From: Sinomonas gamaensis
Lineage (GTDB): Bacteria > Actinomycetota > Actinomycetes > Actinomycetales > Micrococcaceae
NCBI RefSeq assembly: GCF_005876955.1
Contig: NZ_SSCL01000012.1
Span: 62,001 to 126,000 of the forward strand
Direction of reading: 5' to 3'
DNA length: 64,000 bases
Positions 1 to 64,000 of the stretch are shown here, piece after piece. A program made the translations under genes and the position numbers. The notes beneath the pieces are model-generated. The model searched no databases, had not been told where the DNA came from, and saw only the letters and a program-made list of their open reading frames with translations. Positions within the stretch are counted from its first letter, which is position 1, and every line of letters starts with the position of its first letter.

Positions 1-1279
1 CATGAAGCAGGGCAACGGCGACGCCTCGCTCGCCCAGTTCGGCGCGAAGGTCACCCCGAACCAGCACGCGCTCGCCAGCCAGTTCGGCCTCTACGACAAC
101 ACGTATGACATCGGCACGAACTCGGCCGAGGGCCACAACTGGATGATGCAGGGCGACGATCCGGCCTACACCGAGAAGAGCGCTGGCGAGTACACGCGCT
201 CGTATGACACCGAGGACGACGTCCTTGGCCACCAGCGCTCCGGCTTCCTCTGGACCTCCGTCCAGGCTGCGGGCAAGACCGCCAGGAACTATGGCGAGTT
301 CGACTCCGAAGAGGGCAAGCCGGCGGGCGCGACCTGGCAGAACTACTACTGCGCGGCCAAGAGCACCATGGCTGGCGGCGACCCGGCCCAGCTCTTCACC
401 CCGGCGCTGCAGATGCACGCAGGCTCGTCCATCCCGTCGCTCAACGCGATCACGGACCCGAACGCCGCGCCGTTCGACACTGCGGTGCCGGACATCTACC
501 GCTACGAGACGTGGAAGCAGGACTTCGAGAAGAACGGCCCGCAGAACTTCCAGATGATGTGGCTCTCCAGCGACCACACCGGCGGCACCGCTGATCCGGA
601 GGCCCAGGTCGCGGACAACGACCTCGCCGTGGGCAAGATCGTCGAGGAGATCTCGCACTCGCCGTACTGGAAGGACTCGGCGATCTTCATCGCCGAGGAT
701 GACAGCCAGAACGGCGCGGACCACGTAGACGGCCATCGCGCCCCGATTCAGGTCATCAGCCCGTACGCGGCGCACGGCCAGACTGTCAGCACCTTCTACT
801 CGCAGATCAGCATGGTCCGGACCATCGAACAGATCCTCGGCGCCCAGCCTCTGAACCAGAAGGTCGCCGCGGCAACCCCGATGTTCGACGCCTTCACCAA
901 CAAGGCCGACCTGACTCCGTTCAACGCAGTCCCGAACCAGGTGCCGCTTACTGAGGGCGTCAAGACTGCACCAGCATGCGGCAACGACACCCTCGGCCAG
1001 ACCGGCGCCTCCGCTGCAGCGGTGAACGACTCCGCCGCCAAGGCCACTGCGGTCCCGGACTCGATGAAGGACACCGCCGCGGAGTGGGAGGACTGGTCCG
1101 AGGAGCAGCACCTGACCGGCAACGGCGCGAAGGAAGACTACGCGAACCCGCAGCTGTTCAACCGCTGGACCTGGTACCAGACGCACAACTGGGAGACCCC
1201 GTACCCGGGCGACGCCAAGATCTACGGCCCGGACGACGTCCCCGGCGTTCCCGCCGGCTCGACCAACCACGATGACTGA
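1..1279 (+). CDS. Secreted phosphoesterase (phospholipase C/acid phosphatase-like), C-terminal part
   Basis: Cut by the left edge, so the signal peptide and first catalytic motif are outside the window; the Met codon at base 2 is probably internal. What remains (about 425 residues) has the late part of the bacterial phosphoesterase fold (PF04185): a run of Trp/Tyr-rich sequence, IFIAEDDSQNGADHVDGHR (about residues 230-248) with the metal-binding acidic and His residues, then SPYAAHG and an ISMVRTIEQILG helix, which are typical landmarks of this family. Such enzymes hydrolyse phosphate mono- or diesters outside the cell. The last 100 residues form an acidic, Trp-rich tail without a recognised domain. 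A strong hairpin terminator follows directly. Substrate cannot be told. It fits the other phosphoester-related genes that follow. Confidence 0.85.
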   Translation, partial: MKQGNGDASLAQFGAKVTPNQHALASQFGLYDNTYDIGTNSAEGHNWMMQGDDPAYTEKSAGEYTRSYDTEDDVLGHQRSGFLWTSVQAAGKTARNYGEFDSEEGKPAGATWQNYYCAAKSTMAGGDPAQLFTPALQMHAGSSIPSLNAITDPNAAPFDTAVPDIYRYETWKQDFEKNGPQNFQMMWLSSDHTGGTADPEAQVADNDLAVGKIVEEISHSPYWKDSAIFIAEDDSQNGADHVDGHRAPIQVISPYAAHGQTVSTFYSQISMVRTIEQILGAQPLNQKVAAATPMFDAFTNKADLTPFNAVPNQVPLTEGVKTAPACGNDTLGQTGASAAAVNDSAAKATAVPDSMKDTAAEWEDWSEEQHLTGNGAKEDYANPQLFNRWTWYQTHNWETPYPGDAKIYGPDDVPGVPAGSTNHDD

Positions 1280-1306
1280 TCGGCCCTGACTGAGCGAACG
1301 CAGGCT

Positions 1307-1336
1307 GAAGGCCACCTCCTCGGGGAGGTGGCCTTC
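1307..1336. terminator. Strong hairpin terminator
   Basis: Perfect 13-bp inverted repeat, GAAGGCCACCTCC and its complement, around a TCGG tetraloop, 28 bases after the phosphoesterase stop. No U-tract, as usual in high-GC actinobacteria. Confidence 0.85.
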
Positions 1337-1435
1337 ACCTGCTCAAGGGCATCTCGCCCTCGCGATCCCGTTTGATTCCTTCGACGGTTACGCACGAGGG
1401 GCGCCCAGGCGTACTCTCCTGCCGTGAAGGGATCC

Positions 1436-2935
1436 ATGTCTGTCGAGTCCGAGAGGAAGTTCGAGATCCCGGGAGACGCCCCCGCCCCTCCCGTCGAATC
1501 CCTCCCGGGCGTGCACGGAGCCGGTCCAGGCGCGGTGCATCGCCTCGAAGCCGTCTACTTCGACACAGCGCGGCTGTCCTTGGCCGCGCGGGGAATCACG
1601 CTTCGGCGGCGTACGGGCGGGAAGGATGCCGGGTGGCATCTGAAGCTCCCCTTAGGGCCAGACAAGAGGATCGAGGTCACCGAGCCGTTGGGGTCCGACG
1701 CCGAAAAGGTGCCAGCTCGGCTGCGGGAGATGGTCGCAGCACATGTGAGGAGTCGGTCCCTCGAGCCGGTGGCGAAGGTAGAGACCGTCCGCAGGAGCAC
1801 GCCGCTAGTGGGCGAGGGAAATTCGGTGCTGGCCGAGTTCAGTGACGACCGGGTGGAGGCCTGGTCCCTGCTCAATGCCGGGGCACCCCTGCAGTGGCGC
1901 GAGCTGGAGATCGAGCTGGAGAACGGCCCGGTGAACCTGCTGGACGCCGCCGAGAGGCTCGTCGGTTCCCATGGAGGCCATCGGTCCGCCTATACCTCCA
2001 AGCTCGCCCGCGCACTGGGCGACTCCTACCCGCGGGCCAGAACTCCGTCGTCGCCACCCCGGCGCAAGGGCCCCGCTGCGGAAGTGCTGCTGGCCTACCT
2101 CCGCCGTCAGATCGAGGCGCTCCTGAGGCTGGACCCCCGCGTTCGCATGGGCGAGCCACGGGCCGTGCATCAGATGCGGATTGCAGCCCGCCGAATGCGA
2201 TCCACTCTCGCCACGTTCCGGAAGTACACGGACCGGGACGCCGCAGACTACCTGCGCGAGGAGCTGAAGTGGGTGGCGCAGTCCATCGGCGAGGCCCGTG
2301 ACCTGGAAGTCATGCGCGAGCGGCTGGAGCGCGCCGCGGCCGCCGAGCCGCCGGAGCTGCTCATGGGGCCGGTGGTCCAGCGCATCGACGAGGAGCTCGG
2401 CGCGCGCCATCACCGAGCCCACGCCTCGAGCTTGGAAGCGCTCGGGGGCGAGAGGTACTTTGCCCTCCTCGACGCGCTCGAGGCCTTCGTGGAGGACCCG
2501 CCGTTGACCGATGCGGGCCGACGCAGAGCTCGCAAGGCTGTGGCCCGCCGCGTGTCACACCTCGACCGCCTCCGCGAAGCGGTGGCCGCTGCCCAGGACG
2601 CTACCGGGACACCGGAATCGGACCCCGCCCTGCACGAGGCCCGCAAATGCGCCAAGCGGCTACGCTACGCGGCCGAGTCCGCCCGGCCAGTCCACGGCAA
2701 GCTGGCCAAGCGGCTCGCCAAGGACGTCAAGCGCATCCAGACCATCCTCGGGGACCATCAGGACAGCGTCGTGACCCGCTCGCTGCTGCGCGAACTCGGC
2801 ACCTCGGCCTATCTGGAAGGCGCCAACGCCTTCAGCTTCGGGAGGCTGCACGCGAATGAACAGCAACGAGCCGCCGAGGCACGGGCCGAATTCTGGCGGT
2901 ATTGGGAACACTTCAACCCAAAGCCCCTGCACTAG
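1436..2935 (+). CDS. CYTH and CHAD domain-containing protein
   Basis: 499 residues. The N-terminal half (about 1-185) is a CYTH domain: it opens with the ExExK signature as ESERKFEI (residues 4-11), the triphosphate-binding strand of inorganic triphosphatases and thiamine triphosphatases. The C-terminal half (about 205-490) is an all-helical CHAD domain rich in His, Arg and Lys (for example VHQMRIAARRMRSTL and HEARKCAKRLRYAAE), known to bind polyphosphate. The joint architecture suggests inorganic triphosphate or polyphosphate hydrolysis or binding in the cytoplasm. A GTG 12 bases upstream would add four residues, but GAAGGG lies 4-5 bases before the ATG at 1436, so I prefer that start. It shares no operon with the upstream gene, which ends in a terminator. 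Confidence 0.9.
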   Translation: MSVESERKFEIPGDAPAPPVESLPGVHGAGPGAVHRLEAVYFDTARLSLAARGITLRRRTGGKDAGWHLKLPLGPDKRIEVTEPLGSDAEKVPARLREMVAAHVRSRSLEPVAKVETVRRSTPLVGEGNSVLAEFSDDRVEAWSLLNAGAPLQWRELEIELENGPVNLLDAAERLVGSHGGHRSAYTSKLARALGDSYPRARTPSSPPRRKGPAAEVLLAYLRRQIEALLRLDPRVRMGEPRAVHQMRIAARRMRSTLATFRKYTDRDAADYLREELKWVAQSIGEARDLEVMRERLERAAAAEPPELLMGPVVQRIDEELGARHHRAHASSLEALGGERYFALLDALEAFVEDPPLTDAGRRRARKAVARRVSHLDRLREAVAAAQDATGTPESDPALHEARKCAKRLRYAAESARPVHGKLAKRLAKDVKRIQTILGDHQDSVVTRSLLRELGTSAYLEGANAFSFGRLHANEQQRAAEARAEFWRYWEHFNPKPLH

Positions 2936-2994
2936 CGGAACCTTCATCGGGGTCCGTTTCCCTTCGCCTCGTCTTCATCTGCTATGTCTTGCGG

Positions 2995-3903
2995 GTGAGC
3001 CAGCAACGTGCAGAACCTCCCGTCGGCGGAACCCGGGCACTCCTCCAATCTCTTCTGCCTTCCCTCGTTCCGAGCGAGCGGCGGGTAGCCCAGCTTTGTG
3101 TCACCGACCCGGAAGAGGTCGCGCAGCTCTCGGTCACCGAACTCGCCCAGCGCACCGACACGTCTCCGGCCACAGTCGTGAGGGCGTGCAAGAGCCTCGG
3201 ATTCGACGGGTTCCAGCATCTCCGGCAATTCCTGCTCCGAGACTTGGGCGCGGCAGCGTGGGGGACGGTCCACGCTCCGGAGGAGATCCCCGGTGCGGCA
3301 GGCTCGACAGAGCATCTGGTCAATGGGCTCTTCACTCGCGCAGCCAGCGAGATCCGAAGCGCTCTGGGCGCCCTGGACTATGAAGCGTTCGACGACGCTG
3401 CGGCTGCCATCCGCTCGTGCCGCCGCCTGCTTGTGGTGGGCAACGGCGCGTCCCTCCCGCCAGCCCAATCGATCGCCCTCCGATTCACCTCCACCGGGCG
3501 CATGTGCGAAGCCCCTGCGGACATCGTCTCGCAGCACGTCGCCGCGAAACTCCTGACCCCCGACGACGTGTGCCTTGCCGTCAGCGACAGCGGCATGAAC
3601 ACCTTCACGCTCCGCTCGGTCCGGCTCGCTTCCGAGCAGGGCGCGGTGGTCGTGGGCATCACGAGCTACGCGAAATCCGCCCTCGCCGAGCTCTCAACCC
3701 ACGCCCTCGTGGCAGGTGCGGAATTCCATTCCTGGAATGACGAGACGGTCATCGGCAATATCGTTCAGATGCTGCTCCTGTCCGCGCTGCACTCGGCTGC
3801 GACCAGCGGTCTTCCCGAGGCGGAGGCCGCCAAGGCAGAAGTGCTCCGCGAAGTGCTCACGATGGTCGTCGAGGACGGGGACTCACCCGAATCCCACCAA
3901 TAG
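2995..3903 (+). CDS. MurR/RpiR family transcriptional regulator
   Basis: 302 residues from GTG 2995. An earlier in-frame start at 2902 would overlap the CHAD gene and add a non-conserved leader, so I reject it. N-terminal RpiR-type helix-turn-helix (about 15-90): PSERRVAQL, then SVTELAQRTDTSPATVVRACKSL, the recognition helix region. The C-terminal SIS domain (about 130-260) binds phosphosugars: LLVVGNGASLPPAQSIALRF and CLAVSDSGMNTFTL are the typical sugar-phosphate loops. It lies directly before the ABC transport operon on the same strand and is likely its regulator, sensing a phosphorylated ligand. A palindrome that could be its operator sits at 3981-4006. Confidence 0.9.
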   Translation: MSQQRAEPPVGGTRALLQSLLPSLVPSERRVAQLCVTDPEEVAQLSVTELAQRTDTSPATVVRACKSLGFDGFQHLRQFLLRDLGAAAWGTVHAPEEIPGAAGSTEHLVNGLFTRAASEIRSALGALDYEAFDDAAAAIRSCRRLLVVGNGASLPPAQSIALRFTSTGRMCEAPADIVSQHVAAKLLTPDDVCLAVSDSGMNTFTLRSVRLASEQGAVVVGITSYAKSALAELSTHALVAGAEFHSWNDETVIGNIVQMLLLSALHSAATSGLPEAEAAKAEVLREVLTMVVEDGDSPESHQ

Positions 3904-3922
3904 TTCCTTGCGCCACCCCCGG

Positions 3923-3954
3923 CGGTTAGCGTGAGCGTCGCTCCCGGTTAACCG
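3923..3954. promoter_or_regulatory. Repeat of CGGTTA with perfect palindrome CGGTTAACCG
   Basis: CGGTTA at 3923-3928 recurs 22 bases on (3945-3950), where it is the left half of a perfect 10-bp palindrome, CGGTTAACCG (3945-3954). The two copies fall on the same helix face between the RpiR gene and the ABC operon. Possible operator; the cognate protein is unknown. Confidence 0.35.
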
Positions 3955-3980
3955 AGCGAGCCCACTCTCGAGGTAGAGAT

Positions 3981-4006
3981 TTTCCTGACATCCAGAAGTT
4001 AGGAAA
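3981..4006. promoter_or_regulatory. Candidate RpiR operator before the ABC operon
   Basis: Imperfect inverted repeat TTTCCTGAC - 8 bases - GTTAGGAAA (8 of 9 positions pair). It ends 22 bases before the ATPase start codon and a further TTTCC half site follows at 4012. The A/T-rich arms stand out in a GC-rich region. Position and symmetry suit a repressor site; assignment to the adjacent RpiR protein is inference. Confidence 0.5.
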
Positions 4007-4028
4007 CACAATTTCCTCGGAGGTGCCG

Positions 4029-5180
4029 ATGGGCCGTCTCGTGCTCAGCCAGCTCTCGCGGTCGTTCAAGGACGTGACGGCCGTGGACAACATTTCCCTC
4101 GTCGTGGAAGACGGCGACTTCCTCGTCCTCCTGGGTCCGAGCGGCTGTGGGAAGACCACCCTCCTGCGCATGATCGCAGGGCTTCTCGAGCCCACCTCGG
4201 GCACCCTCGAACTCGATGGCCTGGACATCACGGATCTGCCGTCTCGGCACCGGGATCTGGCGATGGTGTTCCAGAGCTATGCCCTCTACCCGCACCTGAG
4301 CGTCGCGAAGAACCTCGCTTTCCCCCTCACCGTGCGGAGAACGAATCGGCACGACGTCTCCCGCCGGGTAGCCGAAGTGGCGGACATGGTGGACATCGCA
4401 CACCTCCTCGAACGCAAGCCCAGGGAGCTCTCGGGCGGCCAGCGGCAGCGCGTCGCGGTCGCACGTGCCCTCGTGCGCGAGCCCAAGGCGTTCCTGATGG
4501 ACGAGCCGCTCTCCAATCTCGATGCCAAGCTCCGCACCGCCACCCGCCAAGAGCTCGCAGCCCTCCACCGCCGGCTCGGGGCGACGTTCGTCTACGTCAC
4601 GCACGATCAGGTCGAGGCGATGACCATGGCCACGAAGATCGCGCTCCTGAACGGCGGCCGCCTGGAGCAGGTTGGGACCCCGGATGAGCTCTACGACAGG
4701 CCAGCGTCCGTCTTCGCGGCCGGCTTCATGGGCTCGCCCGCGACCAACCTCCTCGACGCCCGGCTGTCCTCGTCGAACGGGGCCATCACCGTCATGGCCC
4801 CGGGCGTCGAGGCCGTGCTGTGGGAGGGAGAGACGCCCGAGCGGGAGATCGTGCTCGGCATCCGGCCCGAACACCTCAGTCTTCACGCGCCGGGTTCGGT
4901 GGCCGCTGCGCCCACGAGCGGGGCCGCGCTCCGCGGCGTCGTGGAACTGTGCGAGAACCTCGGCCGAGAGCAGCTCGTGCACTGTCGCGTCGGCGCCCAC
5001 CGCATCGGTGTCACCTGTCCGCGCGAGCAGCGCTGGGAGGAAGGCGCCGTCGTCGTCCTCGGCGCCAGCACCGAACACCTCCACCTCTTCGACCGGGCAA
5101 CCGGTCGACGGCTCGAATGGCGGGCCGAGCCACCGCTGACTCAACACGCGGCGCCGAACGAGCCAGCCCTCAGCGTCTGA
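4029..5180 (+). CDS. Carbohydrate/glycerophosphate ABC transporter ATPase (UgpC/MalK/MsiK type)
   Basis: 383 residues. ATG 4029 is chosen over GTG 4023 because CGGAGG ends five bases before it. ATP-binding domain: Walker A GPSGCGKTT (36-44), Q-loop FQSYALYPH, signature LSGGQRQR (134-141), Walker B AFLMDEP (154-160) and switch THDQVEAM. The C-terminal third is a MalK-like regulatory TOBE/OB domain. It energises import by the two permeases at 8248-10146. Such ATPases in actinobacteria can serve several importers; the alpha-glucoside system at 42.7-51.7 kb has no ATPase gene of its own. First gene of the operon, 44 bases before the binding-protein gene. Confidence 0.93.
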   Translation: MGRLVLSQLSRSFKDVTAVDNISLVVEDGDFLVLLGPSGCGKTTLLRMIAGLLEPTSGTLELDGLDITDLPSRHRDLAMVFQSYALYPHLSVAKNLAFPLTVRRTNRHDVSRRVAEVADMVDIAHLLERKPRELSGGQRQRVAVARALVREPKAFLMDEPLSNLDAKLRTATRQELAALHRRLGATFVYVTHDQVEAMTMATKIALLNGGRLEQVGTPDELYDRPASVFAAGFMGSPATNLLDARLSSSNGAITVMAPGVEAVLWEGETPEREIVLGIRPEHLSLHAPGSVAAAPTSGAALRGVVELCENLGREQLVHCRVGAHRIGVTCPREQRWEEGAVVVLGASTEHLHLFDRATGRRLEWRAEPPLTQHAAPNEPALSV

Positions 5181-5224
5181 CCCCTCATCCCGTTCGTTCA
5201 CCCAATCTCCCAGAAGGACGCATC

Positions 5225-6580
5225 ATGTTAATTCATCGTGCCCTCGCGCTGACGGCGGCCGCTGCCGCCGCGGCGCTCACACTCTCCGCCTGCGGCGGCG
5301 CATCAACGGGTTCGGCGGCCTCCGCCGTCATCCCAGAGCTCGCCCCCGACCAGAAGGTGGACATTACCTTCGAGAGCTACAACCTCGCGCAGGCCGGCGT
5401 CTGGAGCGACACGATCAACGGGCTCGTCTCCGAGTTCGAGAAGGCTCACCCCAATATCACGGTGCACGCACAGCCCCCGCAGGGCGGCGGCGCCGTGGGC
5501 AGCAACACGATCAGCAGCGTGCAGACGCAGCTCCTCGCCGGCCACGCGCCCGACGTCGCCCAGCTGACATTCGACGGGCTCGACTTCGCGGCCACCCAGC
5601 TCGGTGCCCAGCCCATCAGCGACCTCGTGGGCAAGACGGCGATCGACGACGCTCTCGGCGGTGCGCACCCGTTCAACCCGAACGCCAAGCACCTCGCCGA
5701 CTGGAACGGCAAGACGTACGGCATCCCCTATGTCTTCTCGACGCCCGTCCTCTTCTACAACGCGACGATGCTCGCCCAGGCCGGTGTACCCGCCGACGCT
5801 GACCTCTCGACGTGGGACAAGGTCGAGGCAGCCGCGAAAGCCGTCACAGCCAAGACCGGCAAGCCCTCGCTGGACATCTCATGCACGAGCATCGGCGGCA
5901 ACTGGTGCATGCAGGGCCTCTTCAAGTCCGACGGCGCCCAGGTGCTCTCCGACGACCGCAAGACGATCGAGTTTGGCTCGGACGCCGCCGTCGACACTGT
6001 GACGAAGCTCAGCCAGCTCACGAAGGACGGCGTGCTGCGGAACGCCGACCCGAACGCCCAGTACGAGGGCCTCCCCAAGGGCGACACGGCCTTCATCCTG
6101 ACGACCTCGGCGCTGCAGGGCTCGTTCATGCAGGCCGCCGCCAAGGGCGGTTGGCAGCTGAAGGCAGCCGCGATGCCGGCCTTCGGCAGCAAGCCGGCCG
6201 TTCCCACGAACTCCGGCTCGGCCCTGTTCGTCCTTTCCCAGGATCCCGCGAAACAGCGCGCGGGGTGGGAGCTGATCAAGTGGATGACCAGCGACCATGC
6301 CTACGAGCAGATTTCCACGAAGATCGGCTACCTGCCGCTCCGCACGAGCCTGACCCAGCCTGGCGGCTCGCTTTACGACTGGGCGCAGAAGAACCCCCTG
6401 ATCGCCCCCAACCTCTCCCAGCTCGACCGCCTGCAGCCGTGGGTCTCGTATCCCGGCAACAGCTATGTGCAAGTCGATGACATCCTCGGCAAGGCCGTCG
6501 AAGCAGTCGTCTACTACGGCAAGGACCCCAAGGCCACAATGCAGGACGCCCAGAAGCGAGCTCAGGACCTCATCAAATGA
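5225..6580 (+). CDS. Solute-binding lipoprotein of ABC importer (UgpB-like)
   Basis: 451 residues with a lipoprotein signal: short hydrophobic Ala-rich segment, then LSAC with Cys23 as lipid anchor. The body is a family-1 solute-binding fold: VDITFESYN, FEKAHPNITV, LLAGHAPDVAQL, YGIPYVFSTPVLFYNATML. The C-terminal IGYLPLRTS is reminiscent of glycerol-3-phosphate binding proteins, but I cannot prove the ligand. RBS GAAGGA stands nine bases before ATG 5225. A single GTTCACC (5196-5202), resembling half of a Streptomyces-type PHO box, lies just upstream; weak evidence for phosphate control. The stop overlaps the next start by four bases (ATGA). Confidence 0.9.
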   Translation: MLIHRALALTAAAAAAALTLSACGGASTGSAASAVIPELAPDQKVDITFESYNLAQAGVWSDTINGLVSEFEKAHPNITVHAQPPQGGGAVGSNTISSVQTQLLAGHAPDVAQLTFDGLDFAATQLGAQPISDLVGKTAIDDALGGAHPFNPNAKHLADWNGKTYGIPYVFSTPVLFYNATMLAQAGVPADADLSTWDKVEAAAKAVTAKTGKPSLDISCTSIGGNWCMQGLFKSDGAQVLSDDRKTIEFGSDAAVDTVTKLSQLTKDGVLRNADPNAQYEGLPKGDTAFILTTSALQGSFMQAAAKGGWQLKAAAMPAFGSKPAVPTNSGSALFVLSQDPAKQRAGWELIKWMTSDHAYEQISTKIGYLPLRTSLTQPGGSLYDWAQKNPLIAPNLSQLDRLQPWVSYPGNSYVQVDDILGKAVEAVVYYGKDPKATMQDAQKRAQDLIK

Positions 6581-7311
6581 TCGCCAATCCTGCCCTTGAG
6601 ATCGACGGCACGTACAACTTCCGCAGCACGGGCGGCTATGCAGCCGGCGAGCGCACGGTGCGGGAAGGCAAGCTTTTCAGATCGGACGCGCTCCACCGCC
6701 TGAGCGAGGCGGGTCGGAAGCGGCTGGAGTCCCTCGGCATCGCCACCGTCATCGACCTTCGCGACGAGACGGAGCTGACTTCCGCACCCAGCGCCGTCGG
6801 CGGTCTCCCCCTGCACATCTCCCACCACCCGATCTTCGAGTCCGTCCAGGTCCCTGGGCTGGCAGCGAGGACGACGCTCGCGGAGGTGTATCGGCTCATC
6901 ATCGAACGTCACGCCGACCGACTCGCGCAGGCCGTGCGCCTCATCGCCGAATCAGGCGACGGCGGAGTGCTAGTCCACTGCACGGCCGGGAAGGACCGCA
7001 CAGGCCTCGTCATCGCGACGGCGCTGCTCGCGGTGGGCGTGGACCGAGAGCAGGTCCTGGCCGACTACTCAGCGAGCGAGAGCAACCTCAGCGGGCCCTG
7101 GGCGGAAGCCATGCTCGCCGCCATCGAGCTCCACACCTCTGCCCCCTTGGACGAGGCGGTGCGGGAACTCGTCACGGCGAGCCCCGCCGTCGTGCTCGCG
7201 GAAGCCCTCGATCTCGTCGACACGCTCTTCGGGAGCCCGGCAGGCCTTCTCGCCGCCCACGGCTTCGACGATGCGGACCAAGCACGCCTCCGCGATGCCC
7301 TCACCCACTGA
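6577..7311 (+). CDS. Tyrosine-protein phosphatase family protein (PTP-type, DUF1706/Tyr_phosphatase3-like)
   Basis: 244 residues, cytoplasmic. The catalytic loop HCTAGKDRTG (134-143) holds the Cx5R motif with Cys135 and Arg141. The N-terminal NFRSTGGY and LFRSDALHRLS and the VIDLRDETEL segment are typical of bacterial Tyr_phosphatase_3 proteins (PtpB-like). Family members remove phosphate from phosphotyrosine, phosphoinositides or small phosphomonoesters. It is translationally coupled to the binding protein (ATGA overlap) and sits between importer genes, so a metabolic role on an imported phosphoester is at least as likely as protein dephosphorylation. That role is inference. Confidence 0.88.
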   Translation: MIANPALEIDGTYNFRSTGGYAAGERTVREGKLFRSDALHRLSEAGRKRLESLGIATVIDLRDETELTSAPSAVGGLPLHISHHPIFESVQVPGLAARTTLAEVYRLIIERHADRLAQAVRLIAESGDGGVLVHCTAGKDRTGLVIATALLAVGVDREQVLADYSASESNLSGPWAEAMLAAIELHTSAPLDEAVRELVTASPAVVLAEALDLVDTLFGSPAGLLAAHGFDDADQARLRDALTH

Positions 7312-7336
7312 CCGCAACCCATACAGAAGGAGAATC

Positions 7337-8227
7337 ATGGCTACGCCCCAGCACCCTGCCCCTGAACATTTCATCCTCCACATCAGCGACACTCATTTCG
7401 TCGCGGACAACGAGCTGCTGCACGGCTCGGTGGACAGCGACGAAAACCTTCGCCAGCTGTTCAAGGACTTCGCGAAGGCGAAGGCCCGGCCTGAGGCGAT
7501 CGTCTTCACCGGCGATCTCGCGGACACCGGGCGCGAAGACGCGTACACCCGTCTCCGGGACCTCGTCGAGCCCGCTGCCGCGGAGATCGGCGCCAAGGTC
7601 ATCTGGGTCATGGGCAACCACGACACCCGCACACCGTTCCGCCGGATCCTCCTCGATTCCGAGGCGGGAGAGGAGTCGGTGGACATGGTCCACGACGTCA
7701 ACGGCCTTCGAATCATCGCGCTCGACTCGACCGTGCCCGGCCTGCACTACGGCGAGATCGCCGACGAGCAGCTCGCGTGGCTCAAGGACGTCCTCGCGAC
7801 GCCCGCCCCACACGGCACCCTCATCGCCCTCCACCACCCGCCGGTGCCCTCGACCCACGAGATGATCTCGATGTTCGAGCTCCGCGACCAAGCGCGCTTC
7901 GAGGAGGCCATTCGCGGCACCGACGTCCGCGGCATCCTAGCCGGCCATTTCCACTTCTCGACCTTCAGCCTGTTCGGGAATGTGCCCGTCTCGGTGGCCT
8001 CCGCGACTTGCTACACGCAGGACCTCAACGTCGAGCCCGGCTCGATGCGCGGCCAGAATGGCGCGCAGGCGTTCAACCTCGTGCACGTCTACGGCGACCG
8101 GGTGGTCAACACGATCGTGCCCATCGGCGAGTTCGCCACCGTCTACGAGGTCACCGCCGAGCAGATGAAGGCCTTCACGCAGCTCAGCCTCGAAGAGGCC
8201 ACCGCCGAGATGTCGGCGTCTCACTAG
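7337..8227 (+). CDS. Metallophosphoesterase, CpdA/GpdQ-like phosphodiesterase
   Basis: 296 residues from ATG 7337, with AGAAGGAG about six bases upstream; an earlier in-frame ATG at 7271 lies inside the phosphatase gene and is rejected. All calcineurin-type metal motifs are present: HISDTHF (15-21), FTGDLADTG, VMGNHDTR, LHHPP and LAGHFHF. Closest families are class III cyclic-nucleotide phosphodiesterases (CpdA, Rv0805) and the glycerophosphodiesterase GpdQ. Inside an import operon the likely task is to hydrolyse an imported phosphodiester such as a glycerophosphodiester, giving a monoester to which the neighbouring phosphatase could apply. That is inference from context. Confidence 0.9.
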   Translation: MATPQHPAPEHFILHISDTHFVADNELLHGSVDSDENLRQLFKDFAKAKARPEAIVFTGDLADTGREDAYTRLRDLVEPAAAEIGAKVIWVMGNHDTRTPFRRILLDSEAGEESVDMVHDVNGLRIIALDSTVPGLHYGEIADEQLAWLKDVLATPAPHGTLIALHHPPVPSTHEMISMFELRDQARFEEAIRGTDVRGILAGHFHFSTFSLFGNVPVSVASATCYTQDLNVEPGSMRGQNGAQAFNLVHVYGDRVVNTIVPIGEFATVYEVTAEQMKAFTQLSLEEATAEMSASH

Positions 8228-8247
8228 GCTCCGAGGCAGGAATCACC

Positions 8248-9210
8248 ATGTTCACCGAAGTCCAAGGGCCGACGACGACGGCAGCTGCTGCCGTCGTCGT
8301 CGGCCCGGCAGGGCCCCGCGCGCGCCGCCGTCCGCGCTCTGCCTGGCTGCCCTACCTCTATATCCTCCCCGCCGTCGCCCTCCTGCTCGTGTGGACCTAT
8401 TGGCCCCTCGTCCAAACCGCCGGGCTCTCGTTGCAGGACTGGAACCTGATCCCCACGAAGCCCAAGACCTTCGTGGGCGTCGAGAAGTACCAGAAGGTGC
8501 TCAGCCTCCCCGAGCTCCATCAGGCGCTCGCCAACACGGTCGCGTACATCCTCGCGTTCCTCGGCATCTCGGTCGCGCTTCCGGTCCTGTTCGCACTGCT
8601 CTCGCGGAGGGTCCAGGGCCGAGCCCGCACGTTCTACCAAGCGCTCATCTTCGTGCCGTTCCTCGTCACGCCTGTGGCGACGAGCGCCGTGTGGCGCTGG
8701 CTCTTCGCGCCCGAGAGCGGCACCATCCCCGCGATCGCCACAACACTCGGAACGCCGATGGGAAACATCTTCCGTGATCCAGACAGCTCAATGCTGTCCA
8801 TCGTCGTGATTGTCGGCTGGCAGATGCTGGGCTTCGGGGTCCTCGTGGTCTCCGCGGGCCTCGCGGGCATCAGCCCGGACTACTCTGCCGCCGCATCGAT
8901 CGACGGCGCGAGCCAACGGCAGATCACGTGGCGCATCGTGCTCCCCCTGCTCTCGCCGTCGCTCGTGTTCCTCGCCCTCATGACGATCCTGCTCTCGGCC
9001 CAGTGGACCTACCCGATCATCGACCTCGTCACCCAGGGCGGCCCGGGCAACTCGTCGACGAACATCTACTACTTGCTGTACCAGTTCGGCTTCCGCAACT
9101 TCGACGCCGGCCTGTCCTCCGCCGCGGGAATGCTCTTCTTCGCCGGCTTCGGGATCGTGGCCGTCATCTTCGTCGAGCTGTCCGAGAAGCTCAGCTTCCA
9201 CGACAACTGA
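8248..9210 (+). CDS. ABC transporter permease (UgpA/MalF type)
   Basis: 320 residues from ATG 8248. After a Pro/Arg-rich cytoplasmic leader come six predicted membrane helices, the first at about 33-53 (LYILPAVALLLVWTYWP). The cytoplasmic loop that docks on the ATPase is recognisable as YSAAASIDGASQRQITWRIVLP, with the conserved Ala, Asp-Gly-Ala and Leu-Pro positions of the EAA motif. It forms the channel with the permease that follows 15 bases later. An upstream in-frame extension overlaps the phosphodiesterase gene and is not used. Confidence 0.92.
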   Translation: MFTEVQGPTTTAAAAVVVGPAGPRARRRPRSAWLPYLYILPAVALLLVWTYWPLVQTAGLSLQDWNLIPTKPKTFVGVEKYQKVLSLPELHQALANTVAYILAFLGISVALPVLFALLSRRVQGRARTFYQALIFVPFLVTPVATSAVWRWLFAPESGTIPAIATTLGTPMGNIFRDPDSSMLSIVVIVGWQMLGFGVLVVSAGLAGISPDYSAAASIDGASQRQITWRIVLPLLSPSLVFLALMTILLSAQWTYPIIDLVTQGGPGNSSTNIYYLLYQFGFRNFDAGLSSAAGMLFFAGFGIVAVIFVELSEKLSFHDN

Positions 9211-9225
9211 TCAGAAAGAGTCCCC

Positions 9226-10146
9226 GTGGCGTTCATCCTGACCTCCCCTCCCGCTCCAACCTCACCGCCCGCTGAACTCACAAGAGCAGCGGATGACGCC
9301 GTCACCTCCTCGCCGCGCCGGGCCGCGTCCCGTGCACGCAGCAGAGCCCTCGCGAGCCTCCCCGCGCACGTCCTCCTCGCGATCCTCGCGCTCGTGTCGG
9401 TCTACCCGATCTACTGGATGTTCGTCACGGCGTTCCGTCCCACCGCTGAAGCGCTCTCGACCAATCCTCTTCCCGGCCCGGTGAGCCTCGAGAACTTCCT
9501 CCAGGTGTGGCAGCAAATTCCGATCGGGAGCATGCTGGCCAGCACTTTAGGCATGGCCCTCGTCCTCGCCGGGGCGCAGCTCCTCGTGGCCGTCCTCGCC
9601 TCGTACGGCTTTGCCCGCTGGAGCTTCCGCGGCAAGAAGGCGCTGTATCTGCTGTTCGTGGGGTCTTGGCTCGTGCCGTTCCAGGTCACGATGATCCCGA
9701 ACTACTTGCTGGTCTCCCAGCTCGGGCTGCTCAACACCGTGGCCGGCGTCGTACTCCCCCAGCTGTGCTCGGCGTTCGCGGTCATGATGCTTCGGCAGCA
9801 CCTCGAGTCGTTCCCAAGGGAGCTGCTCGATGCGGCGCAGATGGACGGGCGCTCGTCCTGGTTGACGCTCTGGCAGGTGGTCGTGCCGAATCTCCGGCCC
9901 GCCCTCGCCGCGCTGGCAATCATGCTGTTCATCAGCGCCTGGAACGAATACCTGTGGCCATCACTCATCATGCAGAAATCCACAGCGCTCATCCAGGTCG
10001 GCATTCGGGCGTTCCTCGGCGCGGAAGGAAACAACTGGGGAGCGATCATGGCCGCGAGCTCCATCGCGTGCCTTCCGATCTTCCTCATCTACATCTTCCT
10101 GCAGCGCTACGTCGTGGACGCGTTCGTGCGCTCGGGGCTCAAGTAG
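9226..10146 (+). CDS. ABC transporter permease (UgpE/MalG type)
   Basis: 306 residues from GTG 9226, preceded by AGAAAGAG. A Pro/Ala-rich leader of about 45 residues precedes six membrane helices. Typical MalG-family landmarks: YPIYWMFVTAFRP, FVGSWLVPFQVTMIPNY and the EAA loop with DAAQMDGRSSW and LPxLRPALAAL-like sequence, plus NEYLWPSL near the end. Last gene of the RpiR-linked operon; a gene on the opposite strand ends 17 bases downstream with a shared hairpin. Confidence 0.92.
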   Translation: MAFILTSPPAPTSPPAELTRAADDAVTSSPRRAASRARSRALASLPAHVLLAILALVSVYPIYWMFVTAFRPTAEALSTNPLPGPVSLENFLQVWQQIPIGSMLASTLGMALVLAGAQLLVAVLASYGFARWSFRGKKALYLLFVGSWLVPFQVTMIPNYLLVSQLGLLNTVAGVVLPQLCSAFAVMMLRQHLESFPRELLDAAQMDGRSSWLTLWQVVVPNLRPALAALAIMLFISAWNEYLWPSLIMQKSTALIQVGIRAFLGAEGNNWGAIMAASSIACLPIFLIYIFLQRYVVDAFVRSGLK

Positions 10147-10162
10147 CTGTCTCACCGCCCGG

Positions 10163-11824
10163 TCAGGGGCGGCGGGAGCCGCCCGAGTCAGTGCGGGTCG
10201 GCAGGACGAGGATTGCGTCGCCGACCGGCCGTTCCGCCGTCCCGGAGGGGGTGTTGACGACGGCGCCCTGCGCGACGGCGGTGGTGGAGCCGCCGCCGTC
10301 GAGGTTCATTGCCTGGACCATGCCCAGCGATTGGGCGACGTCGGCCTCCTCCTTCAGGCTCAGCCCGAGCGAGCTGGTAGAGCGGCCGTCTGCGGTGACG
10401 AGCAGCGTCCGGCCCTCAGCATCGGTGCCGGCGAACGTGCGCGGGTTGCGCTTGTGGACCCAGCCGTAGTAGAAGCTGTTGGCATCGTTCCGGTGGACCA
10501 TGCCGTCCTGCCGGACAGTTACGTCCTCCTGCCCGTCCTTGACCAGCAGCGGGCCGCCGTTGACCACGCTCGTGTCCTTCGTCGTCATCAATGACTTGCC
10601 GTCTTCGCCCAGGACGTCGGCGCTGACCTTGAGCTTCTGCCCCACGTGGGCGAGGGCACGCAGCTGCTCGACCTCGCTTCCGGCGGCCTGAACGGTGTGC
10701 CCGCCTGTTGGGATTGTTGCTCCGCGAGACGCGGAGACTGAGGTAACTGTGTCGTGGGCGTCGAGCGTGACCTCAAGGCCAGTTCCCGCGGGTGATGTGG
10801 CCCCGAATTGGGGAGTGAAGGCCACGAGCTCATCGGCGTTGGTGCACGTGACGTCCTGTTGGGGCTGCTCGGTGGGCTGGTCGCCCTTCTCACCGCAATT
10901 GCGGATGAGCCCGGGGGCGCGGTTGAGGCCGGTCAGGGGCAGCGTGGCGCCGGCAGCATCGAGCGACCCCTTCCAGGTGAGTCGCTCAATGCTGGTCCTG
11001 TTGTTCGCGCCGTTGAGGATGAGTCCGGGCCGATTGCCGACTGGCTCTCGGAGCAGCTGGCCGTCGTAGACGCCGACCCCCGCGGGATCGCCGGGGGCTC
11101 CGGCGGCGGGATCGAAGACGAAGAATCCAGCGTTGGTGCCCGCGATCGCGTGCTGGGCCGCTGCGAGCTGACTGGTGGTCTCCGGCTTCTCAAGGTCGGG
11201 GCCAAAGGACGCTGCGAGCTCTCCGTGGTACTGCTTCGGGTCGATCGTGATGACGTCGAGGTTCCATGGGCCGCGTGTCTGAGAGCTGGTCCCGAGATCG
11301 CCGTCCCAGCCGCTGTAGACGACCGAAGAGGCGTAGCCGGCGGCTTTGATCTGATTCACGACGGCGGCGCCGTCCGCCTTCTGCGCGAACTCGCCTGCGC
11401 GCACGCGGTAGCCGAGCGGGCCGCCGGCGTCGGCCAACTGCGGGGAGACGACCTGCTCGACCCGGGCGACGACGCCAGCAGCCTGAAGCTTGGCGGCCAC
11501 TGCTTGGGCGGTGGCCTGGTCGGAGAGGGCCGAGGCTGGCGCGTCGGGATCCGGGGAGGTGGAGGGGATGGCGACTTCTGCCGTCCAGAACAGCGAGCTG
11601 TCCGTTCCGCCGCGGTGGATGGCGGTGAGCGTGACCCCGGGGGCGAGCTCCTTCTGGGTGCGGGTCTCGGGCAGGTCCTGGGCGCCAAGGTTGAGGTGCG
11701 CTGCTTCGACGGGGGCACTCGTCTGAGCCGCTTGGGATGCGCTGGCGGGAGTCAGGAGGGCCGATGAGACGGTGAGCGCCGCGGTAGCAGCGAGGAGGCT
11801 TTTTCGGGTTCTGGTTGAACGCAC
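10163..11824 (-). CDS. Exported phosphodiester glycosidase (NAGPA domain) with SPOR-like module
   Basis: 553 residues from a GTG at 11824. Signal peptide: basic MRSTRTRK, hydrophobic stretch, cleavage near ASASQA. Residues about 100-190 look like two SPOR-like repeats (QAVAAKLQAAGVVARVE and GYRVRAGEFAQKADG), which in other proteins bind denuded peptidoglycan. The large C-terminal part is the NAGPA/phosphodiester glycosidase domain (PF09992) with NAGFFVFD and the signature NLDGGGSTT near the end. The human founder removes GlcNAc from a phosphodiester; bacterial members act on sugar phosphodiesters such as those of teichoic acids. It could release the phosphodiesters that the convergent importer takes up. 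No strong RBS is visible. Confidence 0.88.
   Translation of the reverse strand: MRSTRTRKSLLAATAALTVSSALLTPASASQAAQTSAPVEAAHLNLGAQDLPETRTQKELAPGVTLTAIHRGGTDSSLFWTAEVAIPSTSPDPDAPASALSDQATAQAVAAKLQAAGVVARVEQVVSPQLADAGGPLGYRVRAGEFAQKADGAAVVNQIKAAGYASSVVYSGWDGDLGTSSQTRGPWNLDVITIDPKQYHGELAASFGPDLEKPETTSQLAAAQHAIAGTNAGFFVFDPAAGAPGDPAGVGVYDGQLLREPVGNRPGLILNGANNRTSIERLTWKGSLDAAGATLPLTGLNRAPGLIRNCGEKGDQPTEQPQQDVTCTNADELVAFTPQFGATSPAGTGLEVTLDAHDTVTSVSASRGATIPTGGHTVQAAGSEVEQLRALAHVGQKLKVSADVLGEDGKSLMTTKDTSVVNGGPLLVKDGQEDVTVRQDGMVHRNDANSFYYGWVHKRNPRTFAGTDAEGRTLLVTADGRSTSSLGLSLKEEADVAQSLGMVQAMNLDGGGSTTAVAQGAVVNTPSGTAERPVGDAILVLPTRTDSGGSRRP
10167..10184. terminator. Shared hairpin between convergent genes
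   Basis: Perfect 7-bp stem GGGCGGC/GCCGCCC with a GGGA loop, just past the permease stop and overlapping the end of the minus-strand glycosidase gene. Suits termination of the plus-strand operon. Confidence 0.55.
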
Positions 11825-11907
11825 TGTCCAAGGCTAGGTAGCCGGCGAGCCAGCATCCGACGAGTTCAGAACACGTTCCACCGGTCTTTGCCAACTGTTA
11901 AGTCCAC

Positions 11908-13488
11908 ATGGTGAATGTGTCCCGAGTGACTTCTCCCTGCAAGGCCCACAGCGCCGACCTACCTGCCCTCCTGCCCACGACGCGGCGGGGCTTCCTGACA
12001 GCCGCGCTCACCGGCGCGGCCCTGACCCTGACGCCGATGACCTTTGCGGCGGCCGACAGCGGCACCAGCACGAAGACCATCACCGGGCACCTTGACCCCG
12101 GCGCGGCCGACTTCGTCTACCTGCCCGTCGACGTCCCCGCCGGAGTCAACCGGATCAGCGTGTCCTACACGTACAGCAAGCCCTCGGTCCCCTCGGGCCT
12201 GCTGTCCAACGCCTGCGACATCGGGATGTTCGACGAGCGTGGCACCGATCTCCAGGGCAAGGGCTTCCGCGGCTGGTCGGGCGGCTTCCGCACCGAGTTC
12301 ACGATCAGCGCCTCGGACGCCACCCCGGGCTACCTCCCGGGCCCGATCGGCAAGGGAACCTGGAACGTGATCCTGGGGCCATACCAGGTCTCCGAGCAGG
12401 GCATGGACTACACCGTGACGGTCACCCTTGAGCACGGGCCCGACGGCGCCCCTTACCGCCCGCAGTACCCTGCCCAGGCGGTTCCCGGCCGAGGCGCTGG
12501 CTGGTACCGCGGCGATGCCCACCTGCACACCGTCTACTCCGACGGCAAGCGCACGCCCGAGGAGGTCGCCGCTGGTGCCCGCGCGGCGCGCCTCGACTTC
12601 ATGATCTCCACGGACCACAACACGCCCGCCTCCCATGGTGTGTGGGGGCCGCTAGCAGGGAACGACCTGCTCATCCTGACCGGCGAGGAAGTGACAACCC
12701 GCAACGGCCACTACCTCGCTCTCGGCCTCGAGCCGGGCGAGTGGATCGACTGGCGGTACCGCGCGCGGGACAAGGGCTTCGAGGACGCCGCCCAGCTCAT
12801 CCACTCCAAGGGCGGCCTCGTGGTCCCCGCTCACCCGTACTGCCCGTATGTCGCGTGCCGCTGGAAGTTCGGGTACGGCGACGCCGACGCCGTCGAGGTC
12901 TGGACCGGGCCGTGGACGGTCGACGACGAATCGTCGGTCAACACTTGGGACTCGATGCTGGTCGAATCAGCCCGGACGAACGGGCGCTGGCTGCCGGCGA
13001 TGGGGAACAGCGACGCCCACAGCGCCCCCCAGGTGATCGGCTGGCCACACAACGTCGTCAACGCCGCAGCGCTTTCCCACGACGCCGTGCTCGAGGGCAT
13101 CCGCAGCGGCCGGTCGTGGATCGCGGAATCGGCCGACATCACCCTTGATTTCACAGTGAAGTCAGGCGGCAAGACCGCGGGGATCGGCGAGCGGCTCGAC
13201 GTCGCCCACGACGCCCCGGTCACGGTGACGGCCGCCATCGGCGGGGTGCCCAACGGCGTCGTCCGTTTCATCACCGACGAGGGCCAGACGCAGCAGATCA
13301 CCCTCCCCGCCTCGGGCCGAGGCACCAGCACCTGGCTCACCACGGCCCAGCTTGTGGCGTACATCCGCGTCGAAGTGCGGCACCCGAAGGGCGACGGCAC
13401 CTCCGGCAGCGGCACCGAAATGGGGCCCAACCTGCCGCTCGGCCCCATGGCGGCCCTGACGAACCCGATCTTCCTCGGGTCCAAGTAG
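11908..13488 (+). CDS. Exported PHP-domain metallohydrolase, CehA/McbA family
   Basis: 526 residues. A twin-arginine style signal ([10 protein letters not shown], near residues 25-34, followed by a hydrophobic stretch and an Ala-rich cleavage site) points to Tat export. A beta-sandwich region of about 150 residues follows, then the PHP domain: [18 protein letters not shown] (about 202-219), STDHN, a DxxE-like [22 protein letters not shown] and NSDAH near 370, all expected metal ligands. Known relatives hydrolyse carbamate esters (CehA, McbA) or phosphoesters. The context of phosphoester genes favours the latter, without proof. The 83-bp divergent gap to the glycosidase gene probably carries both promoters. 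Confidence 0.85.
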
Positions 13489-13544
13489 GCGCAGGGAGCC
13501 ACAGAGAGGGACCCCGCCGGGAGTTTGAGCACTACCATGGGTGG

Positions 13545-14582
13545 ATGGCTGGCAGCCGTAATCCACTCGACGACCTGCGGGGAACCATCGTCCATCTGGC
13601 CGATCAGCTCAAGCTGCCCGGTTCGGAGCGCGTGGACGAGCTGGTCAGCGATCTCATCGGTGCGAGGCCCGGGCCGGCCAGGCCGCTGTCCGAGGTGCAG
13701 GCCGAGCTCGATGCGCTGGTCGGGCTGGAGACGGTGAAGGAACAGGTTCGGGCCCTCGTCGCCTACCTTCAGGTCCAAGCCCGCCGGAAGGCGCACGGCC
13801 TGCCGGAGGTGGCCACATCACAGCATCTGGTGTTCCTGGGGAACCCGGGCACGGGAAAGACAACCGTGGCGCGGCTCCTGGCCGAGATGTACCGCGCGGT
13901 CGGCCTGCTGCAGAAAGGCCACCTGGTCGAGGTCGACCGCTCGGGTCTGGTGGGGCAGTACGTAGGGGCGACGGCCATCAAGACGGACCGGGTGATCCGA
14001 CGTGCCCTGGACGGCGTCCTGTTCATCGACGAGGCCTACGCGCTGGCCCCGGAGGACGGCCGGATGGACTTCGGCCCCGAGGCGATCGAGGTCCTGCTCA
14101 AGCGCATGGAGGACCACCGTCACCGTCTGGTCGTGATCGTGGCCGGGTACCCGCGGCTGATGGAGGCCTTCTTGCTCTCGAACCCCGGACTGCGCTCCCG
14201 GTTCGCCCGCGAGATCACGTTCCCCGACTACTCGGTCGACGAACTCCAGACGATCTTCCACCGGATGCTCGCCCAGCACGAGTACACGCTGGAGCCCGGC
14301 GCGGACCAGATGCTCCGCAGCATCCTCACTGGGCTCCACGCGGGCGAGGACTCAGGCAACGCACGATTTGCCCGGACGCTGTTCGAGCAGGCACTCAACC
14401 GCCAGGCGCTGCGGCTGTCCCGCGATGACGAACAAAGTCTCGACGCGCTCGATCGTGAGGCCGTCATGACGCTCACCGCGGACGACATCGAGGAGGCCGC
14501 GCTGGCCTTGGGCGAGGAGCCGGAGCCGGAACCGACGCCGGAACCGGAGCAGTCACCCTGGTGGCGCCGCTGGCTGGTCTGA
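13545..14582 (+). CDS. AAA+ ATPase, SpoVK/CbbX/EccA-like
   Basis: 345 residues. AAA+ core with Walker [10 protein letters not shown] (99-107), Walker [11 protein letters not shown] (158-167), sensor region [23 protein letters not shown] with the arginine finger, and a helical lid. These are the hallmarks of the CbbX/SpoVK subfamily, hexameric remodelling ATPases that thread or pull protein substrates. The last 20 residues are a Glu-Pro rich linker ending in PWWRRWLV, perhaps a membrane or partner contact. No secretion-system genes of the type VII kind are adjacent, so the client is unknown. The gene stands alone between the PHP hydrolase and a convergent HNH gene. Confidence 0.87.
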
Positions 14583-14628
14583 CCGGAACTGCGGCCGCAG
14601 GCGTGCAGGGCTGGTCAGGTAGAGGCAC

Positions 14629-15351
14629 TCACCCCTTGTAGCTGTCGGGGATCGAGGGCAGGCCGAGGGTCTGAACGGCTGCGGTCCAGTCCGTGGCGAG
14701 GGCCTTCTGAGCCGCCGCGAGCTGGACCTGGTGCTCGCGGATGGCCTGACAGACGTATTCCTCGACCCGGTCCTTCGAGTTGTGCACCACCGAGGACTCG
14801 GACCCCGTCCCAGGTAGGAAGGTGTTGGCCTCGGGCCAGAGGTTAGCGAGGTTGCTTGAGCCAGCGGCGCAGAGGGGCACCAAGTGGTCGAGTTCGTACC
14901 GGGACGACTGTGAGGCGGGGATGCCATAAGCGGCGAGGACTTTCTTCTTCGCTGCGTCTGTCATCGCCGCTGGCGGGCGCACCGAGGACGTATAGCCCCC
15001 GGAGCGGCCCAGTGTGGAGTCGATGTTCGACTGGGTGACCGTCGGGTCGATGGAGCCTGGGGTGCACGACGGGTCTGGAAGCTGGCCGCCGTTCGTTGCG
15101 GTGCCGTAGTGGCAGCTGTTCGGGGCGGGCATCGCGCCGTCCAGGCCCGCCTCGGTCCAGCCGTGGCCGTTCGCGATGACGAGAGCGGAAGTGCCTCGTG
15201 ACCCCGGCTCGGATGGGATGGGCTTCGAGTGCTCGGAGGAGGCACTCTGGGCTGGGCCGGCAGTGGGAATCTGGGCGCACGCGGCAACAGGCAGGAGGGC
15301 GCCGGCGAGGGCGAGTGAGGCTAGGATTCGTCGGTGGTCCATGCCGGTCAT
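14629..15351 (-). CDS. HNH nuclease-like lipoprotein
   Basis: 240 residues from ATG 15351, with GGGGGAGGAAA upstream. Lipoprotein signal: hydrophobic segment to VAAC, Cys25. The C-terminal half contains YELDHLVPLCAAGSSNLANL and WPE, the beta-alpha-metal arrangement of HNH proteins with the D-H pair and a conserved Asn, followed by helices. Related secreted HNH-like proteins are common in actinobacteria but poorly characterised. A surface-anchored nuclease could degrade environmental DNA; the presence of a full second metal His is not certain. A further upstream Met (15420) would place the signal internally and is rejected. Confidence 0.75.
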   Translation of the reverse strand: MTGMDHRRILASLALAGALLPVAACAQIPTAGPAQSASSEHSKPIPSEPGSRGTSALVIANGHGWTEAGLDGAMPAPNSCHYGTATNGGQLPDPSCTPGSIDPTVTQSNIDSTLGRSGGYTSSVRPPAAMTDAAKKKVLAAYGIPASQSSRYELDHLVPLCAAGSSNLANLWPEANTFLPGTGSESSVVHNSKDRVEEYVCQAIREHQVQLAAAQKALATDWTAAVQTLGLPSIPDSYKG

Positions 15352-15533
15352 GTGTACGGTTTCCTCCCCCGTGTTGATGTCCCCTGCGTTGGACCGCTTC
15401 CGGCCCTCTCCGCGGTCCACTCGCGGTGCAGGCTGCTGGTCCGTCGGTGGTCCACTTTAGACTGGTCTACCCGGACAGAGGCACGCGCGGACCCTTGGGA
15501 TGCACACCGCGCACGGGAGGCGATAATCGACGG

Positions 15534-16154
15534 ATGCCCTCCTACGCCCCGCTGACACCCGACGCGCTGGTGTCCATGGTTGCCGACCGCTGCCTCGCGC
15601 GCACAGGTCGGACCAGGGTCGCCATCGACGGCGCGGAAGCGGCCGCGCCAGCCGAGCTCGCAGGGAGAATCGCCGCGAAACTGCGTTCGACGGGCAGGCC
15701 AGCCGAGGTGGTGGAGCTGAAGGATTTCCTGCTGCCGGCCTCCCAACGGCTGGAGTTCGGCCGTGAGGACCCGAACAGCTACCGGGAACGCTGGTTCGAC
15801 TTCGCCGCGCTGGCCCGCGAGGTGCTGGACCCGCTCGCCGCGCCGGGGGCGGCGCACTGGCTGCCGCGGCTGCGCGACCCTGAAACCGACCGCTCGGTTC
15901 GCGCCGAGCGCCAGCCGGCGCCCGGTGGCCTGGTCCTGCTGGTGGCGGGACCCATGCTGCTGGGCCGCTGGCTGGACTTTGACCTGTCTGTCGCTCTGCA
16001 GGTCGATGAGCGTGTGCTCCGCGAACGCACACCCGCGGAGCTCGCTTTCACCGTGGACGGCGTCCTCGAGCACCAGAGAGAAAACCGCGAGGAACCGGAC
16101 ATCCTGGTGCGGTATAACCACCCGGAACGGCCCGCCGTCGCGGTTGCCGTCTGA
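15534..16154 (+). CDS. Uridine kinase-like protein with degenerate P-loop
   Basis: 206 residues from ATG 15534 (GGGAGG lies 13 bases upstream). Overall sequence follows actinobacterial uridine kinase-like NTPases: TRVAIDG strand, later RERWFDFAALAREVLDPL, a strand LVLLVAGPMLLGRW, and a closing DILVRYNHPERPAV. The expected Walker A (GxxGxGKS/T) after AIDG is replaced by AEAAAPAELA (about residues 32-41), with neither the Gly pattern nor the Lys. It therefore should not bind ATP in the usual way. Rest of the fold appears intact, so it may be a pseudo-kinase rather than a decayed gene. Shares a 182-bp divergent gap with the HNH gene. Confidence 0.65.
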   Translation: MPSYAPLTPDALVSMVADRCLARTGRTRVAIDGAEAAAPAELAGRIAAKLRSTGRPAEVVELKDFLLPASQRLEFGREDPNSYRERWFDFAALAREVLDPLAAPGAAHWLPRLRDPETDRSVRAERQPAPGGLVLLVAGPMLLGRWLDFDLSVALQVDERVLRERTPAELAFTVDGVLEHQRENREEPDILVRYNHPERPAVAVAV

Positions 16155-16231
16155 TCACGCCATAGGGTCAGCGGAGGTCACGGCCCCGGAGTGGGACCAC
16201 CGTGAGCGTCGTGGAGGGCATGGCGCTCGGC

Positions 16232-16756
16232 CTACCGGCCACCGCGGGGGAAGAACGGCCGCCTCTGGGATCGAGAAGTCCCAGAGCGCAACGACCGACC
16301 GATATGGGGTGCACGTCCGTCACCGCGCACGCTCCTCCCTCTTCGGCGTGGGAGTGCACCGGCTCGGAGGCCACGAGGGGCTCGTGTGTCCCGCTGCGCT
16401 CCGGTGAGCGCCTCGACGCCCGAGCTGACCGTGTCCTTCACCTTGTCCTTGACGCCCCTCAACGCATCGCCGACCGCGGCGAGGGTGGAATTCCTGCCCG
16501 TGGGCTTCGCCCTGTCCCTCCCCTTGGGGCCCCCGCCCTTCGCCTTGTCCTTGGCGCTCCTGCCCCTGGCCTTGTCCTTGGTGGGAGCGTTTCCCTCGGA
16601 GATGTCGTTGAGCTTCCCGACCAGCCCCTCTATCGAGTCGCCGACCTTGCCGAGGCCGCTGTTCACCAGCGATGACGCGTAGCTGCCAGCGGCATTCTTC
16701 AGCCCGCTCAGGTCGAGCTTTCCAGTCAGTGGAAGAGAGCTCCTCTTTTCGTCCAT
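16232..16756 (-). CDS. Small Lys/Gly-rich protein, probably truncated SRPBCC-family protein
   Basis: A strong RBS, GAGGAGG, stands five bases before the ATG at 16756. The first 115 residues (LPLTGKLDLSGLKNAAGSY, SIEGLVGKLNDISEG, then Lys/Gly-rich linker and VKDKVKDTVSSGVEALTG) resemble the low-complexity amphipathic leader found in actinobacterial SRPBCC (cyclase/dehydrase-like) proteins. The lipid-binding SRPBCC domain that normally follows is absent; instead the frame continues for about 55 Arg-rich residues that look non-native. I read it as a gene that has lost its 3' part, but a genuine short protein cannot be excluded. Confidence 0.5.
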   Translation of the reverse strand: MDEKRSSLPLTGKLDLSGLKNAAGSYASSLVNSGLGKVGDSIEGLVGKLNDISEGNAPTKDKARGRSAKDKAKGGGPKGRDRAKPTGRNSTLAAVGDALRGVKDKVKDTVSSGVEALTGAQRDTRAPRGLRAGALPRRRGRSVRGDGRAPHIGRSLRSGTSRSQRRPFFPRGGR

Positions 16757-17084
16757 GACCGCCTCCTCGCGGCTTACTCTGACATGAGGATCTTGGTGAA
16801 GCGGCCCAACTTGTCACGGCGATTGTTCAAGAGGCCCTTGATTGATTCAACGATCGCACAGCCACGCCCCGCTGACTAGGAGACGGTTTGGGGAGGTCGA
16901 TGGCTGCCCCCCTGACGCCCTGGATGTTCGCGAGGATCCAGATCGGGACCCTATTCGTCGAGCGTCAAGACACCAACGGGCAGCGCAACGCGGATCTGAA
17001 ATGCGCTGTAGTCTTCCTCCTCGAAGTCGGCTTCCCCGGCTGACCCTCTGGCCCTGCAACGGCGCCGGCTCTAGTATCCGCTTC
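16757..17084. other. Intergenic region without a recognised gene
   Basis: 328 bases between the minus-strand SRPBCC-like fragment and the next plus-strand gene. It presumably carries both promoters. An open frame runs through from 16842 but its translation is Arg/Pro-rich and unlike protein. No RNA gene or repeat seen. Confidence 0.5.
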
Positions 17085-17675
17085 GTGGACTACATCCCGT
17101 CAGACCGGGTCTACATCGAGGACGACCTCGGCCTCGACGCCCCATGGCTCGCCGCCCGCCTCCACGACGACCCAGCCCTTCTGTCCCTCAGCGACAACGA
17201 GCTCACCGTTGTGGACGTCATCCCCTCCGATCGGCCCGAGGCGCTCACCGTGTTCCTCGTCGACGTCGCCTCCGGTATCCGGCATGTAGCCGAGGTGAAG
17301 CTCGGCGACGCCGACCTCCACCAAGTCGTGCGTGTCCTCGAGTTCTGGGCCGACCGCCAGGCCGACCACCCCGACGCCGAGCACCAACCATCCGTCGTCG
17401 CCGAGCACATCACTCCCGAGGTGGCACGCGCGGTGCTCATGGCCCAGGAAGTCGTCCCGGTCGGAGCCTACGAGCTGCACGCGCTCCACGTGGGGGAGGC
17501 CGTTGCCCTCCACACCGAGCCTGTGGAACCTCCAGCCACCGCGGACACCGACTCCGACGAAGAGCTCGCGGCCCTGCTGGCCGACACACTCGAACGCCTC
17601 GACCCCCGGGGTCCCGAACACCACACCGCCCTGCGGCAGCGGATGATCGACCGGCTCAAGCGCGAATCCCCCTGA
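17085..17675 (+). CDS. Hypothetical protein, acidic, nuclease-like strand pattern
   Basis: 196 residues from GTG 17085; the open frame extends upstream to 16842 but the extension lacks protein character. The sequence is acidic with regular codon bias: DRVYIEDDLGLDAPWLAARL, VVDVIPSDRPEALTVFLVDV, RHVAEVKLGDADLHQVVRVL, EFWADRQ. The V-x-E-x-K core (VAEVKLG) followed by a helix is reminiscent of PD-(D/E)XK nucleases such as NucS, but only one short motif supports this. The C-terminal half is helical and Glu/Asp-rich. No operon partner. Function unknown. Confidence 0.6.
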   Translation: MDYIPSDRVYIEDDLGLDAPWLAARLHDDPALLSLSDNELTVVDVIPSDRPEALTVFLVDVASGIRHVAEVKLGDADLHQVVRVLEFWADRQADHPDAEHQPSVVAEHITPEVARAVLMAQEVVPVGAYELHALHVGEAVALHTEPVEPPATADTDSDEELAALLADTLERLDPRGPEHHTALRQRMIDRLKRESP

Positions 17676-17682
17676 ACAGCCA

Positions 17683-17716
17683 CGCCCCAATGTGACTGGA
17701 GGAGCCTCTTGGGGCG
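17683..17716. repeat. Inverted repeat after the hypothetical gene
   Basis: Perfect 8-bp arms CGCCCCAA and TTGGGGCG separated by 18 bases, starting 8 bases past the stop codon. Could be a weak bidirectional terminator between convergent genes. Confidence 0.4.
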
Positions 17717-17806
17717 AACCGGTTCGTCAGGAAGGACGCCCCATGCTCCGCGCGCTCACGGGTCTCTCGGAAGATCCGATGGCGAACAGCTGCCCGTACG
17801 GCCCGC

Positions 17807-18268
17807 TCACTCGAAGGAGCTTCTCCGCCGGTCGTTCAGCCGGCTGCTCCATAGATCGGGCACGGCCACCTTGAAGCGCCGACCGGTGACAGTTCTCGGG
17901 GCGAGGCGCACATAATGGGATTTGCTCCCGGGTTCCCACGGCTCAAGCCCGAGGGTGTCAACGGCCGATCGCTCCCCCTGGCTCTCGATCAAAGCCGCGG
18001 TGCCCTTGACCACGACGCTCCAGGCTTCTTCGTCACGGTCGTCGTATCCATCGATCTCGATTGCTGCCTCGGCCCCTTCCATCAGTTCCAGGAGCTTGGT
18101 ACCGGCACCGGTGCGGAAGGCGATGGTCCTACGCTCGACAATGAAGTTGATCGGGAAGATCTCGGGGTGCCCGTCAACGACGAGCGCCAGCCTGCCGGTG
18201 ACCGTGTTGGCCAGCAGCCTCCAGCATTCATCCAAGGCAAGTTCCCCGGTCTGCGGCGTTGCGTCCAT
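17807..18268 (-). CDS. Pyridoxamine 5'-phosphate oxidase-like flavin/F420-binding protein
   Basis: 153 residues with the split-barrel pattern of PNPOx-like proteins: ECWRLLANTVTGRLALVVDG, PEIFPINFIVE, IAFRTGAGTKLLEL, AIEIDGYDDRDEEAWSVVVKG and a closing GRRFKV strand. Family members bind FMN or F420 and act as small reductases or stress proteins; the exact cofactor is unclear. No RBS is visible before ATG 18268, but TACTAT (minus strand, 18282-18277) ends eight bases ahead of the A, so the message may be leaderless. Single-gene unit. Confidence 0.85.
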   Translation of the reverse strand: MDATPQTGELALDECWRLLANTVTGRLALVVDGHPEIFPINFIVERRTIAFRTGAGTKLLELMEGAEAAIEIDGYDDRDEEAWSVVVKGTAALIESQGERSAVDTLGLEPWEPGSKSHYVRLAPRTVTGRRFKVAVPDLWSSRLNDRRRSSFE

Positions 18269-18689
18269 GAGAACAAATAGTAGGCAGCATGGGCACGCCG
18301 CGATACTGGCTGACCGGCTTCTCCTTCCGCCCGACGGTATGGGTCGCTGGGTCTGCGTCTGTCAGCGAGAGTCCCAAGGACAGGCGCCTCCCCTGGAATG
18401 GGGGCTGTGTTGTGAACGGCGGTGCGTCCGTCGGTCGGTCCCGCAGCCTGAGGCCCTTGCTCGGGGAGGAAGGTCGGGCGCACCTCGGCGCATGGGCGGG
18501 ACCCGTTGCTGTAAGGGCCAAAGAGTGTTGGGCAGCCCAAGTACCTCCGCCAAGCGTCTCGCCCTCGGGTCGTCGCCAGTAGTGCCACAGGGCCCTGCAG
18601 TGGTGCTCGCAAGCTGAACCCGAGCTCACCGGTCGCGTCCCCTTCGGACTGACCGTCTGCCTTGACCTATCGAGGCCTGCGGCCCGAGA
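18269..18689. other. Intergenic region, no gene recognised
   Basis: 421 bases between the divergently transcribed PNPOx-like and DUF2254 genes. A short frame (18289-18582) exists but is Arg/Gly/Ser-rich with no RBS and no family resemblance. Apart from the probable promoter of the PNPOx gene I see nothing specific. Confidence 0.5.
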
Positions 18690-20003
18690 GTGTCCCATGT
18701 GAGGCGTGAGGCGGTCAAAGAGTACTTGGCCAGTGCCCTGTGGGCGATGCCAACCGCGGCCGTCCTCCTTGCGCTCATCGCGGGGGCGGTTCTGTCGGCG
18801 ATCCTGATTGACCCGACATCGCCTCTTGCAGCCCTCCTGTTCCAGGGAACCTCCGACGACGCTCGGAATCTCCTCATCAGCATTGCAAGCACAATGGTCA
18901 CAGTCATCGCCCTCGTGCTCGGGCTGACTGTTGTAGCCCTCCAGCTCGCGTCGACCCAGTTCAGCCCCCGGCTGCTGAGGAACTTCCTCCGCGACATTCC
19001 CAACCAGCTGACCCTGAGCGTCTTCGTCGCGACGTTCGCCTATAGCACGGCAGGGCTCTACACGGTGGGCATCGCGAGCGGCCAGCGCATCGAGAATTAC
19101 CCGCGCCTTGCCGTCAGCGGTGCGCTGCTGCTCCTCTTCGCGAGCATGGTCATGCTCGTCTTCTTCGTGCACCATCTCACGCATTCGATCCAGATAGACC
19201 AGGTCATGAAGAGCGTGGAGAAGGCGACCCTGAAGGTGCTCGAGAGCTCCTTCGTCGAGGGCGATCCACACGTGCGCCTGCCAGAACCGCCGCGGGGAGC
19301 CACTGCCTTGCCCGCTGCGAGGTCGGGGTATGTCCAAGCCGTACACGTTGATGCGCTGGTCGGAGTGCTCGAGGAGCTGGGCCTGAACGCCCGGATCGTT
19401 CCGATGGTCGGCCGCCACGTCGTCGCCGGGGCACCCCTCGCGTGGGTGTGGGGCAGCAAGGACGACGGCGAACGTCCCCTCGCGCCGGAGGCCGTGGCTG
19501 AGCTGCGCCGTGTGCTCTTGCGGAGCGTGCGTGTCGGCTATGAACGCACTCTCGAGCAGGATGTCGCCTTCGGCATTCGGCAGCTCGCCGATATCGCGTC
19601 GAAGGCGCTTTCACCGGCCGTCAACGACCCCTACACCGCGAATCAGGCGGTGGACCACTTGGCCTCTATCCTTTCTGCCCTTGTAGTGCGCCAGCACGGG
19701 TCCCACGCGGTGAAGGACGCGCAGGGAAAGGTGCGGCTTCATGTGCCCGCGCGGGATTTCGACTACCTTATGGAGCTCGCTCTGGGGCAGGTGCGTCGCT
19801 ATGGGGCGAGCGAACCACGTGTGGTCCGTGCCCTTCTCCGGGTGTGTCGCGATCTCGCCTGGTTCAGCGACGAGGTCCATCGCGCCGTCATCCGACGTTA
19901 CGTAGAGACACTCCTCGACGACGTCCAGCGCGTGATTCCCCAGACAGCAGACCGCGAGCCTCTGCTCGAGGAGGGAGGCACCGTGCTGGCTGCCCTCGCT
20001 TGA
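18690..20003 (+). CDS. DUF2254 family membrane protein
   Basis: 437 residues. Four hydrophobic segments in the first third (about 18-42, 65-92, 105-130, 140-165), including MVTVIALVLGLTVVALQLAS; then STQFSPRLLRNFLRD, the most conserved block of DUF2254. The cytoplasmic part contains VAFGIRQLADIASKALSPAVNDPYTA in two overlapping blocks, another family hallmark. DUF2254 proteins are common, unpaired predicted membrane proteins without an assigned function, sometimes suggested to be channel-like. GTG 18690 is the start; the RBS is weak. Confidence 0.88.
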   Translation: MSHVRREAVKEYLASALWAMPTAAVLLALIAGAVLSAILIDPTSPLAALLFQGTSDDARNLLISIASTMVTVIALVLGLTVVALQLASTQFSPRLLRNFLRDIPNQLTLSVFVATFAYSTAGLYTVGIASGQRIENYPRLAVSGALLLLFASMVMLVFFVHHLTHSIQIDQVMKSVEKATLKVLESSFVEGDPHVRLPEPPRGATALPAARSGYVQAVHVDALVGVLEELGLNARIVPMVGRHVVAGAPLAWVWGSKDDGERPLAPEAVAELRRVLLRSVRVGYERTLEQDVAFGIRQLADIASKALSPAVNDPYTANQAVDHLASILSALVVRQHGSHAVKDAQGKVRLHVPARDFDYLMELALGQVRRYGASEPRVVRALLRVCRDLAWFSDEVHRAVIRRYVETLLDDVQRVIPQTADREPLLEEGGTVLAALA

Positions 20004-20034
20004 CTGCCCACAAGCAAGCCCCGGGTCAGAGGAA

Positions 20035-21501
20035 TCATTGGGGTCGCGTGAATAGCTTCTCGGGATGGGTCGGTTCGTCAGGGTCGACCTGCACCAGCAC
20101 CTCGTCGCCGGCGGCCAGGACGGTTGAAGGGTGCACTTGAATGGATCTGCCGTTGCGGAGGATGAAGCTGATCCAAATGTCGTCGCCGAGCCCGAGGTCA
20201 CGTATCGCTCTCCCGTCGGCCTGCGCTCCTGAAGCGACCCGGTAGCGTTCTAGGCCCTGCGGAGGCTCCGTGAACCGCAGTCCCAAGCCCCATGGCGTGG
20301 GTTCGACTGTGTGCATCGGGATTCTGCAGCGGGCGGCCACCCAGGGGACAAGGCCCCCTTGGACCAGGACCGAGAAGGCCACGACGATGAAGATGACGTC
20401 GTAGATGCGCGTGGTCCCGGGCATGCCCGAGCTGAAGACGAAGGTCCCCAGGAGGATGGGCACGGCTCCCTTGAGCCCAGCCCACAGCACGAATGCTCGT
20501 TCCCCAGGCCTGAGCTTGACCGGTATCAGAGCAAGCCCAACGAGCACCGGGCGGATGACGAGGGTGAGGGCAATCGCCATCCCGAGTCCGATCAGCCACG
20601 CGTTGCGGTCGGGCAGCGTTCCCAAGTTGACGGTGAGCCCGAGGAGGACGAAGACCACGATCTCTGCGATGCTCGAGAGGGACGCGTGGAAGCGCCTGAT
20701 GTCGCCCTTGTAGGGAGCCGCCTCGTCGCCGATCATGATCCCGGCGATGAAGACGGCGAGGAATCCCGAGCCGTGGGCGACCGTGGCGATGCCGTAGAGC
20801 GCGAGGGCCCCGGCCAAGGTGCGCAGGGCGTACAGTCCCTCGTTGGGCAACTGGACCCGGCGCATGAAGACCAGCAGCAGCCGGCCGCCGCTGATCCCGA
20901 CGGCGCCGCCGACGGCCATCTGAAGGGCGAAGTTGGCGATCGCCCCGCCCACGTCGATTCCGCCGGCGCCGCTGGTGGCGGCCAGGATGCTGACCATGAG
21001 GGCAATGCCCACGGGGTCGTTGGCGCCTGACTCGCCTTCGAGGATGACTCCGGTGCGGCCCGTGACCTCACGACGGCCGAGCACCGAGAACACCACGGCC
21101 GGGTCGGTCGGCGACAGCGCAGTCCCGATCACCAGGGATGCGGACCAGTCGAGTCCGAACAGCCAGTGCGCGGCCGCAGCGAGCCCGCCCGCGGTCGCGA
21201 AGGTCCCCACGACCCCGATCCACACGATCGGGAAGGCCGAGGAGCGGAACCGCGCCCACCCGATGTGCATCCCCCCGTCGAAGAGCACCACCGCCAGGGC
21301 GACGGTCACCACCCGCTGGACCGCCGTAGTGGAAACCTGCCCGAGCGAGGGGAACACATACGAGGCCGCAGCGGCGCACACGAGGAAGAGCACCGGGGCG
21401 GGGATGAGCAGCCGCGCGCTGATGCGATTCGAAAGCACCGCGGCGAGGGCCGCGAGGGCCACCACCAGGATCACCAGCCCGAACGGGCCAACATCCTCCA
21501 A
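20035..21501 (-). CDS. CPA1-type potassium(sodium)/proton antiporter with RCK_C domain (NhaP2/CvrA-like)
   Basis: 488 residues. About 12 membrane helices, with VVLFDGGMHIGW, the ion-site block TALSPTDPAVVFSVL and EGESGANDPVGIALM, where the ND pair is the conserved transport motif. The last ~75 residues form a TrkA-C/RCK_C domain (GRAIRDLGLGDDIWISFILR, AAGDEVLVQVDPDE). This matches K+/H+ antiporter NhaP2 (CvrA), which exports K+ or Na+ for protons. The gene faces the HD gene across 196 bases that contain a probable IclR operator. Confidence 0.92.
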   Translation of the reverse strand: MEDVGPFGLVILVVALAALAAVLSNRISARLLIPAPVLFLVCAAAASYVFPSLGQVSTTAVQRVVTVALAVVLFDGGMHIGWARFRSSAFPIVWIGVVGTFATAGGLAAAAHWLFGLDWSASLVIGTALSPTDPAVVFSVLGRREVTGRTGVILEGESGANDPVGIALMVSILAATSGAGGIDVGGAIANFALQMAVGGAVGISGGRLLLVFMRRVQLPNEGLYALRTLAGALALYGIATVAHGSGFLAVFIAGIMIGDEAAPYKGDIRRFHASLSSIAEIVVFVLLGLTVNLGTLPDRNAWLIGLGMAIALTLVIRPVLVGLALIPVKLRPGERAFVLWAGLKGAVPILLGTFVFSSGMPGTTRIYDVIFIVVAFSVLVQGGLVPWVAARCRIPMHTVEPTPWGLGLRFTEPPQGLERYRVASGAQADGRAIRDLGLGDDIWISFILRNGRSIQVHPSTVLAAGDEVLVQVDPDEPTHPEKLFTRPQ

Positions 21502-21637
21502 TTCCGGGCCTCCTTCTCAGCGCCCCATGCTCGACCAGTGCGCAGGCGATTGCATGGAATCCGCTAACAGCCAACCGTACGCCGGGACCTTGCCGCCGTG
21601 CGCGACGCCGATCTCCCGCTGGTGCCGGAAGCTCTGT

Positions 21638-21654
21638 CTTCCGCTGGATGGAAG
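21638..21654. promoter_or_regulatory. Candidate IclR operator, copy 1
   Basis: 17-bp inverted repeat CTTCCGCTGGATGGAAG, 43 bases before the HD-gene start. It agrees in 14 of 17 positions with the palindrome at 23227-23243, also at equal symmetry. The pair brackets the IclR gene. Confidence 0.6.
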
Positions 21655-21697
21655 CCGGCTCTGGCGCCCGGGGCTGCCGCCCCGTTCCACTTGACCT

Positions 21698-22396
21698 GTG
21701 TCCTCCAAGCTGTCCCCCGCCGCCAACTGCCTCGGCCGCGACCTCGCCTCCCACGTCCCGTCCGAAGCCGAGGGCGTCCTGTCCCTCGGCGAGGAACTCG
21801 GAGGCGAGCTCGCGCGGATCTGGCCTCTGGCAGTCCGGCACCTGAGGGTCCGCAGCAACGATGCCCATACCCTGTACGCCGTGGCGATTGCCCGGTCACT
21901 GCTCGCTGCGCACCCTGAGGCGGATGCCAGCGTGGTGCTTCCCGCGATCATGCTGCATGACGTGGGATGGTCGGAAGTGCCTCCGGACGAAGTGCTCGAG
22001 GCGATAGCCCCCGGCGGAGGCCGCCCGGACCTCGTCCTCCTCCACGAGAAGGAAGGAGCCAGGCTGGCCTCGGGGATTCTGTCCGCGGCGGGCATCGGTG
22101 GAGAGCGCGCGGCGAGGATCCTGGAGATCATCGACGGCCACGACTCGAGGCACGAGGCGCTCTCGATCGAGGATGCGATCGTCAAGGACGCGGACAAGAC
22201 GTGGCGCCTCACTCCCCACGGGCTCGACACGGTCATGGACTGGTTCGGCCTGGACCGCGCCGCCGCCCTGCGGCTGTGCAGCTCTCGCGTCCACGCGCAC
22301 CTGTTCACCGACGCCGCCAAGGCCCTCGCCCGCGGGCTCGCAGCGATCGAGTCGGCGAACCTCTGGGACGAGCGCAGAGCACTAGAGTTGCCCTGA
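21698..22396 (+). CDS. HD-domain phosphohydrolase, CreD-like paralogue 1
   Basis: 232 residues from GTG 21698. HD fold: HTLYAVAIARSLL, IMLHDVGWSEV with the metal-binding HD pair (His87-Asp88), then IIDGHDSRHEALSIEDAIV and DADKTWR. The second gene of this type at 30124-30837 shares the same blocks (LLHDTGW, IIDGHDTRH, EDALVRDADRLWR). In C. glutamicum CreD is the phosphohydrolase that removes the protecting phosphate after the P450 step in 4-cresol catabolism. This copy is transcribed with the IclR regulator (31-base gap), apart from the main operon, so it may act on another aryl phosphate or serve signalling. Assignment by context and similarity only. Confidence 0.8.
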   Translation: MSSKLSPAANCLGRDLASHVPSEAEGVLSLGEELGGELARIWPLAVRHLRVRSNDAHTLYAVAIARSLLAAHPEADASVVLPAIMLHDVGWSEVPPDEVLEAIAPGGGRPDLVLLHEKEGARLASGILSAAGIGGERAARILEIIDGHDSRHEALSIEDAIVKDADKTWRLTPHGLDTVMDWFGLDRAAALRLCSSRVHAHLFTDAAKALARGLAAIESANLWDERRALELP

Positions 22397-22427
22397 CCGG
22401 GTCCGCATCGTGGCATGAGGAGGCAGT

Positions 22428-23219
22428 ATGGCGGGCGGGAGCAGCGAGCCGGGCCGCAGCGTCGCCTCCAAGCTGCTCGCGCTCCTGTTCGCGTTCGAAT
22501 CCGGCCGGCGGTCGATGAGCCTCACTGAGCTCGCCGAAGCCGCCCAATTGCCGCTGACCACCACGCACCGGCTCGTCGGCGAGCTCGTCGAGTCGGGGGC
22601 CCTCGCGCGCGATCCGCAGGGCCGCATCCAGCTCGGAATCCGACTCTGGGAGCTGGGGCAGAACGCCGGCCGGGCCCTGCGGGACACGGCCAGGCCCTAC
22701 CTCCAGGATCTCTTCTCGCTCACCGGGGAGACCGCGCACCTCGCGATCCGCGAGGGCCACGAGGTCCTGTACATCGACCGCATCTACGGCACCAAGCGGG
22801 TGCCGCGCGCCTCCCGGGTAGGCGGCAGGCTGCCCATGCACGCCACCGCTGTGGGCAAGGTGATTCTCGCCTTCGAGGAGGACTGGGTCCGCGAGGCCTA
22901 CTTCAACCGCCACCTAGAGCAGCCCACCGCGTACACCCATGTGAACGCGGCCCGGCTCGCCGAAGAGCTCGTTCAGATCCGGGAGCAGGGCTATGCGACG
23001 ACGGCGGAGGAAGTGCGCCTTGGCTCGGCGTCGGTCGCCGTCCCTGTTTTCCACACGGGCCGGATCGGTGCAGGCCTGGGTCTCGTGGTGCTCTCCTCTC
23101 AAGCGGGCACGATGCTCCGCTATCTGCCCACCCTTCGCGGTATTTCGGCGCAGATCGAGCGGGCGACGGCGCACATCCCCTTGGAGACGCTGCGCGCCAA
23201 TGCCGGGCTTGGCCGATAG
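22428..23219 (+). CDS. IclR family transcriptional regulator
   Basis: 263 residues. Winged helix N-terminus (about 12-75): ASKLLALLFAFESGRRSMSL, TELAEAAQLPLTTTHRLVGEL, then the wing. The C-terminal effector domain follows (about 90-255): HLAIREGHEVLYIDRIYG, LPMHATAVGKVILAF and the EEVRLGSASVAVPVF block. IclR proteins respond to aromatic or small organic acids. It lies between two copies of a 17-bp palindrome and directly before the P450 operon, making it the likely controller of alkylphenol catabolism. Whether it represses or activates cannot be read from the sequence. Confidence 0.92.
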   Translation: MAGGSSEPGRSVASKLLALLFAFESGRRSMSLTELAEAAQLPLTTTHRLVGELVESGALARDPQGRIQLGIRLWELGQNAGRALRDTARPYLQDLFSLTGETAHLAIREGHEVLYIDRIYGTKRVPRASRVGGRLPMHATAVGKVILAFEEDWVREAYFNRHLEQPTAYTHVNAARLAEELVQIREQGYATTAEEVRLGSASVAVPVFHTGRIGAGLGLVVLSSQAGTMLRYLPTLRGISAQIERATAHIPLETLRANAGLGR

Positions 23220-23226
23220 CAATCCA

Positions 23227-23243
23227 CTTCCACTGAGTGGAAG
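23227..23243. promoter_or_regulatory. Candidate IclR operator, copy 2, before the P450 operon
   Basis: CTTCCACTGAGTGGAAG, perfect 8-bp arms around one central G, starting 7 bases after the IclR stop and 102 bases before the P450 start. Nearly the same as the site at 21638-21654. Confidence 0.65.
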
Positions 23244-23344
23244 GAGGGACAGAGCTTCCGCGCGTGATTCCGGCCACACTGGAGCAGATGCACCGGCAGG
23301 ACCACCGAGCCGCTGCCACAGGTCACGGAACCATAGGAGAACTG

Positions 23345-24661
23345 ATGTCACTGTCGACTCAGGGAACGGGATGCCCCTTCGGCTTCGGAGCGGAATCGTC
23401 GATGGCCACGGGAACGGCTCCCGCTGACGTGTCTTCCCCAGACCGCGCCCACCACGGCTACGAGCCGTTCCAGATGAAGGACCCTTTCCCGGCTTACGCC
23501 CGCCTCCGGGCCGAGGAGCCGGTCATGTACGACGAGCGGATCGACTACTACGTTGTGACGCGCTACGACGACATCAAAGCCGTCTTCGAGGACTGGGAGA
23601 CCTTCTCCTCCGAGAACGCCCAGGCGCCGGTCCGCAAGCGCGGTCCGCAAGCCACGCAGATCATGAACGAGGGCGGTTTCACCGCCTATTCGGGCCTCTC
23701 CGCCCGAATCCCCCCGGAGCACACGCGCATCCGCGGGATCGTCCAAAAGGCCTTCACGCCGCGGCGCTACAAGGCCCTCGAGCCCTTCATCCGCGCGAAC
23801 GTCGCGCAGCGGCTCGACGCGATGCTCGCCCGGGACACAGGGCACGGGGAGATCGTCCGGGATCTCGCCTACGAGGTTCCTACCATCACGATCCTCACGC
23901 TCATCGGCGAAGACCTCGCCCGGATCGACGACTACAAGCGCTGGTCCGACTCGCGCGCCGCCATGACGTGGGGCGATCTGGGCGACGAGGAGCAGATCCC
24001 CCACGCCCATAACTTGGTCGATTACTGGCAGGCGTGCCTCGCCTTGGTCGAGAAGGCGCACCGGGAAGGCGGCGACAACCTCGTCGCTGATCTTGTGAAG
24101 GCCCAGCAGGATGGCGCCGAGATCTCCGACCACGAGATCGCCTCGGTGGCCTACAGCCTCCTGTTCGCGGGCCACGAGACCACGACGACACTGATCTCCA
24201 ACGCGCTGCGCCTCCTGGCCGCAGACCCGGCAACCTGGGCCAAGCTCGTCGAGGACCCGAAGAGGATTCCCGGTGCGATCGACGAGGTGCTCCGCTACTC
24301 CGGCTCGATCGTGGCCTGGCGGCGCAAGGCCCTCAAGGACGCCGAGATCGGCGGCGTAAAGATCCCGGCAGGAGCAGGCATCCTGCTCGTCATGGGCTCC
24401 GCCAACCGTGACGAGAGCAAGTTCGAGGAGCCGGAGGTCTTCGACATCGCCCGCCCGAACGCCCGCGAGCACCTCTCGTTCGGCTTCGGAATCCACTACT
24501 GCCTCGGCAACATGCTCGCCAAGCTCCAGACGAAGATCGCCCTCGAGGAGGCCACGTCGAAGCTGCCCCACCTGAGGGTGGACGACCCCGAGAGCATCGA
24601 ATTCCGAGAGAACCTCTCCTTCCGCGTCCCCATCGCGGTTCCCGTCAGCTGGACCGAGTGA
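23345..24661 (+). CDS. creJ: Cytochrome P450, CreJ-like (phosphorylated alkylphenol hydroxylase)
   Basis: 438 residues from ATG 23345, RBS AGGAGA. All P450 signatures are present: I-helix LLFAGHETTTT (about 273-283), ExxR as EVLR (313-316), and heme loop FGFGIHYCLG (379-388) with Cys386 as thiolate ligand. No membrane anchor, so a soluble bacterial class I P450 that takes electrons from a ferredoxin; ferredoxin and reductase genes lie 4 kb downstream in the same operon. In C. glutamicum CreJ oxidises the methyl group of aryl-phosphate-protected 4-cresol. Substrate is inferred from the operon. First gene of the unit; its stop overlaps the next GTG by four bases. Confidence 0.88.
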   Translation: MSLSTQGTGCPFGFGAESSMATGTAPADVSSPDRAHHGYEPFQMKDPFPAYARLRAEEPVMYDERIDYYVVTRYDDIKAVFEDWETFSSENAQAPVRKRGPQATQIMNEGGFTAYSGLSARIPPEHTRIRGIVQKAFTPRRYKALEPFIRANVAQRLDAMLARDTGHGEIVRDLAYEVPTITILTLIGEDLARIDDYKRWSDSRAAMTWGDLGDEEQIPHAHNLVDYWQACLALVEKAHREGGDNLVADLVKAQQDGAEISDHEIASVAYSLLFAGHETTTTLISNALRLLAADPATWAKLVEDPKRIPGAIDEVLRYSGSIVAWRRKALKDAEIGGVKIPAGAGILLVMGSANRDESKFEEPEVFDIARPNAREHLSFGFGIHYCLGNMLAKLQTKIALEEATSKLPHLRVDDPESIEFRENLSFRVPIAVPVSWTE

Positions 24662-25776
24662 GCGAAGAAACCGTGGAGACCAACACCATGCAGGACACGC
24701 AGTACATCCAGTTCTTCGACGGGGGCACCGAGCCCACACTCGCCGCCCTCGGCGGCAAGGGGGCCTCCCTCGTGACGATGACCGCCGCGGGCATGCCGGT
24801 CCCGCCCGGCTTCGTCATCACGACGGCGCAGTTCGACGTGTTCATGGCCGAATCCGGGATCACGGGCCGAGTCCACGCGCTCCTGGCCGGGCTCAACCCA
24901 GACGACGTCGCCGAGGTCGACGCAGTCTCCGCCGCGATCCGCGCCGACATCGAGTCGTGCCCGGTCCCGGCCGACGCGCGGGCCCAGACGCTGACCGCTT
25001 ACGCGGCCCTCCAGTCCCGCTTCGACGAGCCGGTCCCGGTGGCCGTGCGCTCGAGCGCGACGGCGGAGGACCTCCCCGACGCCTCGTTCGCAGGCCAGCA
25101 GGACACATACCTGTGGCTCGAGGGCTTCGACGCCGTGGGCGAGCACATCCGCAAGTGCTGGGCCTCGCTCTACACCTCCCGCGCCATCACGTACCGCCTC
25201 AAGAACAACATCCCGGACGAGGGCCTCTCGATGGCCGTCGTGGTGCAGAAGATGGTCAACGCGAAGGCCTCGGGCGTCGCCATGACGCTCAACCCGGCCA
25301 ACGGGGACCGCTCCAAGATCACGATCGACGCGAGCTACGGCGTGGGCGAGATGGTCGTCTCCGGCCAGGTCACCCCGGACAACATCGTCCTGGACAAGGT
25401 CACCTTGGCCCTGGTCGCGGAGCACCTCGGGGACAAGCAAGCCGAACTGGTCCCCGATCCTGCCACGCGCCGGCTCGTGGAGCGCGAGGTCGACGCCGAT
25501 CGCCGCGCCCGCCGCTGCCTCACCGACGCGCAGCTCACCGCCGTCGCGATGCTCGCCAAGCGAGCCGAGAAGCACTACAAGTGCCCCCAGGACATCGAGT
25601 GGGCCCTCGACGCGGACCTGCCCGAGGACGAGAACCTCCTGCTCCTGCAGGCACGCCCAGAGACGGTCCACTCGGCCAAGCCCAAGGCGACACCTCAGCC
25701 AGCGGCGAGCACGCCGACGGCGGGCGGCGCCGCGACGCCTGGCTTCAGCTGGGGCTCCATCAAGCTCACTGCCTAG
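24658..25776 (+). CDS. PEP-synthase N-terminal-like ATP-binding subunit of a phenol kinase (CreI/CreH pair, PpsB-like)
   Basis: 372 residues; only the ATP-grasp half of PEP synthase/PPDK is present. Recognisable blocks: LGGKGASLVTMTAAGMPVPP, VRSSATAEDLPDASFAGQQD, VVVQKMVNAKASGVAMTLNP and DIEWALD near the end, LLLLQARPETV. The mobile phospho-His domain and the PEP-binding barrel are absent and lie on the next gene in altered form. This two-gene split is known for phenylphosphate synthase of Thauera (PpsA/PpsB) and the 4-cresol kinase CreH/CreI of C. glutamicum. The protein should use ATP to phosphorylate the His of its partner. Starts at GTG 24658, overlapping the P450 stop. Confidence 0.85.
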   Translation: MSEETVETNTMQDTQYIQFFDGGTEPTLAALGGKGASLVTMTAAGMPVPPGFVITTAQFDVFMAESGITGRVHALLAGLNPDDVAEVDAVSAAIRADIESCPVPADARAQTLTAYAALQSRFDEPVPVAVRSSATAEDLPDASFAGQQDTYLWLEGFDAVGEHIRKCWASLYTSRAITYRLKNNIPDEGLSMAVVVQKMVNAKASGVAMTLNPANGDRSKITIDASYGVGEMVVSGQVTPDNIVLDKVTLALVAEHLGDKQAELVPDPATRRLVEREVDADRRARRCLTDAQLTAVAMLAKRAEKHYKCPQDIEWALDADLPEDENLLLLQARPETVHSAKPKATPQPAASTPTAGGAATPGFSWGSIKLTA

Positions 25777-25830
25777 CCCACCACCCCTCAGAAGCACGAA
25801 GAGAAACACGAACAGAAAAAGGACACGCCA

Positions 25831-27720
25831 ATGTCGATGAAGTCCTTCCCGAAGCCCTCGGAGCTCCCGGTCCCCGCCGGCGCAGAAGGCTGGGAGAAGC
25901 TCTACCCCTACTACCTCGTGTTCCAGGACAAGCTCAGGGAGCAGGAGGACGCCAAGTTCTGGTTCTGCGACAGCCAGCACTGGCCCACGGTGTTCAAGCC
26001 GTTCGAGACGATCGGCGGGGAGTTCGCCGTCAAGTGCCTGGGCCAGTACAACGCCCGCCACCTCATGATCCCCAACGCCAACGGGATCGAATTCCGCATC
26101 CACCTCGGCTACCTCTACATGAGCCCCATCCCCGTGGCCGAGGACCAGATCGCCGAGCGCGTGCCGCTGTTCGAGGAACGCGTGGGCTACTACTTCCAGA
26201 ACTGGCCGCGGCTGCTCGAGGAATGGCACCGGAAGGTCCGCGGGACCATCGACGAGATGGAGAAGATCACCTTCGCCAAGCCGCCCGCCGTCGTCCCGAT
26301 CGGGGACATCCACTCGGGCAAGGCCATGGACGGTTCCGAGGTGCTCCTCGACAATTACGACCGCCTGATCCAGCTCGCGTACCAGAACTGGCAGTACCAC
26401 TTCGAGTTCCTCAACCTCGGCTACATCGCGTACCTGGACTTCTTCAACTTCTGCAAGGAGGTCTTCCCGAACATCCCCGACCAGTCGATTGCGACGATGG
26501 TCCAGGGCGTGGACATGGAGCTGTTCCGCCCGGACGACGAGCTCAAGGGCCTCGCGGCCCTCGCCGTCGAGCTCGGCCTCCAGCCCGCCTTCGCGGACAC
26601 GGACGACGCTGAGGGCACCCTCGCGGCGATCCAAGCCTCCCCGGGCGGCGAGCACTGGCTGAAGCGCTGGGACGAGGCGCACGAGCCGTGGTTCAACTTC
26701 ACCGTGGGCAACGGCTTCTACGGGCATGACAAGTACTGGAACGAGCACCCCGAGATCCCGCTGGGCTACATCAAGGACTACATCGCGCGGCTCGACGCGG
26801 GACAGCAGATCCTCCGTCCCGTCGAGGAGCTCGTCGCCGAGAAGGAGCGGATCGTCGAGGAGTACCGCGAGCTGCTCGACGGCGACATCTTGGCTCAGTT
26901 CGATGCCAAGCGCGCCCTCGCCGCTCAGTGCTACCCCTACGTGGAGAACCACAACTTCTACATCGAGCACTGGACCATGGGCGTGTTCTGGCGCAAGATC
27001 CGCGAACTCTCCCGGATCTTCCACGCCGAGGGCTTCTGGAACGAGCCGGACGATCTGCTCTACCTCGGCCGCAACGAGGTCCGCGACGCGCTCTTCGACC
27101 TCGTGACGTGGTGGGGCGTCGGTGCCGCACAGCCGATCGGCCCGAGCTATTGGCCTGAGGAGATCGAGCGGCGCCGCAAGATCGTCGACGCGCTCAAAAC
27201 CGCCCGCCCGGCGCCCGCGCTCAACACCCCGCCCGCGTCGATCACCGAACCGTTCACCCGCATGCTCTGGGGCATCACCACAGAGCAGGTCCAGCAGTGG
27301 CTCGGCGAGGGCGAAGCGGTCGACGGCGGCGGCCTGCGCGGCATGGCGGCATCGCCCGGGGTCGTGGAGGGCCCGGCCCGTGTGGTCACCGACGCGGACC
27401 AGCTCTCCGAGGTCCAGCAGGGCGAGATCCTCGTCGCCCCCGTCACCGCGCCCTCGTGGGGCCCGATCTTCGGCAAGATCGCCGCGACCGTCACGGATAT
27501 CGGCGGCATGATGAGCCACGCCGCGATCGTGTGCCGCGAGTACGGCCTCCCCGCCGTGACCGGCACCGGCTCGGCCTCCACGACCATCCGTACCGGCCAG
27601 CGGCTGCGGGTCGACGGGACGAAGGGCGTCGTGGAGATCCTCGACGCTCCCATTCTCGAAGGCCCGGGAGCCCACAGCCATGAGCATGGCGAGAACCTGC
27701 AGGAGCCCGCGCATGCCTGA
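25831..27720 (+). CDS. Phospho-His/phenol-binding subunit of phenol kinase (PpsA-like, CreH/CreI pair)
   Basis: 629 residues. The first ~490 residues are a large helical, aromatic-rich region (KFWFCDSQHWPTVFKPFE, QNWQYHFEFLNLGYIAYLDF) typical of phenylphosphate synthase PpsA and not of PEP synthase. The C-terminal ~130 residues are the PEP-utilising mobile domain: RGMAASPGVVEGPARVV, then GGMMSHAAIVCREYGLPAV with His563 as phosphorylation site. Phosphate would pass from ATP (partner subunit) via His563 to the phenol hydroxyl, giving an aryl phosphate. The C-terminal PEP-binding TIM barrel is absent. RBS AAAAGGA precedes ATG 25831. It overlaps the SDR gene by eight bases. Confidence 0.87.
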   Translation: MSMKSFPKPSELPVPAGAEGWEKLYPYYLVFQDKLREQEDAKFWFCDSQHWPTVFKPFETIGGEFAVKCLGQYNARHLMIPNANGIEFRIHLGYLYMSPIPVAEDQIAERVPLFEERVGYYFQNWPRLLEEWHRKVRGTIDEMEKITFAKPPAVVPIGDIHSGKAMDGSEVLLDNYDRLIQLAYQNWQYHFEFLNLGYIAYLDFFNFCKEVFPNIPDQSIATMVQGVDMELFRPDDELKGLAALAVELGLQPAFADTDDAEGTLAAIQASPGGEHWLKRWDEAHEPWFNFTVGNGFYGHDKYWNEHPEIPLGYIKDYIARLDAGQQILRPVEELVAEKERIVEEYRELLDGDILAQFDAKRALAAQCYPYVENHNFYIEHWTMGVFWRKIRELSRIFHAEGFWNEPDDLLYLGRNEVRDALFDLVTWWGVGAAQPIGPSYWPEEIERRRKIVDALKTARPAPALNTPPASITEPFTRMLWGITTEQVQQWLGEGEAVDGGGLRGMAASPGVVEGPARVVTDADQLSEVQQGEILVAPVTAPSWGPIFGKIAATVTDIGGMMSHAAIVCREYGLPAVTGTGSASTTIRTGQRLRVDGTKGVVEILDAPILEGPGAHSHEHGENLQEPAHA

Positions 27721-28468
27721 GCAGCGGACGGCAGTCATCACGGGCGCGGCCGGGGGGCTGGGCCGGGCCTTCGCCCTCGGCTTCGCCTCGCGCGGCTACC
27801 GGGTGGCAGCCGCCGACGTGAATGCAGCCGGGGCCGAGGAGACGGCACAGCTCGTCCGCGCGACAGGCGCCGGCAGGAACACAGCGATCGGCCTGAAGGT
27901 CGACGTCACCGATGTGGCGTCCACCGAGGCGATGGCCGCCGAAGCCGCCGAGTTCGGCAAGGGTCGGATCGACGTCGTCGTCAACAACGCCGCGATCTAC
28001 GCGACCGTGACCCGCAGCCCGTTCGAGCAGATCGACCCCGCGGAGTGGGACCTCGTGATGGGCGTGAACCTGAAAGGCCCGTGGCTCGTGACCCGGGCAG
28101 CCAGCCCGTACCTGGGCGAGGGCGGGCGGGTCATCAACCTCTCCAGCGCGACGATCTACTCCGGGTCCGAACAGTGGGCCCACTACGTGGCCAGCAAGGG
28201 AGGGGTCGTCGCACTGACCCGGGTCCTGGCGAAGGAACTCGGCCGGCGCGGCATCACCGTCAATGCGATCGCCCCCGGGTTCACCCTCACCGAGGCCAGC
28301 TACGGGCTCATGGAGAACGCCGAGACGTATGGGGTGGACCGGGGCGCGATCAAGCGGGCCAGCCGGCCCGAGGACATCGTCGGCGCCGCGCTCTTCCTCG
28401 CCAGCCCCGACTCCGCCTACATGACCGGCCAGACCCTCGTGGTCGACGGCGGCCGGCAGTTCATCTGA
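27713..28468 (+). CDS. creG: Short-chain dehydrogenase, CreG-like (hydroxybenzyl alcohol dehydrogenase)
   Basis: 251 residues from ATG 27713 with AGGAG seven bases upstream; upstream in-frame Met codons lie inside the kinase gene. Classical SDR: TGAAGGLG cofactor loop (10-17), DVTDVAS, NNAA, catalytic SerTyrLys with YVASK giving Tyr158 and Lys162, and APGFTLTEA. An Asp after the second beta-strand (AADVNAAG) favours NAD+. In the proposed pathway it oxidises 4-hydroxybenzyl alcohol (or its phosphate) to the aldehyde. The order of dephosphorylation and oxidation is not determined by the sequence. Confidence 0.85.
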   Translation: MPEQRTAVITGAAGGLGRAFALGFASRGYRVAAADVNAAGAEETAQLVRATGAGRNTAIGLKVDVTDVASTEAMAAEAAEFGKGRIDVVVNNAAIYATVTRSPFEQIDPAEWDLVMGVNLKGPWLVTRAASPYLGEGGRVINLSSATIYSGSEQWAHYVASKGGVVALTRVLAKELGRRGITVNAIAPGFTLTEASYGLMENAETYGVDRGAIKRASRPEDIVGAALFLASPDSAYMTGQTLVVDGGRQFI

Positions 28469-28496
28469 GAAACCCCTCACCAGGAGCACACGAGCC

Positions 28497-28820
28497 ATGA
28501 CCACCACCGTCCACTACACCGACGCGGAGGGCACCGTCCGCGAGATCGAGGGACGCCCCGGCGACTCCGTGATGGAGACCGCCGTGCGCAACGGCGTCCC
28601 CGGAATCGTCGCCGAATGCGGCGGCTCGCTCTCCTGCGCCACCTGCCACGTCTTCGTCCGCGAGGACTGCCTCGACAAGCTCCCGCCGATGGAGCCCATG
28701 GAGGATGAGATGCTCTACGGCACCGCAGTGGATCGCGAGGAGAACTCCCGCCTCTCCTGCCAGCTCAAGCTCACCGACGGGATGGACCTGTACGTGACCA
28801 CCCCCGAGACGCAGGTCTGA
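28497..28820 (+). CDS. creF: [2Fe-2S] ferredoxin, CreF-like
   Basis: 107 residues. Ligands Cys41, Cys47, Cys50 and Cys88 give the spacing C-x5-C-x2-C-x37-C of the putidaredoxin/adrenodoxin family, the usual partners of bacterial and mitochondrial P450s. Conserved context ECGGSLSCATCHVFV and RLSCQLKL. It should carry single electrons from the reductase encoded two bases downstream to the P450 of this operon. Confidence 0.92.
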   Translation: MTTTVHYTDAEGTVREIEGRPGDSVMETAVRNGVPGIVAECGGSLSCATCHVFVREDCLDKLPPMEPMEDEMLYGTAVDREENSRLSCQLKLTDGMDLYVTTPETQV

Positions 28821-28821
28821 G

Positions 28822-30096
28822 ATGGCTGCCTCGACCTCGCAGCCCACAGGGCTCCTCATCATCGGTGCGAGCCAGTCCGGCGTTCAGCTCGCCGTCTCCC
28901 TCCGTGCGCTCGGCTTCGAGGAGCCCATCACGCTCCTCGGCGAGGAGAACCACCGGCCGTATCAGCGCCCTGCGCTCTCGAAAGAGTGGCTCCAAGGCGA
29001 AGTCGGCAATGAGTCCCTCATCTTCCGCTCCAACGAGTACTGGGCCGAGCACCACGTCACCCTTGTCAAGGGCGAGCGCATCCTGCGGATCGCGAATAAT
29101 CGTGACGGTTCCGGCGTCGCCGTCGCCGAGTCCGGCGCCGAGTTCCCGTTCAAGCGCCTCGCGCTCACCGTGGGAGCCCGCGCCCGGAAACTCGCGGTCG
29201 ACGGCGCGGATCTCACCGGCGTCGTCTACCTCCGCAACGCCGACGACGCCCTGGCCCTCAAGGCCCTCGTCGGCGACGCGACCGACGTCGTCGTCATCGG
29301 CGGCGGGTTCATCGGCCTCGAGGCAGCGTCCAGCCTGAAGAAGATGGGCAAGAACGTCGTGGTGCTCGAGCACGGGCCTCGGCTCGTCGGCAGGGCCGTG
29401 GGCGAGGAGACCGCCGATTATTTCCTCGAGGCACACCGTGCCCGCGGACTCGACATCCGCCTCGACGCGCGCATCTCACGATTCATCCCGGAGTCGACGC
29501 CCGACGGCGGCAAGGCCGTTGCCGCCGTCGAACTCGCAGCCGGTGAGGTGCTTCCCGCGCAGATAGTGCTCGTGGGCATCGGCGTCATCCCGAACACGGA
29601 GCTTGCGGAGCAGATGGGCCTCGCGGTGGACAACGGGATCGTTGTGGACGCCCACGCCCTCGCCTCGGACGGCTCCACCGTGGCTGTGGGCGACTGCGCC
29701 AACATGCCCAACCCCGTGCCGGGCTCCCCTGCCGGCGAGCGCATCCGGCTCGAAAGCGTCAACAACGCCATCGAGCACGCCAAGGTCGCGGCGTACTCGC
29801 TCATGGGCCGGCGCGAGGAGTACGCCGGGATCCCCTGGTTCTGGTCCAATCAGGCCGATCTGAAGCTCCAGATCGCGGGCCTGTCGATGGGCTTCGACCA
29901 GACCGTCGTGCGGCGGGACGACGAGCGCGGGAAGTTCTCGGTCCTCTATTACCGCGGCGGAAGGATCATCGCCGCGGACTGCGTCAACGCGCCCCTGGAC
30001 TTCATGGCCGTCAAGAACGCCCTCGCGAAGGGCCAGAACATCCCCGCCGACGCGGCGGGCGATCCCACCGTCCAGCTCAAGTCGCTCGCCGGCTGA
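28822..30096 (+). CDS. creE: FAD-dependent NAD(P)H-ferredoxin reductase, CreE-like
   Basis: 424 residues. Putidaredoxin-reductase family: FAD-binding LLIIGASQSGVQLAVSL at the N-terminus, RPALSKEWLQGE, NAD-binding VVVIGGGFIGLEAASSL (about 154-170), VGIGVIPNTELAEQMGL, AVGDCANMP and the closing FWSNQADLKLQIAG typical of the C-terminal domain. In the first Rossmann loop the usual third Gly is Ser-Gly (GASQSG), common in the family. Two-base gap to the ferredoxin gene ensures coordinate synthesis of the P450 redox chain. Confidence 0.92.
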   Translation: MAASTSQPTGLLIIGASQSGVQLAVSLRALGFEEPITLLGEENHRPYQRPALSKEWLQGEVGNESLIFRSNEYWAEHHVTLVKGERILRIANNRDGSGVAVAESGAEFPFKRLALTVGARARKLAVDGADLTGVVYLRNADDALALKALVGDATDVVVIGGGFIGLEAASSLKKMGKNVVVLEHGPRLVGRAVGEETADYFLEAHRARGLDIRLDARISRFIPESTPDGGKAVAAVELAAGEVLPAQIVLVGIGVIPNTELAEQMGLAVDNGIVVDAHALASDGSTVAVGDCANMPNPVPGSPAGERIRLESVNNAIEHAKVAAYSLMGRREEYAGIPWFWSNQADLKLQIAGLSMGFDQTVVRRDDERGKFSVLYYRGGRIIAADCVNAPLDFMAVKNALAKGQNIPADAAGDPTVQLKSLAG

Positions 30097-30123
30097 GCCG
30101 CCTACCTCGCACCGGGAGGACGC

Positions 30124-30837
30124 ATGACCGAGAACACCATCGCCGTCGACCATGCCAAGGCCGAGGCCTTCGAGGCGGCCTACCCCGCCCGGCCGATCCC
30201 CGCTGAGGGCCACGTGGACACGCGGCCCATCAGCGAGACGCCGAGTGCCGCCCGCTCCCTCGACCCGCTCTGGCGAGCCGTGGCCACCTACACCCGCGCC
30301 CGCGGGAACGACATCCACCTGCCCATCTCGGTTGCCTACGCCGAGCGGCTGTGCGCCGCCTACCCCGACGCCGATCGGGAGCTCGTGCTCGTCGCGACCC
30401 TCCTGCATGACACCGGCTGGGCCCGAGTCGACGAGTCCCGCATCCTTTCCGAGGGCTTCACCGGGGACTGGCGCAAGGCCCAGATCCGCTACGAACACGA
30501 GCACCAGGGCTGCCTCGTGGCACGCGAAGTGCTGCCGGGGCTGGGGTACTCGGAGGAGTTCGTCGAGCGGGTCGTCGCCATCATCGATGGCCACGACACC
30601 CGACACGTGGCCTACTCCCTCGAGGACGCCCTCGTCCGGGACGCCGACCGGCTCTGGAGATTCGACCATGCCGGGATCGCCCTCGCCTCCTCGTGGTTCG
30701 GAATGGACCCAGCCAGCTACACCGACAGGCTCGCCGCGGAGATCGTGCCAGAACTCATCACCGCCGCGGCCGTCGAGATGGCCACCGCCGACCTCGCCCG
30801 CTCCAACGCCCTGCTCAAGACAGGAGTGCTCCGATGA
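30124..30837 (+). CDS. creD: HD-domain phosphohydrolase, CreD-like paralogue 2
   Basis: 237 residues, RBS GGGAGGA five bases before ATG. HD motif LLHDTGW (about 94-100), EHEHQGCLVAREVL, IIDGHDTRHVAYSLEDALV and DADRLWRF. It lies inside the main operon, overlapping the aldehyde dehydrogenase start by four bases, which is the expected place for CreD, the enzyme that releases free 4-hydroxybenzyl compounds from their phosphates. The paralogue at 21698-22396 has the same blocks but an unrelated N-terminal 45 residues. Named by context. Confidence 0.83.
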   Translation: MTENTIAVDHAKAEAFEAAYPARPIPAEGHVDTRPISETPSAARSLDPLWRAVATYTRARGNDIHLPISVAYAERLCAAYPDADRELVLVATLLHDTGWARVDESRILSEGFTGDWRKAQIRYEHEHQGCLVAREVLPGLGYSEEFVERVVAIIDGHDTRHVAYSLEDALVRDADRLWRFDHAGIALASSWFGMDPASYTDRLAAEIVPELITAAAVEMATADLARSNALLKTGVLR

Positions 30838-32399
30838 CCACCACGCCCGTCCAGCGGACCGAGAGCGGCGCGCCGGCGCCGTCGTCCGCCGATGCGCGGG
30901 CGAGGCGCACCTCGCTCGACCTGCCCTACACACTGGTGGACGACATGTTCATCGACGGCGCCTACACCCCCGCCTCCGGCGCCGGCCGCAACCCCGTCAC
31001 CGACCCGGCCACGGGCGAGGTCTGGGGCGGCGTGCCGGACGGCTCGGCGGAGGACCTCGACGCAGCAGTGGGCGCCGCACGCAGGGCGTTCGACGCCGGC
31101 CCCTGGCCCAGGTTCTCCCCCTCCCAGCGTGCGGCGTACCTGATGCGGATCGCGGACGAGATCGAGGCCCGCGCCGAGACCCTGGCCCTGACGAACACGC
31201 GTGAGAACGGGTCCCCGATCACCGAGACCCGAGGAGCCGCGGCGAACGCTGCAGGAATCTTCCGGTACTTCGCCACACTCGCCGAGTACCTCGAGAAAGA
31301 CGATGTGCGTCCCTTCCCGTTCGCGCCGGGCCAGGAGTCCGTGGTGCGGCGCGACCCGGTGGGCGTGTGCGCGCTGATCGCGCCGTGGAACTTCCCGATC
31401 AACCTCGTGGTCATCAAGCTCGCCCCCGCGCTGCTGGCAGGGTGCACGGCGGTGATCAAGCCGGCCTCGCCCACGCCGCTCTCGATCCGGTTCATCATCG
31501 ACGCCGTCGCCGCCGCAGGAGTGCCCGCCGGGGTCGTCAATCTCGTGACCGGATCGGGCCGCCTCGGCGACGCCCTCGTGAAGCACCCGGGCGTGGACAA
31601 GGTCGCCTTCACAGGCTCCACACCGGTGGGCCGGCGCATCGCCGCTGCCTGCGGTGAACTGCTGCGCCCGGTCACCCTCGAGCTCGGCGGGAAGTCCAGC
31701 GCCATCGTCCTCCCCGACGCCGACCTCGACTCCATGGCCAAGGTCCTCATCCGCTCCTCCATGCGCAACACCGGCCAGACCTGCTACATCTCCACCCGGA
31801 TCCTCGCCCCAGCCTCACGGCACGATGAGGTGGTGGACATGGCGACCTCGGTGATCTCGGCGGCACCCCAGGGCGACCCGCTCGACCCCGCCACCGTGTT
31901 CGGGCCCAGCGCAACCAAAGCGCAGTACGAGACCGTCATGCACTACATAGAGTCGGGACTCGCCGAAGGCGCAAGGGCCACGACGGGCGGCCGGGCCGCG
32001 TCGCCGGCCGACGGGCTCGAAGGAGGCTACTTCATCGAACCGACCGTGTTCGCCGACGTCACACCGGCCATGCGCGTGGCCCGGGAGGAGATCTTCGGGC
32101 CAGTCCTGACGATCCTGAAGTACGACGACGGCGGACCGGGCGGCGGGCTCGACGAGGCGGTCGCGCTGGCCAACAACACCGAATTCGGGCTCGGCGGGCT
32201 CGTCTTCTCCTCCGACCCCGACGCCGCCTTGGCAGTGGCAGACCGGGTGGACACCGGCTCGATCGGCATTAACTTCTTCGCCTCGAACCACTCCGCCCCC
32301 TTCGGAGGACGGCACGATTCCGGGCTCGGAACCGAGTACGGCATCGAGGGCCTTGCTGCCTACCTGACCTACAAGTCGATCCACCGGAACGCACGGTAG
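30834..32399 (+). CDS. creC: NAD(P)+-dependent aldehyde dehydrogenase, CreC-like
   Basis: 521 residues from ATG 30834 (RBS AGGAG). ALDH superfamily: APWNFPINLVVIKLAPALL, FTGSTPVGRRI, catalytic Glu in TLELGGKS, nucleophile Cys in NTGQTCYISTR, and EEIFGPVLTILKYD. A non-conserved leader of about 35 residues precedes the domain. Last gene of the operon; predicted to oxidise 4-hydroxybenzaldehyde (or a related arylaldehyde) to the acid, which would enter the protocatechuate route encoded elsewhere. A hairpin terminator follows 15 bases after the stop. Confidence 0.88.
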   Translation: MTTTPVQRTESGAPAPSSADARARRTSLDLPYTLVDDMFIDGAYTPASGAGRNPVTDPATGEVWGGVPDGSAEDLDAAVGAARRAFDAGPWPRFSPSQRAAYLMRIADEIEARAETLALTNTRENGSPITETRGAAANAAGIFRYFATLAEYLEKDDVRPFPFAPGQESVVRRDPVGVCALIAPWNFPINLVVIKLAPALLAGCTAVIKPASPTPLSIRFIIDAVAAAGVPAGVVNLVTGSGRLGDALVKHPGVDKVAFTGSTPVGRRIAAACGELLRPVTLELGGKSSAIVLPDADLDSMAKVLIRSSMRNTGQTCYISTRILAPASRHDEVVDMATSVISAAPQGDPLDPATVFGPSATKAQYETVMHYIESGLAEGARATTGGRAASPADGLEGGYFIEPTVFADVTPAMRVAREEIFGPVLTILKYDDGGPGGGLDEAVALANNTEFGLGGLVFSSDPDAALAVADRVDTGSIGINFFASNHSAPFGGRHDSGLGTEYGIEGLAAYLTYKSIHRNAR

Positions 32400-32413
32400 G
32401 CCTGCACGCACGG

Positions 32414-32430
32414 GCGCCTCTGGGAGGCGC
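32414..32430. terminator. Hairpin at end of the cre-like operon
   Basis: Perfect 7-bp stem GCGCCTC/GAGGCGC with TGG loop, 15 bases after the aldehyde dehydrogenase stop. Confidence 0.6.
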
Positions 32431-32533
32431 ACCCCACCAGCCCAACTAGGATCTGCTTTCCCAGGGCTGAGCTATCGACTCCCGCAGCAGGCAGGAGGAC
32501 GATTGAAGGGCAGTCACCACGAGGAGGCATGTG

Positions 32534-32737
32534 ATGTGCTACGCGTCGAGCAACGACTTCGGGTGGGGTGCCAGGAAAGAAACCGGGCGCCGGCCTGAAG
32601 CGAAACCGGAAACCCCTGCGGAAACTCCGGCGAAGCGGGTCAAGGCACCGGACTTCACGTTCTTGGCGTTCCCCAGGTGGCGCAGGACGCCTGCGCCCCG
32701 CACCCCCTCCGCCGAAGGGACCAAGGAGAGGGTCTGA
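32534..32737 (+). CDS. Small basic Pro/Lys-rich protein, unknown
   Basis: 67 residues. An excellent RBS, GAGGAGG, ends six bases before ATG 32534. The sequence begins MCYASSNDFGWGARKE, then a Pro/Glu/Lys linker and KAPDFTFLAFPRWRR. It is isolated between two hairpin terminators, suggesting its own short transcript. No domain recognised. I believe it is expressed because of the RBS, the terminator right after it and the non-random composition. Confidence 0.6.
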   Translation: MCYASSNDFGWGARKETGRRPEAKPETPAETPAKRVKAPDFTFLAFPRWRRTPAPRTPSAEGTKERV

Positions 32738-32773
32738 TGTCCGGCCCACGGCCGGACAAGAGTCAGTGGTCAA

Positions 32774-32802
32774 CGGAGGGGTCCTCGGTGAGGACCCCTC
32801 CG
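32774..32802. terminator. Strong hairpin terminator
   Basis: Perfect 13-bp arms CGGAGGGGTCCTC and complement around GGT. Lies between the small ORF and the convergent TetR gene and can serve both strands. Confidence 0.8.
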
Positions 32803-32853
32803 CCGCGTCGCTCCTCTGCAACCTCGATTTGAGAGAGTTGGCCGAACCGACGG

Positions 32854-33477
32854 CTATGCCGGGCCGGCGCCGGCCTCTTGTGACTGCCGCAGTCCGTCCA
32901 GGATCCGTTCGAACGCGCGGAGGCTGGCAAGTCCGAGCTCAGGGAATTCCGCGGCGCGGACCCCGACGACCCGCACGGCGCCGACCAGCAGCCGTGCCGT
33001 CTCCTCGATGTCAATCTCGGCGAGCTCGCCCTGATCCCGGCCAGTGGTGAGTTCCCTGACGAAGTCGTCGTAGGAGGCGCGGGAGCCTGCTCCGGTCGGA
33101 GTGCCGATACTGGCATAGCGGGCTGCGGAGATGTTGTAGAAGCGGCCCAGAGAGCGGTCTTCGGCAATGTCGACCATCGCGCGCGCGTGCGCTGCTATGC
33201 GCTCGCGCCACGATGTCGAGTCGGCCTGGATGGCTTGGACCCGCTGGATGAACTTCAGGCCCGCGAGCTCGTAGGCCTTCGTCGCCATTTCTTCCATTCC
33301 GCCGGGGAAGTGAGCGTACAGCGTGGCCCTGGAGACGCCTGCCTGAGCGGCGATCTGCTCGACGACGGGGCCGTCAGCGGAGTCGGCGGCGATCACGTCG
33401 ATCACAGCCTCGAGGATCTCCGTCTGCGTCTGAACGCGCTGCCTGTCCCGCAGCGACTTGGGTTCCCTGGCCATCAT
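32854..33477 (-). CDS. TetR family transcriptional regulator
   Basis: 207 residues (a second Met is one codon in). N-terminal TetR helix-turn-helix at about 14-60: RVQTQTEILEAVIDVIAADS, VEQIAAQAGVSRATLYAHFP. The C-terminal ligand domain is helical and ends with a Gly/Ala tail. It is divergent from the kinase/phospho-lyase/SDR genes and shares with them a 132-bp region containing two clear inverted repeats, so it most likely represses that operon and itself until a pathway compound binds. Confidence 0.92.
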   Translation of the reverse strand: MMAREPKSLRDRQRVQTQTEILEAVIDVIAADSADGPVVEQIAAQAGVSRATLYAHFPGGMEEMATKAYELAGLKFIQRVQAIQADSTSWRERIAAHARAMVDIAEDRSLGRFYNISAARYASIGTPTGAGSRASYDDFVRELTTGRDQGELAEIDIEETARLLVGAVRVVGVRAAEFPELGLASLRAFERILDGLRQSQEAGAGPA

Positions 33478-33511
33478 CCCCCACCCTACGCGCTCTCAGG
33501 GCCGGCAGCAG

Positions 33512-33581
33512 ACTGAAAGTGACAGTTCCGAAAAATCAGGACGACATCTAGACTTTCAGTTCAGAAGATGTACTCTGAGTA
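33512..33581. promoter_or_regulatory. Divergent operator region with two inverted repeats
   Basis: ACTGAAAGT (33512-33520) and its exact complement ACTTTCAGT (33552-33560) are separated by 31 bases; a further perfect palindrome TACTCTGAGTA lies at 33571-33581. The A/T content here is well above its surroundings. It is the only space between TetR and the divergent operon, so at least one of these is probably the TetR operator. Confidence 0.6.
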
Positions 33582-33609
33582 GACCTTAGCCTTCTGTGAG
33601 GAGAGTCAC

Positions 33610-33744
33610 ATGATGAGTGAGAAAGATCCGGGACCTTCCCGCTTGGCCGGGAACGCCCTCGGCGTCCCGGGCCTCGCCGCGGCTGGGGTGATCCGCAGGC
33701 GCAATCCCGCCGCCTACGCCGATGCAGCGGAGGTGGGCGCGTGA
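33610..33744 (+). CDS. Possible 44-codon leader ORF coupled to the kinase gene
   Basis: Starts at ATG 33610 or 33613 with GAGGAGAG close upstream, and its TGA overlaps the kinase GTG (GTGA at 33741-33744). Translation begins MMSEKDPGPSRLAGNAL and ends AAEVGA; no hydrophobic segment and no known family. The perfect stop-start overlap implies translational coupling, either as a regulatory leader or a real small subunit. It may also be a chance frame, since the kinase GTG has no other RBS. Confidence 0.45.
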   Translation: MMSEKDPGPSRLAGNALGVPGLAAAGVIRRRNPAAYADAAEVGA

Positions 33745-34766
33745 TCACGCTCGAGACCGAGGACCTCCTGGCCCGCCAGGCGGCGACCGCGTTCGGCTGC
33801 GCCCCCGATGCGCTCATCGCCTTCGTGAAGCGCCGGGAGAACCACGTGTTCCGCGTCGCCGACGGTGGGAGCGAGTGGGCGCTCAAGCTGCACCGCCCCG
33901 GCTACCGCACCGACCGCGAAATCGAATCCGAAGCGCTCGTATGCGAGCTCATGGCCGCGGCGGGCGTGCGGGTCCCCTCCCCCATCCGGTCGCAGTCCGG
34001 CTCCCACATCGCCCATGTCTCCAGCGGGAGGGAGACCTATCAGGCGACCCTGCAGCAGTGGGTTCCCGATGCCCGCCCCATCGGCGACTCGGCCCAGGTG
34101 TATCTCGGAGGACGGGGACCCGACGGCAGCACCCTCCGCGAGCTAGGCCGGCTCATCGCGCTCATGCACCGCTGCGCGGAGCGCACCGGAACCCCGGAAG
34201 GCTACGAGCGGCCCGCGTGGGACGCCGAAGGACTCGTCGGCGACCGCCCTCTCTGGGGGCGCGCGAGCGAGCTGCCCTCGCTCGACGACGCCGCCCGGCA
34301 GCTCCTGCGCACCGCGGAGGAGCGGCTCGCCGAGGACCTCGCCGCGCTCGGGCGGTCATCGAAGGCGTTCGGCCCCATCCACGGCGACCTGACGATGGAG
34401 AACATCCTGCGGGACAAGGCCGGCCTGATCGTCATCGACTTCGACGACATGGGCGAGGGCTGGTACCTCTTCGATCTGGCAACGGCCTCCTTCTTCTTCA
34501 CCAACCACCCCGAAGCCGAAGGGATGATCCGCCACGTGGTGGCCGGATACACCGCAGAGCGCCCGCTCGGGCCCGAGGACGCGCTGGCATGGCACCCGCT
34601 CCTGCTCGCCCGGGCGCTGACCTATCTGGGCTGGTCGGTCGAGCGGCCCGACGAGCAGGCCACGGCGTTCCACCTCGGAGAGCTCCTGCCGCGGGTCGCC
34701 GCGGCCGCCCGCAACTACCTCGCTACGGGGCGGACGGGATGGCCTGACCTGCCGCTGCGCCTATAG
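33741..34766 (+). CDS. APH-fold small-molecule kinase (hydroxylysine/amino-alcohol kinase-like)
   Basis: 341 residues from GTG 33741. Aminoglycoside-phosphotransferase fold: ENHVFRV and WALKLHRP (ATP-binding Lys), catalytic loop HGDLTMENIL (His214, Asp216) and metal-binding IDFDDMGEGW. The closest described group is the hydroxylysine kinase/AGPHD1 clade rather than antibiotic resistance enzymes, and the partner gene 47 bases downstream encodes a phospho-lyase-type PLP enzyme, the pairing used to degrade hydroxylysine or ethanolamine-type compounds. It should phosphorylate the hydroxyl of an amino alcohol. Exact substrate unknown. Confidence 0.82.
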   Translation: MITLETEDLLARQAATAFGCAPDALIAFVKRRENHVFRVADGGSEWALKLHRPGYRTDREIESEALVCELMAAAGVRVPSPIRSQSGSHIAHVSSGRETYQATLQQWVPDARPIGDSAQVYLGGRGPDGSTLRELGRLIALMHRCAERTGTPEGYERPAWDAEGLVGDRPLWGRASELPSLDDAARQLLRTAEERLAEDLAALGRSSKAFGPIHGDLTMENILRDKAGLIVIDFDDMGEGWYLFDLATASFFFTNHPEAEGMIRHVVAGYTAERPLGPEDALAWHPLLLARALTYLGWSVERPDEQATAFHLGELLPRVAAAARNYLATGRTGWPDLPLRL

Positions 34767-34813
34767 CAACCACGAGCACCATCCCCGGAACCGAGACCAG
34801 AAGAAGAGGAAGC

Positions 34814-36124
34814 ATGGAAGACCTCCTGCACCGCCGATACCAGACTCTGGGCCCCTACAGCCCCCTGTTCTACTCCCAGCCGCTCGAATTCGTCAGGGCA
34901 GAACGCGTCTGGCTCACCGCCGCCGACGGCCAGCGCTACCTCGACGGCTACAACAACGTCCCCCACGTCGGCCACGCCCACCCCCGCGTCGTCGAAGCCA
35001 TCGCCAGGCAGGCCGCGACGCTGAACATCCACACCCGCTACCTCAACGACCGGGTCGTGGACTACGCCGAGAACCTGCTCGCCACCCTCGATGAGCCCCT
35101 CGACCGGATCATCTTCACCAACAGCGGCTCCGAGTCCAACGACCTCGCGCTGCGCATCGCGAACCAGCACTCCGGAAGCCGGGGGCTCTTGATCTCCGAC
35201 TTCAGCTACCACGGCCACACCCAGGCCCTGGCAGCAGCGACCACCGGCCTCACCGCCCACGAGGGCCTGGGCGCGCACGTGCGCCCCATCCGCATCCCGG
35301 ACCTGGATGGCGCCGACGCCGCCCGTGAGGAAGGGGAGGTGCTCGCTGCGGGCCTGGCCGAAGTCGACCGGGCGATCGCCTCGCTGCAGGACGCCGGCCA
35401 CGGCGTCGCCGCGGTCCTGTTCGACTCGCTCTTCTCCACCGAAGGGCTCAACAGGGTCCCGGACGGGTACGTCAGCGGGCTCGCCGAACGCGTCCGCAGG
35501 GCCGGTGGCCTGGTCATCGCCGACGAGGTCCAGTCCGGTTTCGGACGCACCGGCACCGCCTTCTGGGGGCACCAGAACCACGGCATCGTCCCCGACCTGG
35601 TGACCATGGGAAAGCCGATGGGCAACGGGCACCCGATCGGCGGCGTCGCACTCCCATCCGCTCTGCTGGACGAGTTCGGGCCCCGGAACATGTACTTCAA
35701 CACCTTCGGAGGGAACCCCGTCTCCGCCGCCGCAGGCCAGGCCGTCCTGGACGTCCTGGCCGAGGAGGGCCTCATCGACCGGGCCCGCTCGATGGCAGGA
35801 ACCATCCGCAGCGCGCTCACCGAACTGCGCCGCAGCCACCCCTGGATCGGCCCGGCCAAGGGCAAGGGGCTCTTCTTCGGGTTCGAGGTCATGGACAGGC
35901 CCGCGGACGAAGCCGACGCCCAGCCCGATCCTGGAAGGACCAGGGAGATCGTCGAGTCGGTGCGCGCCCGGAACGTCCTCATCAGCAGGATCGGCCGCAA
36001 CGACAACGTCCTCAAGATGCGCCCGCCCATGGCGATAGAGCCCGGCGAGGCCGCGCTGCTGCTCGAGACACTCTCGGATGCCCTTGCCGCGGACGAGTCG
36101 CTCGCGACGAGCCGACGGGGCTGA
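34814..36124 (+). CDS. Class III PLP enzyme, amino-alcohol O-phosphate phospho-lyase type
   Basis: 436 residues, RBS AGAAGAGGAA. Class III aminotransferase fold with PLP-binding Lys267 (VTMGKPMGNGHPIGG), NSGSESNDLALRIA, and ADEVQSGFGRTG. The block YLDGYNNVPHVGHAHPRVVE and LNIHTRYLN are characteristic of the ethanolamine-phosphate and 5-phosphohydroxylysine phospho-lyases (AGXT2L1/L2), which release phosphate and ammonia and give an aldehyde or ketone. Encoded behind a cognate kinase; together they would turn an amino alcohol into a carbonyl compound. An ordinary transaminase activity cannot be excluded. Confidence 0.83.
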   Translation: MEDLLHRRYQTLGPYSPLFYSQPLEFVRAERVWLTAADGQRYLDGYNNVPHVGHAHPRVVEAIARQAATLNIHTRYLNDRVVDYAENLLATLDEPLDRIIFTNSGSESNDLALRIANQHSGSRGLLISDFSYHGHTQALAAATTGLTAHEGLGAHVRPIRIPDLDGADAAREEGEVLAAGLAEVDRAIASLQDAGHGVAAVLFDSLFSTEGLNRVPDGYVSGLAERVRRAGGLVIADEVQSGFGRTGTAFWGHQNHGIVPDLVTMGKPMGNGHPIGGVALPSALLDEFGPRNMYFNTFGGNPVSAAAGQAVLDVLAEEGLIDRARSMAGTIRSALTELRRSHPWIGPAKGKGLFFGFEVMDRPADEADAQPDPGRTREIVESVRARNVLISRIGRNDNVLKMRPPMAIEPGEAALLLETLSDALAADESLATSRRG

Positions 36125-36125
36125 G

Positions 36126-36890
36126 ATGGCGGCATCAATGGACGGCCGGCGGGTGATAGTCACCGGAGGGGCCTCCGGCATCGGGCTCGCAGTCGCGGCG
36201 CAGTTCCTCGCCTCGGGCGCCCACGTCGGCATCGTGAGCAGGACCCAGCGAAGCATCGAGTCAGCCTTGGCCGGGCCCCTCCAGGCCGATTCGCAGCCTG
36301 TGCACGCCCGGGCCGCGGACGTCAGCGACGAAGAGGACCTCGCCTCGGCGATCTCGGGCCTCGCCTGTGCATTGGGCGGCCTGGACACGCTGGTGACCAG
36401 CGCCGGGATCGAGGGCGAGATGGGAGCCTCGCTCACCGATGTCACATCCGAAGGGTTCCGAGAGGTGCTCGACGTCAACGTCCTGGGCGTCTTCCATGCC
36501 GTCAAGTGCGCCGTGCCGCTGCTGGCCCAGTCCCCGAGCGCGTCCGTGACCATGGTCGGCTCGGACTCGGGGTTCGTCGCCGTGCCCGGGATGCTCGCCT
36601 ACAACGCCTCCAAGGGCGCCCTCGTGCAGCTGACCCGAGCGCTCTCATACGAACTCTTCGACGAGCACTGCATCCGGGTCAACAGCGTCTGCCCGTCCAT
36701 CGTCGACACCCCCATGGCCCGGCGCGGACTGGGAGTCGAGAGCTTCCAGGACGCCGCCTATCCGGTGAACTCCCCTGACGACGTGGCCCGGACCGTGCTC
36801 TTCCTCTCCGCCCCTGAGTCCAGGTCCCTCAACGGACTGAACCTGCTCATGGACTTCGGCTACACCGCCCGCTCATCGTTCCCGGCCTGA
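36126..36890 (+). CDS. Short-chain dehydrogenase/reductase
   Basis: 254 residues from ATG 36126, one base after the phospho-lyase stop, hence coupled. SDR motifs TGGASGIG (about 14-21), VTSAGIEG in place of NNAG, SDSGFVAVPGMLAYNASKGA with Tyr and Lys, and NSVCPSIVDTPM. The active site is intact. It probably oxidises the secondary alcohol of the substrate or handles the carbonyl product of the lyase. Ordering of the steps is not evident from sequence. Confidence 0.87.
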   Translation: MAASMDGRRVIVTGGASGIGLAVAAQFLASGAHVGIVSRTQRSIESALAGPLQADSQPVHARAADVSDEEDLASAISGLACALGGLDTLVTSAGIEGEMGASLTDVTSEGFREVLDVNVLGVFHAVKCAVPLLAQSPSASVTMVGSDSGFVAVPGMLAYNASKGALVQLTRALSYELFDEHCIRVNSVCPSIVDTPMARRGLGVESFQDAAYPVNSPDDVARTVLFLSAPESRSLNGLNLLMDFGYTARSSFPA

Positions 36891-36903
36891 CGTCGGTGCC
36901 GCT

Positions 36904-36924
36904 GCAGCCTTCGACTCCGGCTGC
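36904..36924. terminator. Weak hairpin after the SDR gene
   Basis: GCAGCC - 9 bases - GGCTGC, 14 bases past the SDR stop. Modest stem; may end the kinase/lyase/SDR transcript. Confidence 0.3.
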
Positions 36925-37014
36925 TGAGTGCAGGAAGGCCGCCGTGCTCGAACTCTGCGCTGAAGGACAACATTCCTTCGCCTCAGGTCAAGGCGTGGCG
37001 AGGGCGAACTTCTA

Positions 37015-37024
37015 TCTTCGAAGA
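37015..37024. promoter_or_regulatory. Perfect palindrome before the amidohydrolase gene
   Basis: TCTTCGAAGA, perfect 10-bp palindrome inside an A/T-richer stretch, 34 bases before the amidohydrolase start. Possible operator or promoter element; no regulator can be assigned. Confidence 0.3.
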
Positions 37025-37057
37025 AAGGTGTGATCTGCCATGCTGCAGGAGGTAAAG

Positions 37058-38734
37058 ATGCTCCGTTCCGAAGCCGGGCTGTTGCTGGTCAACGGCACCA
37101 TCGAGACCCTCGACTACGGGATTCCCCGCACGGACGCGGTGGCCATCGTCGACGGGAGGGTCGCCGCCCTCGGCCAAGAGGCACTCCGACTCCGCGGCGC
37201 CGGCACCGAGGTCGTCGACCTCGAGGGCGCCTACGTCATGCCGGGCCTGTTCGATGTGCACAACCACTTCTTTCTGGCCGGGCACATGGACCTGTTCGAG
37301 CTCGACGCCCCGCCGACCCTCGACCTGACGGGCCTCCTCGAGACGATCGCCGACTACGCCGCCGGACTGCCCGCCGACGGCTGGGTCATCGGCGGCAGCT
37401 GGGGCTCGGGACTCCTGGGCGAGATCAACACGCCCGAGGCACTTTCCCGCCTCGACGCCGCCACCGGAGGGCGACCAGCCCTCCTGAAGGACGACTCCAA
37501 GCACAACCGCTGGGCGAACTCCCGGGCCCTCGAACTCGCCGGCATCCGCGCCGGCACGGTTGACCCGGACGGGGGCCAGATCCTGCGCGATGCCGCGGGC
37601 ACACCCACCGGCGTCCTCATCGAAGCCGGCGGCGTCCTCATCGAGCGGACCCTGGCGGAACTCCGTCCCATGACCCCGGAAGCCCAGTCACGCGCCGCGG
37701 CCCGGGGCATCGAGATCCTCCACTCCTACGGCATCACCGGCTTCCAGGACGCCGCCGCCTCGCTCCAGACCATGCGCGCCCTGAAGGAACTCGACGACGA
37801 CGGAAGACTGGACGCTTGGGTGGTCACCTCGATGCAGGCGAACGACTTCATCTTCGGCACCACCCCGCTCGGCGAGGGCATCATCGATCACCGTGAGGAG
37901 ACCCGCTCCGAGCACCACCGGCCGGACTTCATCAAGATCTTCCTCGACGGGGTCCCGCCAGCCGGAACCGGCGCTTTCCTCGAGCCCTACCTTGAAAGCG
38001 CCGGATTCCCCAAGTGCCATTGCGGTTCGACCACCATGCGGCCGGATGAGCTGGAGGCCTGGCTCTTCAGCACCGCCAAGCGCGGCATCTCGGCCAAGAT
38101 CCACTGCACTGGGGACGCCTCGGTCCGACTCGTGCTCGACACTGTGGCGAAGCTCCGGGCAGCTGGCTTCACCTCGCCCAGATACCACATCGCCCACGGC
38201 CAGTTCGTCCACGCCGACGACATCCCCCGCTTCGCCGAACTCGACGTCATTGCAGACATCTCCCCCTCTCTCTGGTTCCCTGGCGTCATCTCCGAGGCCA
38301 TCGCCACCGTGCTCCCCGCAGAGCGTGCATCGAAGATGCAGCCCAACCGGGCGCTGCTCGACGCCGGTGCCCGGCTGGCAGGTGGATCCGACTGGCCCGT
38401 CAGCGTCTCGCCCAACGCATGGGAGGCCATCTACGGTCTCGTCACCCGCCAGGATCCGAGCGGGCAGTTCCCGGGCACCTTGTGGCCCGAGCAGGCCATC
38501 ACGCTCCGAGAGGCCATCCGCGCCTACACCACCGACTCGGCCGAGGCCATGGGCCTTGCCAACGTCACCGGCTCCCTCACCCCCGGCAAATCCGCCGACT
38601 TCATCGTGCTCTCCGCCGACCCCTACGAGATCCCCATCGACGGCGTGCGCAGCCTCCGAGCCCGCCAGACCTGGTTCGCCGGGCGCAAGGTGTACGACGA
38701 GGCCCAGCTGTCCTCCGCCGTCGTCACCCACTAG
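37058..38734 (+). CDS. YtcJ-type amidohydrolase (amidohydrolase_3 family)
   Basis: 558 residues. ATG 37058 is preferred over ATG 37040 because AGGAGGT (37047-37053) ends four bases before it. Composite beta-sandwich plus TIM barrel: LVNGTIETLD, YVMPGLFDVHNHF with the HxH pair, DDSKHNRWANSRAL, KIFLDGVPP (metal-bridging Lys position), HCTGDASVRL, YHIAHGQ, GGSDWPVS with the conserved Asp, and LTPGKSADFIVLSADP. YtcJ-like enzymes hydrolyse N-acyl or N-formyl amines. Next to the amino-alcohol genes it may free an amine from an amide; whether it is under the same TetR is unclear. Followed by an MFS gene 34 bases on. Confidence 0.87.
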   Translation: MLRSEAGLLLVNGTIETLDYGIPRTDAVAIVDGRVAALGQEALRLRGAGTEVVDLEGAYVMPGLFDVHNHFFLAGHMDLFELDAPPTLDLTGLLETIADYAAGLPADGWVIGGSWGSGLLGEINTPEALSRLDAATGGRPALLKDDSKHNRWANSRALELAGIRAGTVDPDGGQILRDAAGTPTGVLIEAGGVLIERTLAELRPMTPEAQSRAAARGIEILHSYGITGFQDAAASLQTMRALKELDDDGRLDAWVVTSMQANDFIFGTTPLGEGIIDHREETRSEHHRPDFIKIFLDGVPPAGTGAFLEPYLESAGFPKCHCGSTTMRPDELEAWLFSTAKRGISAKIHCTGDASVRLVLDTVAKLRAAGFTSPRYHIAHGQFVHADDIPRFAELDVIADISPSLWFPGVISEAIATVLPAERASKMQPNRALLDAGARLAGGSDWPVSVSPNAWEAIYGLVTRQDPSGQFPGTLWPEQAITLREAIRAYTTDSAEAMGLANVTGSLTPGKSADFIVLSADPYEIPIDGVRSLRARQTWFAGRKVYDEAQLSSAVVTH

Positions 38735-38768
38735 AAGGACCCTCACCCCACTGTTCGAAAGGACCCCC

Positions 38769-40001
38769 ATGTCCACTCGCTCTGCTTCCGTGCGCCCGAA
38801 AACGGGCTCGGACCGCGCGATCTACACTTTCATCGCTGTCTTCAGCGCCGTGCTCTACACGGTCCTGCTCATCGCCCCCGTGATCGGCGGCAAGCTCGTC
38901 CAGCAGTTCGGGCTCACCCCGACAGAGCTCGGCACCCTGTTCTCACTCGAGCTCGGCTCGTTCAGCCTCGCGACGGTACCCGCCTACCTCTGGCTCCGGC
39001 GCGTCAACCTCGTGAAAGCGACCTACGTCTTCACCGCAATCGTCATCGCCGGGAACCTCGTGTCCGGCTTCATGACCAGCTTCGCACTCCTCGTCGCCCT
39101 GCGGGTCGTGACCGCCCTCGCCGCAGGCTCGATCACCGTGATCCTCCTGACGCTCAGCGGAAAGACCTCGAACCCCAGCCGGGCATTCGGCATCTTCGTT
39201 GTCTTCCAGCTGATCATGGGCGCGATCATCCTCTCCGTCTTCCCCCTGCTCTTCGCCGAAGCGTCCGTGGGCGCCATCTACTGGACCCTCGCAGGCCTCG
39301 CGGTTTGCTGCCTCCCGTTCGTCCGTCTGATCGACGGGGAAGCGCTCCGCCGCAACGCCCCCGCCGCCACGGGCGGCGTTCCCGCACCGGCTGCCAGCAT
39401 CCACCGCGGCAAGTTCGCCATCGGATTGGCCGCTGTGCTCCTGTTCTACATCGGCCTCAGCGGCGTCTGGTCCTTCATGGCACAGATCGCCGGCTCCGCC
39501 GGGATCGGGCTCTCAGCGGCCAGCATCGTCCTCGCACTCGCCACGATTCCGGGCATCATCTCCTCCCTTGTGGCCACGGTCCTCGGAGACACCCGCCACC
39601 GCACGATCTTCCTCCTCGGAGGCTACCTCGGCCTCGGCATCAGCGTTGCCCTCCTGTTCGGGGCGCCGGGACTCGTACAGTTCGCCATTGCAGCCATGGT
39701 CTTCAAGTTCGCCTGGACTTTCATCCTGCCGTACCTTCTCTCCTCGCTCTCCGGACTCGGCGGCGGAGGGCACGTGATGAACACGACCAACCTCATGATC
39801 GGCTCCGGGTTCGCGATCGGGCCCCTCCTCAGCGGCGTGCTCATCCAGTCCTCGGGCGGGTTTACCACGATGCTCGCCACCGCCATCGCCGCGGTCGTCC
39901 TCTCCCTCATCGGAGCCATGGCAATCCAGTCCAAGAACGCCAAAGCGTCCGCTCAGACGCCCTCGGATGAGCCTTCGAGCGCGGGCGTGGCGGGCGTCTA
40001 A
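38769..40001 (+). CDS. MFS transporter
   Basis: 410 residues with about 12 hydrophobic segments in two halves separated by a cytoplasmic loop near 190-220 (EALRRNAPAATGG). Segments such as AIYTFIAVFSAVLYTVLLIAPVI in two parts and LVALRVVTALAAGSITVILL are typical of the major facilitator superfamily; the short loop-2/3 motif is degenerate. It probably imports the substrate of the amidohydrolase and kinase pathway. Export is possible; direction cannot be read. Confidence 0.87.
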   Translation: MSTRSASVRPKTGSDRAIYTFIAVFSAVLYTVLLIAPVIGGKLVQQFGLTPTELGTLFSLELGSFSLATVPAYLWLRRVNLVKATYVFTAIVIAGNLVSGFMTSFALLVALRVVTALAAGSITVILLTLSGKTSNPSRAFGIFVVFQLIMGAIILSVFPLLFAEASVGAIYWTLAGLAVCCLPFVRLIDGEALRRNAPAATGGVPAPAASIHRGKFAIGLAAVLLFYIGLSGVWSFMAQIAGSAGIGLSAASIVLALATIPGIISSLVATVLGDTRHRTIFLLGGYLGLGISVALLFGAPGLVQFAIAAMVFKFAWTFILPYLLSSLSGLGGGGHVMNTTNLMIGSGFAIGPLLSGVLIQSSGGFTTMLATAIAAVVLSLIGAMAIQSKNAKASAQTPSDEPSSAGVAGV

Positions 40002-40075
40002 GAAGGTGTCTGTCCACCCAGCCTGCCCATTCCTGGAGGCTGGAACATTCCGGGTGCGGCGCGGAGCATGAGTGC

Positions 40076-40906
40076 ATGGCACGCGACCTGGACGTCCCGC
40101 CGCACTCGTACGGTCCGTTGATCGAGACGACTGCTCGAATCGTCACGTGGAACGTGTGGGGGCTGTACGGTCCGTGGCAGGAGCGTGAGCTGGCCATCTC
40201 CGCTACTTTGGCAAATGCCCGCCCTGACGTCATCGTCCTGACGGAATCCTGGGCTAGCGAAGCGGACAGCCAATGCGAGCGGCTGTCCGCGCCCCTCGAT
40301 ATGCCGTACCACGCCTTCAGCGGCATTCGGGCGGAGGAGGATGAGACCGCGCTCTCCGGGGTAGCCATCATGTCGCGGTGGCCTCTGAAGACGACATCCA
40401 GCCTTACCTTCGGGGCTCTTCGCGTTCTGTGCGCCGACGTCGAGGGCCCGCGCGGGCCGATTCAGGTCTACGGCGCGGTCATGGACGCGTGGTGGTTCGA
40501 TGAGAGCGCGGCACGCCAGAACGCCGTACGCGCCTTGCTCACCCACCTCCGCGAGGTCCAGGACAGCCTGATCCCGCTTGTCGTGTGCGGGGACTTCAAC
40601 GCCGACCCCGAGAGCGATGAGATCCGAATGATCACGGGCCGCACCACAGCTCCCGCTCCCGGACTCTCGTTCTACGATGCCTGGGACGTCGTCGGCTGCG
40701 GGCGCAGGGGCTGTACGTGGTCCAACGCGAACCCTTGGGCCACTCCATTGTTATGGCCGGATCGTCGGATCGACTACGTCTTCACGGCCGCTCCTCGGCG
40801 CGGCGGAGCCGGGCATCCCCGCAACGCGTCCCTCCTGGGGACCGCTCCGTTTCAGGGCGTTTACCCGTCGGACCATTACGCCGTGCAGGCTGACGTCCGC
40901 TACTGA
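40076..40906 (+). CDS. Endonuclease/exonuclease/phosphatase (EEP) family hydrolase
   Basis: 276 residues. EEP fold motifs: IVTWNVWG (Asn metal ligand), VIVLTESWAS (Glu), VVCGDFNADPES (catalytic Asp-Asn), RRIDYVF and closing PSDHYAVQADV with the His general base. No signal peptide, so cytoplasmic. EEP enzymes cut DNA, phosphoinositides or other phosphodiesters; nothing here fixes the substrate. Stop lies 159 bases before the Nramp-type gene. Confidence 0.85.
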   Translation: MARDLDVPPHSYGPLIETTARIVTWNVWGLYGPWQERELAISATLANARPDVIVLTESWASEADSQCERLSAPLDMPYHAFSGIRAEEDETALSGVAIMSRWPLKTTSSLTFGALRVLCADVEGPRGPIQVYGAVMDAWWFDESAARQNAVRALLTHLREVQDSLIPLVVCGDFNADPESDEIRMITGRTTAPAPGLSFYDAWDVVGCGRRGCTWSNANPWATPLLWPDRRIDYVFTAAPRRGGAGHPRNASLLGTAPFQGVYPSDHYAVQADVRY

Positions 40907-41065
40907 AGGCGCGTGACGCAGCTCCCCGCCTCTCGGGTCCCTGGCGCCCCGTCAGAGACCGCGCCGCGAGGCCTCCCGGACGCTGCAGGAGAAGCTTTCT
41001 CTGCTTGCAGCTCCTTCGGGCGGGTAACCACCGGGTGGGGAGGGGGTTGGCGGAGGAGGCCATTG

Positions 41066-42427
41066 GTGGCGGAAGTAGCGGGCAGTAGCGGCAGCAGTCT
41101 GCAGCAGCAGCCAGTCAGCCAGGAGACTGTACGTAAGGGGCGGATCTGGCGTTACCTGAGGCTGCTCGGGCCTGGCCTCGTGACCGGAGCGGCCGACGAC
41201 GACCCGTCCGGAGTGGCGACCTACGCCCAAGCTGGGGCGACCTTCGCCAACGGGATGCTCTGGACCGCACCGGTGACGCTGCCGATGATGGCCGGGGTCC
41301 AGGAAATCTGCGACAGGACCGCCCTGGCCACAGGCGAGAGCCTCGGGACCCTGATCCGACGGAAGTTCACCCGCAAGCCCCGGATCGTCATCGGCATCCT
41401 CGTTGTGGCGCTGCTGATCGCCAACACCCTCAACATCGCCGCAGACCTGATGGCCATCGGGCAGGGCATGGAGCTCCTCGGCGCCGGACCGGACCACCTC
41501 TGGGCCGCAGTCGCCGGAGTCGCCATCGCAGTGACGCTGATGACAGGGTCATTCGCCGTCATCGCGAAGGTCTTCAAATGGCTGTGCCTGGCACTGCTGG
41601 CCTACGTCGGAGTTCTCTTCGTCGCCAACGTCGATTGGGCCGACGTCCTGGCAGGGCTCTCGGGCATCCAATTCCGGTGGAGCTGGGAATACCTAGGCCT
41701 GCTCGTCGCGGTGCTGGGGACGACCATCTCCCCCTACCTGTTCTTCTGGCAGACCGCCCACCGCGTGGAGGAGATGCGCTCCGAGGACCTCGGCGGCCAC
41801 AGGCCCGTCGCCCTGCCGGACCGGGACGACCGCTTGGCTCGACAGAAGCTTCACGGCGCGCGTGCTGATGTCTTCGCCGGGATGGGCTTCTCGGTCCTCG
41901 TCATGTTCGCGATCATGGCCGCCACCGCCGCGACCCTGGGGAAGAACGGGACCCAGATCGGCAGCGCCGCCGACGCGGCGCGAGCCCTCGAGCCCATCGC
42001 CGGGCCAGCCGCGAAGGCGCTCTTCTCCATTGGGTTCATCGGCACCGGCTTCCTCGCCGTCCCTGTCCTCGCCGGTTCCGCCTCGGTGGGGCTCGCAGGC
42101 CTGCTCGGCACCAGATGGGGCTTCGACCACAAACCCCGCAACGCCCGAGTCTTCTACAGCCTGCTCGGCGTCGGGATCATCGGCGGGATCGTCCTCGCCG
42201 TCACCCTGAGCGATCCGATCGGGCTGCTGGTCTTCGTCGCCGTCGTCAATGGCATCGCTGCGGCCCCATTCCTGATCGTCATCATGCTCGTCTCGGGAGA
42301 CCGGAAGATCATGGGCAACTACGTCAACGGCGGGGTCGCCGCCAGCATCGGGTGGGCAACGGCTGCGATCATGGCCGTCGCGGGCGCGGTCGGCGTGTGG
42401 ACCACGATTACAGGACAGGGATCCTGA
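41066..42427 (+). CDS. Divergent Nramp-family metal transporter (NRMT-like)
   Basis: 453 residues from GTG 41066, with GGAGGAGG six bases upstream; the open frame to 40913 adds a Ser/Gly-rich leader with no RBS. Eleven or so membrane helices. The helix-1 metal motif is DDPSG (45-49) instead of canonical DPGN, and helix 6 reads TISPYLFFWQTAHRVEE where typical Mn2+/Fe2+ Nramps have a MPH motif with a metal-binding Met. These changes mark the Nramp-related clade, some members of which carry Mg2+. Selectivity here is therefore unlikely to be classical Mn2+/Fe2+. No metal riboswitch recognised upstream. Confidence 0.85.
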   Translation: MAEVAGSSGSSLQQQPVSQETVRKGRIWRYLRLLGPGLVTGAADDDPSGVATYAQAGATFANGMLWTAPVTLPMMAGVQEICDRTALATGESLGTLIRRKFTRKPRIVIGILVVALLIANTLNIAADLMAIGQGMELLGAGPDHLWAAVAGVAIAVTLMTGSFAVIAKVFKWLCLALLAYVGVLFVANVDWADVLAGLSGIQFRWSWEYLGLLVAVLGTTISPYLFFWQTAHRVEEMRSEDLGGHRPVALPDRDDRLARQKLHGARADVFAGMGFSVLVMFAIMAATAATLGKNGTQIGSAADAARALEPIAGPAAKALFSIGFIGTGFLAVPVLAGSASVGLAGLLGTRWGFDHKPRNARVFYSLLGVGIIGGIVLAVTLSDPIGLLVFVAVVNGIAAAPFLIVIMLVSGDRKIMGNYVNGGVAASIGWATAAIMAVAGAVGVWTTITGQGS

Positions 42428-42755
42428 CCGGACGCACTCGGGCTTCAAGTCGGGAGCGATCGCCCTAGCCTGGCACGGCGTCGCGCCCGTAACCCATTCA
42501 GCTCCACCACCGCCAGTTTCGTTGGCGGACTGTGGAAGAGGTCGGCGAGCTCCTCGGTGGCCTCCACGACCGCGACGGTCAGGGCCGTCATGAGCGGGCC
42601 CGGTGTGCGCTTGCCTCGTTCGGCGCACCCTCCACCCTTGTGAGCCGGCTCCCATAGCCGGGTCGGTCCTCCCGCCAGCGCGCCGGTAAGCCCTTCCATT
42701 GACGTGATCCAGCACATAGTTTTAGACTTTATGAAGTGCTGAACAAAGGAAGCCA
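42428..42755. promoter_or_regulatory. Upstream region of ROK operon with inverted repeat
   Basis: 328 bases without a supported gene. Near its end CAGCAC (42710-42715) pairs with GTGCTG (42736-42741) across an A/T-rich core (TTTTAGACTTTATGAA) that stands out sharply. It lies 14 bases before the ROK start, the place for autoregulation by a ROK repressor. The rest shows no feature I can name. Confidence 0.45.
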
Positions 42756-43973
42756 ATGAACCGATCAGGTGGTGACGCCGACGTCACGAGAGCGGCGATG
42801 CTCGCCCATTTGGGAACGTCCGGCGGGGCCTCTCGGGCCGATCTGGCACGGGCCCTCGGCCTTTCCCCGGCGCTCGTGTCCCAGACGGTGAAGCAGCTCA
42901 TGGCCGAGGGCCTGGTGCGTGAACTCGAAACCTCCACCTCCAGTGGCGGACGGCCTGGAAGGCTTCTGGGAGTTGCCTCGACCGCCCTGCGGAGCGTGGG
43001 CCTGAAGGTGTCCCACGACCATGTCGCCCTCGTCGAGACCGAACTCGACGGCTCTGTCGTTCGAGCGGTGACGCTCCGTTTCGACGCAGCCTCTGTCACC
43101 TTCCTCAGCGACCTCGTCGGTTTGGTCAGAGCTTTCATTGGAGACGGCCGAGACGAGCCGATCCTCGGGATTGGAGTAGGTGTTCCCGGCGCCGTGGACG
43201 CGACGGGAACTGGGGTGGTGGATTCGGGGATGCTTGGTTGGCGCCAAGCCCCGCTCGGTGCCCTGATGGCCCGTGAGCTCGACGTTCCGGTCCTTGTCGA
43301 GAACAACGTCAACGCACTTGCCGTGGCGGAGCGGCTCTACGGCGCCGGTCGCGAGCATGAGAACTTCCTGGTCATCACCATCGGGGAGGGCGTCGGCGCC
43401 GGTGTGGTAGTCGGCGGCGAAGTGGTTCGCGGAAGCCGTGGAGGCGCCGGCGAGATCGGGCACATCACTGCGTTGTCCGACGGCCCCCTGTGCACATGCG
43501 GCAAGCGTGGGTGCATCGAAGCACTGGCGGGAGAGAAGGCACTGCTCGGCAAGGCGCGCGGTGCGGGCGTGGTTCCCGCCGGTGGAGAGATGGCCCAGCT
43601 CCAGCGGGCTGCGGACTCTGGCAATCCGAACGCTCGCGCAATCTACGCCTTGGCCGCATCCAAGCTCGGCGAGGTTGTCGCCAGTCTCGTGCAGTTCATC
43701 GACCCGGAAGTCGTGATCATCAGCGGCGAAGGCACCAAGGCGTGGACCCACTGGAGCATTCCGTTCGAGCAAGCCCTGCGCGCGGGCATCACCGTCGACC
43801 GTCGCGCAATCCCAGTGATCGTCGAGGACTGGGAGGACGAAGCATGGGCACGGGGGGCAGCAGCTCTGGTCGCTTCAACCCCGTTCGATGTCGCAGGGAC
43901 CTTCGGGGAGCAGGGACGGCGGGTCCGAGCCCGCCTCATGACTGGATCGTCAGCAACGGAGGCTGCATCATGA
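42756..43973 (+). CDS. ROK family transcriptional repressor (NagC/XylR type)
   Basis: 405 residues, RBS AAAGGAAG. N-terminal winged helix (about 10-70): GASRADLARALGLSPALVSQTVKQL. ROK kinase-like domain follows: LGIGVGVPGAVD, NNVNALAVAERLYG, GEGVGAGVVVGGEVVRG and the zinc/ROK signature CTCGKRGCIEALAG. Such proteins bind a sugar and release DNA. First gene of the alpha-glucoside operon; its stop overlaps the permease start by four bases, so it is produced with the operon it probably controls. Confidence 0.92.
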   Translation: MNRSGGDADVTRAAMLAHLGTSGGASRADLARALGLSPALVSQTVKQLMAEGLVRELETSTSSGGRPGRLLGVASTALRSVGLKVSHDHVALVETELDGSVVRAVTLRFDAASVTFLSDLVGLVRAFIGDGRDEPILGIGVGVPGAVDATGTGVVDSGMLGWRQAPLGALMARELDVPVLVENNVNALAVAERLYGAGREHENFLVITIGEGVGAGVVVGGEVVRGSRGGAGEIGHITALSDGPLCTCGKRGCIEALAGEKALLGKARGAGVVPAGGEMAQLQRAADSGNPNARAIYALAASKLGEVVASLVQFIDPEVVIISGEGTKAWTHWSIPFEQALRAGITVDRRAIPVIVEDWEDEAWARGAAALVASTPFDVAGTFGEQGRRVRARLMTGSSATEAAS

Positions 43974-44923
43974 CATCGATCCTGGCCCGGAAGGACCGTT
44001 CGGCTGAGCGCAAGGCGACCGAGGCTCTTCCCCGAAATCCCACCCGGCGAACTCGCCGGCTGCGATATGCGGCCACCGTCGCGCTGTTCCTCCTTCCCAG
44101 TGCGATTCCTCTGATGGCATTCACGGTCGGCCCAATGATCGCCGCCTTATGGATCAGCCTGACGCGCTGGAACCTGATCGGCTCGATGAAGTGGGTCGGT
44201 CTGGAGAACTACCAGCAGCTGCTGGCCGATCCGGCCACCAGGAACGCCTTCCTGCACACCCTCTACTACATCGTGGGGTACCTACCGCTCGCCTACGCGG
44301 CGGGCCTCGCTGCGGCGTTGGCTCTGAACACCAAGGTTCCAGGCCGGTCCCTGCTGCGCGGAATCTACTTCCTGCCTGTGGTCACGAGCTGGATCGTCGT
44401 CGCGCTGGTCTGGCGCTGGCTCCTGAACCCCGACACCGGGCTCATCAACTGGCTCCTGCACCTCATCGGGATCCAGGGCCCGGGATGGTGGACCGATCCC
44501 GTCTGGTCCTTGCCTTCAATCATCTTGGCTTCTGTGTGGAAGGACCTCGGATTCATCATGGTCATCCTCCTGGCTGGCCTCCAGGCCATCCCCGAGGAGC
44601 TGTACGAGGCCGCCCGGGTCGACGGCGCGGGCCCTTGGCGGCGGCTGTTCAGCATCACCTTGCCCATGCTGTCCCCCTCCAGCTTCTTCGTCCTCGTGCT
44701 TTCGCTGATCAACGGGTTCCAAGTCTTCGATCAGGTCTATGCGATGACCGGAGGAGGGCCGAACAACTCCTCCCAGGTGGTCGTCCAACAGATCTACGAC
44801 CTGACGTTCAGGTTCGGCCAGGCTGGAATGGCGTCGGCTCTGTCATGGATGCTCTTCGCGGTCATCCTCGTCATCACGCTCATCCAGGTCCGGCTCCAGA
44901 AGCGGTGGGTGAATTATGCGTAA
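43970..44923 (+). CDS. Sugar ABC transporter permease (MalF type)
   Basis: 317 residues from ATG 43970. Basic leader, six predicted helices starting with AATVALFLLPSAIPLMAFTV, and the ATPase-docking EAA loop ELYEAARVDGAGPWRRLF followed by ITLPMLSP. Forms a heterodimer with the next permease, whose start overlaps by eight bases. No ATPase gene is found in this operon. Confidence 0.92.
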   Translation: MTSILARKDRSAERKATEALPRNPTRRTRRLRYAATVALFLLPSAIPLMAFTVGPMIAALWISLTRWNLIGSMKWVGLENYQQLLADPATRNAFLHTLYYIVGYLPLAYAAGLAAALALNTKVPGRSLLRGIYFLPVVTSWIVVALVWRWLLNPDTGLINWLLHLIGIQGPGWWTDPVWSLPSIILASVWKDLGFIMVILLAGLQAIPEELYEAARVDGAGPWRRLFSITLPMLSPSSFFVLVLSLINGFQVFDQVYAMTGGGPNNSSQVVVQQIYDLTFRFGQAGMASALSWMLFAVILVITLIQVRLQKRWVNYA

Positions 44924-45731
44924 GCGGCTCGCTAACGCGGCGCTGTTGGCGGTCCTCGTCGCCGGCGCTGCAGCGATGGTCTTCCCGTTCGTGTGGGCGC
45001 TCGTAACCTCCATCAGTCCAGGTGCTGGGCTTTCGGCGACGCCTTCCCTTGTCCCAGAAAACCCCTCTGCATCCGCCTATCAGGCGCTCTTCGACCGCCT
45101 TCCCTTCGGGCGGGTCGTCCTCAACAGCCTGCTCTTGGCTCTCGCGACGGCGGCGGCACAGCTCGCGACCGCATCTTTGGCCGCCTACGTGTTCTCCAGG
45201 ATGCCGTTCAAGGGCCGCGGTGTGATCTTCTCGGTCTACCTGGCCACCATGATGATCCCGATGCAGGTGCTGGTCGTCCCGCTATTCGTGGAGATGAAAA
45301 GCCTGGGGCTCATCGACACTTACCTCGGAGTCTTCCTCCCCGGTATCGCCAGCGCATTCGGCGTGTTCCTGCTCAGGCAGGCGATGAACTCGATCCCCTT
45401 CGACCTGGACCAGGCAGCAACGATCGATGGAGCCGGACATTTCCGGATCTTCGTCCAGATCATCCTGCCCCTGATTCGGCCGGCACTGGCGACCTTGGCC
45501 GTGTTCACATTCCTGAACAGCTGGAACAGCTTCCTCTGGCCGCTCATCATCCTGCGCACCCCAGCATTGAAGACCCTCCCAGTTGCCCTCGCCGCCCTTC
45601 AAGGCCAGTACACAACCCAATGGGACATCGTCATGGCGGGCTCCGTCGTGAGCATCCTCCCGATGCTCGCCCTCTACGTATTCGCACAGAAGTACATCGT
45701 CCAAGGCGTCGCCGGCACCGGATTCAAGTGA
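44916..45731 (+). CDS. Sugar ABC transporter permease (MalG type)
   Basis: 271 residues, six helices; MalG landmarks FPFVWALVTSISPG, YLATMMIPMQVLVVPLF, EAA loop DLDQAATIDGAGHFRIF with ILPLIRPALATL, and NSWNSFLWPLIIL. Coupled to the first permease by an eight-base overlap. An ATPase must be supplied in trans. Confidence 0.92.
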   Translation: MRKRLANAALLAVLVAGAAAMVFPFVWALVTSISPGAGLSATPSLVPENPSASAYQALFDRLPFGRVVLNSLLLALATAAAQLATASLAAYVFSRMPFKGRGVIFSVYLATMMIPMQVLVVPLFVEMKSLGLIDTYLGVFLPGIASAFGVFLLRQAMNSIPFDLDQAATIDGAGHFRIFVQIILPLIRPALATLAVFTFLNSWNSFLWPLIILRTPALKTLPVALAALQGQYTTQWDIVMAGSVVSILPMLALYVFAQKYIVQGVAGTGFK

Positions 45732-45789
45732 CTTCCCGGCCGACAACACACCACTCCCCTCCCCCTCACAGATCAACGGAGACATCATC

Positions 45790-47037
45790 ATGAAGAAACC
45801 ACTGGCCGTGCTCTGCATAGCTGCCACCGCTGCGCTGGCTCTCGCCGGGTGCAATGCCGGTGGCCAAGGAACCGCTTCCGGGGACAAGGTCACGATCAAG
45901 TACACAAACTTCATCTCCAACGGTGGAAATGAGAAGAACCTCGACACGATCGTTCAGGCCTTCGAGAAGGAGAACCCGAACATCACTGTCCAAGTCACGA
46001 CGCTCCCCTACAAGGAGTACGCGACCACCCTCCAGACAGACCTCGCGGCAGGAACCCAGGCCGACACATTCGACATCGAGTACGCGAACCTGAAGTCCTA
46101 TGTCGCGAACGGGACCGTCGCGCCGCTCGACGGCGTGGATGCTTCCAAGTACCGGCCCTCGCTGCTTCAGTCCTACGAGTCAGACGGCAAACAGTACGCT
46201 CTGCCGACCTCGTTCTCCGATGTGGTCCTGTACTACAACAAGGCACTCTTCGACGCAGCCCACCTTCCCTACCCGAATTCGAGCTGGACGTGGGCAGATG
46301 AGGCCGCGGCCGCACAGAAGCTCGCCAACCCTGCCGGAGGGGTCTTCGGGGACTTCCAGAACATCACGTTCTACGAGTTCTACAAGGCCGTCGCACAGGC
46401 CGGTGGCAAGTTCCTGAACGACGACGGCAAGTCAGTCGCCTTCAACTCCCCGGAGGGGGTCAAGGCGGCTCAGTGGCTCGCCGAGAAGAGCGGGACCACT
46501 ATGCCGACGCCTGCTCAAGGGGCGGGGACCCCGGACTTCGATACGAAGCTCTTCAAGGACGGCAAGCTCGCGATGCTGCACAGCGGCATCTGGGTTGCAA
46601 GCAGCTTCGCGGACGCCCCGAAGGACTGGGACATCGCGGTCGAGCCAGGCGACGCGAAGAAGGCCAGCGCGATGTTCTCCAACGCGGTCGCAGTGTCGGC
46701 CGCCTCGAAGAACAAGGAGGCGGCCCAGAAGTGGGCCGGATACCTCTCGAGCTCGCAGGTGATGGCCCAGACCCGCATCAGCGCAGGGTGGGAGCTTCCC
46801 CCGACATCGGACGAGTCGGCGCTCAAGCCGTACTTGAACCAGGGCAAGCCCGCGAACCGTCAGGCTGTCTTCGACGCCCTCAACAGCGTGGTCCTGCCAC
46901 CGTCGATCGGCGAGAACCAGCAGAAGATGACCGACATCATCACCAATGCCCTCGGTGAAGTCGCCGCCAAGCGCTCCAGCGCGGCCGATGCCCTCAGGTC
47001 CGCGGCCGACCAGGTCAATGCGCTCCTGAAGCAGTAG
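45790..47037 (+). CDS. Sugar-binding lipoprotein of ABC importer
   Basis: 415 residues with lipoprotein signal MKKPLAVL...LALAGC, Cys21. Family-1 binding protein: VTIKYTNFISNGG, FEKENPNITVQVTTLPY, DIEYANLKSYVANG, YALPTSFSDVVLYYNKALF, KLAMLHSGIWVASSF. By context with GH15 and GH31 hydrolases the ligand is probably an alpha-linked gluco-oligosaccharide. RBS is the CAACGGAGA just before ATG. Confidence 0.9.
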   Translation: MKKPLAVLCIAATAALALAGCNAGGQGTASGDKVTIKYTNFISNGGNEKNLDTIVQAFEKENPNITVQVTTLPYKEYATTLQTDLAAGTQADTFDIEYANLKSYVANGTVAPLDGVDASKYRPSLLQSYESDGKQYALPTSFSDVVLYYNKALFDAAHLPYPNSSWTWADEAAAAQKLANPAGGVFGDFQNITFYEFYKAVAQAGGKFLNDDGKSVAFNSPEGVKAAQWLAEKSGTTMPTPAQGAGTPDFDTKLFKDGKLAMLHSGIWVASSFADAPKDWDIAVEPGDAKKASAMFSNAVAVSAASKNKEAAQKWAGYLSSSQVMAQTRISAGWELPPTSDESALKPYLNQGKPANRQAVFDALNSVVLPPSIGENQQKMTDIITNALGEVAAKRSSAADALRSAADQVNALLKQ

Positions 47038-47117
47038 CGAGCGCCGACAGAGTCCCCTGGCAGCTGGGCGGGTCGCCAGATCCTCCGGAGGCCCGCCCCA
47101 CCAGACGAAAGAACCCC

Positions 47118-48296
47118 ATGACGGCAGAACAGGCGCGACGCGCGGTTGAGTCCACCCCGGATTCCCTCATCCGGATCCAGGAGCTCGTCGATGCGAGCAT
47201 CACGCTGATCCTCCAACAGCAGTCCAGCACGGGCGCCTACCCGGCATCGCCGGGCTTCTCGGCCTACGCAGGCTACTGCTGGTTCCGCGACGGGTCCTTC
47301 ATCGCCGACGCCATGTCCGCGGTCGGCCATGCAGACTCGGCCGAGGCGTTCTTCGACTGGTGCGCCCGAGTGATAGAAGAGCGTGAGCAGCAGATCAGCG
47401 GCATCGTCGAACAGGCCAAGAACGGCACCCCGGCCCCTGACACCGCCATGCTCCCCACCCGGTACACGCTCACCGGAGAGGAAGGCAGCGACGACTGGTG
47501 GGACTTCCAGCTTGACGGCTATGGGACCTGGCTGTGGGCCCTTGCCCAGCATCATGGCCGCTTCGGAACCGACCTGAGCAGATGGGGAACAGCCGTCCGT
47601 CTCAGCGTGGAGTACCTGTGCAGTTCCTGGAGTCGGCCGTGCTTCGATTGGTGGGAGGAGCACGCCGAGCACGTCCACGTCTCGACCCTTGGCTGCATCG
47701 CCGCGGGCCTGCGCGCCATCGCGGCCACCGGCATACTCCCGGAGGGTCAGGCCCTGGCCGCCCGCACCACTGCCGAGGACATCACGAGCTTCATCCAATC
47801 CCAAGGGGTCAGGGCCGGACACCTGACCAAGTGGATCGGAACCGAGGAGGTCGACGCCAGCCTCCTCGCGCTCATCGCACCCTTGGCGGTCCTGAACGCG
47901 CGAGAAAGCATCGCCGCTCTGACCGTCGATGTCATCGAGGCCCGCATCACCGTCGGTGAGGGCGCCTACCGCTACGCGGGCGACACCTACTACGGCGGCG
48001 GGCAGTGGCCTCTCCTGAGCTGCTTCCTCGGCCTCGCCCATGCAGCTGCCGGTCACGGCGAGCGTGCCCGCCAGATCCTGGACTGGGTGGTGAGCACCGC
48101 CGGCGCGGACGGCAGCATCCCCGAACAGGTCGACTGGCAGCTCTTGGCCCCTGAGTACTACGCCCAATGGGTCGAAAGATGGGGCCGTCCTGCAGACCCG
48201 CTGCTATGGAGCCACGCGATGTTCCTCCGACTCGCAGCAGAACTCCGTCTCACACCTCAACCGAGCACTCCAAGACACCGAGAGGATGGCGCATGA
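47118..48296 (+). CDS. Glycoside hydrolase family 15-like alpha-glucosidase
   Basis: 392 residues, no signal peptide, so intracellular. (alpha/alpha)6-barrel features of GH15: YAGYCWFRDGSFIADAM, WDFQLDGYGTWLWAL, FDWWEEHAEHVHVST with general acid candidates Glu180/Glu181, and IPEQVDWQLLAPEYYAQW near the end with the base Glu. Shorter than fungal glucoamylase and lacking a starch-binding domain, it fits bacterial GH15 enzymes acting on small alpha-glucosides such as isomalto-oligosaccharides. Coupled to the GH31 gene by an ATGA overlap. Confidence 0.85.
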   Translation: MTAEQARRAVESTPDSLIRIQELVDASITLILQQQSSTGAYPASPGFSAYAGYCWFRDGSFIADAMSAVGHADSAEAFFDWCARVIEEREQQISGIVEQAKNGTPAPDTAMLPTRYTLTGEEGSDDWWDFQLDGYGTWLWALAQHHGRFGTDLSRWGTAVRLSVEYLCSSWSRPCFDWWEEHAEHVHVSTLGCIAAGLRAIAATGILPEGQALAARTTAEDITSFIQSQGVRAGHLTKWIGTEEVDASLLALIAPLAVLNARESIAALTVDVIEARITVGEGAYRYAGDTYYGGGQWPLLSCFLGLAHAAAGHGERARQILDWVVSTAGADGSIPEQVDWQLLAPEYYAQWVERWGRPADPLLWSHAMFLRLAAELRLTPQPSTPRHREDGA

Positions 48297-50542
48297 TCCG
48301 CCACCGGCCCTACGGTTCAGGGCATCCCTACACGGACGACACCGATCAACGCAGCCCCATCCGCCCGATCGCTGGGCAGCAGGTCCGCCTTGGGGTCCGG
48401 ACGTCCCCCGACATCACGGAGGTCTCCTGCGAAGTCCAGGAGATCGGTCCTGACGGCCACGCGGCGGCCTCCGCCACTCCTGCGGAGAGGGTCGCCACCG
48501 CTTCTCGTGGGCAGATTATCGACGGCGGCCACCTCGCTTCCGCTCAGGCACGCCTGGCTCGTGCGAGCAGCGGATGGCAGACGACCATCTCAGGCCTCGA
48601 CGGCGAGACCGAATACCGCTACAGATTCACAGGCCTCACAGAATCAGGCGAAACCCAGAGCACGCGCTGGTTCGCCTTTCGTCCGGCGACCTGGACGAAG
48701 TCGGCCACTGCCCTGCAGGTCGAGGGCCGTAGCCGCGTCCTGGGCGACAGCGTCGAGATTCTTCATTCTGGAGGCTCGCCGGTACGTGTGCGCTTCGCCC
48801 TCCCGCTGGCGGCAGCTGAGCGCGTCACTGGCTTCGGGGAGCGCTATGACGCACTGGATCACACCGGCAGGAAGCTCGACGCTGTTGTCTTCGAGCAGTA
48901 CAAGAGCCAAGGACAGCACCGCCGCACCTACCTGCCCATGCCTTTCGCGCACGTGGTCGGAGGCGAGGGATGGGGATTCCATGTGGACACCAGCCGCCGC
49001 ACATGGTTCGACATCGCCGCCAGCACCCCCGAGCGGCTCATCGTCGAAGCCGACCTCGACGAAACCGCCGATCCTGAAGCGGTGCTGCTGACCGTCAGGT
49101 TCTTCGACGGATCCCCGTCCGAGGTACTGACCCAGTTCCTCGACCGCGTCGGGCGCCCCAAAGAGCTTCCGGAGTGGGTGTTCAAGCTCTGGGCCAGCGG
49201 CAACGAATGGAACACGCAAGCAGAAGTCATGCGCCAGATGGACCTCCATCGGAGAACCGACATCCCGGTCGGCGTCGTCGTCATCGAAGCGTGGAGCGAT
49301 GAGTCCACCTTCACCGCGTTCCGGGACGCCCAGTACAACCCGACGGAAGACGGCTCACCGCTCAGTCTCGCCGACTTCACCTTCCCAGCAGAGGGCGCAT
49401 GGCCGGACCCCAAGGGGATGGTTGACGAGCTCCACGACCGTGATGTCCGAGTCGTGCTCTGGCAGATCCCTCTGCTGAAGATGCGCCCCCACCCCAAAGG
49501 GCAAGCCCGCTTCGACGCAGACGCGGCAGTGCGTGAGGGAAGGGTCATCCTCGAGCAGGCGCCCGATGGAACCCTGCGACCATACAGGAACCGCGGCTGG
49601 TGGTTCCCCCTCGCCCTCATGCCCGACCTCACGGATGCAGAGGCTGCACGATGGTGGACCGAGAAGCGGCGCTACCTCGTCGAAGAAGTCGGCATCGACG
49701 GCTTCAAGACAGACGGTGGTGAGCACGCTTGGGGCCGCGATCTGCAATATCTCAACGGCCGGAGAGGCGACGAGGCAAACAACCTCTTCCCTGTCGCATA
49801 CGCCCGCGCTTACGGTGACCTGCTCGAATCGGCCGGCAAGGCGCCCGTGACGTTCAGCAGAGCCGGATTCACAGGGTCCCAGGCACACGGTGCCTTCTGG
49901 GCCGGAGACGAGAACTCGAGCTGGGACGCCTTCAGATGGTCCCTCTACGCCGGCCTCTCTGCTGGCTCGAGCGGGATCCTCTATTGGGGCTGGGACTTCG
50001 CAGGCTTCTCCGGGGAGATCCCGACCGCCGAACTCTACCTCCGATCTGCAGAAGCCGCGGCATTCGTGCCGATCATGCAGTACCACTCAGAGTTCAACCA
50101 CCACCGCAAACCTTCGCATGACAGGACTCCTTGGAACATCCAGGAGCGAACCGGAGACGATCGTGTGATCCCGATCTTCCGCGAACTGACCCATCTGCGC
50201 GAACGGCTCATCCCCTATCTGGCGCACCAAGCGAGAGCCAGCATCGAACACGGAACGCCTCTGATGAAGCCGCTCTTCTTCGACCACCCCTCGGACCCAG
50301 GGGTGTGGGAACGTCCTCTCCAATGGATGCTCGGCGAAGACCTCCTGGTCTCACCCGTCACGGAAGAAGGGGCAACCCAATGGACGACCTACCTTCCGGA
50401 GGGCGAATGGGTGGACGTGTGGTCCGGCCAGCGCCACCAGGGAAAGCTGGAGGTCACGACCCAAGCGCCGCTTGGACGCGTCCCGGTGTTCTCAAGAGAG
50501 AGCGCTTGGCCTGAGATGAAGAAGATCTTCCGGGCCGAATGA
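48293..50542 (+). CDS. Glycoside hydrolase family 31 alpha-glycosidase
   Basis: 749 residues from ATG 48293 overlapping the GH15 stop. N-terminal beta-domains (about 1-290), then GH31 barrel: VFKLWASGNEWNTQAEVM, the nucleophile block GIDGFKTDGGEHAWG with Asp474, FSRAGFTGSQAHGAFWAGDE with the acid/base Asp, and C-terminal beta-domains (GEWVDVWSG). No signal peptide. GH31 includes alpha-glucosidases, alpha-xylosidases and sulfoquinovosidases; specificity is not clear from motifs. With GH15 it would hydrolyse the imported sugar. A strong hairpin follows its stop. Confidence 0.88.
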   Translation: MIRHRPYGSGHPYTDDTDQRSPIRPIAGQQVRLGVRTSPDITEVSCEVQEIGPDGHAAASATPAERVATASRGQIIDGGHLASAQARLARASSGWQTTISGLDGETEYRYRFTGLTESGETQSTRWFAFRPATWTKSATALQVEGRSRVLGDSVEILHSGGSPVRVRFALPLAAAERVTGFGERYDALDHTGRKLDAVVFEQYKSQGQHRRTYLPMPFAHVVGGEGWGFHVDTSRRTWFDIAASTPERLIVEADLDETADPEAVLLTVRFFDGSPSEVLTQFLDRVGRPKELPEWVFKLWASGNEWNTQAEVMRQMDLHRRTDIPVGVVVIEAWSDESTFTAFRDAQYNPTEDGSPLSLADFTFPAEGAWPDPKGMVDELHDRDVRVVLWQIPLLKMRPHPKGQARFDADAAVREGRVILEQAPDGTLRPYRNRGWWFPLALMPDLTDAEAARWWTEKRRYLVEEVGIDGFKTDGGEHAWGRDLQYLNGRRGDEANNLFPVAYARAYGDLLESAGKAPVTFSRAGFTGSQAHGAFWAGDENSSWDAFRWSLYAGLSAGSSGILYWGWDFAGFSGEIPTAELYLRSAEAAAFVPIMQYHSEFNHHRKPSHDRTPWNIQERTGDDRVIPIFRELTHLRERLIPYLAHQARASIEHGTPLMKPLFFDHPSDPGVWERPLQWMLGEDLLVSPVTEEGATQWTTYLPEGEWVDVWSGQRHQGKLEVTTQAPLGRVPVFSRESAWPEMKKIFRAE

Positions 50543-50547
50543 GGGAC

Positions 50548-50586
50548 GGCGTGCTCGGAGCGCATATCCGACGCCCCGAGCACGCC
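50548..50586. terminator. Hairpin after GH31 gene
   Basis: Perfect 11-bp arms GGCGTGCTCGG and CCGAGCACGCC around 17 bases, six bases past the stop. Likely terminator or attenuator before the reductase gene. Confidence 0.65.
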
Positions 50587-50665
50587 TCCCGCATTTCCGG
50601 GACGACCAGACGACCAGTCATCCCGTTGTTGTCCGTCCGCCTGCACCGACCCGGATGAGAGGACC

Positions 50666-51664
50666 ATGGAGTACAGAAAGCTCGGGCGCTCAGGCCTGTA
50701 CGTGAGCGAAATCGCGTACGGCAACTGGGTCACCCACGGCGAGCAGATCGACCAGGACATGGCCACGGCATGCGTCCGGACCGCCCTCGACCTCGGTGTC
50801 ACCACATTCGACACCGCCGACACCTATGCCGGCACTCGCGCGGAGACCGCTCTTGGAACGGCGCTCAGCGGCGTCCGGCGCGAGGGCGTCGAGATTCTCA
50901 CCAAGGTCTACTTCCCCACCGGCGAGGGAAAGAACGACCGGGGCCTCTCCCGTAAACACATGATGGAGTCCATCAACGGCTCGCTCCGCCGCCTCCGGAC
51001 CGACTATGTCGATGTTTACCAAGCGCACCGCTACGACTACGAGACGCCCCTCGAAGAGACGATGCAGGCCTTCGCCGACATCGTCCACGCAGGCAAGGCC
51101 CACTACATCGGGGTGTCGGAGTGGAAGGCTGACGAGATCCGGCGCGGCGCAGCCCTCGCAAGAGGACTCGGAATCCAGCTCGTCTCAAACCAACCGCAGT
51201 ACAACATGCTCTGGCGCGTCATCGAGCCGGAGATCATGCCGGTATGCGAAGAAGTCGGACTCGGCCAGATCGTCTGGTCCCCATTGGCGCAGGGGGTCCT
51301 GACCGGAAAATACCTTCGCAATTCGCGTGGACCGGCCTCATCCAGATTCGCCGCCGATGACGGCACCCTCAAGACCGACGAACCCTATATGCGCCCTGAA
51401 GTGCTCGACCGCGTGCAAGATCTGCGCCCTCTCGCGGACGCCGCGGGCATGTCGATGGCAGCATTTGCGATTGCCTGGGTGCTACGGAGACAGAGCGTCT
51501 CTGCCGCCATCGTTGGGGCGTCCAAGCCCGAACAGCTCAGGGACAGCCTCCAAGCGGCCGGCAAGAGACTCGACCCGGCCCTTGTCGAGCAAGTCGACGC
51601 CGTACTCGGGGACTGCGTGGAACGGAGCCCCGCCAAGGTCCTGTCTTTGCCGAAGCGGATCTGA
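50666..51664 (+). CDS. Aldo/keto reductase
   Basis: 332 residues, RBS GAGAGGA. AKR barrel with MEYRKLGRSGLYVSEIAYGN, catalytic FDTADTYAG (Asp49, Tyr54), Lys in EILTKVYFP, His in VYQAHRYD, and the C-terminal AIVGASKPEQLRDSL. Resembles the voltage-gated potassium channel beta-subunit/YghZ group of AKRs, NADPH-dependent reductases of sugars and carbonyls. May process a glycoside or keto-sugar linked to the upstream operon, though a hairpin separates them. Confidence 0.88.
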   Translation: MEYRKLGRSGLYVSEIAYGNWVTHGEQIDQDMATACVRTALDLGVTTFDTADTYAGTRAETALGTALSGVRREGVEILTKVYFPTGEGKNDRGLSRKHMMESINGSLRRLRTDYVDVYQAHRYDYETPLEETMQAFADIVHAGKAHYIGVSEWKADEIRRGAALARGLGIQLVSNQPQYNMLWRVIEPEIMPVCEEVGLGQIVWSPLAQGVLTGKYLRNSRGPASSRFAADDGTLKTDEPYMRPEVLDRVQDLRPLADAAGMSMAAFAIAWVLRRQSVSAAIVGASKPEQLRDSLQAAGKRLDPALVEQVDAVLGDCVERSPAKVLSLPKRI

Positions 51665-51679
51665 CACTGGCCAGAAATA

Positions 51680-51790
51680 GTGATCGGAAGCAAATTCCCA
51701 GTCGGGGCGAGAATCAAGCCTTTCACCATCGGGATCGGCATCGGCGGCACCGGAATCAAGGGCGGGATCGTCAACCCCGAGCACGGGTCC
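51680..51790 (+). pseudogene. Remnant of polyphosphate glucokinase-like ROK kinase
   Basis: Directly after the reductase gene the translation from GTG 51680 gives FTIGIGIGGTGIKGGIVNP, matching the ATP/phosphate-binding strand-loop of ROK glucokinases, where GIDIGGTGIKGGIV is the canonical form of polyphosphate glucokinase (the Asp is replaced by Gly here). About 37 residues in, similarity stops and frames are interrupted; no continuation of the kinase (no EXDN or CGRxGC block) is found in the next 700 bases. I read it as a decayed 5' end of a glucokinase gene that once completed the sugar operon. Confidence 0.6.
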
Positions 51791-51878
51791 GTTGAACGCG
51801 GTCCCGGTCCCGGCAGCGTTGCAGCGCCTGAGTCGGACCCAAGCCGTTGCACCACACATGGCGCACAGGAACGAAGGG

Positions 51879-51906
51879 TTGACAGAAAAGCCTGTCTACC
51901 TAGAGT
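51879..51906 (+). promoter_or_regulatory. Promoter-like sequence
   Basis: TTGACA (51879-51884), 16-base spacer, TAGAGT (51901-51906): the best sigma-70-like pair I saw in this gene-free stretch. No convincing gene follows; an open frame from 51916 lacks protein character. Confidence 0.3.
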
Positions 51907-51910
51907 TTGA

Positions 51911-52474
51911 GAGCCATGGTCTCGGAAAAGCTCGCAACGGGGGCGGACTTCTTTCCCGCGTTACCGCTGCTGCGCCCTCTGGCGTTCGCACCGTCTCGCG
52001 GCGCCTCATCCGCCCAGCACGTCTTACCCACCACTCCCCGGCGGGCGGTCAGCACCGCACGTCGGCAGAGCCACGCATCTCTCCAAGAGGCTCGGTCCGG
52101 CGCCTGGGGTATCCAGCACCGAACGCAGTGATCTCGAAGCTCTGATTAACAGGTGGCGGGCTCGCCACTGGAGGTTGGGCCCCGCTACTGGCCCAATTGA
52201 CGAGCCCGCACGGCATTCATAGTGCGCGTTCGCGCGGGTGGATGGCCACATTCACTTCCTCAAGTTCGCAGGGCAGGCTCTGGCATCGCTCGTTCTGCCC
52301 GTCACCCACCAACTCGGCCTTGCGGGGCCAGCATCCTTCGTGGACGACTCGGAATGAACGTACCGGTCCACGGCGCAAGCTCGTACCTGTAGCCGCATTC
52401 CCGTCCGGACCAGATTCCAGCTCGGCGCAGCCGGTCGCGAACTGCTCTTGGCGTGGCCTATCCCGCAGGGCCCC
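51911..52474. other. Gene-free region between the sugar operon and the minus-strand operon
   Basis: About 560 bases containing two hairpins: GTGGCG-GGCT-CGCCAC (52153-52168) and TTGGGCC - 8 bases - GGCCCAA (52175-52196), plausible terminators for either strand. No RNA gene or ORF I can support. Together with the kinase remnant it looks like a decayed region. Confidence 0.5.
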
Positions 52475-53356
52475 CTACCGAGCACTGTGTTCGAGGGCCG
52501 GGAGCACGGCAGGGACGACGGCCGGAACGGGCTTGCGGTCGAGCCGTTTCTGCAGGTGCGTTGCGAGCGCGGTGAGGCTTCCGCTCACAGCCAGGTACAC
52601 GAGCGTGATGACGATGTACGTCGGGATCAGCTGGTTGAGGTACGCCGTGAGCAGCTGCGCGCGGTAGAGGAGGTCTGTGTACGCGACGATGTAGCCGAGG
52701 GTTGTGTCCTTCAGAAGGCTCACGAATTGCGTCAGGAGCGACGGCGAGACGTTCCGCGCGGCCTGAGGCAGGATGATGAAGCGCATGGCCTGCCCTCGGC
52801 TGAGGCCAAGGCTCAGGGCCGCCTCCAACTGACCGGAGGGAAGGTTCGTGATTCCGGCGCGGAGGATCTCGGCGAACACCGCGGATGTGGTGAATGTGAG
52901 GGGGATCGCCATCTTCCAGAGCGTCGGCGCGTTGATGCCGAGCTGGGGAAGGCCGAACAGCATGAGGTAGATCAGCAACAGAACCGGCACCGTCCGCGCG
53001 ACTTCGACGTAGAGCGAGCTGATCCAGCGGATCGGCTTGGACCGGCTCATCCGTCCGAAAGCCAGGAACAGGCCGAGGATCCCTCCGAGCACGGCCACGA
53101 CCGCAGCGGACTGAAGCGTGCCGAGCAGGCCAGCCCCGAGGTAGATCCAGACGGCTCCCGAAAGGAAAGGGGCCCATTTGGCCGGGTCCAGCTGGCCGTG
53201 GGCCGCGAACTGCGCCGTCCCGGCGATCACGAGCGCGCCGAGAGCCAGCATGCTGACGGCCGAACCGATCTGCATGTTCCGTCTGGTCTTCGGACCGGGC
53301 TCGTCGTAGATCCGGACGATGCTGTTGGCCGCGCGGGCGGTGTTCCTGGTCTTCAT
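52475..53356 (-). CDS. Amino-acid ABC transporter permease (GluD/HisM type)
   Basis: 293 residues. Long N-terminal part with a first helix (AVSMLALGALVIAGTAQF), then the HisMQ permease core: LLGTLQSAAVVAVLGGILGL, YVEVARTVPVLLLIYLMLFG, the EAA loop GQLEAALSLGLSRGQAMRFI followed by ILPQAARNVSPSL. This matches the second permease of glutamate-type importers. Overlaps the upstream permease stop by four bases. Confidence 0.92.
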   Translation of the reverse strand: MKTRNTARAANSIVRIYDEPGPKTRRNMQIGSAVSMLALGALVIAGTAQFAAHGQLDPAKWAPFLSGAVWIYLGAGLLGTLQSAAVVAVLGGILGLFLAFGRMSRSKPIRWISSLYVEVARTVPVLLLIYLMLFGLPQLGINAPTLWKMAIPLTFTTSAVFAEILRAGITNLPSGQLEAALSLGLSRGQAMRFIILPQAARNVSPSLLTQFVSLLKDTTLGYIVAYTDLLYRAQLLTAYLNQLIPTYIVITLVYLAVSGSLTALATHLQKRLDRKPVPAVVPAVLPALEHSAR

Positions 53357-53997
53357 CGGACGATCGCCAGCTTCCGTTCGAGGCGGCCCGCGAGCAGGCC
53401 GATGATGAGGGCAATGCCCATATAGACGAGGCCTCCGGTCGTGTAGAACAGGACCGGCTGCGCGTAGACCAGATTGACCTTGTTCACGTGGGCCGTCAGC
53501 TCCACGACGCCCACAACGGCTGTGAGCGATGTGTTCAAGGCGAGCGCGATCATGATGTTGCCGAGCGGCTGCACCACGGCGCGGAAGGCCTGCGGGACGA
53601 TCACGAGGCGGAGCGATTGGCTGAAGGTGAGTCCGAGCGCTCGCGCCGCCTCGATCTGTCCTTGGGGCACGGTGTTGACGCCGCTACGGAGGGCCTCCGC
53701 GACGTAGGCCGATTCGTACGTCGTCAGGACGATGATTGCGGTCGGCACGATCGGCAGGATGAATCCCGCCGCCGGGAGCGCGAACACCGCAAGGATCAAC
53801 AGCGCCAGCAGAGGGACGTTGATGAAGAACTGCACGTAGACGAAGGCTGCTCCCCGCAGGATGCGCAGAGGACTGATCCGCGCCACGGCCACCAGGGCGC
53901 CCACAACAATCGATCCCACTCCTGCCGCAAGCAGCATGAGCAGCGTCATGCCGAGGCCGTCGGCCAAGGATCCGAAGTCTTCGAAGAATGCGTTCAT
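53353..53997 (-). CDS. Amino-acid ABC transporter permease (GluC/HisQ type)
   Basis: 214 residues with five helices and family landmarks GMTLLMLLAAGVGSIVVGALVA, FVYVQFFINVPLLALLI, and the EAA loop GQIEAARALGLTFSQSLRLV with IVPQAFRAVVQPL. Pairs with the downstream permease. RBS GGAG precedes the start. Confidence 0.92.
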   Translation of the reverse strand: MNAFFEDFGSLADGLGMTLLMLLAAGVGSIVVGALVAVARISPLRILRGAAFVYVQFFINVPLLALLILAVFALPAAGFILPIVPTAIIVLTTYESAYVAEALRSGVNTVPQGQIEAARALGLTFSQSLRLVIVPQAFRAVVQPLGNIMIALALNTSLTAVVGVVELTAHVNKVNLVYAQPVLFYTTGGLVYMGIALIIGLLAGRLERKLAIVR

Positions 53998-54031
53998 CTG
54001 GTCACTCCGCTGGCGCTGTCGGCGTGTTCGG

Positions 54032-54976
54032 TCAGGATCCGGGGACGGACCCGATGGACGGCGGGGTGGGCATGGGCGTGTCTCCGACCGAGCCGAGGCT
54101 GTTCTTCCAGACTTGGCCCCACAGGCCCTGCTTCTCGATTGTGGTCAGCCAAGTGTTGACGAAGCTCTTGAACGCGGCGTCGCCGTGCTTCAGGCCGATT
54201 CCGTACGGCTCGGTCGTGAACGGCCCGCCAACGACCTTGATGTCCTTGTTCTTGGATGACTGGCTCGCGAGCAGGACGTAGTCCTGGACGTAGGCGTCGC
54301 CGCGGCCCTGCGTGAGTGCCTGGACACCCTCGGGCGTGGTCGCGAACGGCATGAGCTTGGCGCTCGGCTGCTTCTGGGGCACCTCGGAGACCGACGGCGT
54401 TCCGGTCTGGACGATGACGTTCTTGCCGGCCAAGTCGTCGATCCCCTTGATGGCCGTGTTGTCGGACTTGACCGCAACGGCGAGCCCCGACATGAAGTAC
54501 GGACCAGCGAAGGCGATCTGCTCGGCGCGCTTTGTGGTAATGGTGTACGTCGAGAAGACCACGTCCACCGTGCCGTTCGACAGGAGTGCCTCTCGGCTCT
54601 CGGAGGCGGAAGGGACCCACTCGACGGTCGGTTTGCCGAGGATGTAGATCGCCAGGAGCTTCGCGAGGTCGGCATCGAAGCCGTTGACGTTCTGCGGGTT
54701 GGCGGGGTCCTGCTGCGACACGAGCGGGGCATCGAGCGCGGTCGCGACCACGAGCTTTCCCCGCTTCTTGATGGTGTCCATCGTCGAGCCGGAGACGATG
54801 AGGCTCGGATCAGCAACGGGTGCGCTCTTGAAGACCGCATCGTTCGCCGCGTTCGACGTCGACGAAGCACCGGGCAGGGCCACGGAGTCGGCCGAGCAGG
54901 CAGTCAGGGCGGCGGAGAGTCCGGTCACGACGGCAACGGCGAGAACCGACCGACGGGTGAGGGGGGTGGTGAACAT
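54032..54976 (-). CDS. Amino-acid-binding lipoprotein (GluB-like)
   Basis: 314 residues from ATG 54976 (GAAAGG five bases before it; the GTG at 54982 overlaps that RBS and is rejected). Signal with RRSVLAVAVV and lipobox LTAC, Cys27. SBP_bac_3 fold: IKKRGKLVVATALDAPLVS, GFDADLAKLLAIYILGKP, VDVVFSTYTITTKRAEQIAF, GPYFMSGLAV, DDLAGKNVIVQTGTPS. Polar amino acids such as glutamate or aspartate are the usual ligands; the operon includes an isoaspartyl peptidase. Confidence 0.9.
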   Translation of the reverse strand: MFTTPLTRRSVLAVAVVTGLSAALTACSADSVALPGASSTSNAANDAVFKSAPVADPSLIVSGSTMDTIKKRGKLVVATALDAPLVSQQDPANPQNVNGFDADLAKLLAIYILGKPTVEWVPSASESREALLSNGTVDVVFSTYTITTKRAEQIAFAGPYFMSGLAVAVKSDNTAIKGIDDLAGKNVIVQTGTPSVSEVPQKQPSAKLMPFATTPEGVQALTQGRGDAYVQDYVLLASQSSKNKDIKVVGGPFTTEPYGIGLKHGDAAFKSFVNTWLTTIEKQGLWGQVWKNSLGSVGDTPMPTPPSIGSVPGS

Positions 54977-55027
54977 GGTCACCTTTCGGGTTGGGCGGGA
55001 AGAGGATGTAAACAGGGGGATGAACGG

Positions 55028-55768
55028 CTAGTGCGTGAGGACCGACGCGAGGAAGGATCGCGCGCGGTCCGTCTGTGGGGCATCGAAGAAGGTCTCAGGC
55101 GCTCCCTCTTCGACGATCTGGCCGTGGTCCATGAAGACCACGCGGTCTGCGGCGCGGCGCGCGAAGCCCATCTCGTGGGTGACGACCACCATGGTCATCC
55201 CCTCGGCGGCGAGGCTGGTCATCACGCCGAGCACTTCATTGACCATTTCCGGGTCGAGCGCGGAAGTGGGCTCGTCGAAGAGCATGACCTTCGGGTGCAT
55301 GGCTAGGGCACGGGCGATGGCCGCCCGCTGCTGCTGCCCGCCCGAGAGCTCGGCCGGACGGCTGTGCGCCTTGTTGGCGATGCCGACGCGCTCCAGGAGC
55401 TGCATGGCCTCCTCCTCGGCCTGCTTCCGCTCGATCCCGCGGACCTTCGTGGGCGCAAGCGTGAGGTTGTCGAGAATGGTCCGATGGGCGAACAGGTTGA
55501 AGGACTGGAAGACCATGCCGACGTCGGCACGGAGCTTCGCGAGCTCGTTCCCCTCCGCAGGCACTTCCTGGCCGTCGATGCGGATCTCTCCCGAGTGGAT
55601 GGGCTCGAGGCGATTGATGGTCCGGCACAGCGTGGACTTCCCGGAGCCCGAGGGTCCGACGACCACGATGACTTCCCCCGGAAGCACCGTGAGGTTGATG
55701 TCGCGGAGTACGTGCAGCTCTCCGAAATGCTTGTTGACCGAGCGCAGCGAGACGCGAGGGATGGTCAT
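55028..55768 (-). CDS. Amino-acid ABC transporter ATPase (GluA/HisP type)
   Basis: 246 residues, RBS AGGAGG. Walker [13 protein letters not shown] (about 38-49), Q-loop [11 protein letters not shown], signature [15 protein letters not shown], Walker [16 protein letters not shown]-switch [11 protein letters not shown]. Polar amino-acid importer class. Start overlaps the RpiR gene stop by four bases (ATGA), so importer and regulator are co-translated. Confidence 0.94.
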
Positions 55769-56652
55769 GATGCCTCCTGGGAAGGGGATGCGGGCTCCTC
55801 CGGTTCCGGATGCGGAGTGCGCTCGAGGTAGGAACGGTCCTCCCAGAGCTTCATTCGGTCGATCCCCCTCTGGCCCGCAGCGCGAAGGACCGCTTCCACT
55901 AGCACTTCGACGAGGACCATGAGGGCTGCAAACGAATCGAATGGAATCCCGCCGACGGGGACCGCGAGCACCACGTCGGCCTTGTCGGCGATGGGTGAAA
56001 GCTCTTCGTCCGTGATCACCACGAGTGACGCGCCCTCGCGTTTGGCCAGGGCAGCGACCTGGGCGGCTTGGAGCTGGTAGCGCCGCAGGTCGAAGAGCAC
56101 CACCACGGTATTCCGCCTTGCTCCGTAGAACTTGCCGACGTTGTAGCCCAAGGGGTCCGGGAGGAAGTCGACGTTGGGGATGATCTGGTCGAGCTGCCGC
56201 GCGAGGATCTCCGCCAGGAAGCGCGAGTAGTAGCCGCCCGAGATGAGGACGGCCTTGGGCTCGCTCGCGAGGAGCTGCGCGGCCCGCTCGATTTCAGAGC
56301 CCGACACGGTTGAACCGAGCCGGTCGATGAGGTCGCGACGTTCCGCGAGGGAACGGCCGACGTCGGTGCGCTCTTCGCGGGGCACCTCGCTTTCCGCGCG
56401 GTGCACCGGGGCCTTCAGATCGTGCATGATCTCGTCGCGGAGGTGCTTCTGGAAGTCCGCGTAGCTGCCGAGGCCAAGCCTGGCGACGAGACGGAGCACG
56501 GTCGGCGCACTGGTCCCGGCGGCCCTCGCGAGCTGCCCGGCGCTCCCGAGCCCGCTGCTCGGGTAGTCGGCGAGCAGGGCGCGCGCGACTTTCCGCTCGG
56601 AAGGAGACAGCTCCTCCATGCGGTCGAAGATCTCCTTCTTGATCCGGATCAT
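55765..56652 (-). CDS. MurR/RpiR family transcriptional regulator
   Basis: 295 residues. HTH_6 domain (about 5-80): [43 protein letters not shown] domain (about 125-255): [61 protein letters not shown]. It lies between the peptidase and the ATPase genes and probably controls the whole unit through the palindromes at 57600-57659. Ligand unknown; SIS domains normally bind phosphorylated sugars, which is odd for a peptide/amino-acid operon. Confidence 0.92.
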
Positions 56653-56659
56653 GGTGGCC

Positions 56660-57574
56660 TCAGGTGAGCGTGACGATCGCGCCGTCGCGCTCGTACGCGG
56701 CGAACATCGAGGTTGAGTTGTGGGCTACGACGACGGCGCCGTCGGCACCGACGGCGATCACGCCGCCGTCGGCCGCGCGCGGGTCCAGCTCGTCGACGAT
56801 GGTGCCGCGGACAGCCTCGGCCAGCGATGCGCCGCCGTATCGGAGGCGGGCGTATATCTCGTGTGAGATGACGCCTTCCATGAATGCCTCCCCGATGCCG
56901 GTGCAGGAGACGGCTACGATGCCGTCGCGGGCATAGTTGCCGGCCCCGATGATCGGGGTGTCGCCGATGCGGCCCTCGTGCTGGCCCACGATCCCGCCGG
57001 TCGAGGTCGCCGCGGCGAGGTGCCCGGCCGTGTCGCGCGCCACGGCGCCCACGGTTCCGTGGCAGGTCGGCTCGAGCCGCCCGGCGAGCACGGTTTCAAG
57101 TTGGCGCCGTCGCGCGTCTGTGACGAAGTATTCTGCGTCGACGACCTGAAGGCCCCACTCCGCGATGAGCTCGGGCGAGGGCGCCACGAGCAGGACGTGA
57201 GGGGTGTTCTCCATGACCTGTCGCGCCGCGAAGATGGGATTCTTGGCTCGGCGAACGGCGGCGACGGCGCCCGCCCTGCCGGTTCCGGACATGATCGACG
57301 CATCAAGCTCGGCCTCGCCCTGGGCATTCAGAGCGGCCCCGCGCCCGGCGTTGAACAGCGGCGAATCCTCGAGCTGCTCAACCGCCGCGCAGACGGCGTC
57401 CAACGCCGAGCCCTGCGCGTCGAGGACGGCGCGCCCCGCACGGTACGCGAGTTCGAGTCCCGCCGCATACTCCCTGTGCTCGTCAGGGGTGAGCTCGGCA
57501 GTGCGTCCGCCCGCTCCCCCGTGCAGAACAAGTGCTGTTCCGTTGGCAGAGGGAGTGATGTCGATGACATGCAT
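56660..57574 (-). CDS. Isoaspartyl peptidase/L-asparaginase (Ntn-hydrolase)
   Basis: 304 residues, cytoplasmic. Plant-type asparaginase family: ALVLHGGAGG, LFNAGRGAALNAQGEAELDASIM, and the autocleavage site HGTVGAVA with Thr174 as the nucleophile freed on maturation; then GRIGDTPIIGAGNYA and STGGIVGQ substrate loops. It hydrolyses beta-aspartyl dipeptides and asparagine, giving aspartate. First gene of the operon, eight bases before the RpiR gene. The downstream importer probably brings in the amide, aspartate or isoaspartyl peptides. Confidence 0.92.
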   Translation of the reverse strand: MHVIDITPSANGTALVLHGGAGGRTAELTPDEHREYAAGLELAYRAGRAVLDAQGSALDAVCAAVEQLEDSPLFNAGRGAALNAQGEAELDASIMSGTGRAGAVAAVRRAKNPIFAARQVMENTPHVLLVAPSPELIAEWGLQVVDAEYFVTDARRRQLETVLAGRLEPTCHGTVGAVARDTAGHLAAATSTGGIVGQHEGRIGDTPIIGAGNYARDGIVAVSCTGIGEAFMEGVISHEIYARLRYGGASLAEAVRGTIVDELDPRAADGGVIAVGADGAVVVAHNSTSMFAAYERDGAIVTLT

Positions 57575-57599
57575 GTGTTCATGGCCTCTCGCGTTGTGA

Positions 57600-57659
57600 T
57601 GCGTCTCACGCTAGACGCAATCATTACGAGAAGCAAGGAACTTTCGACTTTTCGTAACG
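57600..57659. promoter_or_regulatory. Operator region of the isoaspartyl peptidase operon
   Basis: Two inverted repeats: TGCGTCT - 6 bases - AGACGCA (57600-57619, perfect) and CATTACGAGAAG - 14 bases - CTTTTCGTAACG (57622-57659, 10 of 12 pair). They lie 26-85 bases upstream of the minus-strand peptidase start in A/T-rich DNA. Likely binding sites of the RpiR regulator encoded in the operon. Confidence 0.55.
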
Positions 57660-57809
57660 AATGCTTCGGCAGGAGGGGCGCGTCCCGCCCTTGCATGCAA
57701 TCGGCCTCAGCATGGGGCGCGATTCATCTGGGGTCCATGTGCGGTTCACCAGGTCCGTCTAGCCTCTGAAGCTCATCGTGGCCAAACCCATCGGAAGGTC
57801 CAATTCCCC

Positions 57810-58814
57810 ATGAGCGCAATCCGAGCTCGCACCCTCCTCGCCGCCGGCATCGCCATCCTGATCGCCGGCTCCGCAGGGACCGTAGTCGCAGCCCAGGCAG
57901 CTCCCCCAGCCCCTGCCGCCGACCACCACGAGGTCAGCACGACCCTCGCCGACGACTTCGGCGCCGTCGACCGCAACACCAACTGGCAGCTCACGAGCAA
58001 GCTCAAGCTGAACTACCCCACCTACCACACCGAGGGCCTCGCCTTCACCGCCGACCACATCTTCCTCTCGGCGGTGCAGATCATCGAGCCGACCCAGAAG
58101 TACCCGACGCCGCAGGGCGGCTACGACCGCACCCCAGGCAAGGGCATCGGGCACCTCTTCGTCATGGACAAGGCCGGGAACCTCCAGAAGGACATCACCC
58201 TCGGCGAGGGCGACATGTACCACCCCGGCGGGATCGACTTCGACGGCACCAACGTCTGGGTCCCCGTCGCCCAGTACCGGCCCAACAGCAGCGCCATCAT
58301 CTACCGCGTCGACGCGAACACCCTCGACGTGAACAAGCAGTTCGAGGTCGCCGACCACTTCGGCGGCATCGTCATGGACAAGCAGACCGGCCACCTCGTC
58401 GGCAACACCTGGGGATCGCGCCGCTTCGCCGAATGGGACCTCCAGGGCAAGCAGCTGGCCAGCTGGGAGAACCCCAACTACTTCATCGACTACCAGGACT
58501 GCCAGTACGTGCCCAACTCCAAGATGCTCTGCGGCGGCGTCACCAACCTGCCCCAAACCCCGGCCGCCGGCGGCGCAAACAGCACCTACGAGCTTGGCGG
58601 AATGGCGATGATCGACCTCAACAGCCACGAGGTCACCCGCGACGTGCCCTTCCAGAAATGGTCCACCGCCGGGCACGTCGCCACCCGCAACCCCTTCAAG
58701 ATGACAGCTGACGGCGACCACCTCACCCTGAAGGTCGCCCCCGACAACGGTGACGAGGGCAACGGCACCGAGATCCTCACCTACGAGGCCACGGTCGCGC
58801 TGCCGACGCACTGA
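57810..58814 (+). CDS. Exported DUF6454 family protein
   Basis: 334 residues. Sec signal peptide: RARTLLAAGIAILIAGSAG, cleavage near AQAAPPAP. Mature part looks like a beta-propeller-like repeat protein: YPTYHTEGLAFTADHIFLSA, MYHPGGIDFDGTNVWVPVAQ, HFGGIVMDKQTGHLVGNTWG, YQDCQYVPNSKMLCGG with two Cys that could form a disulfide. This is the DUF6454 pattern, a family of uncharacterised secreted proteins. Stands alone, divergent from the peptidase operon. Function unknown. Confidence 0.82.
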   Translation: MSAIRARTLLAAGIAILIAGSAGTVVAAQAAPPAPAADHHEVSTTLADDFGAVDRNTNWQLTSKLKLNYPTYHTEGLAFTADHIFLSAVQIIEPTQKYPTPQGGYDRTPGKGIGHLFVMDKAGNLQKDITLGEGDMYHPGGIDFDGTNVWVPVAQYRPNSSAIIYRVDANTLDVNKQFEVADHFGGIVMDKQTGHLVGNTWGSRRFAEWDLQGKQLASWENPNYFIDYQDCQYVPNSKMLCGGVTNLPQTPAAGGANSTYELGGMAMIDLNSHEVTRDVPFQKWSTAGHVATRNPFKMTADGDHLTLKVAPDNGDEGNGTEILTYEATVALPTH

Positions 58815-59004
58815 GCGTGCCACCCGCGCCGGTCGAGAAGGAAGGTACTCTCGATCCTCTTTCTGGATGGGCGCATTCCGCCGGGCCGTAGTGCCCTAGC
58901 CCAAGCCGTTCTTGGGGATGACTCTGGAGGGGTTGAGGGGGCCAAACAAGACCAGTACTGCGAGGCCAGGCACAGCGCCGCGCAGCGGATCCGAGGAGTG
59001 AAAG

Positions 59005-59613
59005 ATGTCCGAGATGCTCAACGAGCAGAAGATGCTCCGGCGCTTGGGGGCGGTGCTGGTGATACGCGGGATCCTCGCGGTGCTATTCGGGGTCCTGGTG
59101 ATCGTCTGGCCAGCCGTGACGGTCCTGGCGATCGTGTTCCTCTTCGGCTTCTACGCCCTCGTGGATGGCGGGGCGAATCTCTACGACTACTTCTCCCACC
59201 GGCCCCGCCCCTCGGGGTGGACTCTGGCCGGGGGGATCGTCTCCGTCCTGGCCGGCATCGTCGCGTTCGCTTGGCCTGGGATCACGGCGCTGTGGCTTGC
59301 CCTCCTGATCGGTGCTTGGGCGTTCGTCCTGGGCGTCACGCAGATCGCCGTCTCCGTCCAGGCGAGGAAGGCGATCAGGTCCTGGTGGGCGTGGCTGGCA
59401 GCCGGCATCGCGCTGGCGCTCTTCGGCCTCTACGTCTTCTTCTTCCCGGGCGCAGGCATCCTCGGGCTGCTGGGGGTGGTCGCAGCGTTCTCCTTCGCGA
59501 CCGGGATCCTGCTGCTCGCATCCGGCTTCCAGCTGCTGCGCGTTTCCGGCTGGGCCCAGGGCCGCAGGCCAGGGTCCGGGAGCGCCGCCTTCGGCGGCGG
59601 CGCCGGAGCCTGA
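59005..59613 (+). CDS. HdeD/DUF308 family membrane protein
   Basis: 202 residues with six regularly spaced hydrophobic segments in three pairs, e.g. VIRGILAVLFGVLVIVWP, LAGGIVSVLAGIVAFAWPG, AAGIALALFGLYVFFFPG. The repeated G-x3-(I/L/V)-x4-WP pattern is the HdeD signature. E. coli HdeD aids acid resistance at high density; in actinobacteria the role is unknown. The last 20 residues are a Gly/Ala-rich tail. RBS GAGGAG (58992-58997) is close by. Confidence 0.88.
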   Translation: MSEMLNEQKMLRRLGAVLVIRGILAVLFGVLVIVWPAVTVLAIVFLFGFYALVDGGANLYDYFSHRPRPSGWTLAGGIVSVLAGIVAFAWPGITALWLALLIGAWAFVLGVTQIAVSVQARKAIRSWWAWLAAGIALALFGLYVFFFPGAGILGLLGVVAAFSFATGILLLASGFQLLRVSGWAQGRRPGSGSAAFGGGAGA

Positions 59614-59749
59614 GCCCAGCTCCCCCCGAGTTCACATCTCGGAGAGGGCTTCGGGCTCGGGGACTCGCCACGCCAGACCGGGCTCCGATGAGCTCCTTCG
59701 TTTCCCTATCCAGCTCTGGTCATGCCGAGCCAAGGTAGTTGGAGGATGC

Positions 59750-59938
59750 GTGGACAAGGACGCAGCACCGCTCCGCGTTCCGCCGTTTGAGGGTCAGCTC
59801 GCGGGTCGGATGGAGGCTGGGCCGATGTTCGTCCCGGTCTGGGCGCGAGCTTGGTTCGTGCGAGTGCCGGGCCGGGAGCTATTGCGGTGGACGCGCCGGC
59901 TCCCGGCGCATGCCAAGGCGGGCGGTGCCCCACGGTGA
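59750..59938 (+). CDS. Candidate 62-residue protein coupled to the lipid kinase gene
   Basis: GTG 59750 is preceded by GGAGG (59741-59745), and its TGA overlaps the kinase GTG (GTGA at 59935-59938). Translation begins VDKDAAPLRVPPFEGQLAG and includes GPMFVPVWARAWFVRVPG and LLRWTRRLPAHAK; basic and aromatic-rich, possibly membrane-peripheral. Not a family I know. RBS plus stop-start coupling support translation. Confidence 0.45.
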   Translation: MDKDAAPLRVPPFEGQLAGRMEAGPMFVPVWARAWFVRVPGRELLRWTRRLPAHAKAGGAPR

Positions 59939-61074
59939 TACTCCGGACCAAGTCCGACGCCAATGGGAGCGGAGCCCTCGCGCTGGCCCTCGCCCTCGTG
60001 GGCGGCGCGGCCGCGCGCGTAATCGGCCGCTTGCGGCGATGGGTGTCACCCGGCCACCCCGTTGCCCCGGCAGCCCATGGGGTGTTGATCGTGAACCCCC
60101 GCAGCGGCGACGGCAAGGCGGAGCGCGCCGGCCTGGTCCGGGAATGCCGGGCGCGCGGCATCGAGGCTCTCCTCCTAGAACCCGGACAGGACCTGACCAA
60201 GATGGCGGAGGCCGCAGTGGCAAGCGGCGCGGACGTGATCGGCATGGCCGGCGGGGACGGCTCACTCGGGCTGGTCGCCGATGTGGCCGCCCGGCACGGT
60301 CTGGCCATGGTCGTCGTGCCCGCCGGCACCCGAAACCACTTGGCCATGGACCTCGGCCTCGACCGCGGCGACGTGCTCGGGGCGCTGGATGCGTTCGGAG
60401 AGGCGGTGGAGCGGTCCATCGATCTGGGGGAGGTCAACGGGCGGGTGTTCGTGAACAACGTCTCGCTCGGGCTGTACGCGCAGATCATCCGCTCGCCCGA
60501 ATACCGAACCGCCAAGGCCGACACCACTCTGAGCATGCTCCCTGGCCTGCTCGGGCCCGGGAGCCGGCCCTTCGACCTGCGATTCGCCGGGCCGGGGGGC
60601 GAGCTGCACAACGGCGCCCACGTCGTCCAGATCTCGAACAACCCCTACGGCCGCACCCCGGCCACGCTCATCAGGCGGCCGCGACTCGACGGCGGCCGCC
60701 TCGGGGTGATCGCCCTCAGGCTCCCTGAGGATCCGGCGGCAGCTCGGCGGCTGGTGATCGATGCGGCCGGGCACCCTGAGAGGATCCCCGGCTCCCTTGC
60801 CTGGGAGACGACGGTGTTCGAGGTGGATTCGGGTCGGCCGATCGAGGCGGGTATCGACGGCGAGGCGCTCGACCTGGCGGCCCCACTGCGGTTCGCCATC
60901 CGGCCGGGCGCGCTGCGGATTCGCCTTCCCGCGAGAGCGGTCCGGATCTCGCCGGTCGCCCGCGCGCTCCAGAACCTGCGGAACCTGCTGCGTAAGGGGC
61001 CCGGCCGCAGGAAGCTACCGTGGCCGTGCGTGGGGATCAGGGGTACGGAATCCGACAGGATCTTCGACGGATGA
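59935..61074 (+). CDS. Diacylglycerol kinase catalytic domain lipid kinase
   Basis: 379 residues from GTG 59935, chosen because of its overlap with the preceding short frame; the open frame extends a little further upstream. N-terminal hydrophobic stretch ALALALALVGGAAARVIG may touch the membrane. Kinase core: VLIVNPRSGDGKAE, GGDGSLG (106-112) nucleotide-binding motif, VVVPAGTRNHLAMDLGL, FVNNVSLGLYAQI. C-terminal beta-sandwich with GIDGEALDL. YegS/DgkB-type enzymes phosphorylate diacylglycerol or other lipids. Substrate not determined. Confidence 0.87.
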   Translation: MILRTKSDANGSGALALALALVGGAAARVIGRLRRWVSPGHPVAPAAHGVLIVNPRSGDGKAERAGLVRECRARGIEALLLEPGQDLTKMAEAAVASGADVIGMAGGDGSLGLVADVAARHGLAMVVVPAGTRNHLAMDLGLDRGDVLGALDAFGEAVERSIDLGEVNGRVFVNNVSLGLYAQIIRSPEYRTAKADTTLSMLPGLLGPGSRPFDLRFAGPGGELHNGAHVVQISNNPYGRTPATLIRRPRLDGGRLGVIALRLPEDPAAARRLVIDAAGHPERIPGSLAWETTVFEVDSGRPIEAGIDGEALDLAAPLRFAIRPGALRIRLPARAVRISPVARALQNLRNLLRKGPGRRKLPWPCVGIRGTESDRIFDG

Positions 61075-61114
61075 ACCAGAAATCCTGCCCGGAGCCTTCT
61101 TCGAATGAGAGGTT

Positions 61115-62413
61115 TCAGGAGCCATTGCCCGGCAACGGCCGGCCGCTGGGAGACTGCGTGAAGAGCTCGGCGAGCACGAGCGCGGCTTGGGTCTCGGCCG
61201 AGCGTTCGGCCACGCCGTGGCCGAGGAGGCCCTGAATCCGCTCGAGCCGGTTGATGAGCGTGTTCCGATGCAGGAAGAGGCGTTCGGCTGCCGGGGCGAT
61301 GCGCATCCGGGTGTCGAAGAATGTCCGGAGCGTGGCGCGCATGTCGGCCATTTCGGGGTTGTCACCACCGAGTTCGCGGAGTTCATGCTGCACGAACCAG
61401 CCCGCGCGTTCCTCGTCCTGGCTGAGGACGATGGCCAAAGCAGCGTCGCTGTAGGAAATCACCCCGTTACGACCCAGACAGGACGCCAGTCTCAGGGCGT
61501 CCGAAGCTTCCAGGAAGGTCCTCCTGAATCCCGCGGCTCCGGGGTGGGGTTCGCCGATGCCAACGAGCAGTGCGGCCCGCACGGTCAGGTCTTCCGCCCG
61601 CGGTGTCCGCGGCATGCGGTCGCTGGTCACCCAAAGGTGCACCGTCCCCGTGCTCGATTCGTAACGCACCGTTCGTTCGCTGCCCACCGTTCGGGCGAAT
61701 GACTGCACTATTGCTTCAAGAGCCCGCCGGTCGGCCAGTGCGCCGGGAAGTGTTCCGATGGCACAGCCCACGTGCCAGCAGTTCAGGGGGACGCGCAATG
61801 ATCGTGTCGCCGATTCGACATCAAGGGGCTCGGCCGCCATCAGCGATTCGATGGTGCTCCGGAAGCGGAATTGCTCGGCAAGATCGACCCGCCGCCGCTC
61901 TTCGACGATCGCATCCGTGGCTGCTCCGATCCACGCATCCATCGTTCCGGCCACCGATGTCGCCAGAGCCGGGACGACGCCGACTCCCTCCGGCCCCAGG
62001 CGAAGAGCGGCCCCGATCAAGAGCGAGAGCCACTCACGCTGCATCACCCGCAACGCCGTGGTGACGGTGGAGAAGGGGATGTCGCGCGCAACGATGTCCT
62101 CGGCCAGTTCACGATCGATCGCCTCCGCGGCGGCTGGCAGCCCGTCCCCACCGGCTAGCTGCAGCAGGGTCGAGGTGAGGGCGTGATGGGCGAACATCCG
62201 GATGAGCGGCCACGGAGCGAGCGCATCGTGAACCCGCAGCTGCAAGGCCGCGATCGACTGCTCCGCCGCCCCTGAGACCCACCGCACTGCCGCGTCTCCC
62301 AGAACGCGACGGAGGTGCTCGGCCTCCTCCGTCCCCCGCGAAGGAGCCAGGACGGGGCCGGCCTCCCAATCGAGAGCCAACAGGACCTTCTGCATCGAAT
62401 CCGCAGTCGACAC
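61115..62413 (-). CDS. PucR/CdaR-type transcriptional regulator
   Basis: 432 residues from a GTG at 62413; the open frame extends to 62500, but the extra 29 residues lack family character, and ATG 62395 is an alternative start. N-terminal and middle regions form the helical and GGDEF-like sensor domains of this family (e.g. AEQFRFRSTIESLMAAEPL). The C-terminal PucR HTH_30 domain is clear: RATLRTFFDTRMRIAPAAE, RLFLHRNTLINRLERIQGLL. PucR-type proteins control purine, amino-acid or polyketide genes. No target visible nearby. Confidence 0.87.
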   Translation of the reverse strand: MSTADSMQKVLLALDWEAGPVLAPSRGTEEAEHLRRVLGDAAVRWVSGAAEQSIAALQLRVHDALAPWPLIRMFAHHALTSTLLQLAGGDGLPAAAEAIDRELAEDIVARDIPFSTVTTALRVMQREWLSLLIGAALRLGPEGVGVVPALATSVAGTMDAWIGAATDAIVEERRRVDLAEQFRFRSTIESLMAAEPLDVESATRSLRVPLNCWHVGCAIGTLPGALADRRALEAIVQSFARTVGSERTVRYESSTGTVHLWVTSDRMPRTPRAEDLTVRAALLVGIGEPHPGAAGFRRTFLEASDALRLASCLGRNGVISYSDAALAIVLSQDEERAGWFVQHELRELGGDNPEMADMRATLRTFFDTRMRIAPAAERLFLHRNTLINRLERIQGLLGHGVAERSAETQAALVLAELFTQSPSGRPLPGNGS

Positions 62414-62571
62414 GGGGCCAGCGTAACCCTGCAGGGCAGAGTGCACACCGTCTCGACAAGGGTGGCCACAGAACGCACGATGACCGGCTCGCCGATCCAC
62501 GAGAGCCTTGAGATGTCGCGGAAAATCCGCGCAGGACCGTAGAGAAAGTCAACGTGATCTGGAGGTCACAC

Positions 62572-63177
62572 ATGTCCGAACACAACGTCATCACCGTCTC
62601 GTTCGAAGACCGGAGCAACGCGTACCAGGCCCTTAGCGAACTCAAGGGCGCCGGGCTGGAAGGACGCGTGGAGGTCCTGGCAGCGAGCATCGTCACCCGC
62701 GACCGGCACGGCCGCCTCGACGTCCCCGAGGGAAGCGACATCGTCAGCGGTGCCGCAACGTGGGGAGGTGGCCTGATCGGGCTCATGATTGGCGTCATCG
62801 GCGGCCCCATCGGGATGCTGTTCGGCTGGACCGGTGGCCTGCTGGTCGGGGGCGCCTTCGACATCCGCCGTGAGGAGCGCTCCGAGAGCGTGCTCGGGGA
62901 AATCAGCCGTCACATTCCCGAGGACGGCACAGCCATGGTCGCCGAGGTCAACGAGTACGCCCTCGAGGTGGTCGACAAACTGATGACAGATCTGGGCGGA
63001 TCAGTGTACCGGCGTCCCGCAGCGGAAGTGCGCGCGGAACTCGAAATGGCAGAGGACGCGTACCGCAAGGCGCAGAAGGAAGCCGACCGCGCCGCACGCG
63101 AACGCAGGAAGGCCGAGCGGCGCCAACGCGTCGAGGAGCGCTTGGCGGCCGTGAGGGAGAAGCTCGACATTCCCTGA
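62572..63177 (+). CDS. DUF1269-type general stress/membrane protein
   Basis: 201 residues, RBS GGAGG six bases before ATG. N-terminal ferredoxin-like strand-helix part (VITVSFEDRSNAYQALSELK), a Gly-rich hydrophobic hairpin (GGGLIGLMIGVIGGPIGMLFG, read in two helices with glycine zippers), then HIPEDGTAMVAEV and a charged C-terminal coiled coil (about 150-195). This is the DUF1269 pattern, found in many actinobacteria, often with stress genes. Function unknown. Confidence 0.85.
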   Translation: MSEHNVITVSFEDRSNAYQALSELKGAGLEGRVEVLAASIVTRDRHGRLDVPEGSDIVSGAATWGGGLIGLMIGVIGGPIGMLFGWTGGLLVGGAFDIRREERSESVLGEISRHIPEDGTAMVAEVNEYALEVVDKLMTDLGGSVYRRPAAEVRAELEMAEDAYRKAQKEADRAARERRKAERRQRVEERLAAVREKLDIP

Positions 63178-63188
63178 GTCGCCAAGAC

Positions 63189-63228
63189 GATCGGGACACC
63201 GCGCGTTCCGTCGCGCGGCGCCCCGATC
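63189..63228. terminator. Two-part hairpin terminator
   Basis: GATCGGG/CCCGATC outer stem and CCGCGCG/CGCGCGG inner stem with a TTCCGT loop, each perfect, separated by 3-base internal bulges. Begins 12 bases past the DUF1269 stop. Confidence 0.75.
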
Positions 63229-63289
63229 CCCGCGACTTCCCCAACGGCGGTCGGTTCTCGAAACCACATCTGGAAAGGAACGGGAATCC

Positions 63290-63841
63290 ATGGAGGCCGA
63301 AAAGATTGGCCAGCGCAAATCCGCGAACTCCCCATTCCCACTCACGAGCGCGAATTCCGGACCGGAGCGGATGACGCAACACGTCCGTGAGGCGCTGTAT
63401 GCATCCATCACCGGAGTTGCCACCCTGATGGGAATGCTCCCCTCGCCCGGGGCATTCACCGGGCTAGCCGCCGCAAGCACTCTCCTGGGCACTATGGGAG
63501 GACTCTGCGCCGCAAGCCTCGTCGCCGACACCATCTCACACGCCAGCAGGCACGGAGGCGCGACGCAGCACAGCACCATGCGTCGCATCCTCCGGGCATC
63601 GATGCGCACGCTGGAGATCACACTCGCGCCCACCGTCCTTCTCTTGCTCAGCGACACCGGCATCTGGAACCTAAGGACCGCGCTCACTCTCGGGATCGCC
63701 GCTCTGACGATCACTCAGCTCGTGCTCGTTCTCTGGGGCCTACGCGGAAGCGCCACGACAAGGCGCCAGAAGGCGGGCTACCTCCTGCTGCAGTTGACCG
63801 CCATCGCCGGCGTCGTCGTGCTGAAAGTCATCGCCCATTAG
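63290..63841 (+). CDS. Small multi-pass membrane protein, unknown
   Basis: 183 residues, RBS GGAAAGGAA. A polar leader of 35 residues is followed by about four hydrophobic segments: ITGVATLMGMLPSPGAFTGL, ASTLLGTMGGLCAASLVADT, ITLAPTVLLLLSDTGI, LTLGIAALTITQLVLVLWGL, and a last at LLLQLTAIAGVVVLKVI. No family recognised. Possibly co-expressed with the gene that begins at 63928. Confidence 0.72.
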   Translation: MEAEKIGQRKSANSPFPLTSANSGPERMTQHVREALYASITGVATLMGMLPSPGAFTGLAAASTLLGTMGGLCAASLVADTISHASRHGGATQHSTMRRILRASMRTLEITLAPTVLLLLSDTGIWNLRTALTLGIAALTITQLVLVLWGLRGSATTRRQKAGYLLLQLTAIAGVVVLKVIAH

Positions 63842-63927
63842 CCCCCAGCACTCGACAGCAGGCATGAGCGCGGACCCCGAAAGGTAAACCCGCGGGAAGA
63901 GCCCGCACCACACCTCGGAGAAGAGCT

Positions 63928-64000
63928 ATGACCAGTGCTACCAGCACCGCCACCGTGAGACATCCCGTCCACCACGCGCGCCCAAGCGTGCTTCTGAGGA
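63928..64000 (+). CDS. Start of a gene cut by the right edge
   Basis: CGGAG and AAGAG precede ATG 63928, 86 bases after the membrane protein. The visible 24 codons start MTSATSTATVRHPVHHARPS; too short to assign. Confidence 0.5.
   Translation, partial: MTSATSTATVRHPVHHARPSVLLR

Follow-up and report, generated by a model that had tools for sequence, protein, structure and literature searches.

A block of ten plus-strand genes in the Sinomonas gamaensis window (the whole stretch of 64,000 nucleotides that was analysed) very probably represents a cre-type regulon for 4-alkylphenol catabolism which is controlled by an IclR-family protein and includes, in the protein that we call HD1, a second CreD-like phosphohydrolase for an aryl phosphate of the pathway. 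The evidence consists of gene content, gene order, similarity, operator conservation and co-occurrence of genes.

Gene content and relationship to the cre locus of C. glutamicum

The complete cre cluster occupies nucleotides 23345–32399 in the order creJIHGFEDC. The cytochrome P450 gene creJ (23345–24661, start approximate; product 73% identical to the P450 of the Corynebacterium glutamicum locus) is followed by genes for the two halves of an aryl kinase: creI, specifying the ATP-grasp (PPDK_N) half (24658–25776; PF01326; 65%), and creH, specifying the half with the PEP-utiliser (swivel) domain (25831–27720; PF00391; NF006150, 1244 bits; 77%). Next are genes for an SDR alcohol dehydrogenase, creG (27680, or 27713, to 28468; PF13561; 73%), a [2Fe-2S] ferredoxin, creF (28497–28820; PF00111, Fer2; 72%), a ferredoxin reductase, creE (28822–30096; PF07992 and PF14759; 69%), a predicted HD-domain aryl-phosphate phosphohydrolase, creD (30124–30837; PF01966; 66%), and an aldehyde dehydrogenase (ALDH), creC (30834–32399; PF00171; 70%). 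All percentages are identities to the C. glutamicum products over most of each protein. Upstream lie HD1 (21698–22396; PF01966), which codes for an HD-domain paralogue of CreD, and the gene for the proposed cre regulator of the IclR family (22428–23219; PF01614 and PF09339). An earlier note on this DNA had placed a P450, both kinase halves, an SDR, ferredoxin, reductase, HD protein and ALDH here, and all of them were found there on the plus strand, as were the overlaps which it described (GTGA at the P450/kinase junction, ATGA between creD and creC). A scan of nucleotides 21638–32430 revealed no terminator-like site between the cre genes; the two sites in this stretch, compared with 3.7 expected from shuffles, fall inside the HD1 and IclR genes.

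The locus tags and functions of C. glutamicum creCDEFGHIJ (cg0637–cg0645), and the catabolism of 4-cresol by phosphorylation, are given in PMC7764795. All eight Sinomonas counterparts are 65–77% identical when compared one by one, which bears out the one-to-one match proposed earlier; the claim that the gene order differs did not hold, the order being collinear with cg0645–cg0637. Sinomonas thus has the two-gene kinase (creH and creI), the CreJ-type P450 with its own ferredoxin and reductase, and creD, creG and creC, arranged, from the other end, as C-D-E-F-G-H-I-J. The P450 of the C. glutamicum locus is an exact match to PDB chain 5xjn, which we take to be CreJ. The best solved relative of the Sinomonas P450 is likewise 5xjn/5gwe, which scores 683 bits where the next entry reaches 251, and Sinomonas CreH is 77% identical to C. 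glutamicum CreH against 44–47% to a second kinase type present in other genomes. Neither protein is therefore closer to a non-phenol family, which supports the cre-type reading.

Among 80 fetched loci, picked as the best CreH matches, 70 carry all eight cre genes complete and collinear. Such conservation indicates that the gene set is not due to chance, and also that the core of the Sinomonas cluster is ordinary. An IclR homologue lies upstream of creJ in most loci, and in four Corynebacterium relatives (L041, L148, L149 and L180; C. glutamicum itself is not among them) it is 55–61% identical; the IclR gene, listed previously as a departure from the described cluster, is thus no clear difference. 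The second HD gene, listed with it, is a real one: a search of 242 genomes of Corynebacterium, including that of C. glutamicum, yielded no orthologue of HD1.

Proposed pathway and kinase type

In the proposed pathway, CreHI would place a phosphate on the phenol oxygen at the cost of ATP, and the P450 CreJ, receiving electrons via CreE and CreF, would oxidise the para-methyl group of the resulting aryl phosphate. The phosphate would then be taken off by the HD phosphohydrolase CreD, and CreG and CreC would complete the oxidation to 4-hydroxybenzoate. This product would be channelled onward through PobA and protocatechuate dioxygenase, which are encoded elsewhere in the genome (4-hydroxybenzoate hydroxylase PobA, 493.6 bits, cut-off 351; protocatechuate dioxygenase PcaH, 337.5 bits, cut-off 296.4). 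HD1 would be a further phosphohydrolase resembling CreD, with an aryl phosphate of this pathway as its substrate.

We infer that the substrate is p-cresol or a longer 4-alkylphenol. That the cluster works as described but mainly serves another 4-alkylphenol or a lignin-type phenol in nature, and not p-cresol, is possible though improbable. CreJ has reportedly been crystallised with longer alkylphenyl phosphates, which would favour such a substrate, as would the description, in PMC9549646, of a system based on Cre enzymes as an alkylphenol oxidation system; set against this, CreJ, CreH and CreI are 65–77% identical to the 4-cresol enzymes of C. glutamicum, and the P450 stretch SSENAQAPVRKRGPQATQIM is the same in Sinomonas CreJ and 5xjn. 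A kinase of the hydroxyphenylethanone (Hpe) type, in a cluster degrading acetovanillone, is a reading already disfavoured and hardly credible. HpeHI and CreHI are homologous (PMC9618137), but the identities of 77% and 65% to CreH and CreI, compared with 44–47% between Sinomonas CreH and the second kinase type, led us to reject an Hpe-type kinase in Sinomonas, and a domain search of the ten block proteins found no match to an hpeCBA-type biotin carboxylase.

Putative operators and regulation

An operator-like palindrome, CTTCCGCTGGATGGAAG, is located at nucleotides 21638–21654, 60 bp before HD1, and differs by three mismatches from the palindrome CTTCCACTGAGTGGAAG, located at 23227–23243, 118 bp before creJ. 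These came to light among the inverted repeats and on inspection of the upstream sequences; a search for 9-mers common to the regions upstream of creJ and of HD1 was fruitless. Nucleotide 21638, the start chosen in the earlier note, is the first base of CTTCCGCTGGATGGAAG. At up to three mismatches the creJ palindrome has three matches in the window versus 0.15 expected. The third operator-like site (16719–16735) shows no apparent connection with the cre genes.

The best match to the creJ palindrome reaches at least 12/16 upstream of creJ in 65 of 78 regions, upstream of HD1 in 32 of 56 and upstream of IclR in none of 77, and does so in 2.9% of 5981 random segments. Of 54 distinct regions upstream of HD1, 40 contain the core TTCC-N7-GGAA, with at most one mismatch and at positions -64 to -52, as against 5 of 2484 control windows; a palindrome near -60 is missing in the remaining 14. 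In some genomes HD1 lies 39–126 kb from creJ and still keeps a creJ-like palindrome at -60. As with IclR-family operators, the palindrome is found near the genes presumed to be regulated and at a conserved position, and we regard it as a putative operator. Its geometry is the same as that of the operator of GenR, an IclR-family protein of C. glutamicum (ATTCC-N7(5)-GGAAT; PMC8222616); GenR controls gentisate and 3-hydroxybenzoate use, whereas the Sinomonas IclR protein is encoded beside the cre genes. TTCC-N7-GGAA palindromes also occur near pobA and pcaH in the Sinomonas genome, and another IclR gene, its product 34% identical to that of the cre neighbour, adjoins pobA, so that the pairing of regulator and operator is not unique. 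Most likely, HD1-IclR and creJ-C form two transcription units under the neighbouring IclR protein, which would act via the putative operator palindrome TTCCRYYNRRYGGAA.

The second HD-domain protein

HD1 shows 38% identity to the CreD of the window over 172 residues. Residues H57, H87-D88, H116 and D164, among others, are kept in at least 95% of the aligned HD1 and CreD rows, and the HD motif residues, presumed from the motif to be ligands, are invariant in a 42-row alignment. In a tree of HD proteins a single branch (support 100/100, length 3.2) separates HD1 from CreD; the root is arbitrary, the row CreD_L079 was omitted and the two outgroup rows, poorly chosen, are simply the longest open frames and may not be HD proteins, and only the HD1/CreD split was used. 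This branch places HD1 outside the CreD clade, as a sister class. Judged by its sequence, HD1 is a deep paralogue of CreD which has kept the HD motif residues. In Foldseek searches with models of HD1 and CreD (pLDDT 94.7 and 93.7), the nearest folds were those of generic HD hydrolases, and nothing matched at E <= 0.001. A literature search covering the listings of open-access papers turned up no report of an additional HD gene in a cre cluster.

Among 197 genomes of the family, 32 have both HD1 and CreH, four HD1 alone, six CreH alone and 155 neither, one genome with a partial HD1 and no CreH (G332) being entered among the last. In one of the four exceptions with HD1 alone (L150), HD1 is immediately followed by the broken remnant of a creC gene. 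The other three (G366, G394 and G418, the last being a 71% complete genome with a short contig) show no cre remnant within the stretch fetched. HD1 is dispensable, since it is missing from the six CreH-positive family genomes and was not found in the Corynebacterium genomes, though C. glutamicum can, according to PMC5070772, use 4-cresol.

In our reading, HD1 is probably a second enzyme of the cre regulon that hydrolyses aryl phosphates. A regulatory or housekeeping role instead of a catabolic one, such as hydrolysis of a nucleotide by an HD protein whose gene travels with that for IclR, is unlikely in comparison. The nearest solved folds of HD1, among them 2pjq and YpgQ, are generic, and it adjoins IclR, not creJ, in the six Sinomonas relatives fetched, which is consistent with such a role; against it are the 32 conserved positions which HD1 has in common with CreD, HD motif residues included, the loci, several in number, where HD1 directly follows pobA or creC, and the cre-like cluster of genome G512, where HD1 occurs without CreD. 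HD1 is very unlikely to be a superfluous, decaying duplicate of CreD that does nothing by itself: other genomes with CreH or CreD lack it, but at least 95% of the 57 sequences keep the HD motif and the class-specific residues, and the palindrome upstream of HD1 is conserved.

Related phosphate-dependent pathways

The cre-like cluster of G512 has HD1, as its only HD gene, together with creJ, G, F, E and C. It contains no creD, creH or creI of its own, and it is adjoined by a second-type kinase (46 and 41%). Phosphorylation of cresol by a Hpe kinase is reported in PMC12167813. The Hpe pathway of Rhodococcus rhodochrous GD02 (hpeHICBADEF) employs a homologous two-part kinase and shares with cre the logic of phosphorylation, modification and dephosphorylation (PMC9618137 and PMC12167813), but it has a carboxylase where cre has a P450, and its phosphatase is NagD-related (PMC9618137). 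The phenylphosphate synthase PpsAB of Thauera and Aromatoleum is a further two-component dikinase homologous to CreHI (PMC12167813), a likeness taken from the literature; it serves anaerobic phenol catabolism. A literature search for pathways combining Rieske enzymes with aryl phosphates found nothing fitting among the matches listed.

Perhaps the aerobic pathways of actinobacteria that use phosphate as a protecting group are modular, with kinase, oxidising module and phosphatase swapped among three types: cre, Hpe and Rieske/extradiol. We put this forward tentatively, as somewhat short of an even chance. HD1 would then be a second class of phosphohydrolase with its own substrate (e.g. the phosphate of the aldehyde or of the acid, or aryl phosphate that has not reacted), which in some lineages replaces CreD while sharing a Hpe kinase.

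Significance

The 4-cresol gene set of C. glutamicum is widespread in actinobacteria, and the pathway gains a concrete, testable putative operator. The new element is HD1, a conserved second phosphatase-like gene which is missing from the characterised C. glutamicum example. Together with the swapped kinase in G512, it makes directly testable which enzyme takes off the protecting group and at what stage, a question that bears on alkylphenol oxidation catalysts built from Cre enzymes.

Gene content and relationship to the C. glutamicum cre locus

The block contains ten genes on the + strand, which specify an additional HD-domain protein (HD1; 21698–22396), an IclR protein, a P450, two kinase halves, an SDR, a ferredoxin, a ferredoxin reductase, a second HD protein (CreD; 30124–30837) and an aldehyde dehydrogenase. 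The genes from the P450 onward form creJIHGFEDC (23345–32399). The gene overlaps claimed in an earlier note were seen at the junctions when the sequence was inspected. The window is part of contig 4 in a 4.32 Mb genome, in which three P450 matches were found and which also encodes both PobA and PcaH, for steps after the 4-cresol oxidation pathway.

The C. glutamicum reference locus was that of genome G457. Over 398 residues, the P450 of this locus matches PDB chain 5xjn without a single difference. We take this chain, like 5gwe, to be CreJ, both being listed in the PDB table just as "Cytochrome P450". Using tblastn, the window proteins showed 73 (CreJ), 65 (CreI), 77 (CreH), 73 (CreG), 72 (CreF), 69 (CreE), 66 (CreD) and 70% (CreC) identity to this locus, in agreement with the proposed cre identity. 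The same note held that the gene order differs from that of C. glutamicum; this is wrong, since the window cluster is collinear with cg0645 (creJ) to cg0637 (creC), the functions of which are given in passages of PMC7764795. L041 (C. gallinarum), L148, L149 and L180 each have an IclR gene (55–61% identity) upstream of creJ, and further Corynebacterium loci carry one at 61 (L047), 58 (L048) and 47% (L068) identity.

Distribution and completeness of cre clusters

A CreH scan of species genomes found 453 relatives, and the best 80 of the 453 were retained. Complete, collinear creJIHGFEDC clusters were found in 70 of these best 80 loci. The other 10 lack at least one cre gene, and in seven (L029, L032, L039, L068, L073, L078 and L083) the contig ends there. 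In the remaining three the gap looks real: the 10 and 7.4 kb preceding creH yielded no creJ or creI match in Sinomonas notoginsengisoli (L006:1-12500) and Streptomyces sp. SID13031 (L081:1-9217), respectively, and creF and creE (ferredoxin, reductase) were unmatched in the stretch fetched around the Microbacterium lacus cluster (L080:5921-13390), the P450 of which may borrow its redox partners from elsewhere. Arthrobacter sp. C2 has two cre clusters on one chromosome (L035 and L046), with HD1 in the stretch fetched for only one.

HD1 was called in loci at 45% identity or more over half its length, and lies within the same fetched stretch as cre in 40 of 80 loci, on the opposite strand in L055. 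The survey of 49 CreH-locus genomes (from 50 of the 80 loci) gave strong HD1 matches in 30 and a partial match in one (G054). In 197 family genomes, with cut-offs of at least 200 bits for HD1 and 1000 bits for CreH, HD1 and CreH occur together in 32, HD1 alone in four, CreH alone in six and neither in 155 (Fisher p 2e-26, kinship ignored). G332 has only part of HD1 (52% over 110 residues) and was scored as lacking both; G260, having only a 46% kinase, as CreH-negative; and G360, with a cut CreH, as CreH-positive. One HD1-only genome carries a broken creC remnant directly after HD1 (L150:8004-9515), which was probably left behind when a cre cluster was lost; the stretches fetched from the other three (L151, L152 and L153) contain no cre remnant.

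Within the genus Sinomonas, HD1 is present in 9 of 15 genomes, all nine also having a weaker CreD-level match, and the other six have neither. HD1 and creH are 39–126 kb apart in five Sinomonas relatives and on separate contigs in one; despite this distance, an IclR gene (90% identical) directly follows HD1 in 6/6 relatives fetched. The 242 Corynebacterium genomes yielded no HD1 orthologue, and 15 gave a CreD-level match (32–39% identity to HD1).

HD1 and CreD

HD1 shows 38% identity to the window CreD over 172 residues. Comparison of 57 HD1 and 83 CreD sequences, some from one genome, revealed 32 positions at which the two classes share one residue (held in at least 95% of each), including those of the HD motif, and eight at which the residue held differs between them (e.g. 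V113/R122, A190/Y199 and K163/R172). In the tree, which is effectively unrooted given poor outgroup rows, one long branch separates the two with 100/100 support. Because of this split and the differing class residues, HD1 is, as judged from sequence, a sister class of CreD rather than a second copy of it.

The cre-like cluster of genome G512 (L185:4-12304) comprises, in this order, HD1, IclR, J (58% identity to the window J), G, F, E and C, with neither creD nor its own creHI. Adjoining it in the opposite direction is a kinase of the second, Hpe-like type (46 and 41%), and behind the kinase come frames which by eye resemble biotin carboxylase and carboxyltransferase, as in an Hpe cluster. A search of the whole genome with HD1 at E <= 1e-20 gave HD1 as the sole match, and one with CreH at E <= 1e-100 gave this kinase alone. 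Since HpeHI, according to portions of PMC12167813, phosphorylates cresol at nearly a quarter of the 4-hydroxyacetophenone rate, a single kinase could serve both G512 clusters. This arrangement is the best sign that HD1 may be able to do CreD's job. The class-specific residues suggest that the pockets of HD1 and CreD differ, and hence our guess is that hydrolysis of a different phosphate ester would be more likely than plain redundancy.

Operator-like palindromes

An operator-like palindrome (CTTCCACTGAGTGGAAG) is located at 23227–23243, 118 bp before creJ, with a weaker copy at 21638–21654, 60 bp before HD1. A third (TTTCCAGTCAGTGGAAG; 16719–16735; 2 mismatches) has no visible link to aromatic genes. 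At up to three mismatches these 3 matches compare with 0.15 expected. Taking the best match to the window sequence in the 400 bp upstream, a score of at least 12 of 16 was reached before creJ in 65/78 loci, HD1 in 32/56 and IclR in 0/77, versus 2.9% of random segments from a background still containing real sites. For creJ, the distance is roughly -115 to -128 for the majority of Micrococcaceae and -154 to -171 for Corynebacterium; other groups often have the palindrome nearer to the gene.

The core TTCC-N7-GGAA occurs at -64 to -52 before HD1 in 22 (exact) and 40 (up to one mismatch) of 54 distinct regions, versus 0 and 5 of 2484 control windows. At -135 to -100 before creJ it is found with up to one mismatch in 39/77 versus 31/1309 controls, the remainder being at other distances or absent. 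The loci compared share ancestry and include duplicates (e.g. L055 and L164), L164 having been removed from this core test alone. Among the 14 HD1 regions lacking a site near -60, HD1 directly follows pobA, itself with a site, in L060, L071 and L075, and follows creC in L036 and L045; in L056 and L059 a weaker match is located at -77, so that seven of the 14 are accounted for.

Screening 2.05 Mb of fetched DNA with a strict pattern turned up 91 sites, against 0.2 expected from mononucleotide shuffling. Of these, 57 precede creJ, 17 precede HD1 and 17 are elsewhere. The last group includes two preceding creJ in loci that lacked recorded gene positions (L185, L188), five preceding pobA (L016, L060, L071, L074, L075) and one preceding pcaH (L069). 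The genome that contains the window has similar palindromes at two more places: 57 bp ahead of the pobA frame, which adjoins another IclR gene (34%), and about 300 bp ahead of the part of pcaH that was matched. GenR, an IclR protein of C. glutamicum, has the operator ATTCC-N7(5)-GGAAT, as given in part of PMC8222616. The pairing of the cre IclR protein with the predicted operator is therefore likely, but not unique, and similar sites may be shared among related IclR proteins.

Other CreH-related kinase clusters

A clade of CreH-like kinases (51–55% identity) is present in 14 of 394 class genomes, five loci of which were fetched. Pfam analysis of L183:4005-11262 and L184:6747-13137 revealed Rieske/LigXa_C, extradiol-type glyoxalase-fold and histidine-phosphatase-family proteins, and L181 appears the same by eye; no match to the window P450 or HD proteins was found in these three loci. 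From their gene content, they possibly represent an undescribed aryl-phosphate route. L166:4421-14521 is an Hpe-type cluster (kinase halves, biotin carboxylase, carboxyltransferase, AMP ligase) with a CreD-class HD gene (66% identity to the window CreD) in place of the NagD-related phosphatase of the described Hpe cluster.

Proposed pathway

In C. glutamicum, as outlined in sections of PMC7764795, PMC9549646 and PMC12167813, CreHI phosphorylates, CreJ with CreE and CreF oxidises, CreD dephosphorylates, and CreG and CreC then oxidise further. The Sinomonas cre genes resemble this system, at the sequence level, in set, order and similarity, and have the palindromes and co-occurrence described here. 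We infer that the pathway runs in the Sinomonas strain, together with the alkylphenol that would be used and the substrate that HD1 would take; PobA and PcaH would take the next steps. The core of the cluster is one more system of the cre kind; a second HD gene, conserved and preceded by a predicted operator, is a variation not shown by the characterised example.
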